A DNA stretch of 64,000 bases from Catellatospora sp. IY07-71 (GTDB taxonomy: Bacteria > Actinomycetota > Actinomycetes > Mycobacteriales > Micromonosporaceae): NCBI RefSeq assembly GCF_018326265.1, contig NZ_AP023360.1, positions 7,251,001 through 7,315,000 of the forward strand, given 5' to 3'. The notes beneath the pieces are model-generated. The model saw only the letters and a program-made list of their open reading frames with translations. It had not been told where the DNA came from and made no database searches. A program made the position numbers and the translations under genes. Of this stretch, positions 1 to 64,000 are shown one piece after another. Numbering within the stretch: the stretch's first letter is position 1; each line of letters starts with the position of its first letter.

Positions 1-637
1 CGGGCGGCGGCGACGAGCAGCTCGCCGCCAAGCTCGGGCCGCTGGCTGCCGCAGGTGGGTGGCCGGCCGTGTTGAACGTGGCCACGCAGGTCACCGCAGC
101 GGCCGGGCTGCTGGCCTTCGGGGTCGGTTTGAGCTGGATGTTCGGCCGCGAGTTCACCGACGGCACCATCACCGGCCTGTTCGGCCTGCCCGTCACCCGG
201 CCCGCGCTCGCTTCGGCGAAACTCATCGTGTTCGTGCTGTGGGCCGCGGCGACCGCGACGGCACTGACCCTGGCCGTCGCGCTGGTCGGCTTCGCCGTCA
301 CGCGTCAGGCGCCGCAACCGGCCGACTGGGCGGGCCTGGGTCGCCTGCTCGCCCTGGCCGTGATGACCGCGGCACTCGCCGTTCCCGCGGCCTGGGCCGC
401 CACGCTCGGCCGCGGGCTGCTTCCGGCGATGGCGACCATCGTCGCCCTGATGGCCGTCACCCAGATCATCGTCGTGGCCGGTGCGGGCGGCGGCTGGTTC
501 CCCCGGCGGCACCGGCGCTGTGGGCCTTGCTGCCCGCAACGGTGGGGGTGGCCGAGCTGCTGTCCGCGGCAGTCTTTCCGGTCGTCTTCACGGCGCTGAC
601 GCTGCACGCCTGGCATCGGCTGCAACTCGATCGGTAG
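1..637 (+). pseudogene. ABC-2 type transporter permease, 5'-truncated by the window and frameshifted
   Basis: The frame is open from base 3 and reads a polytopic membrane protein. It carries the ABC-2 permease hallmark FGREFTDGTITGLFGLPVTR, in which a cytoplasmic loop follows the first membrane segments. Further hydrophobic helices follow (about codons 70-95 and 115-155). Near base 500 this frame runs into Arg/Cys-rich nonsense, while the -1 frame continues sensibly with another hydrophobic helix (LWALLPATVGVAELLSAAVF) and ends at TAG 635-637. The switch lies in the run ttccccc, consistent with loss of one C. The family exports drugs or lipids together with an ATPase, which would lie upstream outside the window. 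Either the gene is dead or the base is an assembly error. The permease identity is fairly sure; the substrate is unknown. Confidence 0.75.
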
Positions 638-713
638 CACACGTCGGGTTCAGCGGATCGTGGTGCGGCCGGTGCAGGCCGTGGCGAACTCACCGGCGCT
701 GCCCGCCGTAGGT

Positions 714-748
714 CTCGCCGGGCCCGAACTCGGTTCGAGCCCGGCGAG
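714..748. terminator. Hairpin between convergent genes
   Basis: Arms CTCGCCGGGC (714-723) and GCCCGGCGAG (739-748) pair perfectly over 10 bp, and CGAA/TTCG can extend the stem inside after one mismatch. It sits between the converging permease and cyclophilin genes, so it could serve both strands. It has no T tract, which is common in high-GC actinobacteria. Confidence 0.6.
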
Positions 749-780
749 GAGCCTCTGCCGCCGCGGAGGCCGAGAGCCGG

Positions 781-1518
781 TCAGCAGAACGGCAGCGGGA
801 ACAGGTGTACGCAGGCGCGCTGGATGTCGGCGGGCAGCGCGGGCGCACCGTCCACCGGCGCGGGGTCTTCGGGAGTCGGCTGGATGCCGCCGGCGGCGAT
901 CGCGTCCAGGGCGGCCATTCCGGCTTCGTCGATGGTGCCGAAGACGGTGTAGTTGGGCCGCAGGATCGAGTCGGCGTAGACCAGGAAGAACTGGCTGCCG
1001 TTGGTGTTCGGCCCGGCGTTGGCCATGGCCAGGGTGCCGCGCGGGTAGTAGACGCGGCCGGGCCGGTCGGGCACGGGCGGCAGGTCGGTGGGCAGTTCGT
1101 CCTTGTACTGGTAGCCGGGGCCGCCGCTGCCGGTGCCGGACGGGTCGCCGCACTGCAGCACCTTCAGCGTCGGGTACGCCGTCAGCCGGTGGCAGCTCGT
1201 GTTGTTGTAGAACCGGTGCAGGATCAGGTGCTCGAAGCTCTGCACGGTGCAGGGCGCCTTGGCGGCGTCCAGCGTCATCGTGATCTTGCCGTGGCTGGTG
1301 TTGAGCACGACGTGGGTGTTCCAGGTCTGCTGGTGTCGCGGGTCGAAGGGCAGCCCCACCGGCCGGGCCGGCGGGTCGTCCGGGGTTTCGGCGTACTGGC
1401 AGGGGCCCTTGGTGGTCCGGGGTGCCGGGTCGGCCGCGGCGGGGGTGGCCGCGGCCGTGGCGGACAGCAGCCCGGCGACGAGTCCGGTGACGGTGAACCG
1501 GATCAATTTGTTTCGCAT
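781..1518 (-). CDS. Secreted cyclophilin-type peptidyl-prolyl isomerase
   Basis: A 245-residue protein with an N-terminal signal peptide (RNKLIRF, then a hydrophobic stretch and an AAA-like cleavage region near residue 28). The mature part is a cyclophilin beta-barrel. Recognisable segments are the TSHGKITMTLDAAKAPCTV strand pair, FYNNTSCHRL in the usual F-x-x-x-x-x-H-R active-site position, the GTLAMANAGPNTNGSQFF core motif, and LRPNYTVFG where the family has L-D-x-x-Y-T-V-F-G. It should catalyse proline cis-trans isomerisation during folding of exported proteins. ATG 1516-1518 gives a proper signal peptide; longer upstream frames do not. It reads toward the permease remnant and is followed by a hairpin. 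Confidence 0.9.
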   Translation of the reverse strand: MRNKLIRFTVTGLVAGLLSATAAATPAAADPAPRTTKGPCQYAETPDDPPARPVGLPFDPRHQQTWNTHVVLNTSHGKITMTLDAAKAPCTVQSFEHLILHRFYNNTSCHRLTAYPTLKVLQCGDPSGTGSGGPGYQYKDELPTDLPPVPDRPGRVYYPRGTLAMANAGPNTNGSQFFLVYADSILRPNYTVFGTIDEAGMAALDAIAAGGIQPTPEDPAPVDGAPALPADIQRACVHLFPLPFC

Positions 1519-1590
1519 ATGGAAATGTATACATCACACCGCTGCCGGGGATCCGGCCCCGAGCGGCTGCCGGATGCCGACAGCACGGCA

Positions 1591-2655
1591 TCAGCCCCAG
1601 GGCAGCCGCACGACCTGTGCGGCGTAGGAGAGCCCCGCGCCGAATCCCACGAGCAACGCCGTCCCGCCGCGGGGGACTTCACCGTCACGCCGCATCCGCT
1701 CCATCGCCAGCGGCACCGAGGCGGCGGAGGTGTTGCCCATCTCGGCGATGTCGCGGGCCACCGGCACGCCCTCAGGGAGCTTGAGCGCTTTGATCATCGC
1801 GTCGATGATCCGCATGTTGGCCTGGTGCGGGATGAAGGCGTCGAGCTCGTCCACGGTGATGCCCGCGGCCTGCAGCGCCCGGTTCGCCACGGACACCATC
1901 TCGTAGGAGGCCCAGCGGAACACCTGCTGCCCGGACATCTGGATGAAGGGCCGCGGACCGGTGGGGTCGTCCATGAACGCCTTCCAGTCGCGGGTCTGGC
2001 CGATCACCCCGTACTGGCTGCCGTCCGCGCCCCACACGACCGGGCCGATGCCCGGTCGTCGTGCCGGGCCGATCACCACGGCGCCCGCTCCGTCCCCGAA
2101 GATGAAGGCCGTCGTCCGGTCCTGCCTGTCGATGAAGTCCGAGATCCGCTCCGCACCGATGACCAGGACATGACCGGCGCTGCCGCCCTGGACCATGTCC
2201 CGGCCGAGCGCCACCGCGTGACAGAATCCGGCGCACCCGGCCGAGATGTCGAATGCCGCGGCGTTGACAGCTCCGAGCCGGTGTGCGATCAGTGCGGCGG
2301 CCGACGGGGTCTGCTCCAGGTGGGTCACCGTGGCCAGCACCACGCAGCCGACATCGGATGCGGCGATCCCGGCGTCGGCCAGCGCCGCGGCAGCCGCCTG
2401 GACGGACATGGCCACCAGGGTCTCGTCGGGTTCGGCCCAGCGACGCTCCGTGATCCCGGTCCGCGTCCTGATCCATTCGTCGGTCGAGTCGACGAAGGTG
2501 CAGAGTTCCTGGTTCGTGACGACGCGGCGCGGACGGTACGCGCCGAGGCCGATGATCTGAGCGTGCGGGGCCTGGTCCGGAACGGCGATCTCGCGGCCTG
2601 CCGGCGCCGGCACCCGCCCACTCTGCATGATCTCGGCTGGCGTCTGGGGTGGCAT
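1591..2655 (-). CDS. Beta-ketoacyl-ACP synthase III (FabH-like)
   Basis: A 354-residue thiolase-fold condensing enzyme. The family joins an acyl-CoA starter to malonyl-ACP. The catalytic triad is intact: Cys141 in ISAGCAGF, His277 in IPHQAN and Asn308 in GNTSAAS. The start glycine/hydrophobic strand (AQIIGLGAYRPRRVVTN) and the STDEWIRTRTGITERRW motif are canonical. The start ATG at 2653-2655 is preceded by AGGAG with a 9-base spacer; a longer in-frame start at 2724 lacks a ribosome site. Compared with housekeeping FabH it has about 30 extra N-terminal residues. No acyl carrier protein or FabD lies beside it, so it may be a stand-alone or specialised paralogue. Confidence 0.9.
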   Translation of the reverse strand: MPPQTPAEIMQSGRVPAPAGREIAVPDQAPHAQIIGLGAYRPRRVVTNQELCTFVDSTDEWIRTRTGITERRWAEPDETLVAMSVQAAAAALADAGIAASDVGCVVLATVTHLEQTPSAAALIAHRLGAVNAAAFDISAGCAGFCHAVALGRDMVQGGSAGHVLVIGAERISDFIDRQDRTTAFIFGDGAGAVVIGPARRPGIGPVVWGADGSQYGVIGQTRDWKAFMDDPTGPRPFIQMSGQQVFRWASYEMVSVANRALQAAGITVDELDAFIPHQANMRIIDAMIKALKLPEGVPVARDIAEMGNTSAASVPLAMERMRRDGEVPRGGTALLVGFGAGLSYAAQVVRLPWG

Positions 2656-3202
2656 GGGTGACGACTCCTGGTTCGCGATGGGGGGTCGCCTAGGATACGC
2701 GGGGATGCCCTGGTCCGGGGCCAAGCCCGGCGATGTCGAGGCGGGTTCGCTGCTCAGGTGAGCCGACCGGACCTGGCGCGCAGCCGGTGCACCGTGGTCA
2801 CCAGAACGCGAACCGGTTTCTGCTGGTCACGGGCGACCCGCTACCTGTGACCCCAATCCGGCGGGGCGGTATTGCCTCATAACTGGGAGATTTATGCCCG
2901 ATTCTAGGCACCCGTCAGAATGGCGCTCGGGCTGAGCGCCTCGCGCGCCGTCGATGCCGAAGCTCATGCCGCTGGTCGCGGCCCACTGGCCGCCTTCGAC
3001 CGGACGGGTAGCGGCCTCCAGCATTTGCGCCACGATGCCCTTTAAGGCGATTGCAGGATTCCCCACCGTAGCTGAGAACCAGCTCATCGCAGGTACGTGG
3101 CGACGCTGTCGCCGACCTCTTTACGGCAGTCGATCCGTGAGGTACCAATGATCTCAGCGCAAACGACTGACGACACCGCGTAGTTGTGCTTAAGGGGACC
3201 CC
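2656..3202. other. 547-base gap before the defence operon; only weak minus-strand reading frames
   Basis: No convincing gene. On the minus strand a frame at 2827-3087 (starting MSWFSATVG) and a short frame before it overlap by ATGA. Their predicted peptides look protein-like for stretches but resemble no family I recognise and lack clear ribosome sites. They may be remnants of a transferred gene. Base composition starts to drop here relative to the genes on the left. Confidence 0.35.
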
Positions 3203-4519
3203 ATGGCGCGAGACCAGCAAGATCCCCTTCCTTTTCTCGTCGAGATGCCGGATCCGCCCGGCGACGAGGGCGCAGTAACGCAAGCACAGTTTCGATATCA
3301 GGCCGAGGTCATTGCGCGCTGGTGCTTTCGCTTGTTCGATGCCGATGGCCCGATCGCGATTGTCTGCGAAGACCATGAAGACTTTCATGTGGTACATCGG
3401 GACATTAGGACAATTGATCTCATCTCGGTCAAACATCGCGGCCGCAATCCGTGGCCTCTCGGCGAGCTGTGCATTGATGGCGGCTTGGCGCACCTATTCG
3501 ATCGTTGGTCGACGCTTCGAGCGGCTGGGCGCATTCCCCGAGCCGCTCACGTTTCGAATGCTGGCTTGGGAACGGGGGTCCGTTCGCCGAGCCTCCTGCA
3601 GGATATGATCAGCGCGTCCAACCGTGACGACGAGCAGTGGCTCACTTGGAGCAAGATCCTTTCTCGACAGTTCCTCATCGCCGCGCGGCAGAAAGAACTG
3701 CCGACGCTGCCTGACAGGGAGCCGCCGCAGCGTCCGGAGCAAATGAGCGATGACGACGGCCTGGTTCTGGACGTCGCCGATTTCCTCCGGGTACTGACGT
3801 TCGTCACCGCCCCACACATGGGCGACCTCGCCGCGACAAACATCGTTGAGGTGGTGACGCCCCTCTTTCAAAGATGGGGTTGGGATACGCGTGACGCCCA
3901 GCCGTCCCATGCGAGTGTCTGTGCAATGGTGGAACAACGGTCTCGCTCGCTTGGCGGCCGCAAGCTGGATCTCGTCCGTAATCTCGGCGTGTCGGCCACC
4001 TGGCCCATCGGCATAAGCCGCGAACATCGGTTGCGTGAGCGGATGATCGATGCCGACTCGGTACGCGCGGCCTTGGTCCGCGGGGGTGAGATCCCATTGT
4101 TCCACCATGACTTGGAGATGTTGCCCGCCCCCGGCGGGGCGGACCTGCGTCGGAAGATGTCGCAGGGTCGCCTAAGCGTCACGCAGCACCAGCTCGCGGA
4201 GAGACTTCGCACAGCCTGGTACAACGTACGCAAGAGGGCGCTTCCGGATCTCATAGGAGACGCTGCGGCCGTAGCGCAGATCGAAGCTGAGGTTCTTGAG
4301 CAGGTTATCGATGCTCAGGATGCGGCAGCGTCCTCTGGGGACGAATACGGCGGTGCCTTGTTCCAGCAACTTCGCGAGCGGGTCGCGGCATCGTCGTTCC
4401 GGAGCAGACCGCCAATCAGGATCAACGACCAGCATGCACTCGGCGTCGCCTTTGAGTTGTCCGACCAGTGCGACTTCGACTTCCTGCCTCCTGCCACAGT
4501 GGCCGAGGACTCGCCGTGA
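3203..4519 (+). CDS. lmuA: LmuA/DdmA-like Cap4-type (DUF4297) nuclease subunit of an ABC-3C system
   Basis: A 438-residue protein. Residues about 25-80 match the Cap4/DUF4297 double-stranded-DNA nuclease fold: AQFRYQAEVIARW helix, then the acidic strand IAIVCED (Glu56) and DLISVKHR (Asp72, Lys77), a PD-(D/E)XK arrangement. The residue two before the lysine is Ser rather than the usual Gln/Glu. The rest is a helical region typical of Lamassu effector subunits. ATG 3203 is preceded by AAGGGGA. It is followed with a GTGA overlap by a small middle component and then a Rad50-like ATPase, the order A-C-B seen in Lamassu/DdmABC operons. By analogy the nuclease is held inactive and is released when the ATPase senses foreign DNA ends. 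Codon use is less GC-biased than in the flanking genes. Confidence 0.8.
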   Translation: MARDQQDPLPFLVEMPDPPGDEGAVTQAQFRYQAEVIARWCFRLFDADGPIAIVCEDHEDFHVVHRDIRTIDLISVKHRGRNPWPLGELCIDGGLAHLFDRWSTLRAAGRIPRAAHVSNAGLGTGVRSPSLLQDMISASNRDDEQWLTWSKILSRQFLIAARQKELPTLPDREPPQRPEQMSDDDGLVLDVADFLRVLTFVTAPHMGDLAATNIVEVVTPLFQRWGWDTRDAQPSHASVCAMVEQRSRSLGGRKLDLVRNLGVSATWPIGISREHRLRERMIDADSVRAALVRGGEIPLFHHDLEMLPAPGGADLRRKMSQGRLSVTQHQLAERLRTAWYNVRKRALPDLIGDAAAVAQIEAEVLEQVIDAQDAAASSGDEYGGALFQQLRERVAASSFRSRPPIRINDQHALGVAFELSDQCDFDFLPPATVAEDSP

Positions 4520-5082
4520 CCGATCCGCTGAGACGGCGATCGGCTGTTCTGGCCCGTCAGCAGGCAGCAGCCCGCACTATCGCGCAGGAGGCTGCGTTCC
4601 ACCAGGCACGGGTATTGCTGATCGTGGACGCCTTTTCGAGAGACGCTCGCGGCTTGCGGGGCCTGGCGCGGCTGGCTCGGCTCGACTTCGTGATCAGGTT
4701 CCCAAATGTCCTGGACCGCGTTGATGCCGAAGGTGTCGGCTGGCCCACGGGCTGCAGGACGCAGCGGCTTGAGCAGCTTGCCGACGAGGCTGCACTGGCC
4801 CACCGCCGTTACGGACTCTGGACCGACCGCTACAACCTGATCGTTGGCGGCCTGGTTTCACGGCGCCTTGTCACCCTTGTCTCAGGCAGAGTATTCGAGC
4901 CGCTCACAACAGCCGAGGGCCATGCGGCTTCGCTAGAACTGCGGAACTCCTCCGCTTGGTCACTGGTCGCCAACCGTGCTGCTTACCTAAGTCAGGCAAT
5001 GAACCTTTCAGCCGAGCGCCTTGACGAAATAATTCGTCCCGCGTTGCGTGAAACCGACCAACTCCCGAGGGAGCTCGGATAG
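4516..5082 (+). CDS. lmuC: LmuC/DdmB-like middle component of an ABC-3C system
   Basis: A 188-residue, largely helical protein. The GTG start at 4516 overlaps the upstream stop (GTGA), and its own stop overlaps the next start (TAGTG), so the three genes are translationally coupled. A segment around RRYGLWTDRYNLIVGGLV (about residues 95-112) resembles the compact helical domain of ABC-three-component middle components. In Lamassu complexes this subunit bridges the ATPase heads and the nuclease. It has no catalytic motif. The assignment rests mainly on size, position and this segment. A longer frame from 4468 runs back into the nuclease gene and has no ribosome site. Confidence 0.7.
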   Translation: MTDPLRRRSAVLARQQAAARTIAQEAAFHQARVLLIVDAFSRDARGLRGLARLARLDFVIRFPNVLDRVDAEGVGWPTGCRTQRLEQLADEAALAHRRYGLWTDRYNLIVGGLVSRRLVTLVSGRVFEPLTTAEGHAASLELRNSSAWSLVANRAAYLSQAMNLSAERLDEIIRPALRETDQLPRELG

Positions 5083-7043
5083 TGGCCACGAGATTGCGGG
5101 TTAAGAGCATCACCGTTCAAACAGCCGATGCCCAAAAAGTCTACGAGTTCGACAATCCGCTTACCGCTCTCATTGGCTCTGTGGGCACGGGCAAATCCTC
5201 GCTGCTGATGCTGTTGAAACATGCTCTTGGTGGTCGGGCCGCGCTCACGCCGGCGGTGCGCGAGAACGTGACGAACGTGATCGTCGATCTTGAAGTGGGG
5301 GACGTTCGGCTAGCGTTGCGCCGCAGCGTGCCCGACCGAGTTGGGACGGTCGATGTCATCGATCCGTTCACCTTCGGGATTGAGCGCAGCCTTTCAGTCA
5401 GGGCGGGAGCAGGTGTCGAGAGTGTGTCCGACTATCTTCTGACACTCCTCGGCTTTCCACGTGAGCGAGTTCCGACACGCAGACGAGGCGCTACCGAAGA
5501 GACTGTCGCACTGACCTTCCAAAACCTGTGGGAATACGTCTACATCGAAGCAGTGGACATCGACCGCGAGATCGCCGGCCACCGCCAGCATTGGAGCAAC
5601 AGGGCCCGACTCGAGCTGTTCAAGCTCATGTTCAAGTTCTCTGACTCCGAGGTGAATCGGCTGCGTCGACAGGAAGGAGAGCTGAACTCCGCCGTCAAGC
5701 GCTACAAAGAACAGGTAGACGCGGTGAAACTGTTCCTGGAGGCTGGTCAGACCCCTCCAGCCGCAGAGCTGGCTGCCAAGCGTCGTGACATCCACGCGAC
5801 GCTCACGACCGTAAGCCGGGCACTGCAAAATCTCCGTTCGGCGACAACTCCACCCAACGAGAGCGATCCGCTCTTCGTCGAACTCGATTTCCTGATGCAG
5901 CGCGAACAGAGACTTCAGACCGAGGCAGCGACTCGTGCGGGAACGGTACAGACTCGCCGTGCGCTACTGGCACAGCTGGAGCTTGACCTATTGCGCTTGG
6001 ACCGATCCGATGCTGCTGAAGAGGCTCTCGGGCGTTTCGATTACTTGACCTGCCCACGCTGTTTCCAGGACCTACAACACCACAGCCACGGCTTGTGTCG
6101 CGTCTGCGGCCAGCCTGATCCGCTGCTGCCTGTTAGCGCTGCCACTCATGCCGACGCGCGCCTGCGCCTCGAAGAGCAGATATCAGAAACTGCGGCGCTT
6201 CTTGAAGAGGACGCGATAGGAGCGCGCACCGCCGAGGAGGAACTTCTCGCCGCCCGGCTGCACGTACTGCGAGCACGTGCGCAGATAGACCGAATCAGCC
6301 GTGAGCGCATTGTACCAGCAATCGCGCAAATTGAGGATTTCAGCGCGCGTCAGGCCACCCTTCTCGCCGAACTGGAACGGCTCGATGAGTTCAAGCGGAT
6401 GTGGGGAATTTTCGCAGAGTTCGAGTCGAAACATCGTCAGACGACCCACGAACTTCGCCAAGTTCGCTTGGCCATTAGGCAGCACGGCGCCACGATCATG
6501 GAAGCCCGTCAATACCTAGCCGAGTTCGAAGACGCGTTCCGATATGAACTTAGCCAACTAAACATTCCTGGTGTCAACGTACAAATGGCGTCCATCGACC
6601 CGGAGGACTTTCTTCCACGCATCGGTGGGGCGAGGTTCGAGGAGGTTCAGGCATCCGGAGGTGGCGTTACAACAGCGATACGTGTCGCATATAACCTAGC
6701 TCTTCTCCGAGCGGCGATTGACCATCCAGACATATTGCTGCCGTCACTACTCATCATTGATTCGCCACAGAATGCTATTGGACGTAACGAATCTGATGTC
6801 AGACTCAGTCAGCGAATTTATGAGCGCCTTTATAGTATAACCAATGTGGCCGGAGATCGTCTTCAGATCATCGTTGCAGACAATGAGCTTCCCCCGGCAC
6901 CGCCGAAGACGGACTGGCGCATGCTGCCCACTATCAAACTCGACTATGGGCTGGATGCCATGGTGCCGGGAGTCTTCCACCCCGGCATTGACTCAGTGAC
7001 CGTGCGAGTCGAGGACGCGAGCGCCGATGATGTCGGTGACTGA
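5082..7043 (+). CDS. lmuB: LmuB/DdmC-like SMC/Rad50-type ATPase with Cys4 hook
   Basis: A 653-residue ABC-type ATPase split by coiled coils. Walker A is GSVGTGKSS (residues 32-40). Long charged helices follow to about residue 310. In the middle is a four-cysteine motif, C324-P-R-C327 and C339-R-V-C342, placed like a Rad50 zinc hook. After the second coiled coil comes a signature-like ASGGGVTTAIRVAYNLAL (about 523-540) and Walker B LLIIDSP with Asp560. The residue after Asp560 is Ser, not the usual Glu. Such proteins dimerise on DNA and are the sensor of Lamassu/DdmABC phage and plasmid defence. GTG 5082 shares its G with the preceding TAG. The low-GC codon choice (for example TTT ATA GTA TAA-like strings near 6830) suggests transfer. 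Confidence 0.85.
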   Translation: MATRLRVKSITVQTADAQKVYEFDNPLTALIGSVGTGKSSLLMLLKHALGGRAALTPAVRENVTNVIVDLEVGDVRLALRRSVPDRVGTVDVIDPFTFGIERSLSVRAGAGVESVSDYLLTLLGFPRERVPTRRRGATEETVALTFQNLWEYVYIEAVDIDREIAGHRQHWSNRARLELFKLMFKFSDSEVNRLRRQEGELNSAVKRYKEQVDAVKLFLEAGQTPPAAELAAKRRDIHATLTTVSRALQNLRSATTPPNESDPLFVELDFLMQREQRLQTEAATRAGTVQTRRALLAQLELDLLRLDRSDAAEEALGRFDYLTCPRCFQDLQHHSHGLCRVCGQPDPLLPVSAATHADARLRLEEQISETAALLEEDAIGARTAEEELLAARLHVLRARAQIDRISRERIVPAIAQIEDFSARQATLLAELERLDEFKRMWGIFAEFESKHRQTTHELRQVRLAIRQHGATIMEARQYLAEFEDAFRYELSQLNIPGVNVQMASIDPEDFLPRIGGARFEEVQASGGGVTTAIRVAYNLALLRAAIDHPDILLPSLLIIDSPQNAIGRNESDVRLSQRIYERLYSITNVAGDRLQIIVADNELPPAPPKTDWRMLPTIKLDYGLDAMVPGVFHPGIDSVTVRVEDASADDVGD

Positions 7044-7066
7044 ATCCCATTTCTGACCGGCGGAGT

Positions 7067-7092
7067 CGACTTTAAATTCGAACTTAAAGTCG
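7067..7092. terminator. AT-rich 9-bp perfect hairpin after the defence operon
   Basis: CGACTTTAA (7067-7075) and TTAAAGTCG (7084-7092) are perfect reverse complements around ATTCGAAC. It lies 24 bases past the ATPase stop and about 130 bases before the next gene. A transcription terminator is the simplest reading. The AT-rich symmetric form would also suit an operator for the downstream XRE regulator. Confidence 0.5.
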
Positions 7093-7220
7093 TTCGTGGC
7101 CAATCGGGCGACGGACGTGTACGGATGTCAATGTGTACGCTACCATGTCGGAATTGCGATAGTCCTGCAACGATCAGCATCGCATCACGTTCTGTTGGAT
7201 GGCGTTTAGGAAGTGTGGTC

Positions 7221-8597
7221 ATGCCACGACGGCTGGTCTCGGTCGATCCGGCTTTTTCTCTACAGCTCAAGGCACTCCGTGAACAGCGAGGACTCTCGTT
7301 GCGTCGCCTTGGCCAGCAGGTGCATTGCTCTCATGGATATCTGTGGGACCTGGAAGTCGGCAAGAAGCAGCCAAGCGTTTCGGTCGCCGCACTACTGGAT
7401 GCGGTGCTCGGCGGCAATGGTGAATTGTCAGCCATGGTGCGCGAGGTGTCAGCCGACAATGGCGGACATAAAGTAACCCTCGACGCTGGTAACACTGCGA
7501 CTGGGCACGGGCTAGAGTTTGCGCCGGACTGGCGGCAGGGTATTGCCGTCGCCGTAGACCTTTGGCAGGAAGATGTGCAGCGGCGAAACATGCTCCGCGC
7601 GGTGGGATTCAGTGCTACAGCGTTTATGTCGCCTGCGATGCGGTGGCTTGTCTCGCCCATGGACGAACATCCTTCCGGCGACGGCGATCGGCTGATCGGC
7701 GAGCCGGACATCGAGATGGTCAAGCGGATCACCGCGACCTACCGCACGCTCGACAACCAGTTCGGCGGCGGTCACGTGCGAGAGAGCGTCGTGCGCTTCC
7801 TCGATGGCGAGGTAGCCGCGATGCTGCGGGGCCGTTACAACGCGAGTACCGGCCAGGCTTTGTTCTCAGCCGCAGCCGAGGCGACACAGTTGGCGGGGTG
7901 GGCGTCGTACGACATCGGCATGAACGGCCTCGCTCAGCGGTACATGATCCAAGCGTTGCGGCTGGCATACGGTGCCGGTGACCGTGCCCTGGGCGCGGAG
8001 ATCCTGGCGGCGATGAGCCATCAGGCCGCCTACCTGCGGGCCTCTTCGCACGCCGTCGACCTCGCTCGTGCGGCGGGGCGCGTGGCGGCGGAAGCCGGGA
8101 TCATGGCGATCGAGGCGGAGTCCGCGGTCCTGGAAGCGCAGGGCCACGCATCCGGCGGCGATGAGGCCGCCTGCGCTAAGGCCCTGGATCGAGCCGAGCG
8201 CGCGTTCGACAAGGCCGATCGCACCAGGGCACCGCAGTGGATCGGGTACTTCGATGAGTCGTACCTGGCGGCCAAGTTCGGCCACTGCTTCGCCACTCTC
8301 GGCAGGGGCGATCTCGCACAGCGGTTCGCCGAGCGCTCTCTCGACATGGACGGCCGGCATTACGCGCGCGGGAAGCAATTCAACCTGGCGTTGCTGGCGA
8401 CCGCACACGCGCAGGCAGGCGACCTCGAGCAGGCGAGCGCTGTGGGAATGCAAGCGGTCGACGCGGCCGAAGGGCTGGACTCTATGCGCGCTCGCGACTA
8501 CCTCGGTGAGCTGTCGGACCGGCTGGGCAAGCATGTCGGCCTGCCCGCCGTGCGCGCATTCGCCGAACGGGTCCGGCCTGTGCTCACTGCGGTCTAG
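7221..8597 (+). CDS. XRE-family regulator with a helical-repeat (TPR-like) sensor domain
   Basis: A 458-residue protein. Residues about 9-65 form a lambda-repressor-type helix-turn-helix (LKALREQRGLSLRRLGQQV followed by HCSHGYLWDLEVGKKQPS). The remainder is a series of alanine-rich helix pairs, such as GQALFSAAAEATQLAGWASYD and LAQRFAERSLDMDG, like the TPR-type domains of actinobacterial one-component regulators that sense peptides or small ligands. ATG 7221 is preceded by AGGAAG with a 7-base spacer; the longer frame from 7125 has no ribosome site. It converges on a NUDIX gene with a four-base CTAG stop overlap. Given its position it is a candidate regulator of the radical-SAM locus to its right. 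Confidence 0.85.
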   Translation: MPRRLVSVDPAFSLQLKALREQRGLSLRRLGQQVHCSHGYLWDLEVGKKQPSVSVAALLDAVLGGNGELSAMVREVSADNGGHKVTLDAGNTATGHGLEFAPDWRQGIAVAVDLWQEDVQRRNMLRAVGFSATAFMSPAMRWLVSPMDEHPSGDGDRLIGEPDIEMVKRITATYRTLDNQFGGGHVRESVVRFLDGEVAAMLRGRYNASTGQALFSAAAEATQLAGWASYDIGMNGLAQRYMIQALRLAYGAGDRALGAEILAAMSHQAAYLRASSHAVDLARAAGRVAAEAGIMAIEAESAVLEAQGHASGGDEAACAKALDRAERAFDKADRTRAPQWIGYFDESYLAAKFGHCFATLGRGDLAQRFAERSLDMDGRHYARGKQFNLALLATAHAQAGDLEQASAVGMQAVDAAEGLDSMRARDYLGELSDRLGKHVGLPAVRAFAERVRPVLTAV

Positions 8598-9157
8598 AGC
8601 TTGCCCTGCGCCCTCAGTAGAAGGACAGCAAGCAGGCCGGAAACCGATCCCGCGCCGACGATCTCGCCCAGGCGCATTCGCCGTTCGACGTCGTCGAGCG
8701 GGATCCACTCGACCCGTTCGGCCTCGTTGATGTCAGGTGCGGTGCCGACGTGATCGGCGCCCCGGCCCAGGTAGACGAGGTTTGTCTGATCGATGGTGCC
8801 TACCATGGGCTGGAAGGTCACCAGCGGCTCAAGAGACCGTGGCCGCCAGCCGGTCTCCTCCTCGACCTCGCGTGCCGCACACAGGGCCGGATCCTCGTCA
8901 GGGTCGATGTATCCGCCGGGTAGCTCCCACACCCAGCGGTCGAGGATGAAGCGATGGCGCCACATCATCAGCACGCGCTCGGCGTCATCGACCACGATCA
9001 CCATTGCTGCTGTCGGCACGCGGAGTACGTACTGCTCGAAGCGGACTCCGTTGGGCAGCTCGACGTCGGCGATGCTCAGCGCCGCACGCCGGGTGTCGTC
9101 GACCACCCGTTCGCCGTGAATCGTCCACTCGCTGGCCCGACGCCCGTCCACCTGCAT
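8594..9157 (-). CDS. NUDIX hydrolase (ADP-ribose pyrophosphatase-like)
   Basis: A 187-residue protein with a complete Nudix box at residues 82-104: G82, E88, R96, E97, E100, E101 and G103 in the G-x5-E-x7-REUxEExGU pattern. The N-terminal WTIHGERVVDDTRRAALS segment and the strand pattern resemble the ADP-ribose pyrophosphatase group, which cleaves nucleoside diphosphates linked to another moiety. It is transcribed away from the radical-SAM operon across a 256-base region that holds two palindromes. Its stop overlaps that of the XRE regulator. A substrate cannot be read from the sequence. Confidence 0.88.
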   Translation of the reverse strand: MQVDGRRASEWTIHGERVVDDTRRAALSIADVELPNGVRFEQYVLRVPTAAMVIVVDDAERVLMMWRHRFILDRWVWELPGGYIDPDEDPALCAAREVEEETGWRPRSLEPLVTFQPMVGTIDQTNLVYLGRGADHVGTAPDINEAERVEWIPLDDVERRMRLGEIVGAGSVSGLLAVLLLRAQGKL

Positions 9158-9203
9158 GGAACGACCCTAGCGGGTCCGGCCCACCCTCGGCACCTGACTG
9201 TCT

Positions 9204-9225
9204 GCCGTTGTCGGCCGACAGCGGC
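9204..9225. promoter_or_regulatory. Near-perfect palindrome in divergent promoter region
   Basis: The 12-bp core TGTCGGCCGACA (9209-9220) is a perfect palindrome, extended by GCCG/CGGC after a single mismatched pair. It lies 47 bases upstream of the NUDIX start and about 190 bases from the first small gene on the right, so it is placed like an operator. The XRE protein is a possible ligand (inference). Confidence 0.5.
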
Positions 9226-9272
9226 GGACGCCTGTCCGCTTCATGGTTACAAGCCGCAGCCGCCACGCTACT

Positions 9273-9296
9273 GATCGACGGGCATTCCCGTCGATC
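9273..9296. promoter_or_regulatory. Perfect 10-bp inverted repeat in divergent promoter region
   Basis: GATCGACGGG (9273-9282) and CCCGTCGATC (9287-9296) flank CATT. It lies between the NUDIX gene and the small-protein operon. The sequence is too far upstream of either gene to be an ordinary terminator, so an operator or a 5'-leader hairpin is likelier. Confidence 0.5.
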
Positions 9297-9413
9297 CCGC
9301 CACCGGGCACCGCCACGCACCGTGGTGTACCGGCTGCGGGAGAAGGCCCCGGCCGGACGTGACACCGCCTCCGTCCGGCCGGGCGCATCGCGTGACGACG
9401 GGAGGGTTCAGCG

Positions 9414-9644
9414 GTGAACGCCGCAGTGAACGCGATCAAGCCGACCAGCGCTTGCCTGCCTCAGGCACAGCATCTGGCGCGGGTACATTGCCCGATCTCG
9501 TGGCCAGAGGGTGATCGCTGCCTCAACTGCCACGAGACGTTCCCGTGCACGACCTACAGCTGGGCCTTCGATGCGCTCATCGACGCCGGGTGGAGCACCA
9601 CTGAGGTCCTGGCCCTGGACGTCCGAACAGGACCATGGTCATGA
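9414..9644 (+). CDS. Small Cys-motif protein, first of three
   Basis: A 76-residue protein of unknown function. It has C-x2-C-x5-C in RCLNCHETFPC plus an upstream Cys (HCPISW) and a C-terminal amphipathic helix (SWAFDALIDAG). The cluster of four cysteines suggests metal binding or redox. The GTG start is preceded by GGGAGGG with an 8-base spacer. Its stop overlaps the next gene (ATGA). Two more genes in the same operon carry the same kind of motif, and all lie just ahead of a radical SAM enzyme, so a role in that locus is likely but unproven. Confidence 0.7.
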   Translation: MNAAVNAIKPTSACLPQAQHLARVHCPISWPEGDRCLNCHETFPCTTYSWAFDALIDAGWSTTEVLALDVRTGPWS

Positions 9645-9826
9645 TCATCACCGCCGACAAGCCGGACGGTGGCATCGAGATGGATGCGCGCTCGATCCTG
9701 CTGGTGCACACGCCCGACGAAGACGGCCTGTGCCAGGGCTGTTACGAGTTCACCTGTACGTTCGCCCGGTTTCCGTGCTCTCAAGCTCGGTGGGCTCAGG
9801 CAGTGCAGGACGGCGACGTCTCATGA
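9641..9826 (+). CDS. Small Cys-motif protein, second of three
   Basis: A 61-residue protein with C-x2-C-x4-C-x6-C (LCQGCYEFTC then FPC) followed by a short helix rich in Ala and Gln. Start ATG 9641 overlaps the preceding TGA; an alternative ATG lies at 9635. It is clearly related in motif layout to the proteins at 9414 and 10122. I do not recognise a named family. It probably binds a metal or acts as a partner of the downstream enzyme. Confidence 0.65.
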   Translation: MIITADKPDGGIEMDARSILLVHTPDEDGLCQGCYEFTCTFARFPCSQARWAQAVQDGDVS

Positions 9827-10125
9827 AGCCACTACATGCCAAGGTGCTGGCGGTGCGCAGCGTGCCCCGGCAGCAGATCTACAAGGTCTTGCTAGCTGAG
9901 CCCGGCCGGGCTTGGACCATCCGTGAGCTTGCCGGATCGCTGCCGGACGTGTCGGTGGAGGCGGTGACCGCGACTCTGCACCTGATGCTGGGCGAGCGGC
10001 TGATGGACCAGGTGCGCCACGCCCGAGGCCTGACCTTGCAGCTCAACGACGAAGGCCGCACGGCGATTGAGCAGATCGTTCAGGGCTGGTCCGCCGTCCC
10101 GACCACCGGGGAGAGTCAGCCGTGA
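9823..10125 (+). CDS. Winged-helix DNA-binding-like small protein
   Basis: A 100-residue protein. Residues about 15-75 read as a winged helix: QQIYKVLLAEPGRAWTIREL, then a recognition-type helix VSVEAVTATLHLMLGERLM and a beta wing (HARGLTLQLN). It starts with ATGA overlap on the previous gene and ends with GTGA overlap on the next, so it is made together with the Cys-motif proteins. It may regulate the cluster or bind the precursor leader peptide. Small winged-helix folds do the latter in many RiPP pathways, where the RRE has this topology (inference only). Confidence 0.65.
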   Translation: MKPLHAKVLAVRSVPRQQIYKVLLAEPGRAWTIRELAGSLPDVSVEAVTATLHLMLGERLMDQVRHARGLTLQLNDEGRTAIEQIVQGWSAVPTTGESQP

Positions 10126-10430
10126 AGCCGATCCGAGCCACGGTGCCGGCCGCCGCACTCCTCGGCGTCGATGCCGCCCGCCGTGTCATCTCCGAACATC
10201 TGCGTTCCGATGTCGGCGGGCGGTGTCTGTCCTGCCGAGAACTGGAGCCCTGCGCTCAACGTGCTACGGCGCATGCCGCACTGTTCGGTCATGATCGCCA
10301 GCTTCCTCGCCGACGGCCCATGGAGCTGATCGGCGCTGGTGGGGACTTCGGTGCCGGGGTGGGGTCGACGTTTCACGCCTTCGGCACGTCGGGCGGCGTC
10401 CGGGCGCATAGGGCCGGTTCATCGCCCTGA
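10122..10430 (+). CDS. Small Cys-motif protein, third of three
   Basis: A 102-residue protein whose N-terminal half carries RCLSCRELEPC (C-x2-C-x5-C) followed by an Ala-rich helix. These correspond to the motif and helix of the two small proteins upstream. The C-terminal 40 residues are Gly-rich and low in complexity. The GTG start overlaps the winged-helix stop. A 194-base gap separates it from the radical SAM start, where a second promoter could sit. Confidence 0.6.
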   Translation: MKPIRATVPAAALLGVDAARRVISEHLRSDVGGRCLSCRELEPCAQRATAHAALFGHDRQLPRRRPMELIGAGGDFGAGVGSTFHAFGTSGGVRAHRAGSSP

Positions 10431-10624
10431 CGCCGTCGAGCGATGGCGTCATTCACAGCCAACCTACGGACCAAGGAGTGATGACTGCATGCCGAGGGGA
10501 CCACCACGACCGAGCTGACGAACTCGCGCCAGTCCGGCTGTTCGGCACATCCAAGGGCCGGAACTCCGGGCGGTCGCCAGCCAGGCAGCCGCCCACTACC
10601 CCACTCCCTCAGGAGGTGATCGAC

Positions 10625-11827
10625 GTGCATCAGCTCATCGCAACCCCGTTCCTCGACGACGGCCATCTCATCCTCAAACCCGGCAGCGAGCAGGGCATGC
10701 GCATTCCCGTCAGGCACTACGAGCAGCTTCGTGACCTGTCCGCGCGTCACGGCCCAATACCGGACTGGCTGGTCAACGCCGCGGTGAGCGGCTGGGGGCT
10801 GCGCCTGCGTGACGAGCCGGTCAACCAGGCCGTGACCGTGCGCCAGCACAGCAGTTACGGCTACGGGCGGGCGTCGTGGGAGCTCAACCTCGGCTGCAAC
10901 TACGACTGCGAGCACTGCTACCTCGACATCAAGCGCTTCGAGGGCCTGGCCTGGGACCAGCGGGTCCAGCTCCTGCACATCCTGCGTGATGCCGGGGTGG
11001 TGTGGCTGCAGCTGACCGGCGGCGAGCCGCTGATCGACAAGCTGTTCACCGAGACCTACACGTACGCGTGGGACCTCGGCATGATGATCTCGATCTCGAC
11101 CAACGCATCCCGGCTGTGGAAGCCGGAGATCCTCGACCTACTGCGCACCCGACCGGCGTACCACATCACGATCAGCGTCTATGGTGCCACGGCCGACAGC
11201 TACGACAGGCTCGTGCGCCGTCGCGGCGCGTTCGACAAGTTCCACCGGGGCCTGGCCGCCGCCAGCGAGGCCGGTCTGACCATGAACCTCAACCTCGTCG
11301 TCACAAAGACCAACGACACCGAGGTCGATGGCATGATCGCCCTCGCCGAGGGGTTCGGGCTGCCCTACCACGTGTTCTCGAACATGTCCCCGACGATCAT
11401 GGGCAGTGCCCGGAGCCTGCCCGCGCAGTCGATGCCGCTGCTCAAGGCACGCAGGCCGTTCACCGGCTGCAACGCCGGGCACACGTTCTTCCACGTGGAC
11501 CCGCACGGCATGGCGTCGATCTGCAAGGTCGGCCGGGATCCCAACATCGACCTCCTCGCCGAAGGCGTGGAGGGCCTGCGCCGACTCGGCGGCATCGCCG
11601 ACGGCCTGCTCGCCAGGACCGGCGGGTGCAGCGGGTGCAGCGTGCAGGGCACGTGCAACACGTGCATGCCTCTGGTCCGGCTGTACCGGCAGGCGAAGTC
11701 ACCGATGGAGCGCTACTGCCAGCACCGAGAAAGTGGGGAGGTGATTGTCAATGGCACCGACAGCCACAGCGACCCGACCGGCACCGGTCGTGGTCGCGCT
11801 GTCCCAGCGTCCGCAGCCGCGGCCTGA
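10625..11827 (+). CDS. Radical SAM/SPASM peptide-modifying enzyme
   Basis: A 400-residue enzyme. The radical SAM cluster motif is C91-x3-C95-x2-C98 (LGCNYDCEHCYL), followed by TGGEP (131-135) for SAM binding and the usual barrel strands. The C-terminal SPASM-like region holds C282, C300, C335, C338, C344, C347 and C365, suitable for auxiliary iron-sulfur clusters. Such enzymes install thioether, C-C or other crosslinks in ribosomal peptides. The start is GTG 10625, with AGGAGGTGAT at 10611-10620 giving an 8-base spacer; the longer frame from 10478 has no such site. The last 25 residues, after C365, are low-complexity and overlap the start of a peptide gene in another frame. The N-terminal 80 residues may recognise the leader. 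Confidence 0.85.
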   Translation: MHQLIATPFLDDGHLILKPGSEQGMRIPVRHYEQLRDLSARHGPIPDWLVNAAVSGWGLRLRDEPVNQAVTVRQHSSYGYGRASWELNLGCNYDCEHCYLDIKRFEGLAWDQRVQLLHILRDAGVVWLQLTGGEPLIDKLFTETYTYAWDLGMMISISTNASRLWKPEILDLLRTRPAYHITISVYGATADSYDRLVRRRGAFDKFHRGLAAASEAGLTMNLNLVVTKTNDTEVDGMIALAEGFGLPYHVFSNMSPTIMGSARSLPAQSMPLLKARRPFTGCNAGHTFFHVDPHGMASICKVGRDPNIDLLAEGVEGLRRLGGIADGLLARTGGCSGCSVQGTCNTCMPLVRLYRQAKSPMERYCQHRESGEVIVNGTDSHSDPTGTGRGRAVPASAAAA

Positions 11828-11918
11828 GGTGACGGAGATCGAGTTCGTCAACGTCGAGCAGACCATCCTGGCCGCGAACAAGTGCAACTGCAACTCCAGC
11901 GACGACAACCCGTACTGA
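11751..11918 (+). CDS. Candidate RiPP precursor peptide, 55 residues, nested start
   Basis: ATG 11751 opens a 55-codon frame ending at TGA 11916-11918. A strong ribosome site, GGGGAGGTG (11735-11743), lies 7 bases upstream, inside the radical SAM gene. The first 30 residues are Pro/Ala/Thr-rich and leader-like, then comes EIEFVNVEQTIL, and the C-terminus is KCNCNSSDDNPY with two cysteines spaced C-x-C. The first 77 bases overlap the enzyme's tail in another frame. A short acidic leader-core peptide beside a radical SAM/SPASM protein is the classic RiPP arrangement. The core residues are probably the C-x-C/Asn/Ser/Asp segment, though the FVN tripeptide would also suit aromatic-x-Asn cyclophane chemistry. 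I recognise no named precursor family. Confidence 0.75.
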   Translation: MAPTATATRPAPVVVALSQRPQPRPEVTEIEFVNVEQTILAANKCNCNSSDDNPY

Positions 11919-11926
11919 CAACCGAC

Positions 11927-11962
11927 GAGGGTGGTCCCGGCGTGGGCGCTGGGACCACCCTC
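11927..11962. terminator. Perfect 12-bp hairpin directly after the precursor gene
   Basis: GAGGGTGGTCCC (11927-11938) and GGGACCACCCTC (11951-11962) flank a 12-base loop, nine bases beyond the precursor stop. There is no T tract. It could end most transcripts after the precursor, or stabilise the precursor mRNA so that peptide exceeds downstream kinase. Both are usual in precursor-first or precursor-last RiPP operons. Confidence 0.65.
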
Positions 11963-12014
11963 CACCGCCCCGGTAACCTCGCCGCCAGCAAGCGGCCCAG
12001 CGATGGAGGAGACC

Positions 12015-12830
12015 ATGAACCAGCGTGTGTCATGGCAAGACCTCCCCGCCGGCCTACGACGCCTGATCGAGGCCGAGGCGGGGGTCTTCGTCCGCGCCGA
12101 ACAGGTCGGCACCGGACACAACTGCCTGCTCGGCATGATCATGCACACGGCGCACGACCGCTACTTCCTCAAGGGCGTCCCCGCCGATCACAAGCGGGCC
12201 GTCTGGACCCAGAGCAACGAGGCCGCGATCAATCCCCACGTCCGGCACGTGTCGGCACCACTCATCTTCCACGTGGCCGCAGACGGCTGGGACGTGCTCG
12301 GCTTCCAATACCTCGACGGCCGCCACGCTGACCTCAGTCCCGGCTCACCGGACCTCCTGAAGATCACCTCGGGCCTGCAGGCGCTCGCCTCGATCCCAGC
12401 CCCTGACGGGCTTTCCCTGCGCACCGCCGATGACCGCTGGCGCGACTACGCCGGTGATCACGCCCACCTGCTCGCCGGAACGACAGTCGCGCATACCGAC
12501 TTGCACCGCCACAACATCCTGATCGACAGCTCGGCGAAGTTCATCGACTGGGCCTGGCCGACCCTTGCCGCGCCCTGGTTCGACACTGCCTGCGTGGGTC
12601 TGCAACTCATCCAGGCAGGGCACACGCCCAAGGACGCCGAGCTGTGGTGCCAGAACTCCCCTGAATTCGCCGCCGCCACCGACGAGGCGGTGTCAACCTT
12701 CGTCGCCGCCGCGAGGAGCCTGTGGGCAGAAATCAGTGCCGCCGACCCGCAGCAATGGAAGATCGAGGTTGCCGAGGCTGCCCGAGCATGGGCGGAGTAC
12801 CGGGGCGTTCAGCGGTCCGCGGACAGTTGA
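12015..12830 (+). CDS. APH-fold phosphotransferase at the end of the radical-SAM locus
   Basis: A 271-residue kinase-like protein. The Brenner-type catalytic loop is HTDLHRHNILID (H160, D162, N167) and the metal-binding Asp178 is in FIDWAWP. A weak nucleotide-loop segment (VGTGHN) and the lysine FLKG lie near residues 31-54. Family members phosphorylate hydroxyls of small molecules, and some act on peptides or antibiotics. The ATG at 12015 follows GGAGGAG; an in-frame ATG lies at 12003. Its placement behind the precursor and hairpin suggests self-resistance or tailoring, but this is inference. Confidence 0.8.
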   Translation: MNQRVSWQDLPAGLRRLIEAEAGVFVRAEQVGTGHNCLLGMIMHTAHDRYFLKGVPADHKRAVWTQSNEAAINPHVRHVSAPLIFHVAADGWDVLGFQYLDGRHADLSPGSPDLLKITSGLQALASIPAPDGLSLRTADDRWRDYAGDHAHLLAGTTVAHTDLHRHNILIDSSAKFIDWAWPTLAAPWFDTACVGLQLIQAGHTPKDAELWCQNSPEFAAATDEAVSTFVAAARSLWAEISAADPQQWKIEVAEAARAWAEYRGVQRSADS

Positions 12831-13017
12831 CCCTTCGGCAGCACCCCGCAGCCTGCATCGTGTAGCCCGTGCAGGTCGGCACCCGGCGATTACAACAACC
12901 GGCTCGTGTAGCCGGCCGCGACAAGACGCTCGAACGCCGCCCGCACGTCGTCGCTCAGTTGCATCGGTTCGCGCAATGGAACCTGTGGTGCGGCATGTCG
13001 CCGCCTGGCGAGCCAGG
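12831..13017. other. Gap with a short minus-strand gene remnant
   Basis: The minus strand at 12890-12964 encodes a 24-residue peptide (starting MQLSDDVRAAFERL, ending at TAA) that reads like the C-terminal helix of a larger protein. Nothing upstream on that strand extends it. It is probably the end of a lost gene. Confidence 0.3.
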
Positions 13018-13054
13018 CCGGGCGCGGAGGACCTCGACGGTCCTCCGCGCCCGG
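13018..13054 (-). terminator. Strong 16-bp terminator hairpin
   Basis: CCGGGCGCGGAGGACC (13018-13033) and its exact complement GGTCCTCCGCGCCCGG (13039-13054) enclose TCGAC. The outer GGCATGTC (12992-12999) and GACATGCC (13056-13063) can pair as well. It lies 21 bases past the stop of the ThuA multidomain gene. Confidence 0.8.
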
Positions 13055-13074
13055 TGACATGCCGGCCTACGCGG

Positions 13075-16000
13075 TCAGCTGTACACCTCGAACTCGAACA
13101 GCGAGTATCCGTAGGCGGTGCCGCGGGCCGTGCCGTTGATCCGCACGTACCGCCCGGTGGCCCCGAGTGCGGTGTTGTCGTCGACCCCGCCGTTGCCGCC
13201 GGTCACCGACCGCACCGTCGTCCACGTCGTGCCGTTGGCCGAGGTCTGGATCTGGTACGCCGAGCCGTACGCGGCCTCCCAGGTCAGCTTCACCCGGTTG
13301 ATCGCGTACGACTGACCCAGGTCGACCTGGATCCACTGCGGGTCGGCGAACGCGCTGCCCCACCGCGTGGTCAGCGAACCGTCCACCGCCGCCGGGGCCG
13401 TGAACGCGCCTTCGACGCTGGATGCGGTGGCCGGCTTGTTCAGCGCGAGGTTGGTGGTGGTCGGCGGCGGGCCGCTGTCACCGTAGACCTCGAACTCGAA
13501 CAGTGAGTACCCCCAGGCGGTGCCGCGGGCCGTGCCGTTGATCCGCACGTACCGGCCGGTGGCCGTCAGCCCCGTGTTGTCGTCCACACCGCCGTCGCCG
13601 CCGGTGATCGAACGCGCCGTCGTCCAGGTCACGCCGTCGGGCGAGGTCTGGATCTGGTACGCCGAACCGTACGCGGCCTCCCAGGTCAGCTTCACCCGGT
13701 TGATCGCGTACGACTGACCCAGGTCGACCTGGATCCACTGCGGGTCGGCGAACGCGCTGCCCCACCGCGTGGTCAGCGAACCGTCCACCGCCGCCGACGC
13801 CGTGTAGGCGCCCTCGACGCTCGACGCCGTCGCCGGACGGTTCAGCGCGAGGTTGGTCCCCGTCGGCGGCTGGGTGCCGCCGGAGGTGAAGGTGAAATCG
13901 TCGATGTCGAACAGCGAGCCGGTGGCGGCGCCGGTGAACACCAGGTACAGCAGTTGCGTCCCCGCCGGCACGGTCACCGTGCCGGTCACGTCGACCCAGG
14001 TCTCCCAGCCGCCCGTCGGGGCGACCGGCACCGTGGAAACGACCGTGCCGGTGGGCGAGCCGACCCGTACGGTCAGCGTGCCCCCCACCCCGGCCGAGGC
14101 GACGCGCGCCTTGAAACCGGTGACGCCGGTCAGGTTGTACGGCGTGAACGAGATCCAGTCGCCGTTCTCGATGTAGCCGACGGCGTTGCCGCCGTGCGCG
14201 CTGGCCTTGGCGGCGATCTGGACGCCGTTCATCGTGCTGTAGTGCTCCGCCTGCCGGGTCCGCGGCTGCAGCACGTGCTGAGCCTGGACCGCCGTCCCGG
14301 TCGGCGGGGTGTACACCGCGGCGAGCACCCCGAAGATGTTCGCGGCCGCGTCGTGCTCGCCGTCGACCGTGGTCTGGATCGACCCGGTGCAGCCGTTCTT
14401 GCTGGTGATGGGGTGTCCGTGGCTGTCGTGGCCGAGGACGTAGTTGACCACGACCCGGTTGCAGTCGACGGTGCCGACGTTCGGGTCGGTGACCCGCACC
14501 TCGTAGGGGATCAGGTCGCCGAACTGGAACACGGTGCCGTTGCCCGGGACGACGATCTGGATCCCCGGCCGGCCGACGCCGACGACGACGCTGGCCGTCG
14601 AGATCCGGCCGCCGGTGTCGCGGACCGTCAGCGTGGCGGTGTACTCACCGTTGGCCGCGTAGGTGAACGACGGGTTGGCCGCTGTCGAGTCGGTGCTGCC
14701 GTTGCTGGTGAAGTCCCAGGCGTACGTGATCGCGTCGCCGTCCGGGTCGTTGCTGCCGGCCGAGCTGAACTGCACGGTCAGCGGTGCCGCCCCGGTGGAC
14801 GGGTTCGCCGTGGCCTGGGCGATCGGCGCCCGGTTGCCGCCGCTGTTGTACTCGATGCGGTAGACGGCCGAGTTGGCGTCGCCGCCGAACCAGGTCGTGC
14901 CGTAGTCGAGCACGTACAGGGCACCGTCCGGCCCGAACTCCATGTCCATGATCGCGGTCCCGGACCATGGGATCGGGTCGATCGCGCCGGCGGTGCCGTT
15001 GGCGTTGATCGTGGCGGCCTTGATCCAGCGGCTGGTGAACTCGCCGAGGAAGGCCCTGCCGTTGTAGGAGGCCGGGAACTTCACGTCGGAGACCAGCGCC
15101 GGGTTGAAGTTGTAGACCGGGCCGCCCATCGGGCCGCCGCCGCCCAGCTCGGGCCGCCAGGGCCCGGCGCCGCCGTACGGCAGCCAGGCCGTCTGCGACG
15201 GCGGGAGCGTGGTGATGCCCGTGTTGTTGCGCGAGTTGTTCGTCGGGCCGCCCGCGCAGTTGAACAGGCCGAGCGACGGGCCGCTGGGGAACGTGTACTC
15301 GTGGTACGGCGTGTTGTAGTTCGAGCAGTACGGCCAGCCGAAGAAGCCCGGCTGGGTGATCCGCTCGAACGACACCGTGCCCGCCGGTCCGCGGTTCGGG
15401 TCGGCGCCGCCGTCGGGGCCGTAGTCACCGAGGTAGACGACCCCGGTGGCCTTGTCCACGCTCATCCGGAACGGGTTGCGGAAGCCCATGGCGTACACCT
15501 CGGGCCTGGTGTTGGGCGTGCCCGGCGCGAACATGTTGCCGGCCGGGATGGTGTAGCCGCCGGTCGCGCCCGGCTTGATCCGCAGCACCTTGCCGCGCAG
15601 GTCGTTGCTGTTGCTCGCGGTGCGCTGCGCATCGAACGCCGGGTTGCGGTCGGGCCGCTCGTCGATCGGCGCGGAGCCGCCCGAGTCGAACGGGTTCGTG
15701 TCGTCGCCGGTGGACAGGTACAGGTTGCCGGCCGCGTCGAAGTCGATGTCACCGCCGACGTGGCAGCACTGCCCCGGCTGGTCGGCACGTCGAGGATCGT
15801 GACCAGCGACGCCGGGTCGATCGTGTGGTCGTCGCGCACGGTGAACCGGCCCAGCTTGTTCGAGCCGTTGAACGGCGCGAACTGCGCCGCCGTGCCGGTC
15901 GCCGGGGCGTCGCCGCCCGGCGTGCTCAGCGGGGGCGCGTAGTACATGTACACCCACCGGTTGGTGGCGAAGTTGGGGTCGGCCTTGATGCTCTGCAGAC

Positions 16001-16952
16001 CCTCCTCGTCGTGGGTGTACACCTGAAGGGTCATCGCGACCTTGGTGTTGCCGTTGACGTCGGTGTACCGCACGACGCCGTCGCGGGAGGTGTGCAGCAC
16101 ACCCCGGTTCGGCAGCACGGTCAGGCCCATCGGCTCGCCGACCTCGGCCACGCCCTTGGCCAGCGTCACCTGGCTGAACGTGCCGGCGGGCGGGGTGCCG
16201 ACCGTGCAGCTGCCAGTGCCCTGGGCCGCGTACCGGATGCCGCCGAGCAGGTGGGTGCGGAAGTGGGTCTCGCTGAAGCTCGCCTGGGTGTGCCCCAGGC
16301 CGGTGTACCACGAGCGCCCGCCGTCGTAGGCGCGGCACCACGAGATCGGGTGGTCGGCGCCCATGCTGCCACCGGTGTACGTGGACTCGTCCAGGTTGGC
16401 CAGCACGTGCACCTGGGCACGCGGGTTGGTGCGGTAGTTGTACAACTCGTCGGTCCGGACCCAGCTCGCCGGAATGCCGGCGGTGGACGGGTGGGCCGTG
16501 TCCTCGACGCGCACGGTGACCTGCTGGATCGCCGGGTGGCTGGCGAAGTACGCGCCGACCAGGTTGCCGTACCAGGCCCAGTCGTACTCGGTGTCGGAGG
16601 CGGCGTGCACGCCGACGTACCCGCCGCCGGCGCGGACGTAGCGCTCGAACGCGGCCTGCTGGGTGGCGTCGAGCACGTCGCCGGTGGTGGACAGCCAGAT
16701 CACGGCTTTGAACCTGGCCAGGTTGGCGTCGTTGAACTGGGTGGCGTCCTCGGTCGCCTCGACGGCGAAGTTGTTCGCGGTTCCGAGCTGCTGGATCGCG
16801 GTGATGCCCACCGGGATCGAGTCATGCCGGAACCCCGCGGTCTTGCTGAAGATCAGCACCGAGAAGTCGGGGGCGGCTTGCGCAGGGGCGACGTTTAAGC
16901 CGACCCCGGCCAGCACGAGGGTGACACAGAGCAGCACTCTGCGAAGAAGCAT
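13075..16952 (-). pseudogene. Secreted ThuA / PQQ-type sugar dehydrogenase / PKD / CBM6 / two F5/8C protein, frameshifted
   Basis: About 1,292 codons once one frameshift is bridged. In order: signal peptide (LLRRVLLCVTLVLAGVGLNV), a ThuA-like glutamine-amidotransferase-fold domain (about 33-230, with FSKTAGFRHDSI and GGGYVGVHAASD), and a glucose/sorbosone-dehydrogenase six-bladed propeller (QSIKADPNFATNRWVYMYY, then VYAMGFRNPFRMSVD). A PKD domain (DPDGDAITYAWDFTSNG), a CBM6-like domain (ENGDWISFTP) and two near-identical discoidin (F5/8C) domains follow. Near 15777 the frame must shift by one base within GGGG (CCCC on the plus strand): ILDVPTSRG continues as QCCHVGGD in the other frame. It likely bound and oxidised or trimmed extracellular polysaccharide. 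ATG 16952 is chosen over GTG 16964 because GAGAGG precedes it by 11 bases. The shift may be an assembly error. Confidence 0.8.
13083..13860 (-). repeat. 402-base-offset direct repeat coding two discoidin domains
   Basis: The two copies, about 13083-13458 and 13485-13860, match at a constant 402-base offset. The segments from the SYAINRVKLTWEAAYGSAY coding region to the RWGSAFADPQWI coding region are almost base-for-base identical. They encode tandem F5/8C modules separated by a Pro/Thr linker. High DNA identity implies recent duplication or gene conversion. Confidence 0.85.
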
Positions 16953-17323
16953 GATCGGTTGCACCTCTCCCGTAGAGAGAACAATGAAGACGTGCGCCGA
17001 TCACGTCTGGTCCGTGCGCTGTCAGCCACACCGGGGCACGGTGGGCCTCAGACTGGGATGCGACCGCGTGTCCTGAGCGGACCCAGGCGGCCACGACCGA
17101 AAAGCGTGCGTGCCCTCACCTCCCAGCTGTCCTAACGCGATGGGAGAGCGCTCTCCCATCGGGTGCAGACAGTTAAGCAGACTCCCCCGCCGTTGTGAAG
17201 GCTCATCCCGTGCCGACCCATCCTGAGCCTCCAAACCGGAGCCCGCGACGGGCGACTCCTGTTCTGGCGCGTTGCGGACAGAGAGCGGCGGCCCGTCGGG
17301 CCCGGTGGGATCGTTCGCGCATG
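16953..17323. other. Divergent promoter region, 371 bases
   Basis: It separates the ThuA multidomain gene (minus) and a secreted TSP3-repeat protein (plus). The recognisable element is the 24-bp palindrome at 17139-17162. A possible ribosome site (GGGAGAGG, about 16965-16973 on the minus strand) precedes the left gene. No gene is seen within it. Confidence 0.6.
17142..17159. promoter_or_regulatory. LacI-family operator palindrome
   Basis: TGGGAGAGCGCTCTCCCA is a perfect 18-bp palindrome, extended by CGA/TCG on each side. It has the central CG and the symmetric TGGGAG...CTCCCA typical of LacI-family (CebR-like) sugar-regulator operators in actinobacteria. It lies about 190 bases upstream of the ThuA/sugar-dehydrogenase gene, so carbohydrate-responsive repression is likely. 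Confidence 0.7.
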
Positions 17324-18664
17324 ATGCGAAACCTGTTCCGAGCAGGTCTGGTGACTGCCCTGGTGGCAGCCCTGGCAGTACATGTGATCACCCCGGCGGC
17401 CGCTGTCGAGGAGCCGGCCGAGAAGTACAGCACGCTGCGGCTGTGCGACCCGACCGCCTGCTACGTCGCCTGGTCGGTCGTCGACTCCGACCACGACGGG
17501 GTCTGCGACGCCGACGAGCTGCAGGCCGGCACCGACCCGTACGACCCGGCCAGCAGGCCCGGCCTGGAGCTGATCGCCGAGCTGCTCATCGACCGCAAGC
17601 TGCCGTCGTTCGAGTACGGGCTAGCCGCCATGGTGGCCGTTCCCGCCGAGATCATCGAGGCGCGCGAGGCGCTGGGCGTGGACCCGCTGGGGGCGTTCCC
17701 GCTCCACGAGCGCGGCGACGCGCTCACCCGGCTGGGCATCTCCGAGGACCAGCTGAGCAAGTTCGGCATCTCGCCCGAGCACAGCGGCTTCTCCCTCGGC
17801 GTGGAGGGCATCGGACCGGACGAGCAGCCGGGCATCCGGCTGACCAACATCAAGACCAGCCTGATCAGCGCCGGCGCGAAGGACCCGAGGGACCACGTCT
17901 TCGGGGGCGGGGTCGTCGACAGGTACAAGGACTGGTTCGGCAGGGACGTGCGCGTCTACGGCGACGGCTCCAAGGAGACCATCACCCGCGAGAAGGACGG
18001 CGTCAGCATCGAGATCACCGACAAGGAGGGCAATGAGGTAGGGACCAGGACCAGCCACGGCGAGAGCCACATGGAGGGCTCGACCGAGGTCGTGCACAAG
18101 GACGAGACCGTGCTGGACAGCGACGGCAACCTGCTGCAGTCGACGAGCACCGAGTACCGCAAGAACAAGGACGGTTCGTCGACGGAGGTCACCGTCGTGA
18201 CGGAGTACATCCGCGATGAGGACGGAAACCTCATGGGCTCCACCTCCACCCGCACGACCGAGCGCACCTCCTCCAGCGGCGCGACCTCCACGACGACCAC
18301 CACGACGGTCTGCGACTCCACCGGCAAGCAGTGCACCAGCTACACCGACGGCCAGAAGTACGTCGACCCGGAGCAGGCGTACAACGTGATGGTGACGCAG
18401 GAGGACGTCGACGGCGTGCTCCGCCTGCGCGGTGCGGCGGTCAGGGTGGTCGAGGGGTGGAACGCCCCGGACATGGACGGCGACCCGGAGAACCCGAACA
18501 ACCCGTCGACGATCATGCTGATCGACGGCACCGTCGGCGAGCTGTTCCTGCTGACCGAGCCCAAGCGGACCGCCAAGGCCGAGCCGGAATATCACCCGGA
18601 TCTGCCCAGCCCCAGGGACGCGGGTACGCCGCCCAGCGGCGGCGGGTGCGAAGGCCTCTGCTGA
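17321..18664 (+). CDS. Secreted acidic protein with TSP3-type calcium motif
   Basis: About 447 residues. ATG 17321 (or 17324) begins a signal peptide (RNLFRAGLVTALVAALAVHV). Near residue 50 a thrombospondin type-3 calcium-binding repeat is seen: DSDHDGVCDADELQAGTDPY. The middle is polar and strand-forming, with a run of short beta repeats (DGSKETITREKDGVSIEI, then EYRKNKDGSS) and a Ser/Thr-rich segment with six consecutive threonines. It ends in Gly-rich sequence with two cysteines. The frame before 17321 lacks a signal peptide. I cannot name a function. A cell-surface or extracellular calcium-dependent adhesin is possible. Confidence 0.75.
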   Translation: MMRNLFRAGLVTALVAALAVHVITPAAAVEEPAEKYSTLRLCDPTACYVAWSVVDSDHDGVCDADELQAGTDPYDPASRPGLELIAELLIDRKLPSFEYGLAAMVAVPAEIIEAREALGVDPLGAFPLHERGDALTRLGISEDQLSKFGISPEHSGFSLGVEGIGPDEQPGIRLTNIKTSLISAGAKDPRDHVFGGGVVDRYKDWFGRDVRVYGDGSKETITREKDGVSIEITDKEGNEVGTRTSHGESHMEGSTEVVHKDETVLDSDGNLLQSTSTEYRKNKDGSSTEVTVVTEYIRDEDGNLMGSTSTRTTERTSSSGATSTTTTTTVCDSTGKQCTSYTDGQKYVDPEQAYNVMVTQEDVDGVLRLRGAAVRVVEGWNAPDMDGDPENPNNPSTIMLIDGTVGELFLLTEPKRTAKAEPEYHPDLPSPRDAGTPPSGGGCEGLC

Positions 18665-18671
18665 TGTCCTG

Positions 18672-18704
18672 ACGGGCGGTGCGGCGTGGAGCCGTGCCGC
18701 CCGT
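18672..18704 (+). terminator. 14-bp hairpin terminator with two G-U pairs
   Basis: ACGGGCGGTGCGGC (18672-18685) pairs with GCCGTGCCGCCCGT (18691-18704) over GTGGA. The two central mismatches are wobble pairs in RNA. It lies 7 bases after the TSP3 protein stop. Confidence 0.7.
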
Positions 18705-18773
18705 TCACGCGGCACAGGGCTTGCCGACGCCTACCCGCGTAGCAGGCCCCGCTGTCGAGCCCGCCGTTTCGGC

Positions 18774-19004
18774 TCAGTCGTTGAGAAGGTTGGTCAGGCG
18801 TCCGGCGAACAGCTCGGCTTCGATGTCGCTGACCTCGGCGCCCAGCTCGCGGACAAGCGTCTGCTGGGTGCACAGGACCCTGCCGTTCCCGGCCAGCTCC
18901 GCTGCGGGGATCACGACGATCTCGTCATCGACCAGGGCAAGTACCGGATCGACGGCCCGGGACCGGGCGAGCACCCTTACCTCGTTTGCCGTAACCGTGA
19001 CCAT
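18774..19004 (-). CDS. Hypothetical 76-residue protein
   Basis: A short protein of mixed strands and helices (MVTVTANEVRVLARSRAVD, then a helix ending LTNLLND). No membrane segment or known motif is present. Its amino-acid balance and GC3 suit a real gene, but the ribosome site is weak (CTGGG before ATG). Convergent with the TSP3 gene. Function unknown. Confidence 0.5.
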   Translation of the reverse strand: MVTVTANEVRVLARSRAVDPVLALVDDEIVVIPAAELAGNGRVLCTQQTLVRELGAEVSDIEAELFAGRLTNLLND

Positions 19005-19264
19005 TGACCCAGAATACCCAATTCAACTCGACTCGGCCCTTAAACGGCAGGCGACAGGGGGAAGCAGCCGGTCCCGCGTCCGTCATCGTGCTCTGAGCGG
19101 CGGCGGGCCTGCCTGGTATCAGCTTTCCGTACGGAACACGCATGCCTGGACAGGACCAGTCGCGCAGTCCGATACGACACTTACCGCCGCCAGGCGACGG
19201 GATAATGGCTCAAGGTGCGCACCTGACCCACGAGCGGTTCACTCCAGGTCACAGGGGGACGATC

Positions 19265-19846
19265 ATGGCAGTAACGCAGCGCATTACCGTCGAGCGAGTG
19301 GGCACCGGCGAGTTCAGCATCATGATCCGCGACACCCGCTTCAGGCTGGAACGCAAGCCCAAACACATGGTCCTGCAGGCGTTGAGCGGCCAGGACGTGA
19401 CCGAGCAGCTCGACGTGTACCCCAGGCCGGACGGCATCAAGGTGTCGGTCCGCGACCGCAAGGGAGCGACCCTGACCCACGTGATGGAGCTCGACGACGA
19501 CGGGATGGCCAGCACCACCCAGGTGGGCTCGCAGACCTTCCTCGTCGACCCCACGACCGAATACGTCGAGGCGTTCGGGGCTGAGATCAGGGATGCCGAA
19601 GGCCCGTCGATCCCGCACATCCTGCAGTTCGGCAAGGAGCTCAACTCGGATCAGCAACTGCGGAACGCCCTGCGGATCGCAGCCGAGCGCTCCGGTGGCG
19701 ACACCGTCCTCAAGCTGTCGCCGTCGTGCCGGGAGATCTGCGACGCCGCAGGTAACCCTTTCGCCATGGAGCTCGTCGGAGCTGCCGGAGCAGCGGCACT
19801 GGCTGCGGCCTGCGTCGGCTGCCACCTTCAGGAGTCCGGGCTCTAG
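19265..19846 (+). CDS. Hypothetical protein with Cys-containing hydrophobic C-terminus
   Basis: A 193-residue protein. The first 130 residues alternate beta-strands ([38 protein letters not shown]). The C-terminus turns helical, with C-x3-C (SPSCREICD) followed by an Ala-rich hydrophobic stretch [17 protein letters not shown] 19265 is preceded by AGGGGGA at a good distance, unlike the upstream starts. The gene is followed by a very strong hairpin. No family recognised. Confidence 0.6.
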
Positions 19847-19857
19847 CGGCTGAACAT

Positions 19858-19916
19858 CTGCGCGCCGAGCGTGGTGTGGAGGAGCGATGTCGCCCACCAC
19901 CACGCTCGGCGCGCAG
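19858..19916 (+). terminator. Perfect 19-bp terminator hairpin
   Basis: CTGCGCGCCGAGCGTGGTG (19858-19876) and CACCACGCTCGGCGCGCAG (19898-19916) pair without mismatch around a 21-base loop, 11 bases past the preceding stop. Confidence 0.8.
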
Positions 19917-19951
19917 CGTCTCCGTGTGCCGAGCCTTGCGTACCGAAAATA

Positions 19952-19968
19952 GATATCACTATGATAGC
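19952..19968. promoter_or_regulatory. Inverted repeat at the ribbon-helix-helix gene start
   Basis: GATATCA-CTA-TGATAGC has five perfectly paired bases (TATCA/TGATA) and one mismatch further out. It ends 3 bases before ATG 19972, in a locally AT-rich patch. Arc/MetJ-fold proteins commonly bind short repeats over their own promoter, so autoregulation is likely (inference). Confidence 0.5.
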
Positions 19969-19971
19969 CGC

Positions 19972-20178
19972 ATGGCGGCCAAGCGTAAGCAACTGCTGCT
20001 GCGGCTGGACCCTGCGGTCCACGACGCGGTGGCCCGCTGGGCGGCCGACGACCTGCGCAGCGTGAACGCGCAGATCGAGTACCTGTTGCGCCAGTCGCTG
20101 GCCGCGGCGGGCCGGCTGCCCGGCAACGCAGGCGAGCCGCGGGGGCGCGGCCGACCACCCAAATCCGCGTCAGAATGA
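19972..20178 (+). CDS. Ribbon-helix-helix (Arc-type) DNA-binding protein
   Basis: A 68-residue protein. [40 protein letters not shown] is the Arc/HicB-antitoxin fold: beta-strand with LLLRLD, then two helices. A basic tail ends [11 protein letters not shown]. It would dimerise to bind DNA. The stop overlaps the next gene's start (ATGA), so it is co-translated with a GPP34 protein. No toxin-like partner is seen. Confidence 0.8.
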
Positions 20179-20804
20179 GAGCGGTCATGGAGCTGCCCCT
20201 CACCTCGCAGATCTACCTGCTGGCCTACGACACCGACAAGGGCAAGCTGACCTGCAACGGCTACCTGGGCTACATCCTGCGCGCCGCGGCACTCACCGAG
20301 CTGCACCTGCAGGGCGCGCTGGCCGACGCCGACGGCAGGCCGCGCGCCACCGGCGCCAAGGTTCACGACGCCCTGCTGGCCGAGGTGCTGCGGGAGATCG
20401 CGTCCGCGCCCAAGCCGAAGAAGTGGTCCTGGTGGGTCCACCACGGGCAGACACCCATGTTCCGCGCAGTCCAGCAGCGGCTGGCCGACGGCCGCGTCGT
20501 CACCACCGAGCGCTACCGCATCCTGGGGATCTTCCCCGCCACCAGGGTCAAGGTCCACGAGCACCGTGCGGTCGCCCGGCTCCGCTCCGCCGTCAGCCAC
20601 ACACTCAACGGCGGCGACCCGAAGCCGCGCGACGCGGCGCTGACCGCCCTGGCCGCCACCGGCGAGATCCGGATCGCCGTCAGCCGGGCGCAGACCCGCC
20701 AGTACGCCAAACGCCTGGACTCCCTGGTCGCGCAGGCGGGCCCGGCCCTGCCCGCGCTGCGCAAGGTGATCCGCGACCACCGAGCGGCCACCGAGTCAGG
20801 GTGA
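20175..20804 (+). CDS. GPP34 (GOLPH3/Vps74) family protein
   Basis: A 209-residue protein with the GOLPH3-like layout: N-terminal [17 protein letters not shown], the helix [15 protein letters not shown], and the [15 protein letters not shown] beta-hairpin, then paired helices with [14 protein letters not shown]. Eukaryotic members bind PI4P and Golgi membranes. Actinobacterial members are thought to sit at membranes, but their role is unclear. The start is ATG 20175 (ATGA overlap) or 20187. It is paired with a ribbon-helix-helix gene. Confidence 0.85.
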
Positions 20805-20983
20805 CGGGCGCCGCTCCACATCGGAGGTCCACGTGATCATGTCGCACGTCCGCTGGTGCCGTCGCACATCGCCTGGTAACCGACGAGGGCCGCGCGGATG
20901 TGCGCTGGTGCCACGAACAGTGCGACTGATGGCCGTGCGAAATCGGGTTCACTCGCAGCACCAGCGGGTCGTATCGTGCCGCC

Positions 20984-21907
20984 ATGATCCATGAGCCGAT
21001 TGATCCGGACGATCACACCGACTGGCTGGTCGAACAGGGGCGGGTGGACGAAGCGGTTACGTTTCTCGAATCCCGGGCGGTCGACGGGGACTGGCGGGAT
21101 GTGGATCGCCTGACCGGGCTGCTGATGGAGAACGGCCGCGTCGAGGAGGCGGAGGCGCACTGGCGGGCCGCCATCGGGGCCGGTCTGCCCGGGGCGTACG
21201 GCGGCCTCGCGGACCTGCTGGCGGTTGCCGGCCGCACGGACGAGGCTGTCGCCGGGTGGCGGGCGGCGGTGGAGGCGGGCGAGCCACGAGCCCGGGTCCA
21301 CCTGGCCGAGCTGCTCTGCAGGACGGGTCGGGCCGAGGAGGCGATCGCCGAGTACGGCACGGCGATAGCGGCTGGTGACGCGGCGGCCGGCGCCGGGCTG
21401 GCCAAGGTCTACGCGCGGGCGGGCCGGCTGGATGAGGCGGTCCGCGCCTACCGGTCGGCGATCGGCGCGCCGGGTGTTTCTCGATGGCCGCTGGGCGCGC
21501 TGTTCGAGAAGTTCGGCCGCATCGACGAGGCGGCAGCCGCTTACCGGGCTGCCGTCGACGCGGGCGAGTGGCACGTTCGCAAGGATCTGGCGCGGTTGCT
21601 CGCGGCGCAGGGCCACTTGGAGGAGGCGACTCGGCTCATCCGGGTTCTGCTCGCCGAGCCGGGCCAGAACTCTGCCTACCGGCAGCTCGGCTGGCTGCTG
21701 ACCGAGCAGCGGCGCTTCGCGGAGGTCGAGGCCGAGGCGCGTCGGCTGAAGGACGCCAACCTGATCGGGCTGTGTCATCTCCTCGCCGGGGCCCGTCAGT
21801 CCGCGAACTACCACGAGGACTGTCCAGCCGGCTGCGAGGGCGGCACCCGGGTGGTGCGGCACCTCCCGGGACACCGAGACAACGTGCGGCGGGACCCTGC
21901 CGGATGA
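20984..21907 (+). CDS. Tetratricopeptide-repeat protein
   Basis: A 307-residue, soluble, all-helical protein built of about eight degenerate TPR units. Examples are GRVDEAVTFLESRA, GRVEEAEAHWRAAIGAG, GRTDEAVAGWRAAVEAG and GRIDEAAAAYRAAVDAG. Each has the G-R-x-x-E-A core at similar spacing. The last 60 residues are Cys- and Arg-containing and non-repetitive. It is probably a protein-interaction scaffold. It has no signal peptide or enzyme domain. Confidence 0.8.
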   Translation: MIHEPIDPDDHTDWLVEQGRVDEAVTFLESRAVDGDWRDVDRLTGLLMENGRVEEAEAHWRAAIGAGLPGAYGGLADLLAVAGRTDEAVAGWRAAVEAGEPRARVHLAELLCRTGRAEEAIAEYGTAIAAGDAAAGAGLAKVYARAGRLDEAVRAYRSAIGAPGVSRWPLGALFEKFGRIDEAAAAYRAAVDAGEWHVRKDLARLLAAQGHLEEATRLIRVLLAEPGQNSAYRQLGWLLTEQRRFAEVEAEARRLKDANLIGLCHLLAGARQSANYHEDCPAGCEGGTRVVRHLPGHRDNVRRDPAG

Positions 21908-22040
21908 TGCAGTCGCCGCAGTCGGAGCCGGCGAGGCGATGCCGTGCCCGCCCTGTCCGATGCCCTCGGCTCACGTATGGCGGCCTGCCCACTGCGCTCA
22001 TGATCGGTTTGACCAGGCGGGCAGCGGGTACTCCGGGCAC

Positions 22041-22631
22041 ATGGCACGTCAGGACAGCTACCCGCATCCGGTTTCGGACACGGAGGCCGATGGCATACCG
22101 GAGTATGCCGACCAGGACTCCAACGCCTACGACGAGGTCGAATCCGTCCGCGAGGCCGACGGCCGGGATCCTGCGCCGCTGCCCGCCGACCGCGAAGCCG
22201 GCCCGCTGGCCGTGGACGAGTTCAGCACCACGGCCGGCGATGGGACAGACGGCGAACCGTTGGCAACCCGCCTCGCGCGGGAGGAGCCGGACGTCCTCGA
22301 AGAGATCGACGACGGTGCCCCGCTGAGGCCGGCCGACGGCTCCGACACCGTGGAGGACGAGCAACCCTCGTTCGACCGGCAGCTTCACGACGAGGCGCCC
22401 GTCGATCCGCACCTGGACTCTCAGGTCTCGATGTACGAGCGGATGGGCGAGGACCCGTTGACCGGCGGCCTCGTCGGCCGGCTCGTGGCGCCGGACGAAG
22501 GGCTGGAGTCCGACACCGAGGGCGAGGCCGTCGCCTACGACGCCGGCGCCGCGGGCGGTGGGGCCAGCGCCGAGGAACTCGCGATGCACGAGGTGCCGCT
22601 CGACGAGGACGGATCGGTCACGGGCAGCTGA
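22041..22631 (+). CDS. DUF5709 family acidic protein
   Basis: A 196-residue, very acidic protein. It carries segments typical of the actinobacterial DUF5709 family: MARQDSYPHPVSDTEADGIP, PLAVDEFSTTAGD, ERMGEDPLTGGLVGRLVAPD and a C-terminal EELAMHEVPL. Ten or more Asp/Glu-rich turns suggest little fixed structure. ATG 22041 begins the conserved part. Function unknown. Confidence 0.8.
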   Translation: MARQDSYPHPVSDTEADGIPEYADQDSNAYDEVESVREADGRDPAPLPADREAGPLAVDEFSTTAGDGTDGEPLATRLAREEPDVLEEIDDGAPLRPADGSDTVEDEQPSFDRQLHDEAPVDPHLDSQVSMYERMGEDPLTGGLVGRLVAPDEGLESDTEGEAVAYDAGAAGGGASAEELAMHEVPLDEDGSVTGS

Positions 22632-22767
22632 CCGCGGCACGCGATGCTCGCCGACCCCGAGGGCGGCGAGCCGCTCAGCGCGACCGTGCGCACCGCTCAC
22701 CGCGGTCGATCGGGAACCTTGCGCGGCATCGGGGATTGCCCCGGGGTGCGCTGGGTACGAGCCAGTG

Positions 22768-23438
22768 ATGGCAGATGACATCTCCTACTGGCTGAGCACC
22801 ACCCCGCCGACCTCCTACCCCACGTTGCCCGCGGCGGATCTGCGCGACGTGGACGTCGCCGTCGTCGGCGGGGGCATCGCCGGGTTGTGCACCGCCTGGT
22901 CCCTGGCTCGCGCCGGACGGCGGGTCGTGATCCTCGAAGCCGAGCGCATCGCCCAGGCCTCCACCGGCAACACCACCGCCAAGGTCACCGCGCTGCACAG
23001 CGCCGTCTACCACAAGCTCGGCGCGGACAAGGCCGGGCTCTACGCCCGCTCCCAGCAGGCGGCCCTCGCCCGCCTGCACGAGGTGGCGGCCGCGATCGAC
23101 GCGCGCTGCGACTGGGAAGCCCGCACGGCATACACCTACGGGGTCGGCGCCGAGGCGGTGGCATCGCTGCGTGACGAGGCCGACGCCGCGGCCGCGGCCG
23201 GCCTGCCCGCCGAGTTCGTCACCGACACCGGCCTGCCCTACGCCGTCGCCGCGGCGGTGCGTGTCACCGGCCAGGCGCAGTTCCACCCCCGGCGCTTCCT
23301 GCTGGCTCTCGCCGAAGACCTGGTCCGGCTCGGCGGGCGCATTGGGAGTGCCCTTGCCACGGCTCCCGCTTCGACGTCGACGGCGCCGTGCTGCAGGGTC
23401 CCGCCCTGGAGCCGCTGGCACCGATAGACGAGCGATGA
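22768..23438 (+). pseudogene. FAD-dependent oxidoreductase with C-terminal Rieske domain, collapsed by internal deletion
   Basis: The first 190 codons are a normal DAO-type flavoenzyme N-terminus: VDVAVVGGGIAGLCTAWSLA (dinucleotide fold), EAERIAQASTGNTTAKVTAL, and continuing to FLLALAEDLVRLGGR. At about 23340 the frame breaks and becomes meaningless. In the neighbouring frame the sequence is the end of a Rieske iron-sulfur domain, CPCHGSRFDV, then GPALEPLAPI and TGA 23436-23438. The first Rieske half (C-x-H) and the rest of the flavin domain, about 250-300 codons by comparison with full-length relatives, are gone. A single deletion explains both the loss and the frame change. The protein cannot be functional. 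Confidence 0.85.
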
Positions 23439-23474
23439 CCGGCCGGCGGCACCAGGTGCGGGGCCGCCGGCCGG
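23439..23474. terminator. 12-bp hairpin shared by convergent genes
   Basis: CCGGCCGGCGGC (23439-23450) and GCCGCCGGCCGG (23463-23474) pair perfectly over a 12-base loop. It begins at the base after the pseudogene stop and lies 26 bases past the cellulase stop. Confidence 0.75.
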
Positions 23475-23499
23475 CCTTCCGCCGTCGCGGTGGCCCGGC

Positions 23500-25614
23500 T
23501 CAGCTGCTGTTGCCGGTGACCGCGGTTCCTGCCTTGGTGATCCGGTAGGTGATCTGGGACCCGCTCCAGAAGTGGAACGTCAAGGTGATGGTCCCGTCGC
23601 GGACCTCGCTGAAGAACTCGGGCTTGAGCAGCAGGGTGCCGGCGGCGTAGTCGGGCTGGAAGTGAGTCCAGAACTCCTTGTACGACGTCCACTCGGCAGG
23701 TCCGGCGTTGGTGCCGTCGGCGTACTTCGCCTCCATGGTGGCCAGCTGGTCGCCGCGGAACTGCGTCGGGATCGCGAAGGAGCTGGTCGTGCCCGAAGCG
23801 GCCGCCTGGATCGGCGGGTCGTAGGTGATGATGCTGATCGGCCACGGCTCGCCCTGGGAGAACCTGGCCTCCAGGGTCGCGTTGACGCCGTAGGCCCGGC
23901 TGCCGACCAGCCGCGTGACCGCCGCCGCGGTCAGCGTCAGCACGTTGCCGGACAACGTGTAGTCGCTGCCGCTGACCAGGTTGACCGTGCCGTGGCGCAG
24001 GCCGGCGAACGAGGCGCCGTTGAGATTGAGCGTGATGCTCTTACCGGTGATCGCCGCGCCGCGGGACACGTAGATCTGGTCGCTGGACCCGGTGGCCGAG
24101 CGGGTGGTCCAGCTGGTCCTCATCATGGCGAACACGCCCGGGTCGCGCCAGCGCAGCTCGCTGCGGTTGAGGAACTGGCCCGCGTCCCACACCATGGTGG
24201 TGAGGTTCCTGATCCGCGCGTGGTAGCCCACGGCCTCGAGGAACTTGAGGAACTCCCCCCGCTCGATGATGCCGGGCCGGTTGTGGTCCCAGTTGAGCAG
24301 GGCCCATTCGCCGATGATGACGGGGATGCCCCGGGCGACGAAGGTCGCGTGCACCCGGTCGAAGGTGCCGATCAGGTCCTGCTCGACGGACGCGTCGTAG
24401 CGGGTGCCGCCGGCGATGTTGACGCTGAACGGCCACCATCCGTAGAAGTGGACCGTCGCGGCCACGTTGCCGTCGTCCAGTTGCTGGAACGTCGCCGTCA
24501 GCGCGTCCAGGCGGCCCTGGTCGGCGTTGGTGAACAGGGTCGGCAGGACGAGCAGCCGGGTCGCGTTGCCGCCGCCCGACTGGCGCACGATCCGTACGAA
24601 CTCGGCGTTCAGCTCGTGCAGCACCTGATAGTTCTGCTCGTCGCCGGAGGTGCCGGCGAACTGGGGTTCGTTGATGCTCTCGAAGACCAGCCGGGACGGG
24701 TAGCCGCGGAAGGTGCCGGACAGCTGGGTCCACAGCGCGCTGTACCTGGCGAGCACGTTGGCGCGGTCGGTGGGGTAGGTGTTGAGCCACTGCCAGGAGT
24801 CGTGATGAAGGTTGATCATCACGTAGAGGTCCTCGGCCAGGGACCAGTCGACGATCTGCCGGACGCGGCTCAGCCAGGTGCTGTCGATGGTGTACGCCGG
24901 TGCCGGGCCGTGGTGGTTGGACCAGGTGACCGGGATCCGGATGCTCCGGTAACCCTGCTGGCGTACGTGGCGCAGCAGTGCCTGGGTCGTGAGCGGGTTG
25001 CCCCAGGCGGTCTCGTCGGGGATGGCGTCCAGGGTGTTGCCCAGGTTCCATCCGGGCTGCATCGCCGCCACGGTCGCCATCGGATTGCCCGGCTGGGGCG
25101 GCGTCGACGGTGAGGGCGACGTCGACGGCGAGGTGGACGGCGACGGGCGGGTCGACGGGCTGTGCGACGGCGACGGTGTGCCGCCGATGGCGCCGGTGCA
25201 GGTGACGTTGTTGAGCGTGAAGGACGTAGGCGGGTTGTTGCTGCCCGACCAGGAGCCGTTGAAGCCGAAGGAGACGGTCGCGTTCGTGCCGATCGCCGCG
25301 TTGTAGCTCATGTTGGTCGCGGTCTGCTGCGCGCCGGAAGCGGTGACGGTCGCGTTCCACGCCTGGGTCACCTGCTGGCCGGACGGGAAGGTCCAGCGCA
25401 CGTTCCAGCCGTTGACGGGATCGCCGAGGTTGGTGACGTCGACGTTGGCGGTGAAGCCGCCTGGCCACTGTGCGGACACGGAGTAGGCCACCTGGCAGCC
25501 GGCGGCGGCCTGGGCGCTCACGGCTGCGGCCATGCCGGCGGTGAGCAGTGCTGCGACGCCGCCGGCGATGACGGCGGCACGCCATCTCGTCCGGCGGGTG
25601 TTCTGCGGGGTCAT
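23500..25614 (-). CDS. Secreted GH5 endoglucanase: CBM2 - GH5 - X2 - CBM46-like
   Basis: A 704-residue modular cellulase. The signal peptide ends near residue 38. CBM2 spans C40-C139 with the WNVRWTFPSGQQ and SFGFNGSWSGSNNPP signatures. A Pro/Ser/Thr linker covers about 146-177. The GH5 barrel (about 180-505) has GWNLGNTLDA, INEPQF with acid/base Glu316 and IIGEWAL with nucleophile Glu436. After it comes an X2/Ig-like domain (LRHGTVNLVSGSDYTLSG), then a CBM46-like domain (EWTSYKEFWTHFQPDY). GH5-X2-CBM46 proteins of subfamily 4 cut beta-glucan and xyloglucan. It diverges from a GH43/LacI pair across a region with two CGAAAG-type boxes. Its length and modules are complete. Confidence 0.92.
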   Translation of the reverse strand: MTPQNTRRTRWRAAVIAGGVAALLTAGMAAAVSAQAAAGCQVAYSVSAQWPGGFTANVDVTNLGDPVNGWNVRWTFPSGQQVTQAWNATVTASGAQQTATNMSYNAAIGTNATVSFGFNGSWSGSNNPPTSFTLNNVTCTGAIGGTPSPSHSPSTRPSPSTSPSTSPSPSTPPQPGNPMATVAAMQPGWNLGNTLDAIPDETAWGNPLTTQALLRHVRQQGYRSIRIPVTWSNHHGPAPAYTIDSTWLSRVRQIVDWSLAEDLYVMINLHHDSWQWLNTYPTDRANVLARYSALWTQLSGTFRGYPSRLVFESINEPQFAGTSGDEQNYQVLHELNAEFVRIVRQSGGGNATRLLVLPTLFTNADQGRLDALTATFQQLDDGNVAATVHFYGWWPFSVNIAGGTRYDASVEQDLIGTFDRVHATFVARGIPVIIGEWALLNWDHNRPGIIERGEFLKFLEAVGYHARIRNLTTMVWDAGQFLNRSELRWRDPGVFAMMRTSWTTRSATGSSDQIYVSRGAAITGKSITLNLNGASFAGLRHGTVNLVSGSDYTLSGNVLTLTAAAVTRLVGSRAYGVNATLEARFSQGEPWPISIITYDPPIQAAASGTTSSFAIPTQFRGDQLATMEAKYADGTNAGPAEWTSYKEFWTHFQPDYAAGTLLLKPEFFSEVRDGTITLTFHFWSGSQITYRITKAGTAVTGNSS

Positions 25615-25855
25615 GATGATCCTTGAGGTCGGCGGGTACGGGGTGGAACGGGGTGTCAGCGGGCCGCCGCGCAGCCGATGGCGGGTGCGCGGCCGGCGTT
25701 CGGCCGGGAGCCGGGCAGCCTGAACGAGCTGCCGGTCCGGGCGGGTGATCGGCGCGTGACGACGCGCGGCATGGTCGAGTGCCTCGCGGTCAGCTGCCTC
25801 TGTATCCGCGACGCTGCTTGGCTCCCGCAGCGATCAACCTCCGCCATCATCACAG

Positions 25856-25866
25856 CGAAAGTTTCG
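25856..25866. promoter_or_regulatory. CGAAAGTTTCG operator box (cellulase side)
   Basis: A perfect palindrome centred on G, of the type bound by LacI-family xylan/cellulose repressors in actinobacteria (CGAA-n-TTCG half-sites). It is about 240 bases upstream of the cellulase start. Confidence 0.6.
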
Positions 25867-26015
25867 GCCCGGACGCTACGCCTTTCCTAGATATGCGTCA
25901 ATGTTAGCGCCTTCGACCAGGCACCGGGCCAGCGATCGGCGGATGACAAGGTGGATGCATTGACGAGATCGCCTACCGTCATTACGCTCCGCCGAGAAAA
26001 TGTCGTAACTGGCCT

Positions 26016-26026
26016 GGAAAGTTTCC
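26016..26026. promoter_or_regulatory. GGAAAGTTTCC operator box (GH43 side)
   Basis: It shares the nine-base core GAAAGTTTC with the box at 25856. It lies about 100 bases upstream of the GH43 start. The LacI-family gene two genes downstream is the natural binding protein. Confidence 0.6.
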
Positions 26027-26128
26027 CTCACCCCGGGCGGAGAGAGTTCCACCCGGTTCAGCTCGGCAGATGCAGACGACGCCGTCTCGCCGCGATCGCC
26101 CTGACCGCACACCGACGGAGACAACCTG

Positions 26129-27724
26129 ATGAGCTCGGCACAGCCACAGCCGTCCCCGGCGGACACCTCCGCCGTCGCCGCAGAGTGGGCCGACGGCCTT
26201 CTCGACAACCCCGTGATCCCGGGCATGCACCCCGACCCGAGTGTCTGCCGCGTCGGCGACGACTACTACCTGGCCTGCTCCAGCTTCGAGTACTTCCCCG
26301 GCGTGCCGATCCTGCACAGCCGGGACCTGGTGCACTGGGAGCAGCTCGGCAACGCGCTCGACCGGCCCAGCCAGCTGCACCTGCCTCCCGAAACGCCGTC
26401 ATCGGCCGGCGTGTACGCCCCCACCCTGCGCCACCACGACGGCCGATTCTGGCTGATCACCACCAACGTCGCACCAGGCGGCGGCACCATGCTGTTCACC
26501 GCCGCCGACCCCGCCGGGCCGTGGTCCGAACCGATCAGGCTGCCCGGCATCGCCGGCATCGACCCGGACCTGGCCTGGGACGACCAGGGACGCTGCTGGT
26601 GCACCTACGCCGGAATCGAGCAGACACGCATCGACCCGCACACCGGCCGGACCCTGGGCACGCCCCGCCGGCTGTGGTCCGGCGGCCGCGACGCCCAAGC
26701 ACCTGAGGCACCTCACCTGTACCGGATAGGCGAGTACTGGTATCTGCTGATCGCCGAGGGCGGCACCGAACGCGGCCACGCCGTGTCGATCGCCCGCGGC
26801 CCGGCGCCGGACGGCCCGTTCGAGCCCTGCCCGGCGAATCCGATCCTGACGCATCGCGGCATCAACCACCCGATCCAGAACACCGGGCACGCCGACCTGG
26901 TCCAGGCCCCCGACGGATCGTGGTGGCTGCTGCTGCTCGGGGTACGTCCCCGCGGCGGCACACCCGGCTGGCACGTCCTGGGCAGGGAGACGTTCCTGAC
27001 GCCGGTGACCTGGACCGACGGATGGCCCGTCGCCGGCCGCGTCGAGGCGACCCTCTCGGCACCACCTTGGCCGGCACACCCCGTGGCCGCCCCTGCGCGT
27101 CGCGACGACTTCGACTCCCGACGCCTGCACCCGCGATGGATCTCCGTGCGCTCCCGCCCGGAGGACCATTGCTCGCTCACCGAACACCCGGGCTGGCTCA
27201 CCCTGCACGCCCGCGGCGACTCGCTCGACCGGCCTGACGTCATGTTCGTCGGCCGGCGCCAGCAGCATCTGTCCTGCACCGTACGCACGCTGCTCGACGC
27301 CACCGCGGGCCGGGGCGGCCTCGCCGCCCGCCTCGACGAGGCACACCACTACGAGATCGAGGCCGGCGACGGCCGGGTGCAGGTGTCCGCACGCGCGTCG
27401 TCCCTGCGGACGGTGCTCGCCGACCGCGCCACCACGCCCGGACCGGTGCTGCTGCGGATGGACGTCCTCGCCACCTCAGCTGCGCACTGGCAGCCGTGCA
27501 AGGAGCCCGACACCATCCGGCTCGGCATCGAGCACCCCGACGGAACGTTCGACGTGCTGGCAGAACTCGACGGCAGACACCTGTCGACCGAGGTGGCCGG
27601 CGGTTTCACCGGCCGGGTGCTCGGCATGTACGCCGCGGCCGGCACCGTCCGGTTCGACTGGTTCGACTACGAGCCGATCGAGGTCGGCTCGCGCACCTCG
27701 GCGGAGGCTATCCTTGCGCCGTGA
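26129..27724 (+). CDS. GH43 family beta-xylosidase/alpha-arabinofuranosidase
   Basis: A 531-residue glycoside hydrolase without a signal peptide, hence likely cytoplasmic. The five-bladed propeller has general base Asp36 in GMHPDPS, Asp145 in GIDPDLAWDD (pKa modulator) and acid Glu193 in APEAPHLYRIG. SFEYFPGVPILHSRDLVHW is the typical second blade. From about residue 320 a beta-sandwich (FDSRRLHPRWISVRSRPEDH to RFDWFDYEP) forms the C-terminal domain seen in beta-xylosidase-type GH43. It would hydrolyse imported xylo- or arabino-oligosaccharides. It precedes the LacI gene by 67 bases and is divergent from the cellulase. Confidence 0.92.
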   Translation: MSSAQPQPSPADTSAVAAEWADGLLDNPVIPGMHPDPSVCRVGDDYYLACSSFEYFPGVPILHSRDLVHWEQLGNALDRPSQLHLPPETPSSAGVYAPTLRHHDGRFWLITTNVAPGGGTMLFTAADPAGPWSEPIRLPGIAGIDPDLAWDDQGRCWCTYAGIEQTRIDPHTGRTLGTPRRLWSGGRDAQAPEAPHLYRIGEYWYLLIAEGGTERGHAVSIARGPAPDGPFEPCPANPILTHRGINHPIQNTGHADLVQAPDGSWWLLLLGVRPRGGTPGWHVLGRETFLTPVTWTDGWPVAGRVEATLSAPPWPAHPVAAPARRDDFDSRRLHPRWISVRSRPEDHCSLTEHPGWLTLHARGDSLDRPDVMFVGRRQQHLSCTVRTLLDATAGRGGLAARLDEAHHYEIEAGDGRVQVSARASSLRTVLADRATTPGPVLLRMDVLATSAAHWQPCKEPDTIRLGIEHPDGTFDVLAELDGRHLSTEVAGGFTGRVLGMYAAAGTVRFDWFDYEPIEVGSRTSAEAILAP

Positions 27725-27791
27725 GCGGCGCCGGGCACCGTCCGGCCCCGGCCGCACAGAGGCATCGGGGGGCACGACGGAGGGAGCCGGG

Positions 27792-28847
27792 TTGTCAAAC
27801 GCCGAGTCAGACGGGCCCGTGACCGACACCGGACTCGCCCTCCCCGGCCCGGCCGGGCCGGTGACCATCTCCTACATCGCCGAGTCCGCCGGGGTGTCGA
27901 TCCCGACCGTGTCCAAAGTGCTCAACGGCCGCTCCGGCGTCGCCGCCGAGACCCGCGCACGCGTCGAAGCGCTCGTCCACCGGTACGGATACCGCAGGCC
28001 CGCGCCGGCCACCCGCAGCAACATCATGGAGCTGGTCTTCGACGAGCTGCAGCACATGTGGGGCGTCGAGATCATCCGCGGGGTGGAGAGCGTCGCCCGC
28101 GAACACCGCCTGGGCGTCGTGCTGACCGAGTTCGGGCCGCAGCGCAGCACGATCCACTACTGGATCGACGACACCGTCGCCCGGCGCCCGGCGTGCGTGG
28201 TGACCGTGGCCCAGCTGTCGGAGGACCAGCGCAACCAGCTACGGGCCAGAGGCATCCCGTTCGTCGTCGTCGACCCCACCGCCGAACTGCCCGACGGCGT
28301 ACCCTTCGTCGGCGCCACGAACTGGACGGGCGGCCGGTCAGCCGCCCGCCACCTGATGGACCTCGGGCACCGCCGCATCGGCATGATCGCCGGCCCTCCC
28401 GAGATCCTCTGCTGCCAGGCCCGGGTCGACGGCTACCGGTCCGCGCTGACCGCCGCGGGCCTTCCCGCCGACCCCAGCCTGGTCGCGGCCGCCGACCTGA
28501 CCCAGGAGGGCGGCCACGCGGCCGCGATGACGCTGCTCAGCAGACCCGACCCACCGACCGCGATCTTCGCCAGCAACGATCTGCAGGCGCTCGGGGTCTA
28601 CCAGGCGGCGCGGCGGCTGGGCCTGCGGATCCCGGCGGACCTGAGCGTGGTCGGATTCGACGACCTCCCGATCGCTTCGCTGGTGGATCCCCCGCTGACC
28701 ACTGTTCACCAGCCCCTCACGGAAATGGCCGCAGCCGCCACGGAACTGGCCCTCGCCCTCGGCCGCGGCGAGCGGCCACCGCAGGCAGGGCTGGAGCTGG
28801 CCACCACGCTCACCGTGCGGGCCAGCACCGCCGCGCCAAGACCATGA
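27792..28847 (+). CDS. LacI-family transcriptional repressor of carbohydrate genes
   Basis: About 351 residues from TTG 27792 (GGAGGG ribosome site). A longer TTG start at 27714 would add disordered sequence. The N-terminal helix-turn-helix is VTISYIAESAGVSIPTVSKVLNGRSGV, with the hinge helix near ARVEALVHRYGYRR. The periplasmic-binding-protein-like effector domain shows AARHLMDLGHRRIGMIAG, IFASNDLQALG and DLSVVGFDDLPIASLVDPPLTTV. It lies behind GH43 and most likely represses it and the divergent cellulase through the GAAAGTTTC boxes. A sugar would be the inducer. Confidence 0.9.
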   Translation: MSNAESDGPVTDTGLALPGPAGPVTISYIAESAGVSIPTVSKVLNGRSGVAAETRARVEALVHRYGYRRPAPATRSNIMELVFDELQHMWGVEIIRGVESVAREHRLGVVLTEFGPQRSTIHYWIDDTVARRPACVVTVAQLSEDQRNQLRARGIPFVVVDPTAELPDGVPFVGATNWTGGRSAARHLMDLGHRRIGMIAGPPEILCCQARVDGYRSALTAAGLPADPSLVAAADLTQEGGHAAAMTLLSRPDPPTAIFASNDLQALGVYQAARRLGLRIPADLSVVGFDDLPIASLVDPPLTTVHQPLTEMAAAATELALALGRGERPPQAGLELATTLTVRASTAAPRP

Positions 28848-28902
28848 CCTTCGCCGCCCGGCGGCAGGCTCAGCCCGGCCAGGGCACTCCGCCAGGCGTT
28901 CC

Positions 28903-31203
28903 TCACGCTACGGGCGCGCCGACGTCGAGCCGGTAGACGCCCAGGCCGTAGGTACCGGCCGTGATCAGGGTACGGCCGGAGGACACCGCGGTCGCGAGGT
29001 CCATCACGGACACCGTCGGCAGCCCGGTGCCCGCGGCCGACCAGGTGGCGCCCGCGTCGGTGGAGGTGAAGACGCCCACGTCGGTGCCCACGTAGAGCGC
29101 GGCCCGGTTCTGCGGGTCGAGCACCAGGTCGTTGACGGGCGCGTTGGGCAGGTTGCCGGAGATGTTCTGCCAGCTGGCGCCGCCGTTGGTGGTGCGGTAG
29201 ACGTGCGCGGCCATGTCCCCGGTGGTGTATCCGGACAGCGTGGCGTACACGAGGTTGGCGTCGGTCGGGTCGACGGTGAGCCGGGTGACCCAGCGCTGCG
29301 GCAGCGCGGTGCCGATCTCGGTCCAGGTGCCGCCGGTGTTGCGGGTGACCCAGATGCGGCCGTCGTCGGTGCCCACGTAGACGGTCGCGGGGCTGGTCTT
29401 GGCGACGGCGATCGTGGAGATGGTGTTGTAGCTGGTGCTGCCGCTGCTGCCCCGGCTCAGGTCGCCGCTGATCGCGGTCCAGCTCTGCGCCGAGTTGGTG
29501 GAGCGGTTGAGCCGGTTCCCGCCGTAGTACATGATCGCCGGGTTCGACGGGTCGAACACGACCGGCGTCAGCCAGGCTCGGCGGTCGGAGGTGGTCGAGC
29601 CGAAGCTGCTCATCGAGTTGCCGCCGTTGGTGGAGCGGCCACAGGAGCCGTTCTGGGAGCAGGCGTACACCTTCTGGTGGTTGGTGGGGTCGATGAGGTT
29701 CTGCAGGCCGTCGCCGCCGTAGTAGGAGCCCCACGCCGACCAGGACCGGACCGAGCCGTTGTCCTGCAGGCCGCCGCTGATGCGGGTGACGTCCTGCTGG
29801 GAGACGGCGACGGTGTAGAACTGCATGTTGCCCAGCCGGGTGGTCTTGGTCCAGGCGCCGCTGAGTGAGCCGTTGGCGGTGGAGCGGTAGACGCCGCCGT
29901 CGTTGCCGATGAAGACGCGCCCGGCGACGCGGGGGTCGACCGCGACCGCGTGCTGGTCGACGTGGAAGGAGCTGGAGTTGCTGGTCCAGCTGCCGCCCGC
30001 GTTGCTGGATTCGAGCATCGGGACGCCCGGCACCCAGATGTGCTGGGGTGCGGCGGGGTCGACGAAGATGCGGGAGAACCACCAGCCGAACGTGGACTGC
30101 GACGAGTTCAGCGCCGTCGTGTTGGTGATCTTCGTCCAGTTGTCGCCGCGGTCGGTGGAGGTCCAGAAGCCGAGGAAGTTGCCGGTGGCGTTGGCCGCGA
30201 TCGTGTAGAGGCGACGGGGGTCGCTCTTGGCCACGGCGACGCCCATCCGGCCCACGTTGGTGCCCGAGGGCGGCAGCGTGCTGGCCAGGCGGGTGAAGCT
30301 GGTGCCGCCGTTGGTCGACCGGTACAGCCCTGAGCCGACCCCGCCGTAGCGGCGGCTGGCGGGCATACGCTGGTGGTCCCACATCGTGACGTAGATGCGG
30401 TTGGGGTCGGCGGGGTCGAGGGCGACGTCCGAAGCGCCGGTGGTGGCGTTGGCGCCGGCGAGGATCTGGGTCCAGGTCGCGCCGCCGTCGGTGGTGCGGT
30501 AGAGGCCGCGGTCGCCGCCGGCGACGTACAGGTTGCCGGTGGCGGCGACCAGGATGCGGTTCTCGTTGGTGGGGTCGATGACGATCCGGCCGATCCGGTG
30601 CGTGCCGGTCAGGCCGATCGACTGCCAGGTCAGGCCGCGGTCGGTCGAGCGGTAGACGCCGGTGCCGGGGAAGGAGGCGCTGCCGCCGCCGGGGTTGGCC
30701 TCGCCGGTCCCGGCGTAGAGGACGCCGGTGCTGGTGATCGCGATCGCGCCGATGGCCTGGGTGATGGCGGTGTTCCACGCGTAGTTGAACGTGGTGCCGG
30801 AGTCGGTGCTCTTCCAGACGCCGCCGGAGGCGGTGGCGGCGTAGACGGTGTTGGCGACGGCGGGGTCGACGACCAGATCGGTGACCCGGCCGCCGAGGTT
30901 CGTCGGCCCCAGCGACTGCCAGGCGGGCAGCGCGGCGAAGCTCGACGCACCGGCGCGGATCCGCTCGGCCTGGGCGCGGGAGCGGCCTGCCAGTTTCACG
31001 AGGTCGCCGGTGGGGTCGGCGCCCAGCCGCTGGGCCATGAACCACTCATCGGCGCCGGACGGGCCGGCGGCCCCCTCCAGCGCTTCGAGAGCGGCGACGT
31101 CGGGTCCGATCACGACGTCGGCGGGCAGGCCGTGCGCATCGGCCGAGGCCACCAGCGACAGACCGAGCAGGACGGTGACACCGAAACTGACCGATGATTT
31201 CAT
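28903..31203 (-). CDS. Secreted BNR/VPS10-type beta-propeller glycosidase-like protein
   Basis: A 766-residue protein. Signal peptide KSSVSFGVTVLLGLSLVASADA, then a short helical region, then many BNR (Asp-box) units: STDSGTTF, STDRGLTW, TTDGGATW, STNGGTSF, TNGGASW and STDAGATW. These form large or double seven-bladed propellers as in sortilin/VPS10 and GH74-like proteins. Typical GH74 catalytic aspartate contexts could not be assigned, so the activity (glycan cleavage or binding) is uncertain. ATG 31201-31203 is preceded by GAGGTGGGGA. It diverges from a sugar ABC importer by 116 bases, which suggests linked carbohydrate use. Confidence 0.75.
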   Translation of the reverse strand: MKSSVSFGVTVLLGLSLVASADAHGLPADVVIGPDVAALEALEGAAGPSGADEWFMAQRLGADPTGDLVKLAGRSRAQAERIRAGASSFAALPAWQSLGPTNLGGRVTDLVVDPAVANTVYAATASGGVWKSTDSGTTFNYAWNTAITQAIGAIAITSTGVLYAGTGEANPGGGSASFPGTGVYRSTDRGLTWQSIGLTGTHRIGRIVIDPTNENRILVAATGNLYVAGGDRGLYRTTDGGATWTQILAGANATTGASDVALDPADPNRIYVTMWDHQRMPASRRYGGVGSGLYRSTNGGTSFTRLASTLPPSGTNVGRMGVAVAKSDPRRLYTIAANATGNFLGFWTSTDRGDNWTKITNTTALNSSQSTFGWWFSRIFVDPAAPQHIWVPGVPMLESSNAGGSWTSNSSSFHVDQHAVAVDPRVAGRVFIGNDGGVYRSTANGSLSGAWTKTTRLGNMQFYTVAVSQQDVTRISGGLQDNGSVRSWSAWGSYYGGDGLQNLIDPTNHQKVYACSQNGSCGRSTNGGNSMSSFGSTTSDRRAWLTPVVFDPSNPAIMYYGGNRLNRSTNSAQSWTAISGDLSRGSSGSTSYNTISTIAVAKTSPATVYVGTDDGRIWVTRNTGGTWTEIGTALPQRWVTRLTVDPTDANLVYATLSGYTTGDMAAHVYRTTNGGASWQNISGNLPNAPVNDLVLDPQNRAALYVGTDVGVFTSTDAGATWSAAGTGLPTVSVMDLATAVSSGRTLITAGTYGLGVYRLDVGAPVA

Positions 31204-31319
31204 ATTCCCCACCTCGGCTAGACATGCAATGCTACGCATCGATGCATGGAAACCTCTAGGGATGGTTCGAAGGTGGCACGCTTCTGGCACGGCCCGGCCG
31301 CGATCGGGCATGCCCGCCC

Positions 31320-32159
31320 ATGACACCGCCGGGCCGCGCTCGCGCACCGCACCGCCACCGGCGGACGTACGGCGCCGCCGCCGTCACGGCGCTCTTCCTG
31401 TCGCCGCTGCTGCTGCTCCTGACCGGCTCGCTGCGCGAACCCGGCCAGCCGCCCGTCGTCGCACCGCCGCTCATCCCCGACAGCGTCGGCACCGCCGCCT
31501 ACGATCAGGCGATCCGTGAAGGCGACCTGGTACGCGCGGCCGCCAACTCGATGATCGTCGCCGCCGTCGGCGTACCCCTCAGCCTGCTCGTGGCGTCCCT
31601 GGCGGGCTTCGCCCTCACCCAACTCCCCCGCCGCGTCACCGCCACCGTCATCGCCCTGTCCATGCTGGCCATGACCGTGCCCGCCACCGCACTGCTGCTG
31701 CCCCGCTTCGTGCTGTTCCGCACGCTGCACCTGACCGACACGCTCGTGCCGCTGATCGCACCCGCGCTGATCGCCACCTCACCGCTCTACCCGGTGATCT
31801 ACTACCTCGCGTTCCGCGCCATCCCCGCCGACAGCTACGACCTGTGCCGGCTGGCCGACCTCACCCCCATGCAGACCTGGCGGCGCATGGCCCTGCCCCA
31901 GGTCCAGCCCGTCACCGCCGGGCTCGCCGCGCTCACCTTCGTGCTGACCTGGTCCAACGTGCTCGACCCGATGGTCTACCTCTACGACCGGGCCGCCTTC
32001 ACCCTGCCGCTGGCACTGCGCGCCCTGGCCGCGATGGACCCGCACAACCAGCCCGTGTTCCTCGCCGCCGCCGTCCTCACCACCCTGCCCGCCCTGCTCG
32101 TGATCGGTGTCGCCCAGCACCGCTTCCTGCACGCCTACGGCCCCCGAGGAGCCCCGTGA
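31320..32159 (+). CDS. Carbohydrate ABC transporter permease (MalG-like)
   Basis: A 279-residue protein with six predicted membrane segments. The cytoplasmic EAA loop is YDLCRLADLTPMQTWRRM, followed by LPQVQP. The N-terminus is Arg-rich and cytoplasmic. It pairs with the permease at 34527 to form the channel. It starts the four-gene operon permease-binding protein-ATPase-permease, an unusual order with the two permeases at the ends. The stop overlaps the binding protein (GTGA). Confidence 0.88.
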   Translation: MTPPGRARAPHRHRRTYGAAAVTALFLSPLLLLLTGSLREPGQPPVVAPPLIPDSVGTAAYDQAIREGDLVRAAANSMIVAAVGVPLSLLVASLAGFALTQLPRRVTATVIALSMLAMTVPATALLLPRFVLFRTLHLTDTLVPLIAPALIATSPLYPVIYYLAFRAIPADSYDLCRLADLTPMQTWRRMALPQVQPVTAGLAALTFVLTWSNVLDPMVYLYDRAAFTLPLALRALAAMDPHNQPVFLAAAVLTTLPALLVIGVAQHRFLHAYGPRGAP

Positions 32160-33484
32160 AGCGAACCGCCGCCCTGCTGAGCCTGCTCGCCACGCTCACC
32201 GCCGCCACCGTCACCGCCGGGTGCGGCGACACCGCCGAGCCGGCCGCCGACACGGTGTCCCTGCTGGTCGCGGGCACCCCCGACGAGCTCGCCGCCTACC
32301 GGGCACTGGCCGCCGCGTACGAGCGGGCCACGCCCGGCGCCCGGGTCACCCTCATCGAGGCGAGCACCGCCAAGGACCTGATGACCAGGGTGTCCACCTC
32401 CATCGCGGGCAACTCCCCACCCGACCTGTTCCTGATCAACTACCGCAACTACGGCCAGTTCGCCGTCAAGGGGGCGCTCGCACCGGTCACCGCCCGCCTG
32501 GCCGCCTCGGCCGGCCTGCACGAGCAGGACTTCTACCCCCAGGCCATGGGGGCCTTCCAGTGGCGCGGCGAGCAGATGTGCCTGCCGCAGAACATCTCCA
32601 GCCTCGCCGTCTACTACAACCGCACCCTGTTCAAGCAGTACGAGGTCGCCGAACCCGCCGCGGGATGGCACTGGAACGACATGGTCGCCACCGCGCAGGC
32701 ACTGACCCGCGACGCGAGCGGCCGGACCGTCCGCGCCGGGGAGCCCGAGACCGCCGGGGTCCCGGTGGCGGTGCACGGGCTGGGCGTCGCACCCGAGCTG
32801 ATCCGGATGGCGCCGCTCATCTGGTCCAACGGCGGCGACATCGTCGACGACCCGGGCGCGCCGACCCGGCTCACCCTCGACACGCCCCAGGCCCGCGAGG
32901 TCATGCAGGACTTCCTCGAACTGCCCCGCATCGGCGTCGTCCCCTCCGACGTCGAGGTCGAGGCCCAGGACTACGAGGCCCGGTTCGCCGCCGGCAAGCT
33001 GGCCATGTTCGTCTCCTCGCGGCGGGTCACCACCGCCTTCCGGGCGATCACCGGATTCGACTGGGACGTCGCCCCGCTGCCGCAGTACCGCACCCCGGCC
33101 AACATCCTGCACAGCGACGCCTACTGCATGACCAGGACCTCGGCCAATCAGGACGCCGCCTGGCGATTCCTCGAATACGCCCTCAGCGACGCCGGCGCCA
33201 CCCTCATGGCCAAGACCGGGCGTACCGTCCCGTCGCGGATCTCCGTGGCGACCTCGCCCGCGTTCCTCTCCCCCGGCACACCACCGGCCCGCTCGCAGAT
33301 CTTCCTCGACACCATCCCGGCGCTGCGCCCGGTGCCGACCATCGCAACCTGGCCCGAGATCGAGGACGCCACCGGCAAGGTGCTGGAGAACGCCTTCTTC
33401 CACGGCGACCCCCTCGACAAGGTCATCCGCGACCTCGACGCGGCGACCCGCACCGTCTTCGAACGCGGCGCGGCGTCCCGGTGA
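32156..33484 (+). CDS. Sugar ABC transporter substrate-binding lipoprotein
   Basis: A 442-residue protein starting with GTG 32156. The signal has lipobox VTAGC at about residues 19-23 of a type II signal (LLSLLATLTAATVTAGC). The mature part is a cluster-D/MalE-type binding protein: PGARVTLIEAST, ISSLAVYYNRTLFKQY, APLIWSNGGDIVDD, and FAAGKLAMFVSSRRVTTAF. It would capture an oligosaccharide or sugar alcohol outside the membrane and deliver it to the flanking permeases. The substrate is unknown, but neighbouring GH and BNR genes suggest plant polysaccharide fragments. Confidence 0.9.
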   Translation: MKRTAALLSLLATLTAATVTAGCGDTAEPAADTVSLLVAGTPDELAAYRALAAAYERATPGARVTLIEASTAKDLMTRVSTSIAGNSPPDLFLINYRNYGQFAVKGALAPVTARLAASAGLHEQDFYPQAMGAFQWRGEQMCLPQNISSLAVYYNRTLFKQYEVAEPAAGWHWNDMVATAQALTRDASGRTVRAGEPETAGVPVAVHGLGVAPELIRMAPLIWSNGGDIVDDPGAPTRLTLDTPQAREVMQDFLELPRIGVVPSDVEVEAQDYEARFAAGKLAMFVSSRRVTTAFRAITGFDWDVAPLPQYRTPANILHSDAYCMTRTSANQDAAWRFLEYALSDAGATLMAKTGRTVPSRISVATSPAFLSPGTPPARSQIFLDTIPALRPVPTIATWPEIEDATGKVLENAFFHGDPLDKVIRDLDAATRTVFERGAASR

Positions 33485-34530
33485 CCGCAGGGCTGAGCCT
33501 GCGCGGCGTGCACCTGACCCGCGGCGCGATCCCCGCCCTGCGCGGCATCGACCTCACCGTGGCCCGAGGCGAGCTGCTCGTCGTCCTGGGCCCGTCCGGT
33601 GCGGGCAAGTCGTCGCTGCTGCGGGCCGTCGCCGGGCTCGACCGTGTCACCGACGGGACCGTCGCCATCGCCGGGCGCGACGTCACCGCGCTGCGGCCAG
33701 GGCAACGCGACGTGTCCATGGTGTTCCAGTCGTATTCGCTGCTGCCGCACCTGACCGTGGCCGACAACATCGCGTTCGGCCACCGCATCCGCGGCGCCGA
33801 CCGCCGGACCGCCGCGGACCGCGCGGCAGCCGCCGCGGCATCGGTGGGCTGCGCAGACCTGCTCACCCGCCGCCCGCACCAGCTGTCGGGCGGCGAACGC
33901 CAGCGGGTGGCACTGGCCCGCGCCCTGGTACGCGAACCCGACGTGTTCCTGCTCGACGAGCCCCTGGCCCACCTCGACGCCGCCCTGCGCACGTCGATGC
34001 GCACCGAGATCCGGGCGGTCCACGACCGGCTCGGCGCGACGACGATCTACGTCACCCACGACCAGTCCGAAGCGATGGCCCTCGGCGACCGGATCGCCGT
34101 GTTACACGACGGCCGCATCGAGCAGCTCGGCACCCCCGACGAGGTATGGCACCGCCCCCGCACCCGCTTCGTGGCCTCCTTCGTCGGCGCACCCGGCATG
34201 AACCTGCTGCCCGGCGACGGGCCGCTGCGCCCGCCGGGCACGGCGGCAGACGTCGAGCTGGGCGTACGGCCCGAGCACGTGGCGCTGAGCGCCGCACACA
34301 GCACGCCGGCGCGCACCCTCGGCGAGGTGGCGCGAGTAGAGGTGCTCGGCGAGGACGCGCTCATCCACCTGCGCCTGGGCGGGCACGCCGTGGTCGCCAA
34401 GGTCCCGGCCCGCACCCGCCCCGCGCCAGGCGACCGGGTCACCGTGCACGTCGCCGACGAGCACCTGCACGCCTTCGACGCCGCCACCGGTGAGCGGATC
34501 CCGCTGCCCGCCGAGGCGGCCCCCCGATGA
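33481..34530 (+). CDS. ABC transporter ATPase, MalK/UgpC type
   Basis: A 349-residue protein. Walker A GPSGAGKSS (near residue 38), Q-loop VFQSYSLLPHLTV, signature LSGGERQRVALARAL, Walker B VFLLDEPLAHLD and switch His in YVTHDQSEA are all present. The C-terminal TOBE/OB domain (VELGVRPEHVALS) marks the MalK/Ugp class that energises sugar import. GTG 33481 overlaps the binding-protein stop. The operon thus carries its own ATPase rather than relying on a shared MsiK. Confidence 0.93.
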   Translation: MTAGLSLRGVHLTRGAIPALRGIDLTVARGELLVVLGPSGAGKSSLLRAVAGLDRVTDGTVAIAGRDVTALRPGQRDVSMVFQSYSLLPHLTVADNIAFGHRIRGADRRTAADRAAAAAASVGCADLLTRRPHQLSGGERQRVALARALVREPDVFLLDEPLAHLDAALRTSMRTEIRAVHDRLGATTIYVTHDQSEAMALGDRIAVLHDGRIEQLGTPDEVWHRPRTRFVASFVGAPGMNLLPGDGPLRPPGTAADVELGVRPEHVALSAAHSTPARTLGEVARVEVLGEDALIHLRLGGHAVVAKVPARTRPAPGDRVTVHVADEHLHAFDAATGERIPLPAEAAPR

Positions 34531-35453
34531 ACCGCGACCGCCGCCAGCTGGTGCTGATGCTCGCGCCGTACCTCGCCGGGCTGGCCCTGCTCGTGCTGCT
34601 GCCCGCCACCGCCACCATGACGATGGCGTTCACCCACACCGACCTGATCGCCACCTCGGAGTTCATCGGCCTGGACAACTTCGCCGAACTCACCCGCGAC
34701 CCGGCAGTACAGGCCGCGGTCGGCAACTCGCTGTCCTACCTCGCGTACTCCGTGCCGCTGCGACTGGTCATCGCGGTCGGCCTGGCGCTGCTGCTGCACC
34801 GCCGGGCCCGGGGCGCGGGCACGGCACGGGCCGCGGTGCTACTGCCCGGCGCCGTACCGGAACTCGCCTACGGGCTGATGTGGCTGTGGCTGCTCAATCC
34901 CCTGCAGGGACCGGTCAACCAACTGCTCCAGCTCGGCGGGGAGAACGGCCGGACGATGTTCGGCACCCTGCCGCCCCAGTGGCTCACCGACCCCGAAGAC
35001 GCCCGCGCGGGCATCGTGCTCATGGGCCTGTTCACCATCGGCGAGACGTTCGTCATCGTGCTCACCGCCCGGCTCGCGCTGCCGGCCGAGGCATACGAGA
35101 TCGCGGAACTGGAAGGCGCCCGCGCCGGGCAGGTGCTGCGCCGGGTCACGCTGCCGCTGCTCGCGCCGGTGCTCGCCGTCCTGGTGCTGCGCGACACGGT
35201 GGCGAGCCTGCAGGCGTCGTTCATCCCCGCGCTGGTCGTGACGAACGGCGGCCCTCCGCCGTACGCGACGACCTACCTGTCCCTGGTGATCTACCAGGAG
35301 GCGTTCGAGTACCTGCGCTACGGCTACGCCGCCGCGGTGGCCGCGCTGACCCTGGTCCTGACCGTGGTCGCGGTGTTCATCCAGTGGCGGCTGCTGCGCC
35401 GCTGGGCATACCACGGCCTGGCCGGTATGGGAGCACACCGGCCCTCGGCCTGA
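34527..35453 (+). CDS. Carbohydrate ABC transporter permease (MalF-like)
   Basis: A 308-residue, six-helix permease. N-terminal APYLAGLALLVLLPATATM, periplasmic loop FIGLDNFAELTRDPAVQAA, and the EAA loop AYEIAELEGARAGQVLRRVTLPLL are standard for the MalF/UgpA side. ATG 34527 overlaps the ATPase stop (ATGA). Last gene of the importer operon. Confidence 0.92.
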   Translation: MNRDRRQLVLMLAPYLAGLALLVLLPATATMTMAFTHTDLIATSEFIGLDNFAELTRDPAVQAAVGNSLSYLAYSVPLRLVIAVGLALLLHRRARGAGTARAAVLLPGAVPELAYGLMWLWLLNPLQGPVNQLLQLGGENGRTMFGTLPPQWLTDPEDARAGIVLMGLFTIGETFVIVLTARLALPAEAYEIAELEGARAGQVLRRVTLPLLAPVLAVLVLRDTVASLQASFIPALVVTNGGPPPYATTYLSLVIYQEAFEYLRYGYAAAVAALTLVLTVVAVFIQWRLLRRWAYHGLAGMGAHRPSA

Positions 35454-35628
35454 CCACCTGATCGAAGGCACGGTGCGTGGCGAAGCGGCTTGGTCCTCCC
35501 CCGTCGAAGACCCGGTCAGGCTGGCCGGTCAGGTCGCCGGTAACACGACCACGCTGCGCTTGACCGCGATATCCCCGAACGAGGCGGCGGCGCATGGCCG
35601 GTCGCATAGCCTGGTCCGGGAGGTGGCG

Positions 35629-35808
35629 ATGCGCCGGATCGTGACCGTGGTGGTCCTGGTGTGGCTGATCAGCGGCGTCGTGGCGGCATCGCGGCGCGAC
35701 TACTTCTCCGGATCATCCGCGACCTGCGACCAGGTCTCGACGATCGCGGCCACGATCGTTGCCGGCCCGCTGAACTACACGGGCGCCGATCCGCAGGTCA
35801 CCTGCTGA
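35629..35808 (+). CDS. Small single-membrane-span protein, 59 residues
   Basis: ATG 35629 follows GGGAGGTGG with a 4-base spacer. The product is a short basic N-terminus (MRR), one hydrophobic helix (IVTVVVLVWLISGVVAA), then a polar tail with two cysteines ending PQVTC. Longer starts (35473) lack a ribosome site. The protein would sit in the membrane or be exported. No known family. Confidence 0.6.
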   Translation: MRRIVTVVVLVWLISGVVAASRRDYFSGSSATCDQVSTIAATIVAGPLNYTGADPQVTC

Positions 35809-35877
35809 CCCGACGGGCCGCGCCCCGAGCGCGGCAGTCCGCGGCACCATTCGGCCCGTTCTGGCGGACCTGACCTC

Positions 35878-35964
35878 GTGCTCGATGGCGAGGTTGCCGG
35901 CGACTTCGACGACTTCTCCGTGGACGAGCAGGCCCGATGGAGGGCCGACTACCACCTGGGCTGA
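35878..35964 (+). pseudogene. C-terminal gene remnant, about 28 codons
   Basis: A short frame reading LDGEVAGDFDDFSVDEQARW and ending at TGA 35962-35964 looks like the acidic end of a lost protein. It is open a few codons upstream of GTG 35878 but has no N-terminal part. It lies in the 210-base gap before the gene at 36019. Confidence 0.3.
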
Positions 35965-36018
35965 GTCGAGTCGCAGGACGCCTGCACACTTAAGCCCACA
36001 GCCCGTGACCCGCCACGG

Positions 36019-36363
36019 GTGCCGCACACTCAACTGGTGCGACTGTTGACGGCTGACGAGTTCCAGGCAACGACGGGAGAACCACACCTAGCTGTGGGAG
36101 ACGACGAATCGCCGCCGTTCGACTTCTGGTCCTACTTCGGCCGGATCCCCGTCGAGGACTTCCGCGGCCACGACTTCTCCCGGGGCCAGGTCACCAACGC
36201 CTGGAGAACGCGAGGCGGCGCATTCGAGCACGTCCTCATCCGATGCGAGACGGCGAACGTCTTCCTCGTGCTCGTTCTGGACCTCGCCGCAAGGAACGTG
36301 CACGGACACCACCTTCTGGACCTGAACAGGCTCTACAGCCTGGCGGACGGCAGCGAAACATGA
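36019..36363 (+). CDS. Hypothetical 114-residue protein
   Basis: A soluble alpha/beta protein with sensible composition (EFQATTGEPHLAVGDDESP, GGAFEHVLIRCETANVFLVL, then HHLLDLNRLYSL). The end resembles small immunity-type proteins but matches nothing I can name. GTG 36019 is the first plausible start; the ribosome site is poor, so the true start could differ. Confidence 0.5.
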   Translation: MPHTQLVRLLTADEFQATTGEPHLAVGDDESPPFDFWSYFGRIPVEDFRGHDFSRGQVTNAWRTRGGAFEHVLIRCETANVFLVLVLDLAARNVHGHHLLDLNRLYSLADGSET

Positions 36364-36417
36364 CGGCGGCGGCGCTCCTGATCACATGACGAGTCGGCCG
36401 AGCCGTGGCTCGACGGG

Positions 36418-37350
36418 TCAGGCACCGCCGGTGAGGTCGATGATCAGCCGAGTCACCAGCGGCCGTGACGCCCGGACCCGCTCGCGGCGCCAGGCCGAGA
36501 TCGTCGGGAGCACGCTGTGCTGGACCGTCGCGGCGCGGATCCGCCACATGCCGCTCATCGCCACCACGTACCGCGCGGCATCGGCGGGCAGGGCCTGGAT
36601 CAGCCGGTACGCACGATCCGTCGCCACCTGCCCGCCGAGCCGGTGGCCGGTGCCGACGATGTCCGCCGCCAGCTGGGCGAGGTCCAGCCACGGCACGCCG
36701 GCTGCGGCATACGCCCAGTCCAGCAGCGTCGCCGAGCCGGTCGCCGCATCAACCGCCACGTTGTCGGCGCGCATGTCGCGGTGGACCAGGGCGTCGCCCG
36801 CCGTCCACCGCGGCCAGTCCGCGACCACCTCGGCTGCCCGGTGCGCGTACGCCGCCTCCCACTCGTCCGCGGGCCCTGCCGCGACGACCCGCGCCCAGCC
36901 GTCGAAGTCCCAGATCCGCTCCGCGACCGGCCGCAGCTCGTCCGGTGCCCGGTGCCCGCTCGCGGTCCGGCACGCACCGACGACGGCGTCGATCGACGCA
37001 TCGGTCCACAGCTCGCCGGCGGTTCCGGCGGCCCAGGTGGTGACCAGCGCGATCCACGGACCGTGCTCGACGGTCGCGAGGCGGCGCGGGGCAGGCACCG
37101 ATGGCGGCAGCATGTCCAGGACGGCCGACTCCCGGCCGACCAGCATGTGGTTGTGTGCCCGGACCTCGGCCGACATCGCCTTGGCGAACACCGTGCGGCC
37201 GTCTGCCAGCCGCAGTGCGGCGGCCGGTCCGGGCGACATACCGCCGAGCAGGTCCTTGTGACCGGCGATGACGGTGCCGAGCGCGTCGGCGACGGCCGCC
37301 TGCAGCGGCGCGGGCGTATCGGCCCACGCGGCGCGAGGAGTGAACGGCAC
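36418..37350 (-). CDS. APH-fold phosphotransferase
   Basis: A 310-residue protein. The catalytic loop is ALVHRDMRADNVAVD (His-x-Asp-x4-Asn) and the metal aspartate is in LLDWAYAAAGVPWLDLAQL. The N-terminal lysine is in TVFAKAM. Members phosphorylate small molecules such as aminoglycosides, choline or macrolides; nothing in the sequence fixes the substrate. It lies behind an MFS exporter with a 67-base gap on the same strand, which would suit a small drug-resistance pair. Confidence 0.85.
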   Translation of the reverse strand: MPFTPRAAWADTPAPLQAAVADALGTVIAGHKDLLGGMSPGPAAALRLADGRTVFAKAMSAEVRAHNHMLVGRESAVLDMLPPSVPAPRRLATVEHGPWIALVTTWAAGTAGELWTDASIDAVVGACRTASGHRAPDELRPVAERIWDFDGWARVVAAGPADEWEAAYAHRAAEVVADWPRWTAGDALVHRDMRADNVAVDAATGSATLLDWAYAAAGVPWLDLAQLAADIVGTGHRLGGQVATDRAYRLIQALPADAARYVVAMSGMWRIRAATVQHSVLPTISAWRRERVRASRPLVTRLIIDLTGGA

Positions 37351-37417
37351 GTCGCATCGTATCCCGGTCGATCATTCTGCGGCGGCCGTCGCGCGTCACG
37401 CGACCAGCCGGACCGGC

Positions 37418-38857
37418 CTACGGGGAAGACGCCCGGCGATGCGTGCTGCCGCGATCCGGCTCCTCGTCGAGGTCGACCGCATCCGCATCGGCGTCCGGTT
37501 CGGCAGCCGGCGGCGGTGACTCCGGCTGTGCGAGGTAGTAGCCGCTCAGCCTGCGGTAGGGCGTGCTGCGCAGCGCGAGCACGGTCACCGCCAGGCCGAT
37601 CATCCCGGTCAGCACGAACACCAGCGCCAGCCCGCGGTCGGGGCCGACGCCGAACCAGCCGCCGATCGCGTCCGCCCCGGCGCCGTCGGTCATCAGCGGG
37701 ATGAACACGAACTGGGCGATGGGGCCGATAAGGAACGCGGTCAGCGGCGAGGCGGCCTGCTCGACGCTCTGCGCGAACCCGAACACCCGGCCCTGCCGCT
37801 CGTAGGGCACGACCTTCTGCAGGATCGTCTGCTCGGCGGCCTCGGCGTAGGGCACGAGCAGCATGTACGCGTACATTCCCGCAGCCAGCAGCACCACCGA
37901 GGAGCGCAGCGGGAAGAGGATCGTCACCGACCACAGGACCGCATTGACGCCCAGCAGCAGCCGCAGCGGGTTGCGGCCCAGACCGGTCCGGGCCACCAGC
38001 AGGCCGCCGAAGATGAACCCCGTGCTGAGCACACCCCAGAGCAGTCCCCACGCCTGCACGCTGACCAGCGACAGCCCATAGGCGTCCAGCAGCGCCATGT
38101 AGACGCCGCCGAGGAAGTTGTTGAACGCCGAGAAGAGGATCAGCGCGGGCAGGCCCGGCACGTTGCCGACCACCCGCAGGGTGCCCCGCAGGTCGATGGT
38201 GCGATCCGGCGCGGCGGCCTGCTCGCCGGGCTCAGGCTGCGCGGCGGCCGGCCGTTCGGGGACGGGGAGCAGCCCCAGGTGCAGCATCGCGGCGCCCAGC
38301 ACGCCGACGGCGAGCAGCAGGACCCAGAACATGCCGCTGGCGCCGACCAGCACGCCGCTGATCACGGAGGTCACCAGGAAGGACACTCCGGTGGCGCTGC
38401 CGACGAGGCCGTTGGCCTTGTCGCGTTCGGCTTCGGGGATGAGGACGGTGACGAGTGTCGGCAGCGCGATGGTGCGGATGTTCCCGGCGATCACGCCGAG
38501 CATCAGCAGCACGACGAACGTCCACAGCAGCACGCTGGACGGGTCGGTGAACTCCCGCTCCGGGGTCAGCTGGTCGATGACGAACGCGGCGGCGTACAGC
38601 GTGAGGGAGATCAGCGCGGACGCCTGCATCACCGTCTTCTTGCGGTGGTGGTCGACGAGGCTGCCGAACCAGATGCCGGTCAGCGCGGTCATGACCAGGA
38701 AGATGCCGGCGATGATGCTGGTGGCGAACACCGATCGGGTCTGCAGGTACACGTAGAACGTGATCGCGAACCACACCGTGAAGTTGATCACCGAGACGAG
38801 CAGCGTGTTCGCCAGCAGGTGATAGAAGACCTTGCGGTTGCCGCCCATCTGGATCAC
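37418..38857 (-). CDS. Major facilitator superfamily transporter
   Basis: A 479-residue protein with about 12 membrane helices in two halves. The interhelical motif IWFGSLVDHHRKKTVMQ fits the MFS motif A region (G-x3-D-x2-x-R-K/R). A Pro/Ala-rich central loop (about residues 200-225) and an acidic C-terminal tail (EPDADADAVDLDEE) flank the membrane parts. It is probably a drug or metabolite exporter. The start is ATG 38857, with an alternative at 38848. Confidence 0.85.
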   Translation of the reverse strand: MIQMGGNRKVFYHLLANTLLVSVINFTVWFAITFYVYLQTRSVFATSIIAGIFLVMTALTGIWFGSLVDHHRKKTVMQASALISLTLYAAAFVIDQLTPEREFTDPSSVLLWTFVVLLMLGVIAGNIRTIALPTLVTVLIPEAERDKANGLVGSATGVSFLVTSVISGVLVGASGMFWVLLLAVGVLGAAMLHLGLLPVPERPAAAQPEPGEQAAAPDRTIDLRGTLRVVGNVPGLPALILFSAFNNFLGGVYMALLDAYGLSLVSVQAWGLLWGVLSTGFIFGGLLVARTGLGRNPLRLLLGVNAVLWSVTILFPLRSSVVLLAAGMYAYMLLVPYAEAAEQTILQKVVPYERQGRVFGFAQSVEQAASPLTAFLIGPIAQFVFIPLMTDGAGADAIGGWFGVGPDRGLALVFVLTGMIGLAVTVLALRSTPYRRLSGYYLAQPESPPPAAEPDADADAVDLDEEPDRGSTHRRASSP

Positions 38858-39035
38858 GATAGCCGTCCCAGATCGCCACCAGGCATTTCAGGCCCGCCGC
38901 GGGCGACGTCTGCCGCGGCGGCGACCCGCCGGTCACGCCGACGCCGTTCGTCGGTCGTCTCCCGGGGCTTCATGAACCCAAGTAGACCCGCCGGATGGTT
39001 CCAGGCCCTGGTCTCGCGGCTGTCAGGATGTGGGG

Positions 39036-40088
39036 ATGCCATTGTTCGAGATGACATCCGATGCACTGCTGCCCGTGCCGTCGACGACTTTCGCGGCCGA
39101 ACTGATTCTTGAGCGGGCGGATCTGCAGCGGCTCCTGCGCTCCCGGATCGACATGATCGCCGACGGTGTGATGGTGGTATCGGAGGAGTTCGGTGCGTTC
39201 GCCGACGCACGTCGGCGGATCGACCTACTGGGGGTTGACCGCGACGGCCGTCTGGTCGTGGTGGAGCTGAAACGCACCGCCGATGGAGGCCATCTCGAAC
39301 TTCAGGCGCTGCGGTACGCCGCGATGATCTCGGTCATGACGTTCGATGACCTTGTCGAGCACTATCAGCGTCATCTCGCCAAGGTCGAACCGGACGCGGT
39401 CGAGGATGCGCGTTGCCGCTTGGCGGACTTCCTGGACGACGTCGGTGGCGAGGAGGCGGTGCTGAGCCGTGAGGTACGCGTCGTACTCGTCGCTGCCGGA
39501 TTCGATCGTGAGATCACGACCACTGTGCTGTGGCTGAACGATGTCTACGGCCTGGACATCCGATGCGTCAGGCTGACCCCCTACAAGATCGATCAACGGA
39601 TCCTGCTCGATGTGCAGCAGGTGATCCCACTACCTGAGGCGAGCGAGCTGACCATCCAGCTTCGTCGCCGCCAGACACAGGTCAGAGTGTCCGGCGCCGA
39701 CAACAGGGACTGGACCCCATACGAGATCATCACTCCCGGCGGGCGCACCGGGCCGCTGCGTAAACGCCGCGCGATGCTGGCGATGGTCACCTTCCTGCAC
39801 CAGGCGGGTGTCTCTGCGGCCGAACTGGCGACGGTCATCCCGCGTTCCCGCTTCCTGCCCGTCGACGGCGTCCTCACCGATGAACAGCTCGGGGCCGCGT
39901 TCGTCGCCACGTACGCCGGTGCCCAGGAGCGGCTGGGCAGATGGTTCATCGAAGCACCGCTGCACGACGACGGACGAACCTGGGTACTTTCCAAGATGTG
40001 GGGAACCAACACCAAGGCAGTCCTCGACCGGCTTCTCACGATCGCACCCGGCGAAGGCTTCGGCTACGAAGCTGTCGAGGAAGGCTGA
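39036..40088 (+). CDS. NucS/DUF91-like PD-(D/E)XK nuclease
   Basis: About 350 residues. RRIDLLGVDRDGRLVVVELKR (near residue 65) is a clear PD-(D/E)XK core, Asp then Glu-x-Lys, followed by the helix LELQALRYAAMIS, as in EndoMS/NucS C-terminal domains. The N-terminus is short, so the DNA-binding NucS N-domain is missing. From about residue 225 it has an extra C-terminal domain (RKRRAMLAMVTFLHQAGVS to VLSKMWGTNTKAVLDRLL) that resembles a helical DNA-recognition part. Members serve in mismatch repair or defence. Stand-alone copies like this often lie in accessory islands. Confidence 0.75.
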   Translation: MPLFEMTSDALLPVPSTTFAAELILERADLQRLLRSRIDMIADGVMVVSEEFGAFADARRRIDLLGVDRDGRLVVVELKRTADGGHLELQALRYAAMISVMTFDDLVEHYQRHLAKVEPDAVEDARCRLADFLDDVGGEEAVLSREVRVVLVAAGFDREITTTVLWLNDVYGLDIRCVRLTPYKIDQRILLDVQQVIPLPEASELTIQLRRRQTQVRVSGADNRDWTPYEIITPGGRTGPLRKRRAMLAMVTFLHQAGVSAAELATVIPRSRFLPVDGVLTDEQLGAAFVATYAGAQERLGRWFIEAPLHDDGRTWVLSKMWGTNTKAVLDRLLTIAPGEGFGYEAVEEG

Positions 40089-40212
40089 TCTCTCTTGAAT
40101 CAGACCGCATCTTCTCTGGTGAGGTGCCTCTAGCGGGGTCAGCGACGGCCGAGGGGACGGTGATGTGATGGCCGCAGCGGCGGCGGGCTGGCACCGTCGG
40201 CCGTTGTCCGAC

Positions 40213-40761
40213 TCACCAAGGGAGGGCAAACGGGCGCCGGGAACGCTCCGAGCCACCGATGCGACCTCTGTTCAGGTCCAGCCATGCCACATTTGCGAAG
40301 CGTTGTTCAGCCTCACGGGAAACGTCAACGATGACCGCCGGGAGTGCCCCTGCCTTATGAGAAGCCTGCTCCCGCGCGATAACGTACAACGCGTCCATCA
40401 CAGCGTCAGAGGCGCGTCGAACATCGCTGTCATGCCCTGCGACGATCCACAATCGAGACCGCGCAGTCTCGACGGCGTCCCAGTACTCGTCTGCGCCCTT
40501 AATGAGGGGTATCGCGCCCCTCGGGCTGCCGCTTCCCTCCACGACACTTATATCGTCTGGAGGCAGGTGCAGGATGAATCTGCGGAAGCGACGGAGCGTA
40601 GACAGGTACTCGGCATACGCTTCCCGGCGCGCCGCCAGCTCACTCTGCCGATGAGCTTGCCACTGCAGCTGAAGCTGGGCACGTGCTGACAGCACGGAAC
40701 CTAAAACGACGCCTAACAGCGTCCCGGCAACACCAATGACAACGGTCCACACTGTAGACAC
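40213..40761 (-). CDS. Membrane-anchored hypothetical protein
   Basis: A 182-residue protein. The N-terminal helix WTVVIGVAGTLLGVVLGSVL is a membrane anchor, followed by a long polar helix (RAQLQLQWQAHRQSELAARREAYAEYL) and a helical cytoplasmic part. This one-helix-plus-coil layout is common among small actinobacterial proteins in nuclease islands. No catalytic motif. Codon bias is a little less GC3-extreme than average. Confidence 0.65.
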   Translation of the reverse strand: MSTVWTVVIGVAGTLLGVVLGSVLSARAQLQLQWQAHRQSELAARREAYAEYLSTLRRFRRFILHLPPDDISVVEGSGSPRGAIPLIKGADEYWDAVETARSRLWIVAGHDSDVRRASDAVMDALYVIAREQASHKAGALPAVIVDVSREAEQRFANVAWLDLNRGRIGGSERSRRPFALPW

Positions 40762-41121
40762 TCCGTCAAAGTACAGGAGCCTGGCTTTTCACCATTGTTA
40801 CCTGCCTGCGCCACACGTGCCCACGCCGACCGCAGGACGCGAAGCATTGACAGGCAACACGTGGTGCGGACGTGTGGCCTCCCCGCCTGTTCCCGCTCGC
40901 ACCATCACGAGCTGTCAGTCACGTCCCGGACACTGCCGGCGCCGCCTGGCCCAACCGGCCGACGATTCGTCGTACCACGTCATTTAAGCAGCGTCATGTC
41001 GACCGGGCCCGTCCGCCGGAACGAACTTCCGCACGGCTGAGCGGATACTACCGCGACAGATCGCTTGTTTGCGGCGAATGTGCTATGCCACAGAGCGCCA
41101 GCCACAGCTGATAATTCCGTT
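40762..41121. other. 360-base intergenic stretch, nothing recognised
   Basis: It is lower in GC than the surroundings, with no convincing frame, hairpin or repeat. It presumably holds the promoters of the two diverging flanking genes. Confidence 0.5.
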
Positions 41122-41859
41122 ATGGTGCCCACCTCGAATCGGCAACGGATCCTGGACGCCCTGCATCAAGGTGCGCGTCCTCTTGACGACGACCAGCTCT
41201 CGGATGCCACCCAGATCTTCCCGAGGCAACAGGTCAACCAAATCTGCCGCGCCCTGGAACGCGAGGGCGTCATCCGCCGCCACCCAGGACCGCACCAGAA
41301 GCTCGTCAACGTGTTGATCCAGCCCGCCGCAGTAAAGGTATCCGCCAGGGTGCTCCAGCCGCCGACAAGCGTGAGCGACAGCAAGGGGCAGTCCACCGGC
41401 GCGACCGCCGACCCGACTGCGTTTCCGCCAGGGCACTCCCAGGAGCAGCGCGACGCCGAACAGGTCATGCTCGAACTGCTCGGCCAACAGCTCGGCGTCG
41501 CCCTCGCGCCCACCCGTATCATCGTGGCTGCCGGCACGCGCGTCGAAGTGGACGGCGCCGATGCCGACCGCCGCGTTCTCGTCGAGTGCTGGGCGCACCA
41601 GGGACCGCCTAAAGTCGCACAGCGGCACAAGGTACTGGCCGACACACTGAAGCTGACCTGGATCGCGACAAAGATCCAGCCCAGGCCGCAGCTCTACCTA
41701 TGCCTCAGCGACCCCCTCGCCGCCAAGCCTTTCCTGCCGACGTCCAAGTCATGGGCAGCTCAGGCCCTACTCGACCTCGGCGTCACGATCGCCGTCGTCG
41801 ATCTCCCCGCCGACACACGGGACAAGGTACGAGCCGCCCAGCAACGCCAGTACCGATAA
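41122..41859 (+). CDS. Winged-helix plus restriction-endonuclease-like protein
   Basis: A 245-residue protein from ATG 41122. Residues 1-60 form a helix-turn-helix (NRQRILDALHQGARPLDDDQL, QVNQICRALEREGVIRRHP). After a disordered linker, residues about 135-195 show a PD-(D/E)XK-like alpha/beta core: RVEVDGADADRRVLVECW then QRHKVLADTLKLTWI. The acidic strand Glu and the Gln/Arg-x-His-Lys helix are those of small endonuclease-like folds; the lysine of E-x-K is replaced by W in ECW. It may bind DNA and cut it, or it may be a degenerate nuclease. Near the NucS-like gene at 39036. Confidence 0.6.
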   Translation: MVPTSNRQRILDALHQGARPLDDDQLSDATQIFPRQQVNQICRALEREGVIRRHPGPHQKLVNVLIQPAAVKVSARVLQPPTSVSDSKGQSTGATADPTAFPPGHSQEQRDAEQVMLELLGQQLGVALAPTRIIVAAGTRVEVDGADADRRVLVECWAHQGPPKVAQRHKVLADTLKLTWIATKIQPRPQLYLCLSDPLAAKPFLPTSKSWAAQALLDLGVTIAVVDLPADTRDKVRAAQQRQYR

Positions 41860-42045
41860 TCGGGGCTCGGGCCTGCGCAGTCACACCAGCCAACGGCATG
41901 CTGCCGGACGGCTGCCGCGGAGGCCGTCCAGTCACGGCGTGCCGCCCGGCGGAGTTCGGCTGTTCCAGCAAGACGGCCGCCCCACCGGCGCCGCCAGCAC
42001 CGGTCAGCTTCTCGCCCAAGGCCCTGGAGCGAACGGGCGGTTGCA

Positions 42046-42075
42046 GGGCCGACCACCACGATGGGCGGTCGGCCC
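42046..42075 (-). terminator. 9-bp hairpin downstream of the helix-hairpin-helix gene
   Basis: GGGCCGACC (42046-42054) and GGTCGGCCC (42067-42075) pair perfectly, 10 bases past the stop of the minus-strand gene at 42086. Confidence 0.6.
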
Positions 42076-42085
42076 GCGGGCGCGA

Positions 42086-42307
42086 CTACTTGGCGTCGGC
42101 CAGGTCGGCGATCGCCCGGGCAGCGCGGAAGTACGGGCTGCGGCCCAGCTCGCCGATCGTCTTGACGCCCAGGGCGTCCTTGATGTGCTCAGCGGCACGC
42201 TCGCTCACACCGGCGAGCGCGGCGACCGGCGCGTTGGCGATCTCCTCCAGCGACTTGTCGTGGTACTCCTTGTCCAGCAGCTTGGCGAGATCAGCGGAAA
42301 CCGGCAT
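42086..42307 (-). CDS. Small helix-hairpin-helix protein
   Basis: A 73-residue protein. Two Hx motifs, LEEIANAPVAALAGVSERAAEHI and ALGVKTIGELGRSPYF, are spaced like helix-hairpin-helix segments that bind DNA backbone or form oligomers. GAAGGAG lies 5 bases before ATG 42307. The distinctive text PVAALAGVSERAAEHIKDAL fits a stand-alone HhH family known in actinobacteria. Function unknown. Confidence 0.7.
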   Translation of the reverse strand: MPVSADLAKLLDKEYHDKSLEEIANAPVAALAGVSERAAEHIKDALGVKTIGELGRSPYFRAARAIADLADAK

Positions 42308-42550
42308 GGCCACTCCTTCAGTAGTGGTGGTCCGGCACGGCGCCGGACGTGCAGCCGAATCCTTTCACCCGCAACACGAGCGGCGGACGGGGGCCTGGAC
42401 GCGACTCCGAATACGAGCGTTTCGAGCAGGAGGCTCAGCGCGTGGAGGCGTGACTGCGGGTGCTTCGCCGCCACGGGGCGCGCGGCATTGTAAGCAGGTC
42501 ATGACATTGCTGCAGCGCCGGGCGGGCGGCTCGGCGATAGGGTCGGCCGT

Positions 42551-43291
42551 GTGGCGCTGCGACTGGTTCAGGTGAACTACAAGGCTCGGGATGATTCGGC
42601 GCTCGGCCGGTTCTGGGCGGAGGCGCTCGGCTGGCGTGCGTCCACCTCGGGATCCGGTGCGACCAGCGCCGCACCCGTGGGCTTCGACTGGACGGATCCC
42701 GACGCGCCCGTCTGCATCGACGCCATCGCCGTCCCTGACCCTGAAACGGTGGCGTACCGGATGCACATCGATCTCGCCACCACATCCGCGGACCACCAGC
42801 GGGAGCTGGTCGCCCACCTGATGGAGATCGGCGCGACGCCCGCCGACGTGGGCCAGGGCGAGGTTCCATGGACGGTCCTGGCCGGTCCGGAGGGCAACGT
42901 GTTCTGCGTGCTCGAGCCTCGGGAGGTCTACCGGGACACCGGGCCGATCGCGGCCATGGTGGTCGACTGCGTGAACCCGCGGGCCATGGCCCGGTTCTGG
43001 AGCGCGGCCCTGGACTGGACCCTGCACGAGGTGACCGACGACTTCGCGCGGCTGCGCTCGCCCAAGGGCACCGGACCGTATCTGGAGTTCCTGCGCACGC
43101 CTGGCGTGCAGACCGTGCGGCACCGCGCCCACCTCGACCTAGTGCCGTTCCGCGGCGACGATCAGGCCGCCGAGACGGACCGGCTGCTGGCCCTCGGCGC
43201 CACGGTGGCCGACGCGGGCCGGCGCGGTCTTCCGTGGAGGATCCTCGCCGACCCGGAGGGCAACGAGTTCTGCATCCTGGCCCCGGCCTGA
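42551..43291 (+). CDS. VOC-family (glyoxalase-fold) protein, two domains
   Basis: A 246-residue protein from GTG 42551. It has two glyoxalase-type repeats, each with a short beta-alpha-beta start (ALRLVQVNYKARDDSALGRF, AMVVDCVNPRAMARF) and an end with D/GPEGNVFCVL or DPEGNEFCIL. Such proteins bind metal or ligands, for example in antibiotic resistance or dioxygenase reactions. Typical metal ligands (His and Glu) are only partly conserved, so a ligand-binding role is more likely than catalysis. Single gene. Confidence 0.85.
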   Translation: MALRLVQVNYKARDDSALGRFWAEALGWRASTSGSGATSAAPVGFDWTDPDAPVCIDAIAVPDPETVAYRMHIDLATTSADHQRELVAHLMEIGATPADVGQGEVPWTVLAGPEGNVFCVLEPREVYRDTGPIAAMVVDCVNPRAMARFWSAALDWTLHEVTDDFARLRSPKGTGPYLEFLRTPGVQTVRHRAHLDLVPFRGDDQAAETDRLLALGATVADAGRRGLPWRILADPEGNEFCILAPA

Positions 43292-43350
43292 CACACAGGT
43301 TCGCCGGGCAGCGCCGATACCGTCCGCTCGTCGATCGAGCATGCGGATCG

Positions 43351-43791
43351 TCAGCGGCGCTGCCACCAGCGGCGCCGGGCGGGCTCCTCCACCGCGGCGG
43401 TGAGGGACCGTGCCGTGGCCCGGTTGATGACGGCTGAGATCTCACTGGTGGCGCAGTTGACGAGGATTCCGTCGCTGTCGGCCGCACCTGCCGCCATCTG
43501 GAGGAGGACCTCGCCGGACAGCCCGGCGTTGAACTTCGGCCCGTAGTTCTGCAGGAAGACCTCCGGGTCGGCATACGCCAGGATCCGTGTCCCGCCGCCA
43601 TGCCCGGTCGACCTCACCGTCACGCCGCCGCCACGGACGACGAAGCCGCCACGCCCATCCGGGGCAGGAGCGCCGTCCATCATCACGCCGACGGTCGATG
43701 CCCGGAAGATCGCCACGAAGCGGTCGTAGGCATCCGGGGCGGAGCCGGCGGCGAGTTCGCGGATGACGTCGGACAGGGGTGTCTGGCTCAT
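43351..43791 (-). CDS. SseB-like domain protein
   Basis: A 146-residue protein from ATG 43791; the longer start at 43842 is Arg-rich and lacks a ribosome site. The pattern VIRELAAGSAPDAYDRFVAIF, RILAYADPEVFLQNYG and GILVNCATSEISAVINRAT resembles the SseB N-terminal domain often found in actinobacterial proteins. The function in actinobacteria is unknown; it may act in secretion or protein interaction. Assignment is moderate. Confidence 0.55.
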   Translation of the reverse strand: MSQTPLSDVIRELAAGSAPDAYDRFVAIFRASTVGVMMDGAPAPDGRGGFVVRGGGVTVRSTGHGGGTRILAYADPEVFLQNYGPKFNAGLSGEVLLQMAAGAADSDGILVNCATSEISAVINRATARSLTAAVEEPARRRWWQRR

Positions 43792-43902
43792 GCGACGGAA
43801 AATAGCGGATCTTGGCCGGTTCCGGCGCCCCGGCGCCGGCACGAGGCAGACCCCGAGATCCCGTCCGGCGGAGAATCGCCTGCCGATCCGGAGGCAGCGA
43901 CG

Positions 43903-44574
43903 TCAGCCTCCGTCGGGCCGGCTCGCCGCGCCACCCGCCCCAGGCGCCTGTCCGGCGGCGGACCCGCCCGGTGAGCCGCCGAACAGGCGGTCGAGGTGGT
44001 ACGTGAGGATCGCCAGCGCGGCGTCGCCGTCGCGCTGGCCGCCGAGCACGCTGGAGCCGAGGCCGTTGGTCAGGGCCAGCAGCCCCGCAGCCGTCGTCGG
44101 CGCGTGCAGGTCCGGATCGACCTGGCCCGCCTGCTGGGCGGTGCGCAGGTGGCCGGCGAGGAACCGTTCCAGCATGTCGGGGTAGGTCGCGCCGTGGTCG
44201 GCGGCGAGCGCCGGCTCGGCCAGCACCAGCGCGTAGTACGCGGCGTAGGTCCGGGTGAGGCGGCGGCTTTCCGCGTCGGTCGGCAGGATCGCGGTGAGGG
44301 TGCCGTAGACGAGGCTGCGCGGGGTGGGCGGCATGCCGAGGGCGCGGATGTGCGCCTCCACCCGCGCGGAGAGCTGTTCGCCGAGGTAGGCGAGGGCGCC
44401 GAGCAGCAACTCCTGCTTGGTATGGAAGTAGTACTGGACCAGCCGCAGGGATACGCCGGCCTCCGTGGCCACCTCGCGCATGCTCGCCGCCTGCAGGCCC
44501 CTGGTGCTGGCGATGCGCAGCAGGGCTTCGCCGATCTGCCGGCGCCGCAGGTCATGGTCTACGCGCTTGGGCAC
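43903..44574 (-). CDS. TetR/AcrR-family regulator
   Basis: A 223-residue protein. The N-terminal HTH is RRQIGEALLRIASTRGLQAASMREVATEAGVSLRLVQYYFHTKQELLL-type, with the recognition helix containing SLRLVQYYF. The C-terminal helical ligand domain is followed by a Gly-rich tail (SPGGSAAGQAPGAGG). It is divergent from an alpha/beta hydrolase, with a 16-bp palindrome between them, and probably represses it. Confidence 0.88.
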   Translation of the reverse strand: MPKRVDHDLRRRQIGEALLRIASTRGLQAASMREVATEAGVSLRLVQYYFHTKQELLLGALAYLGEQLSARVEAHIRALGMPPTPRSLVYGTLTAILPTDAESRRLTRTYAAYYALVLAEPALAADHGATYPDMLERFLAGHLRTAQQAGQVDPDLHAPTTAAGLLALTNGLGSSVLGGQRDGDAALAILTYHLDRLFGGSPGGSAAGQAPGAGGAASRPDGG

Positions 44575-44642
44575 TGTGCTCCATCCGGTCTGGCGTTCGT
44601 GTCGGGCCTGTCACGTCGGCCTATCATGCAACAGGATTTTGA

Positions 44643-44658
44643 TGGTACGTTCGTATCA
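44643..44658. promoter_or_regulatory. TetR-type operator palindrome
   Basis: TGGTACGTTCGTATCA: TG(G/A)TACG on one arm and CGTA(T/C)CA on the other, with a single mismatched pair and a TT centre. It lies between the divergent TetR and hydrolase genes, overlapping their promoter region. Confidence 0.65.
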
Positions 44659-44683
44659 CAAAGGCGGCGAGCGGAGATCCGAC

Positions 44684-45604
44684 ATGACCGAGGCACGTGT
44701 CAGCGTGTTCACCAGCGACAACGCACGATCCAAGTTCCTGGCGGCCTACGAGCGCGCTCTCGGCCGGGTCTGGCCCGCCGACCACCGCCGCATCGACGTG
44801 CCCACCTCCTTCGGCACCACCCGGGTGTACCGGACCGGACGGCCCGACGGCGTTCCGTTCGTCCTGCTGCCCGGGGCAGGCGGCAACGCGCTCGGATGGC
44901 ACCGGCACGTGCCCCGATGGGGCCAGACCCGGCCCGTCATCGCGATCGACCCGGTCGGCGAGCCCGGATACTCCACCCAGGACAGCCCCTTCACGGACGG
45001 CCGCGACCTCGCCCGCTGGCTCGACGAGGTGCTCGCCGCCCTGGACGTCGACCGCGCGCATCTCGTCGGCTGCTCCTACGGCGGCTGGGTCGCGCTGCAG
45101 CACCAGCTCCACGCACCCGGCCGCGCCGCCACGATCACGCTGCTGGACCCGGCGGGATTCGGCCGGATCACCAAACGGTTCATCGCCTGGGTGGTCGTGG
45201 GCGGGCTCGCCGGGCTCACGCCCCGCCCGCTGCGCCGTCGTGCGGCACGGTGGCTGCGCAACGCCACCCTGCTCGACGACGATCTGATGAGCCTGGCGCT
45301 GGCCTCGACGGGCTTCCGGCGGCGGCTGCCCGCCCCGCCTCCGCTCACCGACGACGAGCTGCGCGCGATCACCGTCCCCACCCTGGCCCTGCTCGGCGGC
45401 CGCAGCCAGATGTACGACGCCGAGCAGGTGGCCGTTCGCATCCGCGCATTGATGCCGGCCGTACGCGCCGACGTCGTCCCTGACGCCGGACACGACCTGC
45501 CGGTGCACAGCCCGGAACTCGTCACGGAGCGGGCAGCCGAGTTCGCGGCGGGTGCCGAGGCCGCGACCCGGACGACCCGCGACGGTCGTACCCATCCGGC
45601 CTGA
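44684..45604 (+). CDS. Alpha/beta-hydrolase
   Basis: A 306-residue alpha/beta-hydrolase. Nucleophile elbow is HLVGCSYGGWVAL (Ser in GCSYGG), oxyanion segment FVLLPGAGGNALGW, acid Asp probably in GRSQMYDAEQ, and His in DAGHDLP. Substrate unknown (ester or lactone cleavage). ATG 44684 after GGAG. It is controlled by the divergent TetR through the palindrome at 44643. Confidence 0.88.
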   Translation: MTEARVSVFTSDNARSKFLAAYERALGRVWPADHRRIDVPTSFGTTRVYRTGRPDGVPFVLLPGAGGNALGWHRHVPRWGQTRPVIAIDPVGEPGYSTQDSPFTDGRDLARWLDEVLAALDVDRAHLVGCSYGGWVALQHQLHAPGRAATITLLDPAGFGRITKRFIAWVVVGGLAGLTPRPLRRRAARWLRNATLLDDDLMSLALASTGFRRRLPAPPPLTDDELRAITVPTLALLGGRSQMYDAEQVAVRIRALMPAVRADVVPDAGHDLPVHSPELVTERAAEFAAGAEAATRTTRDGRTHPA

Positions 45605-46002
45605 CGCGAAGCAGCTCGCCCGACGGCCGACGGTCTGCCAGGAGTGTCCTGCGCTCCGGCGGGATGGCCGCGACAGGTCAGGATCACTCCCGCGCCGTGC
45701 CGCGCGAGCTGAACGGCGGTGCCCTGCCCGATGCCCGAGGCGGCCCCGGGGACGATGACGATCTGCATGACTCGACCTGTCTGTTGGTCGCCGCCGGGGC
45801 TCCACGGGATGCCGCAGCGTCGCGGGCGTACGCGATCGCGAGCACCGGCAGGCCACCGATGCGGTCCGCCAAGGCGTAGTCAGTGCAGACGGCATGAACG
45901 TGCCCGCTGCCGTCCGGCAGCCGGACGTCCTGCCCGGGACCTCAGGGGCACCCGACGAGAGGAACCGCGAATGATCGGAGCCGAGTCGATCGCGGTGGTC
46001 CG
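45605..46002. other. 398-base stretch with decayed minus-strand coding sequence
   Basis: Besides the SDR remnant at 45655-45768, the minus strand from about 45935 to 45770 has a start-less stretch reading QDVRLPDGSGHVHAVCTDY and then ALADRIGGLPVLAIAYARD, which looks like the end of another lost protein. An in-frame TGA precedes it. No intact gene is seen. Confidence 0.4.
45655..45768 (-). pseudogene. Short-chain dehydrogenase N-terminal remnant
   Basis: ATG 45768 opens VIVPGAASGIGQGTAVQLAR, the dinucleotide-binding start of an SDR (T-G-x3-G-x-G, here P-G-A-A-S-G-I-G), and continues through ARHGAGVILTCRGHPAG. After about 38 codons the similarity ends and the frame runs into the antisense of the hydrolase gene. 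The rest of the gene (about 210 codons) is missing, so this is a truncated relic. Confidence 0.75.
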
Positions 46003-46584
46003 ATGACGATTCACGGTCTGCTCCTGCTCCTCGCACCGCCGGCCGTGGGCGTCATCGTCGGCTACGCCTGCGGGGGCCGCCTCGCAGGCCTGCGGAACCT
46101 CCGGCTCGCGGCCCTGTGGCTCCTTTGGCTGGCCGCCGCCGTCCAGGCAGCGCAGTACTACGTGACTCCCCTGCGCCATCCCGCGCTGCTCGCCATCGTG
46201 TTCAGCCTGGTCCTGTGGTGGCTGGCCCTGAACCTGCCCGCATGGCCGCGCGCGATCCGCATCGCCGGCATCGCGATCATCGTGGGCGCGCTCGCCAACG
46301 GGCTGACCATCGCCCTCAACGGCCGCATGCCGTACGAGCCCGCCACCGCCGAAGCAGTCGGCCTGCGGCCGGGCCTCACCACGCCCAAGAACGAACCCGC
46401 CGACGACGCCACCCGGCTCGCGTTCCTCGGCGACACGATCCCGGTCCCGCCGCTGCAGAAGGTCGTCAGTCCCGGCGACCTGCTCATCGGCGCCGGAACC
46501 GTCGCGCTGACGGCGCTCGCGATGCGCCGCCGCCGCGACCAGCCCGATCCGGCACCCCAACCCGCCGAGGGAGGTGACACATGA
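46003..46584 (+). CDS. DUF5317 family membrane protein
   Basis: A 193-residue protein with four predicted membrane helices. The DUF5317 landmarks are seen: CGGRLAGLRNLRLAALWLLW, NGLTIALNGRMPYEP, ATRLAFLGDTIPVPP and VSPGDLLIGAGTVAL. Members are actinobacterial and of unknown role, often next to HD-domain signalling genes. Its stop overlaps the first of three tiny peptide genes (ATGA), so they are co-translated. Confidence 0.85.
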   Translation: MTIHGLLLLLAPPAVGVIVGYACGGRLAGLRNLRLAALWLLWLAAAVQAAQYYVTPLRHPALLAIVFSLVLWWLALNLPAWPRAIRIAGIAIIVGALANGLTIALNGRMPYEPATAEAVGLRPGLTTPKNEPADDATRLAFLGDTIPVPPLQKVVSPGDLLIGAGTVALTALAMRRRRDQPDPAPQPAEGGDT

Positions 46585-46688
46585 CCCTGTCCATCAACTG
46601 GCGCCAGGCCGCCTACGCGATCCTCACGCTGGCCTCGCTGGCCCTGCTGCTCTACACGATCGGCGCCCCGATGACGGAAGGCAGTTAG
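46581..46688 (+). CDS. Micropeptide 1, 35 residues, single hydrophobic helix
   Basis: ATG 46581 sits on the DUF5317 stop (ATGA) with GAGGTG upstream. The peptide has a polar start (MTLSINWRQAAYAIL), a hydrophobic core TLASLALLLYTIGAP and a short tail. The core matches the two peptides that follow. Too short for usual gene finders. Function unknown. Confidence 0.7.
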   Translation: MTLSINWRQAAYAILTLASLALLLYTIGAPMTEGS

Positions 46689-46696
46689 GAGCCGGC

Positions 46697-46780
46697 ATGA
46701 AAGTCCGCATCCTCGTGGCGCTCTTGTCACTGGCCACACTGCTCTACACGGTAGGCGCACCCCACGAGCACGGAGGCTGA
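46697..46780 (+). CDS. Micropeptide 2, 27 residues
   Basis: ATG 46697, 8 bases after the previous stop, with AGGAG overlapping that stop (46687-46691). Basic start MKVR, hydrophobic SLATLLYTVGAP, then a His/Gly tail ending HEHGG. It shares the core SLATLLYT and terminal GG with micropeptide 3. Confidence 0.7.
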   Translation: MKVRILVALLSLATLLYTVGAPHEHGG

Positions 46781-46782
46781 TC

Positions 46783-46866
46783 ATGCGCATCCGCGTCACG
46801 CTGGCAGTCGTCTCGCTGGCCACGCTGCTGTACACGATCGGCGCCCCGTACAACCACGGCGGCTGA
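46783..46866 (+). CDS. Micropeptide 3, 27 residues
   Basis: ATG 46783, two bases after the previous stop; GGAGG lies 6 bases upstream inside the preceding gene. Basic start MRIR, core SLATLLYTIGAP, tail NHGG. Nearly superposable on micropeptide 2 at both ends, so the two are tandem duplicates kept under coding constraint. Confidence 0.7.
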   Translation: MRIRVTLAVVSLATLLYTIGAPYNHGG

Positions 46867-46886
46867 TCTCTCATCCGCCCGATACG

Positions 46887-46918
46887 CGGTGCGGGCAGCG
46901 ATGTCGCGGCCCGCACCG
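46887..46918 (+). terminator. 10-bp hairpin ending the DUF5317/micropeptide operon
   Basis: CGGTGCGGGC (46887-46896) and GCCCGCACCG (46909-46918) pair perfectly around a 12-base loop, 20 bases past the last micropeptide stop. Confidence 0.75.
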
Positions 46919-46975
46919 CCCCGAGGGCGTACAAAGCAGAACTTGCCCTGGTCCTCGTCGGTGAACGGCGGGCGA

Positions 46976-47674
46976 TCACTCGATGTCAGGCAGTTCCAGC
47001 AGGCGGCCGAGTTCACTCTTTCCACTGGGGGTGATTCTCACGGCTCTGCCGGATCCCACCCTCACCACCCATCGGTTGTCGAGCAGTCGCCGGCAGAGCT
47101 CGGCTCCGGCAGTGCCGGCCAGGTGCTGGCGGCGTTCCGTCCAGTCGAGGCAGCCGCGTGCCAGCGGCCGCCTGCTCTCGCGCAGCTCGGCCGGATCCAG
47201 TCCAAGCTCGTCGGTGAGCCAGGTCAGCCCGGTCGGGGTGAGGGCGAAGCCGCCGGTCTGGTCGAGCAAGCCCGCCGCTGTCATCGCGTCGGTCAGCGCG
47301 ACGCCGAGCCGCCCGGCGAGGTGGTCGTAGCAGGTGCGGCCCCGTCGCAGGGCGGCGCTGGCGGTCGCCTCCCGCAACCCGCGGACCGGGGTCCGGCTGG
47401 GACCGGTGTGGGCAGCCAGGTCTTCGATCAGCTGCGCGACAGCCGGACCCGCGAGCTGGACATACCGATGGCGGCCCTGGCGCCGCTCCACGAGGAGGCC
47501 GCCGCTGATCAGACGGTGCAGGTGCTCGGTCGCCGTGGAGGGAGCGACTCCCGCGTGGGCTGCGAGTTCGCCTGCGGTCCAGGCTCGGCCGTCGAGCAGA
47601 GCGAGGCAGATGGCAGCTCGCGTCTGGTCGGCGAGCAGGGCCGCGAGCGAGGCCAGCTCCGAGGCGGAGTTCAT
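46976..47674 (-). CDS. ArsR-family transcriptional regulator
   Basis: A 232-residue protein. The winged helix is seen in LASLAALLADQTRAAICLALL, WTAGELAAHAGVAPSTATEHL and ISGGLLVERRQGRHRYVQL, as in larger ArsR proteins with a C-terminal regulatory domain (GFALTPTGLTWLTDELG). ATG 47674. It is divergent from a P450-like/PEP-mutase-like pair by 63 bases, so it likely represses that operon. Confidence 0.85.
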   Translation of the reverse strand: MNSASELASLAALLADQTRAAICLALLDGRAWTAGELAAHAGVAPSTATEHLHRLISGGLLVERRQGRHRYVQLAGPAVAQLIEDLAAHTGPSRTPVRGLREATASAALRRGRTCYDHLAGRLGVALTDAMTAAGLLDQTGGFALTPTGLTWLTDELGLDPAELRESRRPLARGCLDWTERRQHLAGTAGAELCRRLLDNRWVVRVGSGRAVRITPSGKSELGRLLELPDIE

Positions 47675-47737
47675 GCTCCCATTGTGGGCGGGCTCGTTTC
47701 GGCGGGCACCGAACCGTCGCGGCCCTAGCGTGACCGT

Positions 47738-48415
47738 ATGCAGCAGATCCGCGGCCGTGATGCCGCACTCGCCGTGCTGAACGACCCCCTCTTCGTGGTG
47801 CCGCCCGTGCCGCCGGCACCGGCCGGGGTGGCGTGGCTGCGCGCCACCGTCGGCCGCTTCTGCAACGGTCCGGTGCACGAGCGGCGGCGGGCCTTGTCGA
47901 TCGCGATCCTCGCGGCGATCCCGCTGGACGCGCTGCGGAGCAGCACTTCGGTGCACCCGGTGCAGGCCCTGGCACGGGCCATGGGCATCGAGGAGCACAT
48001 CGTCGAGCTCGTGCGGGACGTGGCGCAGGCATACCAGCCCGGCACCGGCGACGTAGCGCGCGCCGACACTGCGGTCGGCAAGCTGGTCGTGATCTTCGGC
48101 GGCGGGTACGACGAACAGACCGCGGCCCGCATCGGCGTGCTGGTGCAGGCGTGTGAGCCGACCGTGGCCCTGATCGAAAGGGCCCGGCAGCGCCCTGTCG
48201 AGGACGTGCTGCGGGACGATCCGCCGGTGCCCGCGACCAGACGGTGCGCCCGCGCTTCGACGACGGTCGGCGAGATCAGAGTCCACGCGGGTGAGGTGGT
48301 GCAGGTGCGGCTGGCGGGCGAGCTGGCGTTCGGTGCCGGTCCGCGTCGCTGCCCCGGCCGTGACCACGCCTTGGCCCTCGTGGCGGCGAGCCGGCTCGAG
48401 GGAGGTGCGGCATGA
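47738..48415 (+). CDS. Short cytochrome P450-like protein
   Basis: A 225-residue protein, half the usual P450 length. The C-terminus carries a heme-binding-like loop FGAGPRRCPGRDHAL with the cysteine in place, and RRCARASTTVGEIRVHAGE resembles the beta-sheet before it. The I-helix oxygen-activating motif (A/G-G-x-x-T) and the E-x-x-R helix are not evident. It may be a degenerate P450 with a different role. It overlaps (ATGA) a PEP-mutase-like gene and is opposite ArsR; such trios are seen in other actinobacteria. Confidence 0.65.
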   Translation: MQQIRGRDAALAVLNDPLFVVPPVPPAPAGVAWLRATVGRFCNGPVHERRRALSIAILAAIPLDALRSSTSVHPVQALARAMGIEEHIVELVRDVAQAYQPGTGDVARADTAVGKLVVIFGGGYDEQTAARIGVLVQACEPTVALIERARQRPVEDVLRDDPPVPATRRCARASTTVGEIRVHAGEVVQVRLAGELAFGAGPRRCPGRDHALALVAASRLEGGAA

Positions 48416-49158
48416 GGGACTTCGCCGCCCTGCACCGCGCCGGTGACCCGCTCGTGCTGCCGAACGTGTGGGACGTCGCGTCGGCGCGGCACCTGGCCGC
48501 GGCCGGTTTCACCGCCCTCGGCACGACCAGCCTCGGTATCGCTGCGGCGAACGGTCTGCCCGACGGGCAGGGTGCCATCTGCGCCGAGACGGTACGCCTG
48601 ATCGCCGCCCTGGCGCCGCTGCCGGTGTGCCTCACCGCCGACATCGAGACCGGATCGGTCGAGGCCGCGGCCGCGGTGGCCGAAGCCGGGGCCGCGGGCG
48701 TCAACATGGAGGACGCCATGGGTCCGGCGGCGGCGCACGCCGCGCTGATCCGGGCGGTGAAACGGCAGGTGCCGGGGTTGTTCGTCAACGCCCGCACCGA
48801 CACCTACTGGCAGCGGCCGGGTGATCTGGCGGAGACGCTGGCCCGGGTGCGGCTCTACGCCGAGGCCGGCGCCGACGGGGTGTTCGTCCCCGGGCTGTCG
48901 GACCCGGGGGACATCGCCGCGGTCGTGGCGGCGGTCGACATCCCGGTCAACGTACTGTTCCTGCCTGATCGGCACACCGTCGCCGCGCTGACCGACCTCG
49001 GCGTGCGGCGGATCAGCACCGGCTCGCTGCTGTTCCGTGCCGCGCTGGCAGCGTCGGTGCAGACCGCCACCGCCGTCCGGGACGGCCTTCCGATAGCGGC
49101 GGACCTTCCCTCATACGCACAGGTCGACGCCGGAAGCCAGGCTACGGGCGACAGCTGA
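48412..49158 (+). CDS. Isocitrate lyase/PEP mutase family protein
   Basis: A 248-residue TIM-barrel protein. Family segments are LPNVWDVASARHLAAAGFTALGTTS, CLTADIETGSVEAAAAVAEAG, GVNMEDAMG and FVNARTDTYW, with the metal-binding Asp/Glu residues in DIE and MED. The lid cysteine motif of true isocitrate lyase (KKCGH) is absent, so C-C or C-P lyase/carboxyphosphonate-type chemistry is likelier. Co-transcribed with the P450-like gene. Confidence 0.85.
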   Translation: MRDFAALHRAGDPLVLPNVWDVASARHLAAAGFTALGTTSLGIAAANGLPDGQGAICAETVRLIAALAPLPVCLTADIETGSVEAAAAVAEAGAAGVNMEDAMGPAAAHAALIRAVKRQVPGLFVNARTDTYWQRPGDLAETLARVRLYAEAGADGVFVPGLSDPGDIAAVVAAVDIPVNVLFLPDRHTVAALTDLGVRRISTGSLLFRAALAASVQTATAVRDGLPIAADLPSYAQVDAGSQATGDS

Positions 49159-49201
49159 CCGCGATGGAGTCATGCGAATCTGCTGGAGGGCGGATGATCG
49201 G

Positions 49202-49834
49202 TCAGGGGGTGGCCGCGGCTTTGACCGCGGCGCCCTCGATGACGACCTCCAGGCAGTCGCGGAACAGGTCGTCCACGGTGCGGCCGGGTTGGAAGTACTC
49301 GGTGACCGCGGCGACCACGGTCGGGTGCTGCCGGGTGAACGTGTCCAGATCGAAGTGTTCGAGCGCGTCCGGGTCCGGGCGGGGGGCCTGCTCTTCGAGG
49401 ACGTGGCCGACCGTGAAGCGCTCGACGGTCAGGACGATCACGCGGGCCTGGCGCAACGGGATGCCGCGGGCGACCAGGGTGCTCATCGCGAGTTCGGAGA
49501 CGGCTGCCATGTTGCGGGAGAGCTGGGAGGCCGAGACGACCCGGGCGCCGTCCTTGTGGGCGAGCAGCGCTCGGCGCAGCCGCTCGGCCAGGCCGCTCAA
49601 CCAGTCCTGCCAGGGCTGATCGGGCTGGGGCGGGGTCATGTCGCCGAACTCCTGGTCGAGTATCGCGTCGGCGATCGCGGTGAGCAGGGCCGCTTTGTTG
49701 GGCAGGTGCCAGTAGAGGGTCGGCGATTGCACGCCCAGCCGCGCGGCGAGTCTGCGGGTCGTCACGCCGTCGAGGCCCTCGGCATCCAGCAGGGCGACGG
49801 CCTCGGTGACGATCCGCTGTCGGTCTAGCGCCAA
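49202..49834 (-). CDS. Tet-repressor-like TetR protein
   Basis: About 210 residues. HTH IVTEAVALLDAEGLDGVTTRRLAARLGVQSPTLYWHLPNKAAL-type, followed by a TetR C-terminal (TetR_C_1) domain with QLSRNMAAVSEL and HVLEEQAPRPD. The start is TTG 49834, preceded by GGGAGGT at 6 bases; the longer GTG at 49855 overlaps the operator. Its divergent partner region carries a perfect Tn10-like tetO, so it probably binds tetracycline-like ligands or a related metabolite. Confidence 0.85.
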   Translation of the reverse strand: MALDRQRIVTEAVALLDAEGLDGVTTRRLAARLGVQSPTLYWHLPNKAALLTAIADAILDQEFGDMTPPQPDQPWQDWLSGLAERLRRALLAHKDGARVVSASQLSRNMAAVSELAMSTLVARGIPLRQARVIVLTVERFTVGHVLEEQAPRPDPDALEHFDLDTFTRQHPTVVAAVTEYFQPGRTVDDLFRDCLEVVIEGAAVKAAATP

Positions 49835-49853
49835 CTCGGTACCTCCCGTCGGC

Positions 49854-49892
49854 ACTCTATCAGTGCTAGGGTTTCTCTATCACTGATAGAGA
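49854..49892. promoter_or_regulatory. tandem tetO-like operators
   Basis: TCTCTATCACTGATAGAGA (49874-49892) is a perfect 19-bp palindrome matching the TetR operator consensus (CTATCA-n-TGATAG). A second, imperfect copy spans 49854-49872 with two mismatched pairs. The pair lies between the TetR gene and the small gene at 49904, as in the classic tetR/tetA divergent arrangement. Confidence 0.85.
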
Positions 49893-49903
49893 AGGAGCTG
49901 AAG

Positions 49904-50155
49904 ATGGCGAAGGAGCACTCGCCGGGCGGCCTGCTGCACCGGGCGACGCACCGCATTCCCGGAGTTCCCGCCCATGCCGAGCGGCCGGCCGGGCACCAGG
50001 GGGCGAAGGTCCACGGCCACGCGCATCGCGTCGGCGGCGTCGTGGCTCACCCCTCGCTGCACCGCAGGTGGAATCACTCCCCTGCCCGGCCTCCCCGGTT
50101 CATGCAGGCCTGGCAGCGCCGGATCGCGGCGTTGTTCGGCCTGCAGCTGCGATGA
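49904..50155 (+). CDS. Small His/Arg-rich protein under tetO control
   Basis: An 83-residue basic protein (GGLLHRATHRIPGVPAHAE, ending WQRRIAALFGLQLR). AAGGAG lies 6 bases before the ATG, immediately after the tetO. It has nine histidines but no membrane helix and is unlike tetracycline efflux pumps or FAD monooxygenases that such operators usually control. It could be a novel small protein, or what is left of a lost resistance gene. Confidence 0.5.
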   Translation: MAKEHSPGGLLHRATHRIPGVPAHAERPAGHQGAKVHGHAHRVGGVVAHPSLHRRWNHSPARPPRFMQAWQRRIAALFGLQLR

Positions 50156-50236
50156 AGGAGGCGCCGCTGCACCAGCCGACGGCACCTCCCCACCAGGGCT
50201 TCCCCCAGGCGCGGCGGCTGGAGGGCCTCCGGCCGG

Positions 50237-51160
50237 TCACCCGAGCAGCGCTTCGAGCTCCGGAAGCCGGCCGAACAGGTCGGGCAGGCCGCGCAGGCCG
50301 TTGCGTACGGACTCGTGCGACAGGGCGAGGTCAGGGCCGGTGCTCGCCTCGACACCGGCGAGGCAGCGGAGGATGTTCCACCTCGTGTGCCCCAGCCAGC
50401 CGCCGATCATGAATATGAACCAGCTCGGACCCCACGGCGGCAGCGCTCCGCCCGCCGCGGCATAGCCCTCGCGGACCGCGTGGAAGACGGCGGGCCGGAC
50501 GTCGTCGAAGCCAGGTCCTTTCGCGATGCTCAGCGCTGTCGAGCCCAGCTCACCGGACAGGTCGAGCATCCCCGAGAGCTCCCAGTCGAGCAGCACCGGC
50601 CGGCCCTGCCGAGCGAGCAGGTTCCACGGCTGGATGTCCCGATGGGTCAGCACGGCGGGACCTGGCCGCTCGCAGGCGTCGATGAAATGGGCAATCGCGA
50701 GGAACGTCTCGACCTGAGAGGCGAGTTCGCCGGCCCAAGGCTGCCCGGTCGCCGCCGCCCGCGCGGCGAGCTCGGGCCAGTCCCGCGCCGCCGGCTCCTC
50801 GATCGGCACACGGGTCCACGCGACGTCGAGCGCGTGGAGGCGCGCGAGGATCTCCCCGACCTCGTACGCGTACGCCACCGACACCGGTGCCTCGGGCACG
50901 GTCTCTCCCTCGACCCATCGGTGAACGAGCGTGCCGTGGCCGGCCGAGATCGGCTCCGGCATCGGGATACCGGCCGCGAAGGCCGCTCGCTCGAACCGGA
51001 ACACGTCCTCGACGCGATAGGTCCAGCGGCGGTCGGCGAGGTTCAGCTCCTTCACCGCGAACGACCCCTGCTCCGTGTCGAGCCGGTACATCCGGTTCGC
51101 GAACCCGCCGTGAACGCGGATCATCGGCCCGAGCGGCGCCCCGAGACGCGAAAGATCCAC
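50237..51160 (-). CDS. APH/choline-kinase-like phosphotransferase
   Basis: A 307-residue protein. N-terminal Gly-rich strand (VHGGFANRMYRLDTEQGSF), lysine in FAVKEL, catalytic loop VLTHRDIQPWNLLA (His-x-Asp-x4-Asn) and metal Asp in VLLDWELSGM. The long C-terminal part contains Trp-rich segments (GPSWFIFMIGGWLGHTRW) typical of homoserine-kinase-II/spectinomycin-type members. Substrate unknown. Confidence 0.85.
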   Translation of the reverse strand: MDLSRLGAPLGPMIRVHGGFANRMYRLDTEQGSFAVKELNLADRRWTYRVEDVFRFERAAFAAGIPMPEPISAGHGTLVHRWVEGETVPEAPVSVAYAYEVGEILARLHALDVAWTRVPIEEPAARDWPELAARAAATGQPWAGELASQVETFLAIAHFIDACERPGPAVLTHRDIQPWNLLARQGRPVLLDWELSGMLDLSGELGSTALSIAKGPGFDDVRPAVFHAVREGYAAAGGALPPWGPSWFIFMIGGWLGHTRWNILRCLAGVEASTGPDLALSHESVRNGLRGLPDLFGRLPELEALLG

Positions 51161-51294
51161 CCACGAATTCTAAGGACCGGTGAGGCCCACCCTTATGCCG
51201 GGCACAGGCGTTCCCGCGCTGTCCGGTTGCGCCGGAACGGGCCGTCGAGTAGTTTTCCGGGCACGCCAGCGCGAGCCGAAGGGAGGTCAGAACC

Positions 51295-51345
51295 GTGTCC
51301 GATGTTCTGCGCCCCTTCCGCGGCCCGGCGTACTCGCGGATCTGA
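51295..51345 (+). CDS. Possible leader peptide, 16 residues, ahead of the acetyltransferase
   Basis: GTG 51295 after GAAGGGAGGT opens MSDVLRPFRGPAYSRI and stops at TGA 51343-51345, 32 bases before the GNAT start. The good ribosome site suggests that it is translated. It could set downstream expression by attenuation, or it may be coincidental. Confidence 0.4.
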   Translation: MSDVLRPFRGPAYSRI

Positions 51346-51377
51346 ACCGGGGCGTACGCCTTCCGGAGGATCAACCG

Positions 51378-52265
51378 ATGACCGATCTGGTCGTGCGCCC
51401 GCTTGCCGCGGGCGAGGAAAACCTGTTCGACTCCATGCCCGATCCACTGCCCCAGCTGCGGCAGGTCGCCTACACCGACGGGCTCGCCGGCGGCGGCTAC
51501 CGCCCCGAACGCACCTGGGTGGCGCTGCGCGGCGGCCGGGTCGTCGCCCGCGCCGCCTGGGTCCTGCCGCCCGGCGCCATCGGCGAACCGTGGCTCGAGC
51601 GCTTCGACCTGGCCGCCGAACCCGAGGCCGGGGCCACCTTGCTGCGCGCCGCCCACGAGGCACTCGGCGGCCCCCGGCGGTACTACGCCGGACTGCCCGC
51701 CCACTGGCGGCACCGGGCCGAGGTGCTGGCCGTCGCCGAGGCGCCGATGGCGGCCGCCCGCCTCGCCGGCCTCGTCGAGCAGGGCGAGCGGCTGCGCCTC
51801 ACCTGGACGGGCGCCCCGCTGCCCGCGTTCTCCGGGCGGTACACCTTCCGCCCCGCCGCCGACCACGCCGAGATCAACGACCTGGTCGCCCGGATCGCCC
51901 GCCCGGACGTGCTGACCGGCCGGGAGGTCGCGCTGGCGGTCCGCGGCGTGGACCTCGCCACCGACCCGCTGGCCTGGCTCAACAGCCCGGCCGGAGCCTG
52001 GCGGATCGCGCTGCGGGCCGGTGAGCCCGTCGGCCTGGTGGGGACGGCGGGCGACGCCTGCTACCCGCTCATCGCGTACCTCGGCCTGCTCGACGAGGCG
52101 GTGCGGGCGGAACTGCTGGCCGAGGCGGTGCGGGTGCTGGCCGAGGGTGGTGCCCGGGAGGTCGTGGCCGATGCGGACGCCCACCGCGTCGCGACCGTGG
52201 CGGAGCTGGAACGCACCGGCTTCCGGCAGGTGCGGTCCCGGATCGTGTTCGCCCCGGGCGCCTAG
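51378..52265 (+). CDS. GNAT-fold N-acetyltransferase
   Basis: A 295-residue protein from ATG 51378 (GGAGGA). It has two GNAT-like halves: DLVVRPLAAGEENLFDSMPD to RYYAGLPAHWRHRAEVLA, and then LTGREVALAVRGVD to VREVVADADAHRVATVAELERTGF-like end with the usual final beta-strand (RQVRSRIVF). The acetyl-CoA loop (Q/R-x2-G-x-G/A) is not clear. A small-molecule or protein acetylation role is likely. A strong stem-loop follows. Confidence 0.75.
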   Translation: MTDLVVRPLAAGEENLFDSMPDPLPQLRQVAYTDGLAGGGYRPERTWVALRGGRVVARAAWVLPPGAIGEPWLERFDLAAEPEAGATLLRAAHEALGGPRRYYAGLPAHWRHRAEVLAVAEAPMAAARLAGLVEQGERLRLTWTGAPLPAFSGRYTFRPAADHAEINDLVARIARPDVLTGREVALAVRGVDLATDPLAWLNSPAGAWRIALRAGEPVGLVGTAGDACYPLIAYLGLLDEAVRAELLAEAVRVLAEGGAREVVADADAHRVATVAELERTGFRQVRSRIVFAPGA

Positions 52266-52270
52266 CGAGG

Positions 52271-52318
52271 CGAAGGGCACCTTGTTCGGCGCTCCACGGC
52301 CGCACAAGGTGCCCTTCG
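52271..52318. terminator. 15-bp stem-loop between convergent genes
   Basis: CGAAGGGCACCTTGT (52271-52285) and ACAAGGTGCCCTTCG (52304-52318) pair perfectly around an 18-base loop. Convergent GNAT and PAP2 genes flank it, so it can terminate both. Confidence 0.8.
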
Positions 52319-52385
52319 GCCGACTGAACGTCGGCCCCGGGCGATCAGCTCCGCCGCGAACCAGTCCATGTATGAACAGTGCTTC

Positions 52386-53222
52386 TCAACCATGCCGTCG
52401 CTGGGCGAGGCCGCCCCACGCCGCCGCGACCGCCACGGAGACGCCTACCAGCACCATGCTGCCCACGACGTCGAGCACGTAGTGATTGCCCGTCGCGATC
52501 ACCACCGTGACCATGAGCAGCGGGAATACCCACGCCAGCAGCGCCAGGCGCGGGCGCGACACCCGCAGCGCCGACCACGCGGCGTACGCGCACCACAGCG
52601 ACCAGCCGACGTGCAGGCTGGGCATCGCCGAGAAGTGGTTCTGGCCGTTGTCGAGGTCCCGGGAGGCATGACCGAGGATGTCGTACGCGGCCACGATGTC
52701 GACGACGCCGGGCAGCGCGAACCGTGGCGGGGACAGCGGCACCGCCCAGTAGACCGGCAGGATGAGCACCGTCATCGCGACCAGCGTCCGGCGGACCTGG
52801 CGGTAGATCGCGGCATGCCGGAGGAACACCCACACCAGGACCCCGATGATCACGAGGTAGTACAGCCGGTACACGTACACCGCCAGCTGACTGACGAGGA
52901 TGTTCGCGGCCAGCCATTCGTTCGCGGTCCGCTCGATGTCCAGGTGCAGGGCCTGCTCGGCCGCCTGGACGGCGTGTGCGCTGGCGGTGGCGGCCGCGAC
53001 GTCCTTGCCCGCCGCGGCGTGCAGCCGCATGAAGACGACGAGCCACAGCAGCAGGCCGACCACTTCGACGAGTGCCCCGGGCCGCCCGCCCGCGCCCCGG
53101 AGGAGAGGGCTTGCCCACGCTCGTGCCAGCGGATTCCCTCGAGCGGCGGCGGTCGGCGTGCGATCTCCGCCGACCAGGTCTGTCTGCCGTGGATGGCGTC
53201 TGTTCTCCGGCGGCGGAGTCAC
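52386..53222 (-). CDS. PAP2-superfamily membrane phosphatase
   Basis: A 278-residue protein with about six membrane helices. PAP2 signatures are HFSAMPSLHVGWSLW (motif with Ser-His) and ATGNHYVLDVVGS (catalytic His-x3-Asp). The N-terminus is disordered and basic. Members of this group dephosphorylate lipid or inositol phosphates, or transfer inositol phosphate. It ends toward the GNAT gene. Confidence 0.88.
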   Translation of the reverse strand: MTPPPENRRHPRQTDLVGGDRTPTAAARGNPLARAWASPLLRGAGGRPGALVEVVGLLLWLVVFMRLHAAAGKDVAAATASAHAVQAAEQALHLDIERTANEWLAANILVSQLAVYVYRLYYLVIIGVLVWVFLRHAAIYRQVRRTLVAMTVLILPVYWAVPLSPPRFALPGVVDIVAAYDILGHASRDLDNGQNHFSAMPSLHVGWSLWCAYAAWSALRVSRPRLALLAWVFPLLMVTVVIATGNHYVLDVVGSMVLVGVSVAVAAAWGGLAQRRHG

Positions 53223-53300
53223 GCGGTCACCATACGCCGAAAGCGGAGACAGCAGGCCGTCAGGTGCTGCCGTCTCCGCGCGTACCGCGGCGGTGTTCGG

Positions 53301-53855
53301 TCAGGCGCCGTCGTGGCGCCAGCCGGCGGTGACCAGCGCGCCGCTCGCGAACAGGTTGTTGACCTTGGTGATCTCCGCGGAGTTCGGGAACGCGCTGGTG
53401 CAGGAGGTGCCCGCGCTGCTGCCCGACATCAGCTCCGAGCAGATGCCGGTGCGGTGGTCGGGCAGGCCGAGGATATGGCCGAGCTCGTGTGCGGCGATGC
53501 GCGTCGGGTTGTGGCCCTGGGCGGTGGCCTGGCGGCCCATGTAGACGGTGCCGTTGCCGAGGGAGTTCACGTAGGCGCGCGGCCAGTTGTTGTCGGCGTA
53601 GACGCGGATGTTGAGCGGGCGGCCGGAGGTCCACCGCTCCAGGCGCACGTTGGTGACCCGGGCGTTCCAGTTGGCCGCGCCCTGGTGTACGACGTTGATG
53701 AACTCGGCGGCCTGGCTCGCGTCGTAGTAGAGCACCCGGACGGCGGCGGGTGCGGGGGCCGCGGTGGCGGCCGCACTGCCGATGAGCTGGCTGGACAGGG
53801 TCATCGTGATCGCGGCGAGGGTGGCCACGGCGATGCGTACGAGGTGTTTTCTCAT
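53301..53855 (-). CDS. Secreted snapalysin-type zinc metalloprotease (M7)
   Basis: A 184-residue protein with signal peptide (HLVRIAVATLAAITMTLSSQ). The catalytic site is AAHELGHILGLPDH: His123, Glu124, His127 and Asp133, the H-E-x-x-H-x2-G-x2-D signature of snapalysin. C139 and C152 form the likely disulfide. LYYDASQAAEFINVVHQGA and VNSLGNGTVYMGR are family segments. It would cleave extracellular protein. No LysR regulator is intact upstream, though snapalysin genes often have one. Confidence 0.92.
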   Translation of the reverse strand: MRKHLVRIAVATLAAITMTLSSQLIGSAAATAAPAPAAVRVLYYDASQAAEFINVVHQGAANWNARVTNVRLERWTSGRPLNIRVYADNNWPRAYVNSLGNGTVYMGRQATAQGHNPTRIAAHELGHILGLPDHRTGICSELMSGSSAGTSCTSAFPNSAEITKVNNLFASGALVTAGWRHDGA

Positions 53856-53879
53856 GCAGACACGATGCCGCGTCGCATC

Positions 53880-53903
53880 AGATATTTCAATCTATAGATA
53901 TCT
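53880..53903. promoter_or_regulatory. Symmetric AT-rich site upstream of snapalysin
   Basis: AGATAT (53880-53885) and ATATCT (53898-53903) are inverted 6-bp arms with a 12-base spacer. It is 25-48 bases upstream of the start, in the most AT-rich patch of the region. The spacing and position suit a LysR-type or promoter element. Confidence 0.45.
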
Positions 53904-54220
53904 TGCATCCTGTGGATGTTATGCACGCCGATGCGGTCCCGTGGTCTCGCACCTGCGGCGGCGGGACCACCACCGCGGCGTCGAGCTGCTGGGCCGCTAC
54001 GTCGTGCGCGCCCTGCGCGGCTGATCCGCCACCCGCTCCGGCACCGCCGCACAGCCGGCGGCCGGGGCGGGACGGTTTCGCCGGTCCGCGAGCATGCGGT
54101 GCTCGCGGGGACCTTTCCGTCGTACGTGCCGCACGGCAACGAGGACGGCCTTTGCCTTCCCACTCGGTCGGCCGGCGAGTAGCCGGGCCTCACGCTCTGG
54201 CCGCCGCTCGCAGAACAGCG
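53904..54220. other. 317-base gap, possible LysR-like or other gene remnants
   Basis: On the plus strand the codons at about 53943-54024 read VSHLRRRDHHRGVELLGRY to a stop, like the C-terminal tail of a larger protein, and 54108-54180 has a short open stretch. Neither has an N-terminus. No intact gene is seen. The arrangement hints that a divergent regulator gene was lost. Confidence 0.35.
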
Positions 54221-56764
54221 CTACGTCTGTCCGACACCTGCACGCGGGCCACGGGCCGACGGCCAGTGGTCGGCGGGGACCTTGGCGGCCTCGGCCGCGG
54301 CGACGATGCCGCAGTAGTTGGCGATCGCCCGGTTGGCCTGGTGGTTGCGGGTCAAGTCGGCGGCGAGCAACGCGCGCATGGCCTCGTTGCCGAGTTTCTG
54401 TAGCACGATGTCGTCTGAGGACGCGGCGGCGGTGGCGGCGACGCCGAGCCTGCTCGGCCACGTCGTGCCGGCCAGGTCGGTCAGCCCGACGCCGTAGGAG
54501 TGGGCGGCGAGGCCGTAGCTGCACGCGACGGCGCGCGGCAGGCTCCCCGGCCGGATCGATGCCGCGTACTGCCGCAGCAGATTCGCCGCTTCCGGCGACA
54601 TCGCCGTGGTGTTGTCGGTGCCGCGCAGGTACATGGCGACCCCGGCCCCGCCGATGACGGCGACCGCGAGCACCGTGGGCAGCAACCTCGCCACGGCCAG
54701 CCAGCGGGGGCCTGTCGGCGGCGGGGGCGTGCTGGGGCGCAGCGGCACCCGTACGGCCGATCCCGCCATCGCCGCGAGCGCGGCCAGCACGACGGCCAGG
54801 ACCGCTCCCGCCATGGTGACGCCGGTCAGGCCCTGGACGGCGAAGCCCGCGCTGCGGGCGGCGCAGTCGAGCACGTTCGTCGTACAGGTGGCGGTGATCA
54901 GGTAGGCGGCCACGACGGCGACGAGGACGGGCACGGCCGTGAGCGCGGCCAGGGCGGCGTGGACGGCTGCCTCCCCGGTCCGCCGGTGCCCGCCGCGCCA
55001 CAGCCCGAGCCCGAACGCGCACACCGCGACGACGCTCCCGGCGACGACCCCGCACAGGCCGAGTGCGGGCCACACCTGCCCCGCACGCAGCAGCCCGCCC
55101 AGTCTGTCCTGGAACGGGAGCATGGCCAGCGCGAACCCGATCGCGATGGCACAGGCGGTCAGCAGCGCCCTGCCGACCTCTGCCTGCCGCCCGCGGATCA
55201 GCCCCGCGACGGGATAGACGCAAGCCCAGATCACCCCGACGACCAGCACCGGGTTGCTGATCATCGCGCCGAGGCCGATCGTCACGGTCTGCCAGGTCGG
55301 GTACGACGACACCAGCATCGCGGGCAGCTTGAGCCAGGCCGACACCCACCACCCGAACACGGCGGCGGCCGCGAGCACTCCGAAGATCGCCTGCCCGCGC
55401 GGCCGCGGGTTGCCGCGCAGGTGGCAGTACGCGCTGCGGACGACCCAGCGCAGGTAGACCTGGCACAGCACCAGCAGCACGGCCGCGACCCCGGTGGCGA
55501 CCAGCGGCTCGGACCACAGGACCTGCGCCCAGCTGCCCGCCTCGGGCAGGTTCGGGGTGAGCAGCTGGCCGAGCAGCAGCCCGCCGGTCAGCGCCGCCGC
55601 GGCAGGCCACGTCGCCGGGGGCCGCGCATCGGCGTCTGCCAGCGCCCGCTGGACCGCGCGCCAGGCCGATCCGGCGACCACCGCCGCCGCGCACATGCCC
55701 AGCAGCAGGCCGAGGATCCAGTCGTGGACGTAGAGCCGCGCATCGGGCCACCCGGTGCCGAGCAGGAAGCCCAGCAGCGGGTACGCGAATCCGAGCAGCA
55801 CGCCCGCGCCCAGCGCCTCACCGGGGTGCAGCCGGAACAGCACCGCGTGGTCGTCGAGCGCGGCCAGGCGCTGCGACTCGGTGGGGTGGTTGGCGCCGAA
55901 CCGCCACCGCCTCCGGCCGCCGTGCCGGGGCTGCAGCGCGGCCGCCACGTCGGCGGTGTCACCGCCCGTCTCGACGGCCCGCGCGTCGGCGTAGTACTCA
56001 CGCGAGCGCAGCACGGCGGTCCGGGTCAGCCACAGCACCACCAGGAACAGCGCCAGCCGCCACGACACCTGGGTCAGCATGGCCGGCTCCACGGCGCTGT
56101 AGATCACGGCGGGCACCACCACCACGGCGAGGAAACCCCACCACAGCGCCAGCGTCAGGTACGTGATGTCGATGTCGCGGTTGCGCACGTGGGCCAGCTC
56201 GTGGGACAGGACGCCGCGCAGCACCCGCGGGTCCCGGCCACCGTGGGCGAGCAGCCCCATGTCGAGCATGATGCGGTAGCGGCCGAACCGCCCGAACGCC
56301 CGCGCCCCGGCGGTGCCACGCAGGGTCGCGACCTCGACGTGCACCGGCTGCCCTGAGGCGGCCAGGACCTCGTGCGCGCTGCGTACGGCCGGGCTGTCCG
56401 GCATCGCAGCCAGCGGGCGCAGCGGCTCTCTGCTGATGAACCGGGGCGCCAGGGCGTACGCGAGCACCGCGACCAGCAGCAGCACCCCCACCATCGCGGC
56501 GACCTGGCCGAACGCCGACCGGTAGGCGCCGTTGACGCAGCCGGTGAACCCGTCGGTCAGCGCCGCGCCGTCCAGGCCGAGCACCTGCCGGCGGGCGTCG
56601 TTGACGCACTCCACCCGCGCCGCGGCCACCGGGCCGCGGAAGGTCCCGCCGAACAGGCCCGCGATCCAGCTGAACACCATGATCGAGCCGATGGCCGTGG
56701 TGAGCATCAGCAGCACGAACCTGGCGCTGGTCGCGCTGGGCAGCACGAACGGGTCGGGCCTCAC
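54221..56764 (-). CDS. M48-family (Ste24/HtpX-like) membrane metalloprotease, large
   Basis: An 847-residue protein starting GTG 56764, which overlaps the upstream stop (GTGA). The protease core is LSHELAHVRNRDIDI (His188, Glu189, His192) with Glu256 in REYYADARA. It has transmembrane helices on both sides and RLAALDDHAVLFRLHPGEAL just downstream. Beyond residue about 300 it adds roughly ten more helices (LLGFAYPLLGFLLGTGW to WLAVARLLPTVLAVAVIGGAG) and an Ala-rich periplasmic end. M48 members degrade membrane proteins or process lipoproteins. Here it is third in an operon with a lipoprotein and a small membrane protein. The multi-helix extension is longer than in HtpX. Confidence 0.9.
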   Translation of the reverse strand: MRPDPFVLPSATSARFVLLMLTTAIGSIMVFSWIAGLFGGTFRGPVAAARVECVNDARRQVLGLDGAALTDGFTGCVNGAYRSAFGQVAAMVGVLLLVAVLAYALAPRFISREPLRPLAAMPDSPAVRSAHEVLAASGQPVHVEVATLRGTAGARAFGRFGRYRIMLDMGLLAHGGRDPRVLRGVLSHELAHVRNRDIDITYLTLALWWGFLAVVVVPAVIYSAVEPAMLTQVSWRLALFLVVLWLTRTAVLRSREYYADARAVETGGDTADVAAALQPRHGGRRRWRFGANHPTESQRLAALDDHAVLFRLHPGEALGAGVLLGFAYPLLGFLLGTGWPDARLYVHDWILGLLLGMCAAAVVAGSAWRAVQRALADADARPPATWPAAAALTGGLLLGQLLTPNLPEAGSWAQVLWSEPLVATGVAAVLLVLCQVYLRWVVRSAYCHLRGNPRPRGQAIFGVLAAAAVFGWWVSAWLKLPAMLVSSYPTWQTVTIGLGAMISNPVLVVGVIWACVYPVAGLIRGRQAEVGRALLTACAIAIGFALAMLPFQDRLGGLLRAGQVWPALGLCGVVAGSVVAVCAFGLGLWRGGHRRTGEAAVHAALAALTAVPVLVAVVAAYLITATCTTNVLDCAARSAGFAVQGLTGVTMAGAVLAVVLAALAAMAGSAVRVPLRPSTPPPPTGPRWLAVARLLPTVLAVAVIGGAGVAMYLRGTDNTTAMSPEAANLLRQYAASIRPGSLPRAVACSYGLAAHSYGVGLTDLAGTTWPSRLGVAATAAASSDDIVLQKLGNEAMRALLAADLTRNHQANRAIANYCGIVAAAEAAKVPADHWPSARGPRAGVGQT

Positions 56765-57252
56765 CTCGCCGGCCCGGTCAGCGCCGCGGTGATGAGGTTG
56801 GCCACCCGCTGCGCCCGCTCCGGCTCCACCTTGGAATCCAGCGCCAGCTGCAGCGCCAGCCTCCCGACCTCGGCCGCGTCGGTGCTGGACAGCTGCGGCA
56901 GCGGGGTGTCCGGACCCTGCGGCGCCACCGCGCTGCTCAGGCGCTTGCGCAGCTTCCGCCTCTCCCACCAGCCCTTCGCCTGCCCGCTCACCCCGGCGGC
57001 CAGCACCTCGCAGGTGACCCCGTTGAGGATGGTCAGCACCAGCGCGACCAGCATTCCCGCGCCACCCGCGAGGTCGAACCCGACCGGGTCGTCACCGGAG
57101 CGGCCCTCCAGGGCCGTGCGCACGGCGCGGTCCCGGCCGCTGTCGCTGCCGAAGAACCCCGCCGAGACGGGGTCGAGCAGCGCGAGCTCCTCGGGGGCGA
57201 GCTCCCCCAGGATCGCGGCCGCGGCCTCGTTGATGGTCGGCGCTTCGGTCAT
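56761..57252 (-). CDS. Small protein of the M48 operon, 163 residues
   Basis: An acidic, mostly helical N-terminus (ILGELAPEELALLDPVSAGFF), a hydrophobic stretch GGAGMLVALVLTILNGVTC and a basic WWERRKLRKR segment, then a helical end (ALQLALDSKVEPERAQRVA). It overlaps both neighbours (ATGA and GTGA). Possibly an adaptor for the protease. Confidence 0.75.
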   Translation of the reverse strand: MTEAPTINEAAAAILGELAPEELALLDPVSAGFFGSDSGRDRAVRTALEGRSGDDPVGFDLAGGAGMLVALVLTILNGVTCEVLAAGVSGQAKGWWERRKLRKRLSSAVAPQGPDTPLPQLSSTDAAEVGRLALQLALDSKVEPERAQRVANLITAALTGPAR

Positions 57253-57890
57253 GACGTCCCCTTGGTCTTGGCGACGGCGGCCCGCACGACCGCCTCCGTG
57301 ATCTTGGTATCGACCGGGCTGAACCCGCTGTGCGCCAGGTGGATCACCAGTCCGCCACTGCGCACGGTGACCTCGTCGGAGTAGTACGGCGGCAGCCCCG
57401 GCGCCGTGGTGACGAACCTGAGCGCGACCGTCTCGTCGCCCAGACCCGCCAGGACACCCGGCTCGACGGTCGTCGTCAGCGGCGTCCCGTTGGCGTCACG
57501 GGCCGTGAACGTGGCGCACAGCGAGACGCGCCGGGCCGTACGCAGCTGCTCGCGCGCGCCCGGCACACCGCGCTGGTACAGGGCCAGGCGCAGGAAAGGA
57601 CCGGAGACGCCGGTGGCGAACCGGGTCTGCGCGTCGGGCCGGACCTCGGCGGTGATGTCGGGGCAGCCCTGCACGTTCTGCGCGGGTGTGTCCGGGGCGT
57701 CGAAGTAGCCGAACCCGGGCGGCAGGTCGGCCGCGGTCAGCAGCGCGGCCTGCAACGCCGTGGACGGCGAGGGCGCGGCGGCCGCCGGGACGGCAGCGGT
57801 GGGCAGCGGCACCAGGTCGGGCAGCTCCCGCAGGCCGCAGCCGCTCAGCAGCACACAGCACAGGAGTACGCCGAGCCCGCGTCCGACCAC
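57249..57890 (-). CDS. Lipoprotein of the M48 operon, sensor-like
   Basis: A 213-residue protein from GTG 57890 (AAGGA). Lipobox LLSGC about residue 17 follows a hydrophobic signal. A Pro/Ala linker leads into a beta-rich domain with two or three cysteine positions (FDAPDTPAQNVQGC, RRVSLCATFTARD), reminiscent of PknH-like extracellular sensor domains. It is first in the operon and probably displays its domain outside the membrane. Function inferred only from architecture. Confidence 0.75.
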   Translation of the reverse strand: MVGRGLGVLLCCVLLSGCGLRELPDLVPLPTAAVPAAAAPSPSTALQAALLTAADLPPGFGYFDAPDTPAQNVQGCPDITAEVRPDAQTRFATGVSGPFLRLALYQRGVPGAREQLRTARRVSLCATFTARDANGTPLTTTVEPGVLAGLGDETVALRFVTTAPGLPPYYSDEVTVRSGGLVIHLAHSGFSPVDTKITEAVVRAAVAKTKGTS

Positions 57891-57994
57891 ACCATCCTTT
57901 ATAGACTCGGCCTGGTCAGGCGGGACACCGCCCGATGCGGTGAGTCGGCAACCTGATCGTGTGACACCGAACGGGTGTGTCGCCGCGCGCCGGC

Positions 57995-59068
57995 TCAACC
58001 GGGCGGATTCAGGAACGCCGCCGTCTCGGCCGTTTCCCGCGCGACGCCGGCCTGGACCTCCTCGGCCAGGGGCGTGAACGGCTCCACGGTGATCGCCCGG
58101 CCACGGGACCACGTGCCGGCGACGCGCCCGTCGACCAGCACGGTCGGCCGGATCACGCCCCCGCCGGGCCATACGCGTGCCTCGAACTCGGCGTCGACCG
58201 ACTCCTGGCGGGTGCGGTAGCCGGTCAGGTAGTTGTCGTACGCGGGCAACAGGCGCACGTCCGGCGCACCCGACCGGTCACCGTCCTCCTGGACGCCTCC
58301 GGCGAGGACGGTCAGGTCGCCGTCCGTGACGATCGCCCCGGATCGGGCCATCGCCTGCCACGCCCTGCGGGCCGAGGTGACGGCGAGGCCCGACCAGGCG
58401 GCGAAGTCGCCGACCGCCGCCGGGGCGTACGCGGCGAGATAGCGGCGCGCCAGTTCGACGACGGCCGCGTCACCCGCCAGGCCCGGCGCGCCGGGCGCCG
58501 GGGCCCAGTCGCGCAGCAGCACGTACGTCGGCTCGCCCGCACGCAGCGGCCCGTGGCACAGCAGGCCGGTCAGCGCGGCGTACCGGATCAGGTGAAACGG
58601 CGCCTGACCGGTCGGGGCGACGCCGAGGGCGGCGAGCTGCTCGGCCAGCTCGGCTCTGGTGAGCGGGCCGTGCGCCGCGAGCAGCCGGCCGATCAGCTCG
58701 CCGGCCCGCAGCCGCAGCTCGTCGGTGATGCCGAGATCCCGGTAGCGCGAGCCGGTCCCGGCGATCACCCGTGGGGCGAGCAGGGCGGTGACCCAGCCGA
58801 CGTCCTCCGCCGGGATGGTGTGCAGCGTGCCGCGCATGAACCAGTTGCGCACGATCGTCCGGTCGTCCTCGTACGCGGCGCGGATCGCCGCGGCGGTGAG
58901 GTTCTGCCCGCGCACGCGGATGCCCAGATCGGCGGCGACGGTGTCCTGGGCCTGGATCGCGAAGACCTGGCGCACGACGTCCTCGGCGCTGCGCCCGCGC
59001 CTGCCCCCGGCCAGCGACTGGGCACGGGCGCGCGCTTCGCTCAGGGGCTCGGCGGCTCGGCGGGACAC
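57995..59068 (-). CDS. AlkZ-like winged-helix DNA-binding/glycosylase protein
   Basis: A 357-residue protein of the HTH_42/AlkZ family. QVFAIQAQDTVAADLGIRVR contains the Q-x-Q-type catalytic motif (AIQAQD) of AlkX/AlkZ glycosylases; NWFMRGTLHTIPAEDVGWV and LLPAYDNYLTGY are family markers. AlkZ excises alkylated or crosslinked bases, often inside antibiotic clusters; no cluster is obvious here. Opposite the gene at 59162. Confidence 0.82.
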   Translation of the reverse strand: MSRRAAEPLSEARARAQSLAGGRRGRSAEDVVRQVFAIQAQDTVAADLGIRVRGQNLTAAAIRAAYEDDRTIVRNWFMRGTLHTIPAEDVGWVTALLAPRVIAGTGSRYRDLGITDELRLRAGELIGRLLAAHGPLTRAELAEQLAALGVAPTGQAPFHLIRYAALTGLLCHGPLRAGEPTYVLLRDWAPAPGAPGLAGDAAVVELARRYLAAYAPAAVGDFAAWSGLAVTSARRAWQAMARSGAIVTDGDLTVLAGGVQEDGDRSGAPDVRLLPAYDNYLTGYRTRQESVDAEFEARVWPGGGVIRPTVLVDGRVAGTWSRGRAITVEPFTPLAEEVQAGVARETAETAAFLNPPG

Positions 59069-59161
59069 GGCCTCGACGGTACGGCACCGGCCGAATCCCG
59101 TTGCGCCGTGCCGGGTGGATCACTAGCGTCCACGGCCACACCCGACGCGAAAGGCACCCGC

Positions 59162-59764
59162 ATGGCGCAGCGCCTGCCCCGGCCCGTTTCCATCGCCTCC
59201 TACCTGCTGCTCGCACTGGGCGCTGTCGCACTGATCGATGTCGCGGTCTCGGTGTCCGCTCTGGTGCGGATCGCGGACGAGGGTCCGCGGTTCCTCGCCT
59301 CGCCGCTCGCGCAGCAGGTCGCCGATCCCGAGCTGGTGGTGGAGACCACGCGGCAGGGACTGTCGTGGAATGCCACGGTCGCCGCGGCGATCCTGGTCGT
59401 GTTCGGTGTGCTCGGCCTGCTCATCCGCCGCCCGTATGCGGCCGCCCGCAACCTCGTGTGGGTCGGCGGCTCGGTGGCCCTGTTCGTGCTCTCCTGCGGT
59501 GTCACGGTCAACCCGGACTACGCGGCCCCGGCCGACGGCGCGGGCAGCCGGTGGTGGTCGATCACCGAACTCGGGCTCATGCCGGCGTGGCATTCCGGCG
59601 TACGCAGCGCGCTGACCGCGGCAGAGCTGGCGCTACTGATCCTGGGCTGCCTGCAGCTGCTCCGGCCCGGTGCTCGTGACCACTACCGCAAGCAGACCTC
59701 CGAGATCAGCCTGGGCGCGGTGTTCGCGCAGCGTGCGGAGCGGCTGAAGCGCGAGGGCGCCTGA
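59162..59764 (+). CDS. Hypothetical four-helix membrane protein
   Basis: A 200-residue protein with membrane helices at about residues 14-36, 70-90, 97-115 and 155-172, and a basic C-terminal tail (FAQRAERLKREGA). WSITELGLMPAWHSGVRS lies in an extracellular or cytoplasmic loop. No family is recognised. Starts at ATG 59162, 93 bases after the divergent AlkZ-like gene. Confidence 0.7.
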   Translation: MAQRLPRPVSIASYLLLALGAVALIDVAVSVSALVRIADEGPRFLASPLAQQVADPELVVETTRQGLSWNATVAAAILVVFGVLGLLIRRPYAAARNLVWVGGSVALFVLSCGVTVNPDYAAPADGAGSRWWSITELGLMPAWHSGVRSALTAAELALLILGCLQLLRPGARDHYRKQTSEISLGAVFAQRAERLKREGA

Positions 59765-59786
59765 CCCGGCGGCAGTACCGGCCGGG

Positions 59787-60188
59787 TCAGCGGCGACGGG
59801 TGCGGCGGAAGCCGGTGTCGCGCATGTGCGGCAGCAGCCACGCCGCGCCGCAGCCGAGCGCCGCCAGCAGCACCAGCGGTGTCAACGCGGGCACGGTCAC
59901 CAGCAGTCCCGCGGCCGCGATGGAGGCCAGGTAGCCGGCGGCGTACCGGTGGCGGCGCGGCGGGGTCTCCTCCCGGGCGGCCGGGTTCCACCATGCCGGG
60001 GGCTCGGCCTTGCGGCGCCGGATCTCGGCGCGGATGGCCTTGTTGACGGTCTCCCACAGGTCCCGGCGGTACTCGTAGTCCAGTTCCTTGTAGTCGGTCG
60101 GGAACCGGTGGGCCAGCAGGGTCAGCCGCAGATACAGGGTCTCGTCGGTGACGGTCCGCAGGTCCTGCATCAGGGGATCGTCGGGCAT
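59787..60188 (-). CDS. Hypothetical membrane protein, 133 residues
   Basis: A polar helical N-terminus (LRLTLLAHRFPTDYKELDYEY) followed by two C-terminal membrane helices (AAGYLASIAAAGLLVTVPAL and LTPLVLLAALGCGAAWLL). GAAGGGG lies 5 bases before ATG 60188. Function unknown. Confidence 0.65.
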   Translation of the reverse strand: MPDDPLMQDLRTVTDETLYLRLTLLAHRFPTDYKELDYEYRRDLWETVNKAIRAEIRRRKAEPPAWWNPAAREETPPRRHRYAAGYLASIAAAGLLVTVPALTPLVLLAALGCGAAWLLPHMRDTGFRRTRRR

Positions 60189-60282
60189 TGCCACCCCTTC
60201 CGGCGAGGCCTGCCATCGACGGTATCGGCATCAAACAGGCAAAGCGATCCCTCGACAGGGCTATGCGTCGGCGATCCGCTTG

Positions 60283-60310
60283 CAACCTACAACCGATTGG
60301 TTGTAGGTTG
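60283..60310. promoter_or_regulatory. ArsR operator: perfect 12-bp inverted repeat
   Basis: CAACCTACAACC (60283-60294) and GGTTGTAGGTTG (60299-60310) flank GATT. It ends 5 bases before GTG 60316. This is the typical autoregulatory operator of ArsR genes paired with AHSA1 domain genes. Confidence 0.85.
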
Positions 60311-60315
60311 GAGCC

Positions 60316-60657
60316 GTGACCGAGCAGCGCGAAGATCAGGCGGACGCCTTCTTCCACGCTCTGGCCGACCGGACCCGGCGCGACATCATGCGCCGCGTGC
60401 TGGCCGGGGAGCACTCGGTCTCCGCTCTCGCAGCGAAATACGACATGAGCTTCGCCGCCGTGCAGAAGCACGTGGCCGTGCTCGAACGAGCCGGGCTGCT
60501 CACCAAACGACGCAGTGGACGCGAGCAGCTGGTCAGCGGCGACGTGGCGGCGGTGCGATCGGTGGCGTCCATGCTCACCGAGCTGGAGCAGATCTGGCGC
60601 GGCCGCATCGCGCGCATCGACGAGCTCATCGCAGCCGACCTGACCCTGGAGGACTGA
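60316..60657 (+). CDS. ArsR-family regulator
   Basis: A 113-residue winged helix: FFHALADRTRRDIMRRVLAGEHSVSALAAKY, recognition helix MSFAAVQKHVAVLERAGLLTKRR. It lacks metal-binding cysteines, so it senses another cue or simply represses. It is 3 bases before the AHSA1 gene, and its operator overlaps its own promoter. Confidence 0.93.
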   Translation: MTEQREDQADAFFHALADRTRRDIMRRVLAGEHSVSALAAKYDMSFAAVQKHVAVLERAGLLTKRRSGREQLVSGDVAAVRSVASMLTELEQIWRGRIARIDELIAADLTLED

Positions 60658-60660
60658 ACC

Positions 60661-61146
60661 ATGCCTGTCACCGACGTCCGGCACGACCTCGACGCCCTGA
60701 CGCTCACCATCACCGCCGACTTCGCCGCCCCGGTGGAGCGCATCTGGCAGGTCTACGCCGACCCGCGCCAGATGGAGAAGGTATGGGGGCCGCCCACCTA
60801 CCCCGCGACCGTGGTCGAGCACGACCTGCGGCCCGGCGGGCGCGTCACCTACTTCATGACCGGCCCGGAGGGCGACAAGCACGCCGGCTACTGGCTCGTC
60901 ACGGCCGTCGAGGCGCCCACGAGCCTGTCCTTCGACGACGGCTTCGCCGACCTCGACTTCACGCCGAACCCCGACCTGCCTGTCACCAAGAACGTCTACA
61001 CCTTCACCGCCCACGACGGCGGCACCCGGGCGACGTACGTGAGCAGCTTCGAGTCCGCCGAGCAGCTGCAGCAGCTGCTCGACATGGGCGTCGTCGAGGG
61101 CGCGACGGGCGCGATCAGCCAGATCGACGAGCTGGTCGCCTCCTGA
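60661..61146 (+). CDS. SRPBCC/AHSA1-domain protein
   Basis: A 161-residue protein with the START/AHSA1-like fold: LTITADFAAPVERIWQVYAD, PRQMEKVWGPPTYPATVVEH, RVTYFMTGPEGDKHAGYW, and a C-terminal long helix (EQLQQLLDMGVVEGATGAI). AHSA1-type proteins bind hydrophobic ligands. Its expression should follow the ArsR regulator, with which it forms a unit. Confidence 0.9.
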   Translation: MPVTDVRHDLDALTLTITADFAAPVERIWQVYADPRQMEKVWGPPTYPATVVEHDLRPGGRVTYFMTGPEGDKHAGYWLVTAVEAPTSLSFDDGFADLDFTPNPDLPVTKNVYTFTAHDGGTRATYVSSFESAEQLQQLLDMGVVEGATGAISQIDELVAS

Positions 61147-61164
61147 CACCAGCCGGCTCCGATC

Positions 61165-61195
61165 GGGCCGGGCGTCGCGCGGGGGCGCCCGGCCC
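61165..61195 (+). terminator. 10-bp hairpin after the ArsR-AHSA1 operon
   Basis: GGGCCGGGCG (61165-61174) and CGCCCGGCCC (61186-61195) pair perfectly, 18 bases past the AHSA1 stop. Confidence 0.7.
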
Positions 61196-61214
61196 GGCAT
61201 GAGATCGTCTGTCG

Positions 61215-61685
61215 GTGGACATGGTGGAGCTGCTGGCACACCCGCTGCGGCTGCGGCTCCTGCACGCCGCACGCCGCGGCGCCCTCAGCATCGCGGAGTT
61301 CCGCGCCGCGATCCCGGAGGCCGGCAAGGCCACCCTCTACCGGCAGATCCTCATCCTGACCAGGGCCGGGCTGCTGGAGGTGGCGTCCCAGCGCCGGGTG
61401 CGCGGCCAGCTCGAACGCAGCTACCGCCTGCGCCAGGCCGCGGAGCAGACCGGTGCCGACCCGCGTCCGGGCCGCGGGCGCCTGCACCACGCGGTGCTGC
61501 TGGCCACGGCGGTGGCGGCCCTCGTGGTGGAGTTCGAGACGGTCAGCGGCAGGGAGCCGCGAGGCACGTCGGCCGGTGCCGCCTCATCGACCGCACTGAC
61601 CCTGTCCGAGCAGGAACTACAGGCTCTGCGGCAGATGATCGACCGGCTGGCGACGGCACCGGACGGGCCCGAAGACACGCCCTGA
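61215..61685 (+). CDS. Winged-helix regulator (ArsR/HTH_20-like)
   Basis: A 156-residue protein. HPLRLRLLHAARRGALSIAEF, GKATLYRQILILTRAGLLEV and RGQLERSYRLR make a winged helix, followed by a helical C-terminal domain (AVLLATAVAALVVEFETV) with a Leu-rich final helix for dimerisation. The GTG start is just after the previous operon's terminator. Target unknown. Confidence 0.8.
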   Translation: MDMVELLAHPLRLRLLHAARRGALSIAEFRAAIPEAGKATLYRQILILTRAGLLEVASQRRVRGQLERSYRLRQAAEQTGADPRPGRGRLHHAVLLATAVAALVVEFETVSGREPRGTSAGAASSTALTLSEQELQALRQMIDRLATAPDGPEDTP

Positions 61686-61695
61686 GCAGGTACGG

Positions 61696-62976
61696 CTACT
61701 GATCCCGGCGGGGGAAGAAGCCGACGCGGCCGTGGTACTCGTGCCCGAGGCGGTCGGTGTCCGAGCCCACGAACAGACCCTTGGCGATCGACAGGAACGC
61801 CCGCAGACCCTCGCCGCGCGTGCGGGTGGGATTCCACGGCAGCGCACGGCCGCTGCGGGGGTCGATCGCGCCGATGCCCTTGCGGTCGACGGCTCCGGGC
61901 CCTTTGGACTTGTCACCGTCCGGGTTGTCCAGCCATTGCAGGTGGCCGCCGACGTACACCGCGGCGGGGGTGACCTCGACGGCGAACAGCGAGTTGCCGC
62001 CGGTGTGGTTGACCCAGGTCGGCTGCTGCTCGCCGTGGCCTGCCGTCTCGTAGCGGGCGGCGGTGCCGCAGGCCAGCTCGTCGTCGGAGCTGTGGCCGCT
62101 GGTGACGATGACGGCGAAGCGGCCGTCGGGTGAGAAGTCGGCGGCGCGCAGGTAGGTGTGGAAGCCGTCGCCGCAGTCGTCCAGCCCGTAGAAGGAGGTG
62201 TGCCAGTCGGTGACCTTCGCCGCCGGGGTGCTGATGTCGAGCATCGCGACCTGCTCGCGAGGGTTGCTGTCGGCGGTGGTGAACGAGCCGATGGCCAGCA
62301 GCCGCGCGCCGTCGGCCGAGATGGCGACGTCCTGGACCTTCACGGGCCGGTCGGCTGGTGCGGCCAGCCGGGCGTCGAAGGCCGGGTCGAGCGCGCCGGT
62401 GTCGGCCGACATCCGGATCAGGCCGCGGCTGTAGGTCTGGTCGTCGACGGCGACCCGCCCGCCGACGTACAGGTCGTCTCCGTGGCGGGCCAGGGTGAGC
62501 ACCTCACCGGTGATCTTCGGCGTGAAGCCGGGCACGGGTCTGCCGGTGGCCGGGTCGAGGCGCGTGATCGCCCGCTGCGGCAGGCCGTCGACGGTGCGGA
62601 AGTCGCCCGCGGCGATGACGGTGCCGTCGGGGCCGGGCGACAGCGCGTACACCGGGCCGTCGAACTTCGGGGCGAGGTCGAGGACGGCTCCGTCGCTGAT
62701 CCGGAAGGCCATCAGGTTGTGCCGCTCGTACCGGGTGGCCTTGTCGGCGCTGGTGACGGCGCCGAACTCGCCCGCGACGAGGACCGTGTCGCCGACCCGG
62801 GCCAGCGCCCAGACCTCGCCGTCGGTGAGGTGCGGCGTCCAGTCGGCCGGGTCGTCGTGGACCGGCTGCGGCGGTGCCGCGGCGGCGGGCGCGGCCGCCA
62901 GCAGGCACGCGGCCAGCGCGGTGACGGCGGGAAACGTGGCACGGTGTCTGCGCACGCCGTGGTCAACGAACGGCAT
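61696..62976 (-). CDS. Secreted beta-propeller protein
   Basis: About 426 residues. Signal peptide (HRATFPAVTALAACLLAAAPA). The body has delta-60/WD-like repeats: VWALARVGDTVLVAGEFG, VYALSPGPDGTVIAAGDF, VLTLARHGDDLYVGGRVA and VAISADGARLLAIGSF, so it forms a six- or seven-bladed propeller. It follows the crystallin-like gene by 9 bases, so they form an operon. Likely a binding protein. Confidence 0.8.
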   Translation of the reverse strand: MPFVDHGVRRHRATFPAVTALAACLLAAAPAAAAPPQPVHDDPADWTPHLTDGEVWALARVGDTVLVAGEFGAVTSADKATRYERHNLMAFRISDGAVLDLAPKFDGPVYALSPGPDGTVIAAGDFRTVDGLPQRAITRLDPATGRPVPGFTPKITGEVLTLARHGDDLYVGGRVAVDDQTYSRGLIRMSADTGALDPAFDARLAAPADRPVKVQDVAISADGARLLAIGSFTTADSNPREQVAMLDISTPAAKVTDWHTSFYGLDDCGDGFHTYLRAADFSPDGRFAVIVTSGHSSDDELACGTAARYETAGHGEQQPTWVNHTGGNSLFAVEVTPAAVYVGGHLQWLDNPDGDKSKGPGAVDRKGIGAIDPRSGRALPWNPTRTRGEGLRAFLSIAKGLFVGSDTDRLGHEYHGRVGFFPRRDQ

Positions 62977-62985
62977 GATCACCGG

Positions 62986-63693
62986 TCACGCGACCGGCGG
63001 GTGCTGGGCCGCACCGGCGAGCGCGATCAGGGAGACGCGGCCGCCCAGGTCAGCACCCAGGCCGCGGTGCGCGCCGGGTAGGAACAGGCGGCAGGTGCCG
63101 AGGTCCATGCCGTTGGCGCGGTCGTTGTCACAGACGACCGCACGGTGGCCCGCGTTCACCTTCAGCGACCGGACGGTCCCGGCCAGCCTGTCGAGGTCGC
63201 CGTCGACCTGCTCGTATCCGCCGGTGCCGAGCTTGAGCCGCGCGCCGGTCAGGCCTTCGTCCTGGTACGCCGTGGCGCCGCCGGTCCCGGCGGGGCGGGC
63301 GACGACCGCCAGCAGCGAGATGCGGTCGCTGAGGTCGTCGCCGACGTGGTCGTGCCGGCCCGCGCCGAAGTAGCGGCACAGCCCGAGGCTGCCGGTCGGG
63401 CCGCTCCCCTCGCCGCCGCCGTCCTCGCAGGCCACCACCTGGTAGCCGGGGGCGACCCGCAGGGAGGTGATCTGGTCGTTGCCCACCGCGCCGAGGCCGC
63501 CGGAGGACGTGTCGTACACGCCCGTGCCGAACGGCTGGCTCTGCCCGCCCTGCATGCGGTCGCTGTAGGCGACCAGCGCGGAAGGGCGGGCGGGCGGCGT
63601 CGGCTGCGCCGCCGGGGCAGCGCCGGCCGCGGTCTGCGAAAGGGCGAGCACGCTGCCCGTACCCACGCCCGCCATCAGCGATCGAATCCGCAT
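62986..63693 (-). CDS. Secreted beta/gamma-crystallin-like calcium-binding protein
   Basis: A 235-residue protein with signal peptide (AGVGTGSVLALSQTAAGA). Two beta/gamma-crystallin-like domains are visible; Y/F-x-D-x-x-x-G and ND/D-x-x-S/T-S motifs appear as GLGAVGNDQITSLRV, DDLSDRISLLAVV and DLDRLAGTVRSLKV. Bacterial members bind calcium at the D/N-D-x-S/T-S sites. It leads the operon with the propeller gene. AGGAG is 7 bases before ATG 63693. Confidence 0.78.
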   Translation of the reverse strand: MRIRSLMAGVGTGSVLALSQTAAGAAPAAQPTPPARPSALVAYSDRMQGGQSQPFGTGVYDTSSGGLGAVGNDQITSLRVAPGYQVVACEDGGGEGSGPTGSLGLCRYFGAGRHDHVGDDLSDRISLLAVVARPAGTGGATAYQDEGLTGARLKLGTGGYEQVDGDLDRLAGTVRSLKVNAGHRAVVCDNDRANGMDLGTCRLFLPGAHRGLGADLGGRVSLIALAGAAQHPPVA

Positions 63694-64000
63694 GAAGGTA
63701 CTCCTGGAGCCACCCGCGTCGCGGGCCTGTCGGATGTGCCGCCCGGTGCTCTCCCTGCCAGCCCGGGCGGCCGTTCCGGGTGCCGCGGGCCGCTGCGGGA
63801 GGTACCAGACAGTCGGATCAACTGATCAACTCGGCATCCGAAATGTCTGTTCTGGTAAATTTCCCCGGCATACGTCATGAACCCCAAGTACATGATCACG
63901 ATGGCCGATGAGCTGCTGCTTGCCTGATCAGGCTGGCCGGGCGGTGACGGCCATCGCGATTTGCCACCCGGCCACACGACGATACGCGGTCGTAGTGATT
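63694..64000. other. Right-edge region, 307 bases, no clear gene
   Basis: Holds the promoter of the crystallin-like gene. A GATCAACT direct repeat (GATCAACTGATCAACT) lies near 63815. A 16-codon frame starts at ATG 63877 but lacks a ribosome site. Nothing else is recognised. Confidence 0.4.

Follow-up and report, generated by a model that had tools for sequence, protein, structure and literature searches.

A widespread family of short precursor peptides behind SPASM-type radical SAM genes, with a kinase or acetyltransferase partner that goes with one core residue

A radical SAM locus of Catellatospora sp. IY07-71 raises the question of whether a short reading frame that begins inside the maturase gene encodes a RiPP precursor and, if so, to what kind of system it belongs. 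The window analysed here is the whole stretch of 64,000 nucleotides from positions 7,251,001 to 7,315,000 of contig NZ_AP023360.1. As the original prediction had it, a 55-codon frame opens 77 bases before the stop codon of the radical SAM/SPASM gene, in another frame, behind a strong ribosome site (GGGGAGGTG) with a spacer of 7 bases to the ATG, and the 55-residue translation ends in KCNCNSSDDNPY (Table 1). The last cysteine of the enzyme, C365, was likewise correctly placed ahead of the overlap, with its codon at about 11717. The gene had also been thought too short for routine gene finding; this was wrong, since homologs are annotated on five plasmids, each as 'hypothetical protein', and as gp02 of Streptomyces phage Success.

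Table 1. Features of the locus, in coordinates of the window.
Feature	Coordinates	Strand	Remarks
XRE-type regulator, possibly cassette-linked	7125..8597	+	named by reading; BLAST cluster 5
NUDIX-like gene	8594..9157	-	label by reading
Four small upstream ORFs	9414..10430 (9414-9644, 9635-9826, 9823-10125, 10122-10430)	+	outside the conserved unit
Radical SAM/SPASM-type maturase gene	10625..11827	+	PF04055, E 2.4e-15; GTG start chosen from ribosome site
Candidate RiPP recognition element	10625..10840	+	three strands then three helices; full AlphaFold2 model, high confidence
Ribosome site of peptide gene	11735..11743	+	read from sequence
Precursor peptide gene, 55 aa	11751..11918	+	ATG at 11751, stop ends at 11918
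Overlap of enzyme tail and peptide start	11751..11827	+	other frame, 77 bases
Probable core KCNCNSSDDNPY	11880..11915	+	its Tyr is the proposed kinase acceptor
APH-like kinase gene	12015..12830	+	K53, E69, H160-x-D162-x4-N167, D178; weak Pfam match

The enzyme carries the cluster motif C91-x3-C95-x2-C98, invariant in 53 sequences, and seven SPASM-type cysteines (C282, C300, C335, C338, C344, C347, and C365) that include the spacing CX2CX5CX2C, with C335 nearly but not fully invariant; the SPASM seven-cysteine pattern reads CX9-15GX4C, CX2CX5CX3C, C. The sequences closest to it come from Catellatospora loci. Its AlphaFold2 model has a mean pLDDT of 79.7, with values under 50 for residues 332-334 and 336-347 of the SPASM region. 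A Foldseek search with this model gave SkfB as the top match (E 6e-15, 389 columns, 18% identity), followed by BlsE, SuiB, and 5why, which we take to be CteB. The model places strands at residues 4-8, 14-17, and 24-27 and helices at 29-40, 47-57, and 66-69, and this N-terminal domain is likely a RiPP recognition element (RRE). Modelled alone, the domain gave no significant match in a fold search and no match to the PqqD family of Pfam, so that the RRE assignment draws on the full model. A viperin (pVip) or other defence function is not supported, as the enzyme scores 50.2 bits against a cut-off of 180 for the viperin equivalog and the PADLOC pVip match (E 3e-16) is limited to residues 84-232. 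In one homologous locus (L032:5998-7656), about 550 extra bases stand in the enzyme frame between query residues 32 and 34, a possible insertion or second start region.

A search for the peptide motif downstream of homologous radical SAM genes, the check proposed at the outset, showed that in 51 of the 57 homologous genome loci on the scanned contigs a short ORF with the same motif immediately follows the enzyme gene. Locus L049 has the motif and no stop before the contig end, and in five of the 57 (L060, L063, L066, L069, and L070) the radical SAM gene is partial. The peptide is also present in all seven plasmid loci fetched (an eighth match, H8, is a second record of the same plasmid and was left out), in all 23 IMG/VR loci (22 by pattern and L108 by reading), and in 88 of 89 further loci, the last one (L171) being cut by the contig end. 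In these loci, each complete SPASM-type radical SAM gene is followed directly by the precursor, and the claim of a precursor adjoining its likely maturase holds across homologous loci; neither homologous loci lacking the peptide nor conservation confined to the enzyme tail were seen. Fifty-two precursors, the window's included, align as one family with an invariant initial Met and an invariant Pro, one Cys and two Asp conserved at 90% or more, and the leader consensus E-x-E-x-V-x-D-x-D-x-L. The C-terminus had been judged to lie outside known precursor families, and indeed no NCBIfam or Pfam family fits: a scan of the 52 precursors returned isolated weak matches of one or two members each (E at least 0.004), and PHROGs had no match to the peptide of the window or of phage Success.

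For comparisons among loci, 161 of 179 loci had an enzyme of more than 300 aa and enough downstream sequence, and filtering at 97% identity left 141, made up of the window, 46 genome contig loci, 6 from plasmids or phage, 15 viral loci, and 73 from further genomes. Four partial enzyme matches (G836, the second of G759, G629, and G827) were left out. Two main core types are found, 90 loci having two cysteines (C-x-C-x3-D-D-x-P-Y and variants) and 51 having one (C-x-[DNE]-D-N-P-Y, usually extended by one or two residues), and the enzyme tree shows a switch between them only twice among the 141 loci. The cores of L144, L176, and L178 end in GDDNPN (frames read by eye and entered by hand). The enzyme gene is present twice in some genomes (G326, G870, G258, G277, and others), and the core type in some of them differs between the copies, as in G258, where L086 has a one-Cys core and L081 a two-Cys core.

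In the conserved unit, the enzyme comes first, then the peptide, then an APH-like kinase, a GNAT acetyltransferase, or both; an XRE-type regulator is often close by. One or both of the two tailoring candidates follow the precursor in 138 of the 141 non-redundant loci, with both present in eight. The predicted link of a conserved kinase to the peptide gene was supported, with kinase homologs downstream in 43 of the 57 genome loci. Among 34 aligned kinase sequences, K53, E69, H160, N167, and D178 are invariant and D162 is nearly so, and from these retained catalytic residues the kinase looks active despite its weak match to Pfam APH (E 0.0054, 17 bits vs 23.2, for the kinase of the window; E <= 0.01 for 20 of the 34 members). 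The GNAT gene, which lies between peptide and kinase or occurs without a kinase, forms a BLAST cluster found in 14 loci; two scanned members exceed the Pfam cut-off for Acetyltransf_1, and copies on plasmids are annotated as GNAT. After the kinase gene, several loci encode a protein of about 150-170 aa with the motif T-x-A-C-C-Q-D-x-G-E-A (BLAST cluster 45), at about 8120 in L044 and L048, 10209 in L109, 10085 in L115, and 10212 in L116. A protein similar to it by eye stands directly after the peptide at L093:5343-5855, in a locus with neither kinase nor GNAT.

The choice of partner goes with a single residue of the core. Scoring the kinase as present by tblastn (E <= 1e-4, up to 2.6 kb and often 1.3 kb downstream; L106, with fewer than 600 bases downstream, was left out of the kinase counts), we found that all 102 kinase-bearing non-redundant loci have Tyr at the last position of D-x-P-Y, one of them with Val in place of the Pro, whereas the 39 kinase-less loci have Tyr in 4, Phe in 11, His in 21, and Asn in 3. 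Fisher's test over the 141 loci gives 5e-29 with kinship ignored. On the enzyme tree, six changes of the kinase and five of the Tyr are needed. In a midpoint-rooted quick tree, the kinase-less loci form six clades, of which three lack the Tyr, two keep it, and a fourth is without it in three of four rows. A branch-length simulation of five irreversible Tyr losses yielded 53,016 draws that had 25-45 non-Tyr tips, of which 50 were equally clean, with Tyr on every kinase-bearing tip, and an independent-pairs test gave four to six pairs, none opposite, which are too few to reach 0.05. The kinase-less loci that keep the Tyr are L034, L045, L104, and L153 (the last with 1.3 kb downstream covered). 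Since L104 (Tyr) and its close relative L101 (Phe) differ at this position, the change there may be recent. Of the 106 loci with Tyr, 61 have it at the very end of the peptide, and the others have it close to the end.

Because the kinase occurs only with Tyr in the loci compared and keeps its catalytic residues, we infer that the Tyr hydroxyl of D-x-P-Y is the phosphate acceptor. No acceptor is named for the GNAT: Asn precedes the Pro in 44 of 44 GNAT loci with two-Cys cores vs 9 of 40 kinase-only two-Cys cores read by pattern (5 more two-Cys cores were unread by this pattern), but Asn also stands there in all 51 one-Cys cores.

These results lead us to favour, with moderate confidence, a radical SAM RiPP cassette with the Cys/Asp core as the site of enzyme action, possibly thioether formation, and the Tyr as the residue phosphorylated by the kinase. 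The RRE-like N-terminal domain of the enzyme would bind the conserved leader stretch, and the enzyme would then act on the C-terminal core, in which one or two Cys are kept along with acidic residues and, almost without exception, a Pro. Its target is probably the Cys/Asp part of this core, as Phe, His, or Asn can take the place of the Tyr, and by analogy the most likely product appears to be a thioether that joins Cys to Asp or to a residue next to it. Where present, the kinase would phosphorylate the Tyr as a tailoring or self-protection step. In GNAT-only loci the Tyr seems dispensable, being mostly replaced by Phe, His, or Asn, and acetylation may replace phosphorylation. No protease cluster recurs in the cassette flanks, and the product is thus probably released by a host protease. 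A cyclophane-type ring crosslink of the near-terminal aromatic residue is unlikely as a general rule, given the same three replacements.

The distribution of the cassette is patchy. Within the class, 16 of 394 genomes are positive for the enzyme, the window's own included; the figures are 25 of 250 genomes in one family and 70 of 392 in one genus, probably Streptomyces. Relatives occur on eight PLSDB records and in one phage, Streptomyces phage Success (two records), where gp03, the enzyme, annotated only as an oxidoreductase, gp02, the peptide MNTATTTTEETGTVVLVDDVEALTGDITPGCGDDNPYN, and gp01, the kinase, lie together at one genome end (NC_073472.1, L090). IMG/VR adds 23 loci on 22 contigs predicted to be viral, several of them near-identical to each other (L121, at 22% identity, stands outside these counts). 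A scan of cassette neighbours in seven viral loci found a portal protein (L113), RecE and RecT (L110), a primase-type protein and ParB (L101), DnaB (L108), and an amidase (L115). One protein each was scanned from L098 and L116, and neither had a phage match: the former matched nothing and the latter a histidine-kinase-like ATPase. The cassette is best explained as accessory cargo that is mobile, is often carried by prophages, and frequently has XRE-type regulators nearby.

The kinase and the GNAT might instead be immunity enzymes, so that a toxic mature peptide would be inactivated in its producer by phosphorylation of the Tyr or by acetylation elsewhere. APH and GNAT are classic drug-inactivating families, one or other of them follows the precursor in nearly every locus, and a prophage setting suits bacteriocin-like cargo. 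Against this stand the eight loci that contain both enzymes and the lack of a widely recurring transporter, the commonest candidate, an ABC ATPase cluster, being found in 5 of 58 loci; we regard immunity as a possible function, less favoured than the cassette reading above.

The regulators bear on a different function, in which the XRE-type regulator close to the cassette would sense the peptide as a signal that steers development or prophage behaviour. XRE types (BLAST clusters 2, 5, and 8, named by reading) lie in the fetched flanks of 37 of 58 loci, and the DUF5753 type (cluster 2) in those of 18. The 17 genomes behind these 18 loci contain 4-66 DUF5753 genes each, and 60 genomes surveyed for density had at most 31 matches in 7.9 Mb. 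Even at the richest density (66 in 7.5 Mb), about 6 of the 58 loci would be expected vs the 18 seen (binomial 2e-5, with relatedness and differences in flank length left out of account), and the link to this regulator is thus enriched about threefold or more, without being exclusive. Among 17 viral loci in the tree, 11 have a DUF5753-type gene and 3 another XRE-type gene by BLAST; phage Success (gp06) and, by the Pfam model, the viral records of L098, L101, and L115 have one DUF5753 gene each. XRE-type regulators of several types are, however, very common in these genomes, and prophages may hold them for other reasons, so that a signalling role seems unlikely as it stands. Hardly better placed is a broader proposal, in which a phosphotyrosine-bearing radical SAM peptide, encoded on temperate actinophages and plasmids and made by the lysogen, would be read by or act through the XRE-type regulator as a host weapon or signal, its end group being set to phosphorylation or acetylation by a swap of enzymes; this we offer as a doubtful, if conceivable, extension of the cassette reading.

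The NUDIX-like gene adjoins the XRE gene in the window and in several Streptomyces loci. For the four small genes upstream, among them the Cys-motif genes that had been taken for part of the system, homologs turned up at a single one of the 57 loci (L015, likewise Catellatospora), and their membership in the cassette is ruled out beyond this genus. Farther upstream in the window, at 3203-7043, three adjacent ORFs of 438, 204, and 653 aa possibly form a defence module; by reading, the 653-aa product resembles an SbcC/Rad50-type ATPase with a CxxC...CxxC stretch.

That the product is a small redox cofactor or a metal-binding peptide, in the manner of PQQ, mycofactocin, or chalkophore, is improbable: MftC ranks second among the NCBIfam models for the enzyme, at 74 bits against a cut-off of 265, and a C-x-C could bind metal, but the occurrence in 16 of 394 genomes of the class, the carriage by phages, the replaceable aromatic residue, and the single Cys of 51 of the 141 cores all argue otherwise.

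The overlap that first drew notice is incidental to the cassette. Among 52 loci measured, the enzyme and peptide genes overlap by 65 or 77 bases in 5, all of them Catellatospora and the window among them, and by 1-4 bases in 21, and they are separated by a gap of 1-36 bases in 26. A defining role for the overlap is therefore not supported, and the extra enzyme tail is lineage-specific, given that 47 of the 52 loci do without it. Residues 364-400 of this tail have pLDDT values under 50. The related suggestion that the peptide frame, and not the enzyme tail, is constrained stands in part. Between the window and L016, another Catellatospora, the overlap has 22 differing sites; read in the peptide frame, 10 of them are silent and 12 change the residue, and read in the enzyme frame the numbers are 4 and 18, so that the peptide frame looks the more constrained on these few sites. 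Outside the overlap, however, the peptide genes of this pair differ by 2 silent and 13 residue-changing substitutions, and constraint between the two copies is thus weak overall. That the ORF arose by chance, with the enzyme tail as the true product of this stretch, fits the open tail frame of the five Catellatospora loci but is refuted by a peptide motif kept in more than 100 other loci and by the 47 loci of measured spacing that have no long tail.

The RiPP family is thus real, widespread, and, as far as found, unnamed; its members come from actinobacteria of soil and from some phages that infect them. The suggestion of an undescribed RiPP class is supported in part, through the precursor beside its likely maturase, the unmatched C-terminus, and the conserved kinase; the overlap and the small Cys-motif genes are not shared traits. 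The main text of open-access papers gave no description of the precursor family. The decRiPPter study reports 42 candidate Streptomyces families (PMC7794033), among which this one may be included; the consulted portion of a paper on RREs (PMC12710340) does not mention it, and the radical SAM passages of PMC12924846 deal with a phage attachment site in a different gene. What is new is the precursor family, the choice of kinase or GNAT tied to one residue, and the carriage by phages; radical SAM RiPPs are a known kind. The family is common, with enzyme-positive genomes making up 70 of 392 in one genus, yet NCBIfam, Pfam, and PHROGs hold no model for its precursor. The link between kinase and Tyr yields a prediction about a RiPP tailoring enzyme that can be tested directly, and with a phage-borne cassette, radical SAM peptides would join the cargo of temperate phages. 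The laboratory host S. lividans served for the isolation of phage Success, so that the function of the cassette can be tested by gene removal.

Several known systems share single traits with this one. Mycofactocin (MftA/MftC) and PQQ also combine a short peptide that contains Tyr with a radical SAM enzyme of the SPASM type; in contrast, the enzyme of the window scores far below the MftC cut-off, the Tyr is replaceable, and the distribution is patchy and mobile. Sublancin, in SP-beta, is a precedent for a modified-peptide gene set on a temperate phage, with glycocin chemistry and in Bacillus, whereas here radical SAM enzymes are found in actinophages. SkfB, the sactipeptide maturase of the sporulation killing factor, is the best match among solved folds at about 18% identity, but it has a twitch domain where the enzyme of the window has SPASM-type cysteines, and the sporulation killing factor system is not known to include a kinase or GNAT. 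SkfB is described as an auxiliary-cluster radical SAM enzyme, and SkfB and CteB as having an N-terminal RRE (PMC8326336). PapB forms thioethers in Cys-X3-Asp/Glu motifs and accepts other spacings (PMC9413430); the common two-Cys cores contain C-x3-D as in this ranthipeptide motif, but the PapB substrate has six such motifs and the cores here have at most one, the one-Cys cores having C-x-[DNE] instead. Finally, PadeK, the kinase of the lasso peptide paeninodin, phosphorylates the C-terminal Ser of its precursor (PMC9266682). The APH-like kinase proposed here would resemble PadeK in acting on a hydroxyl at the precursor C-terminus, and would differ from it in that the acceptor would be a Tyr, at or close to the end of a radical SAM precursor, and not the Ser of a lasso precursor.
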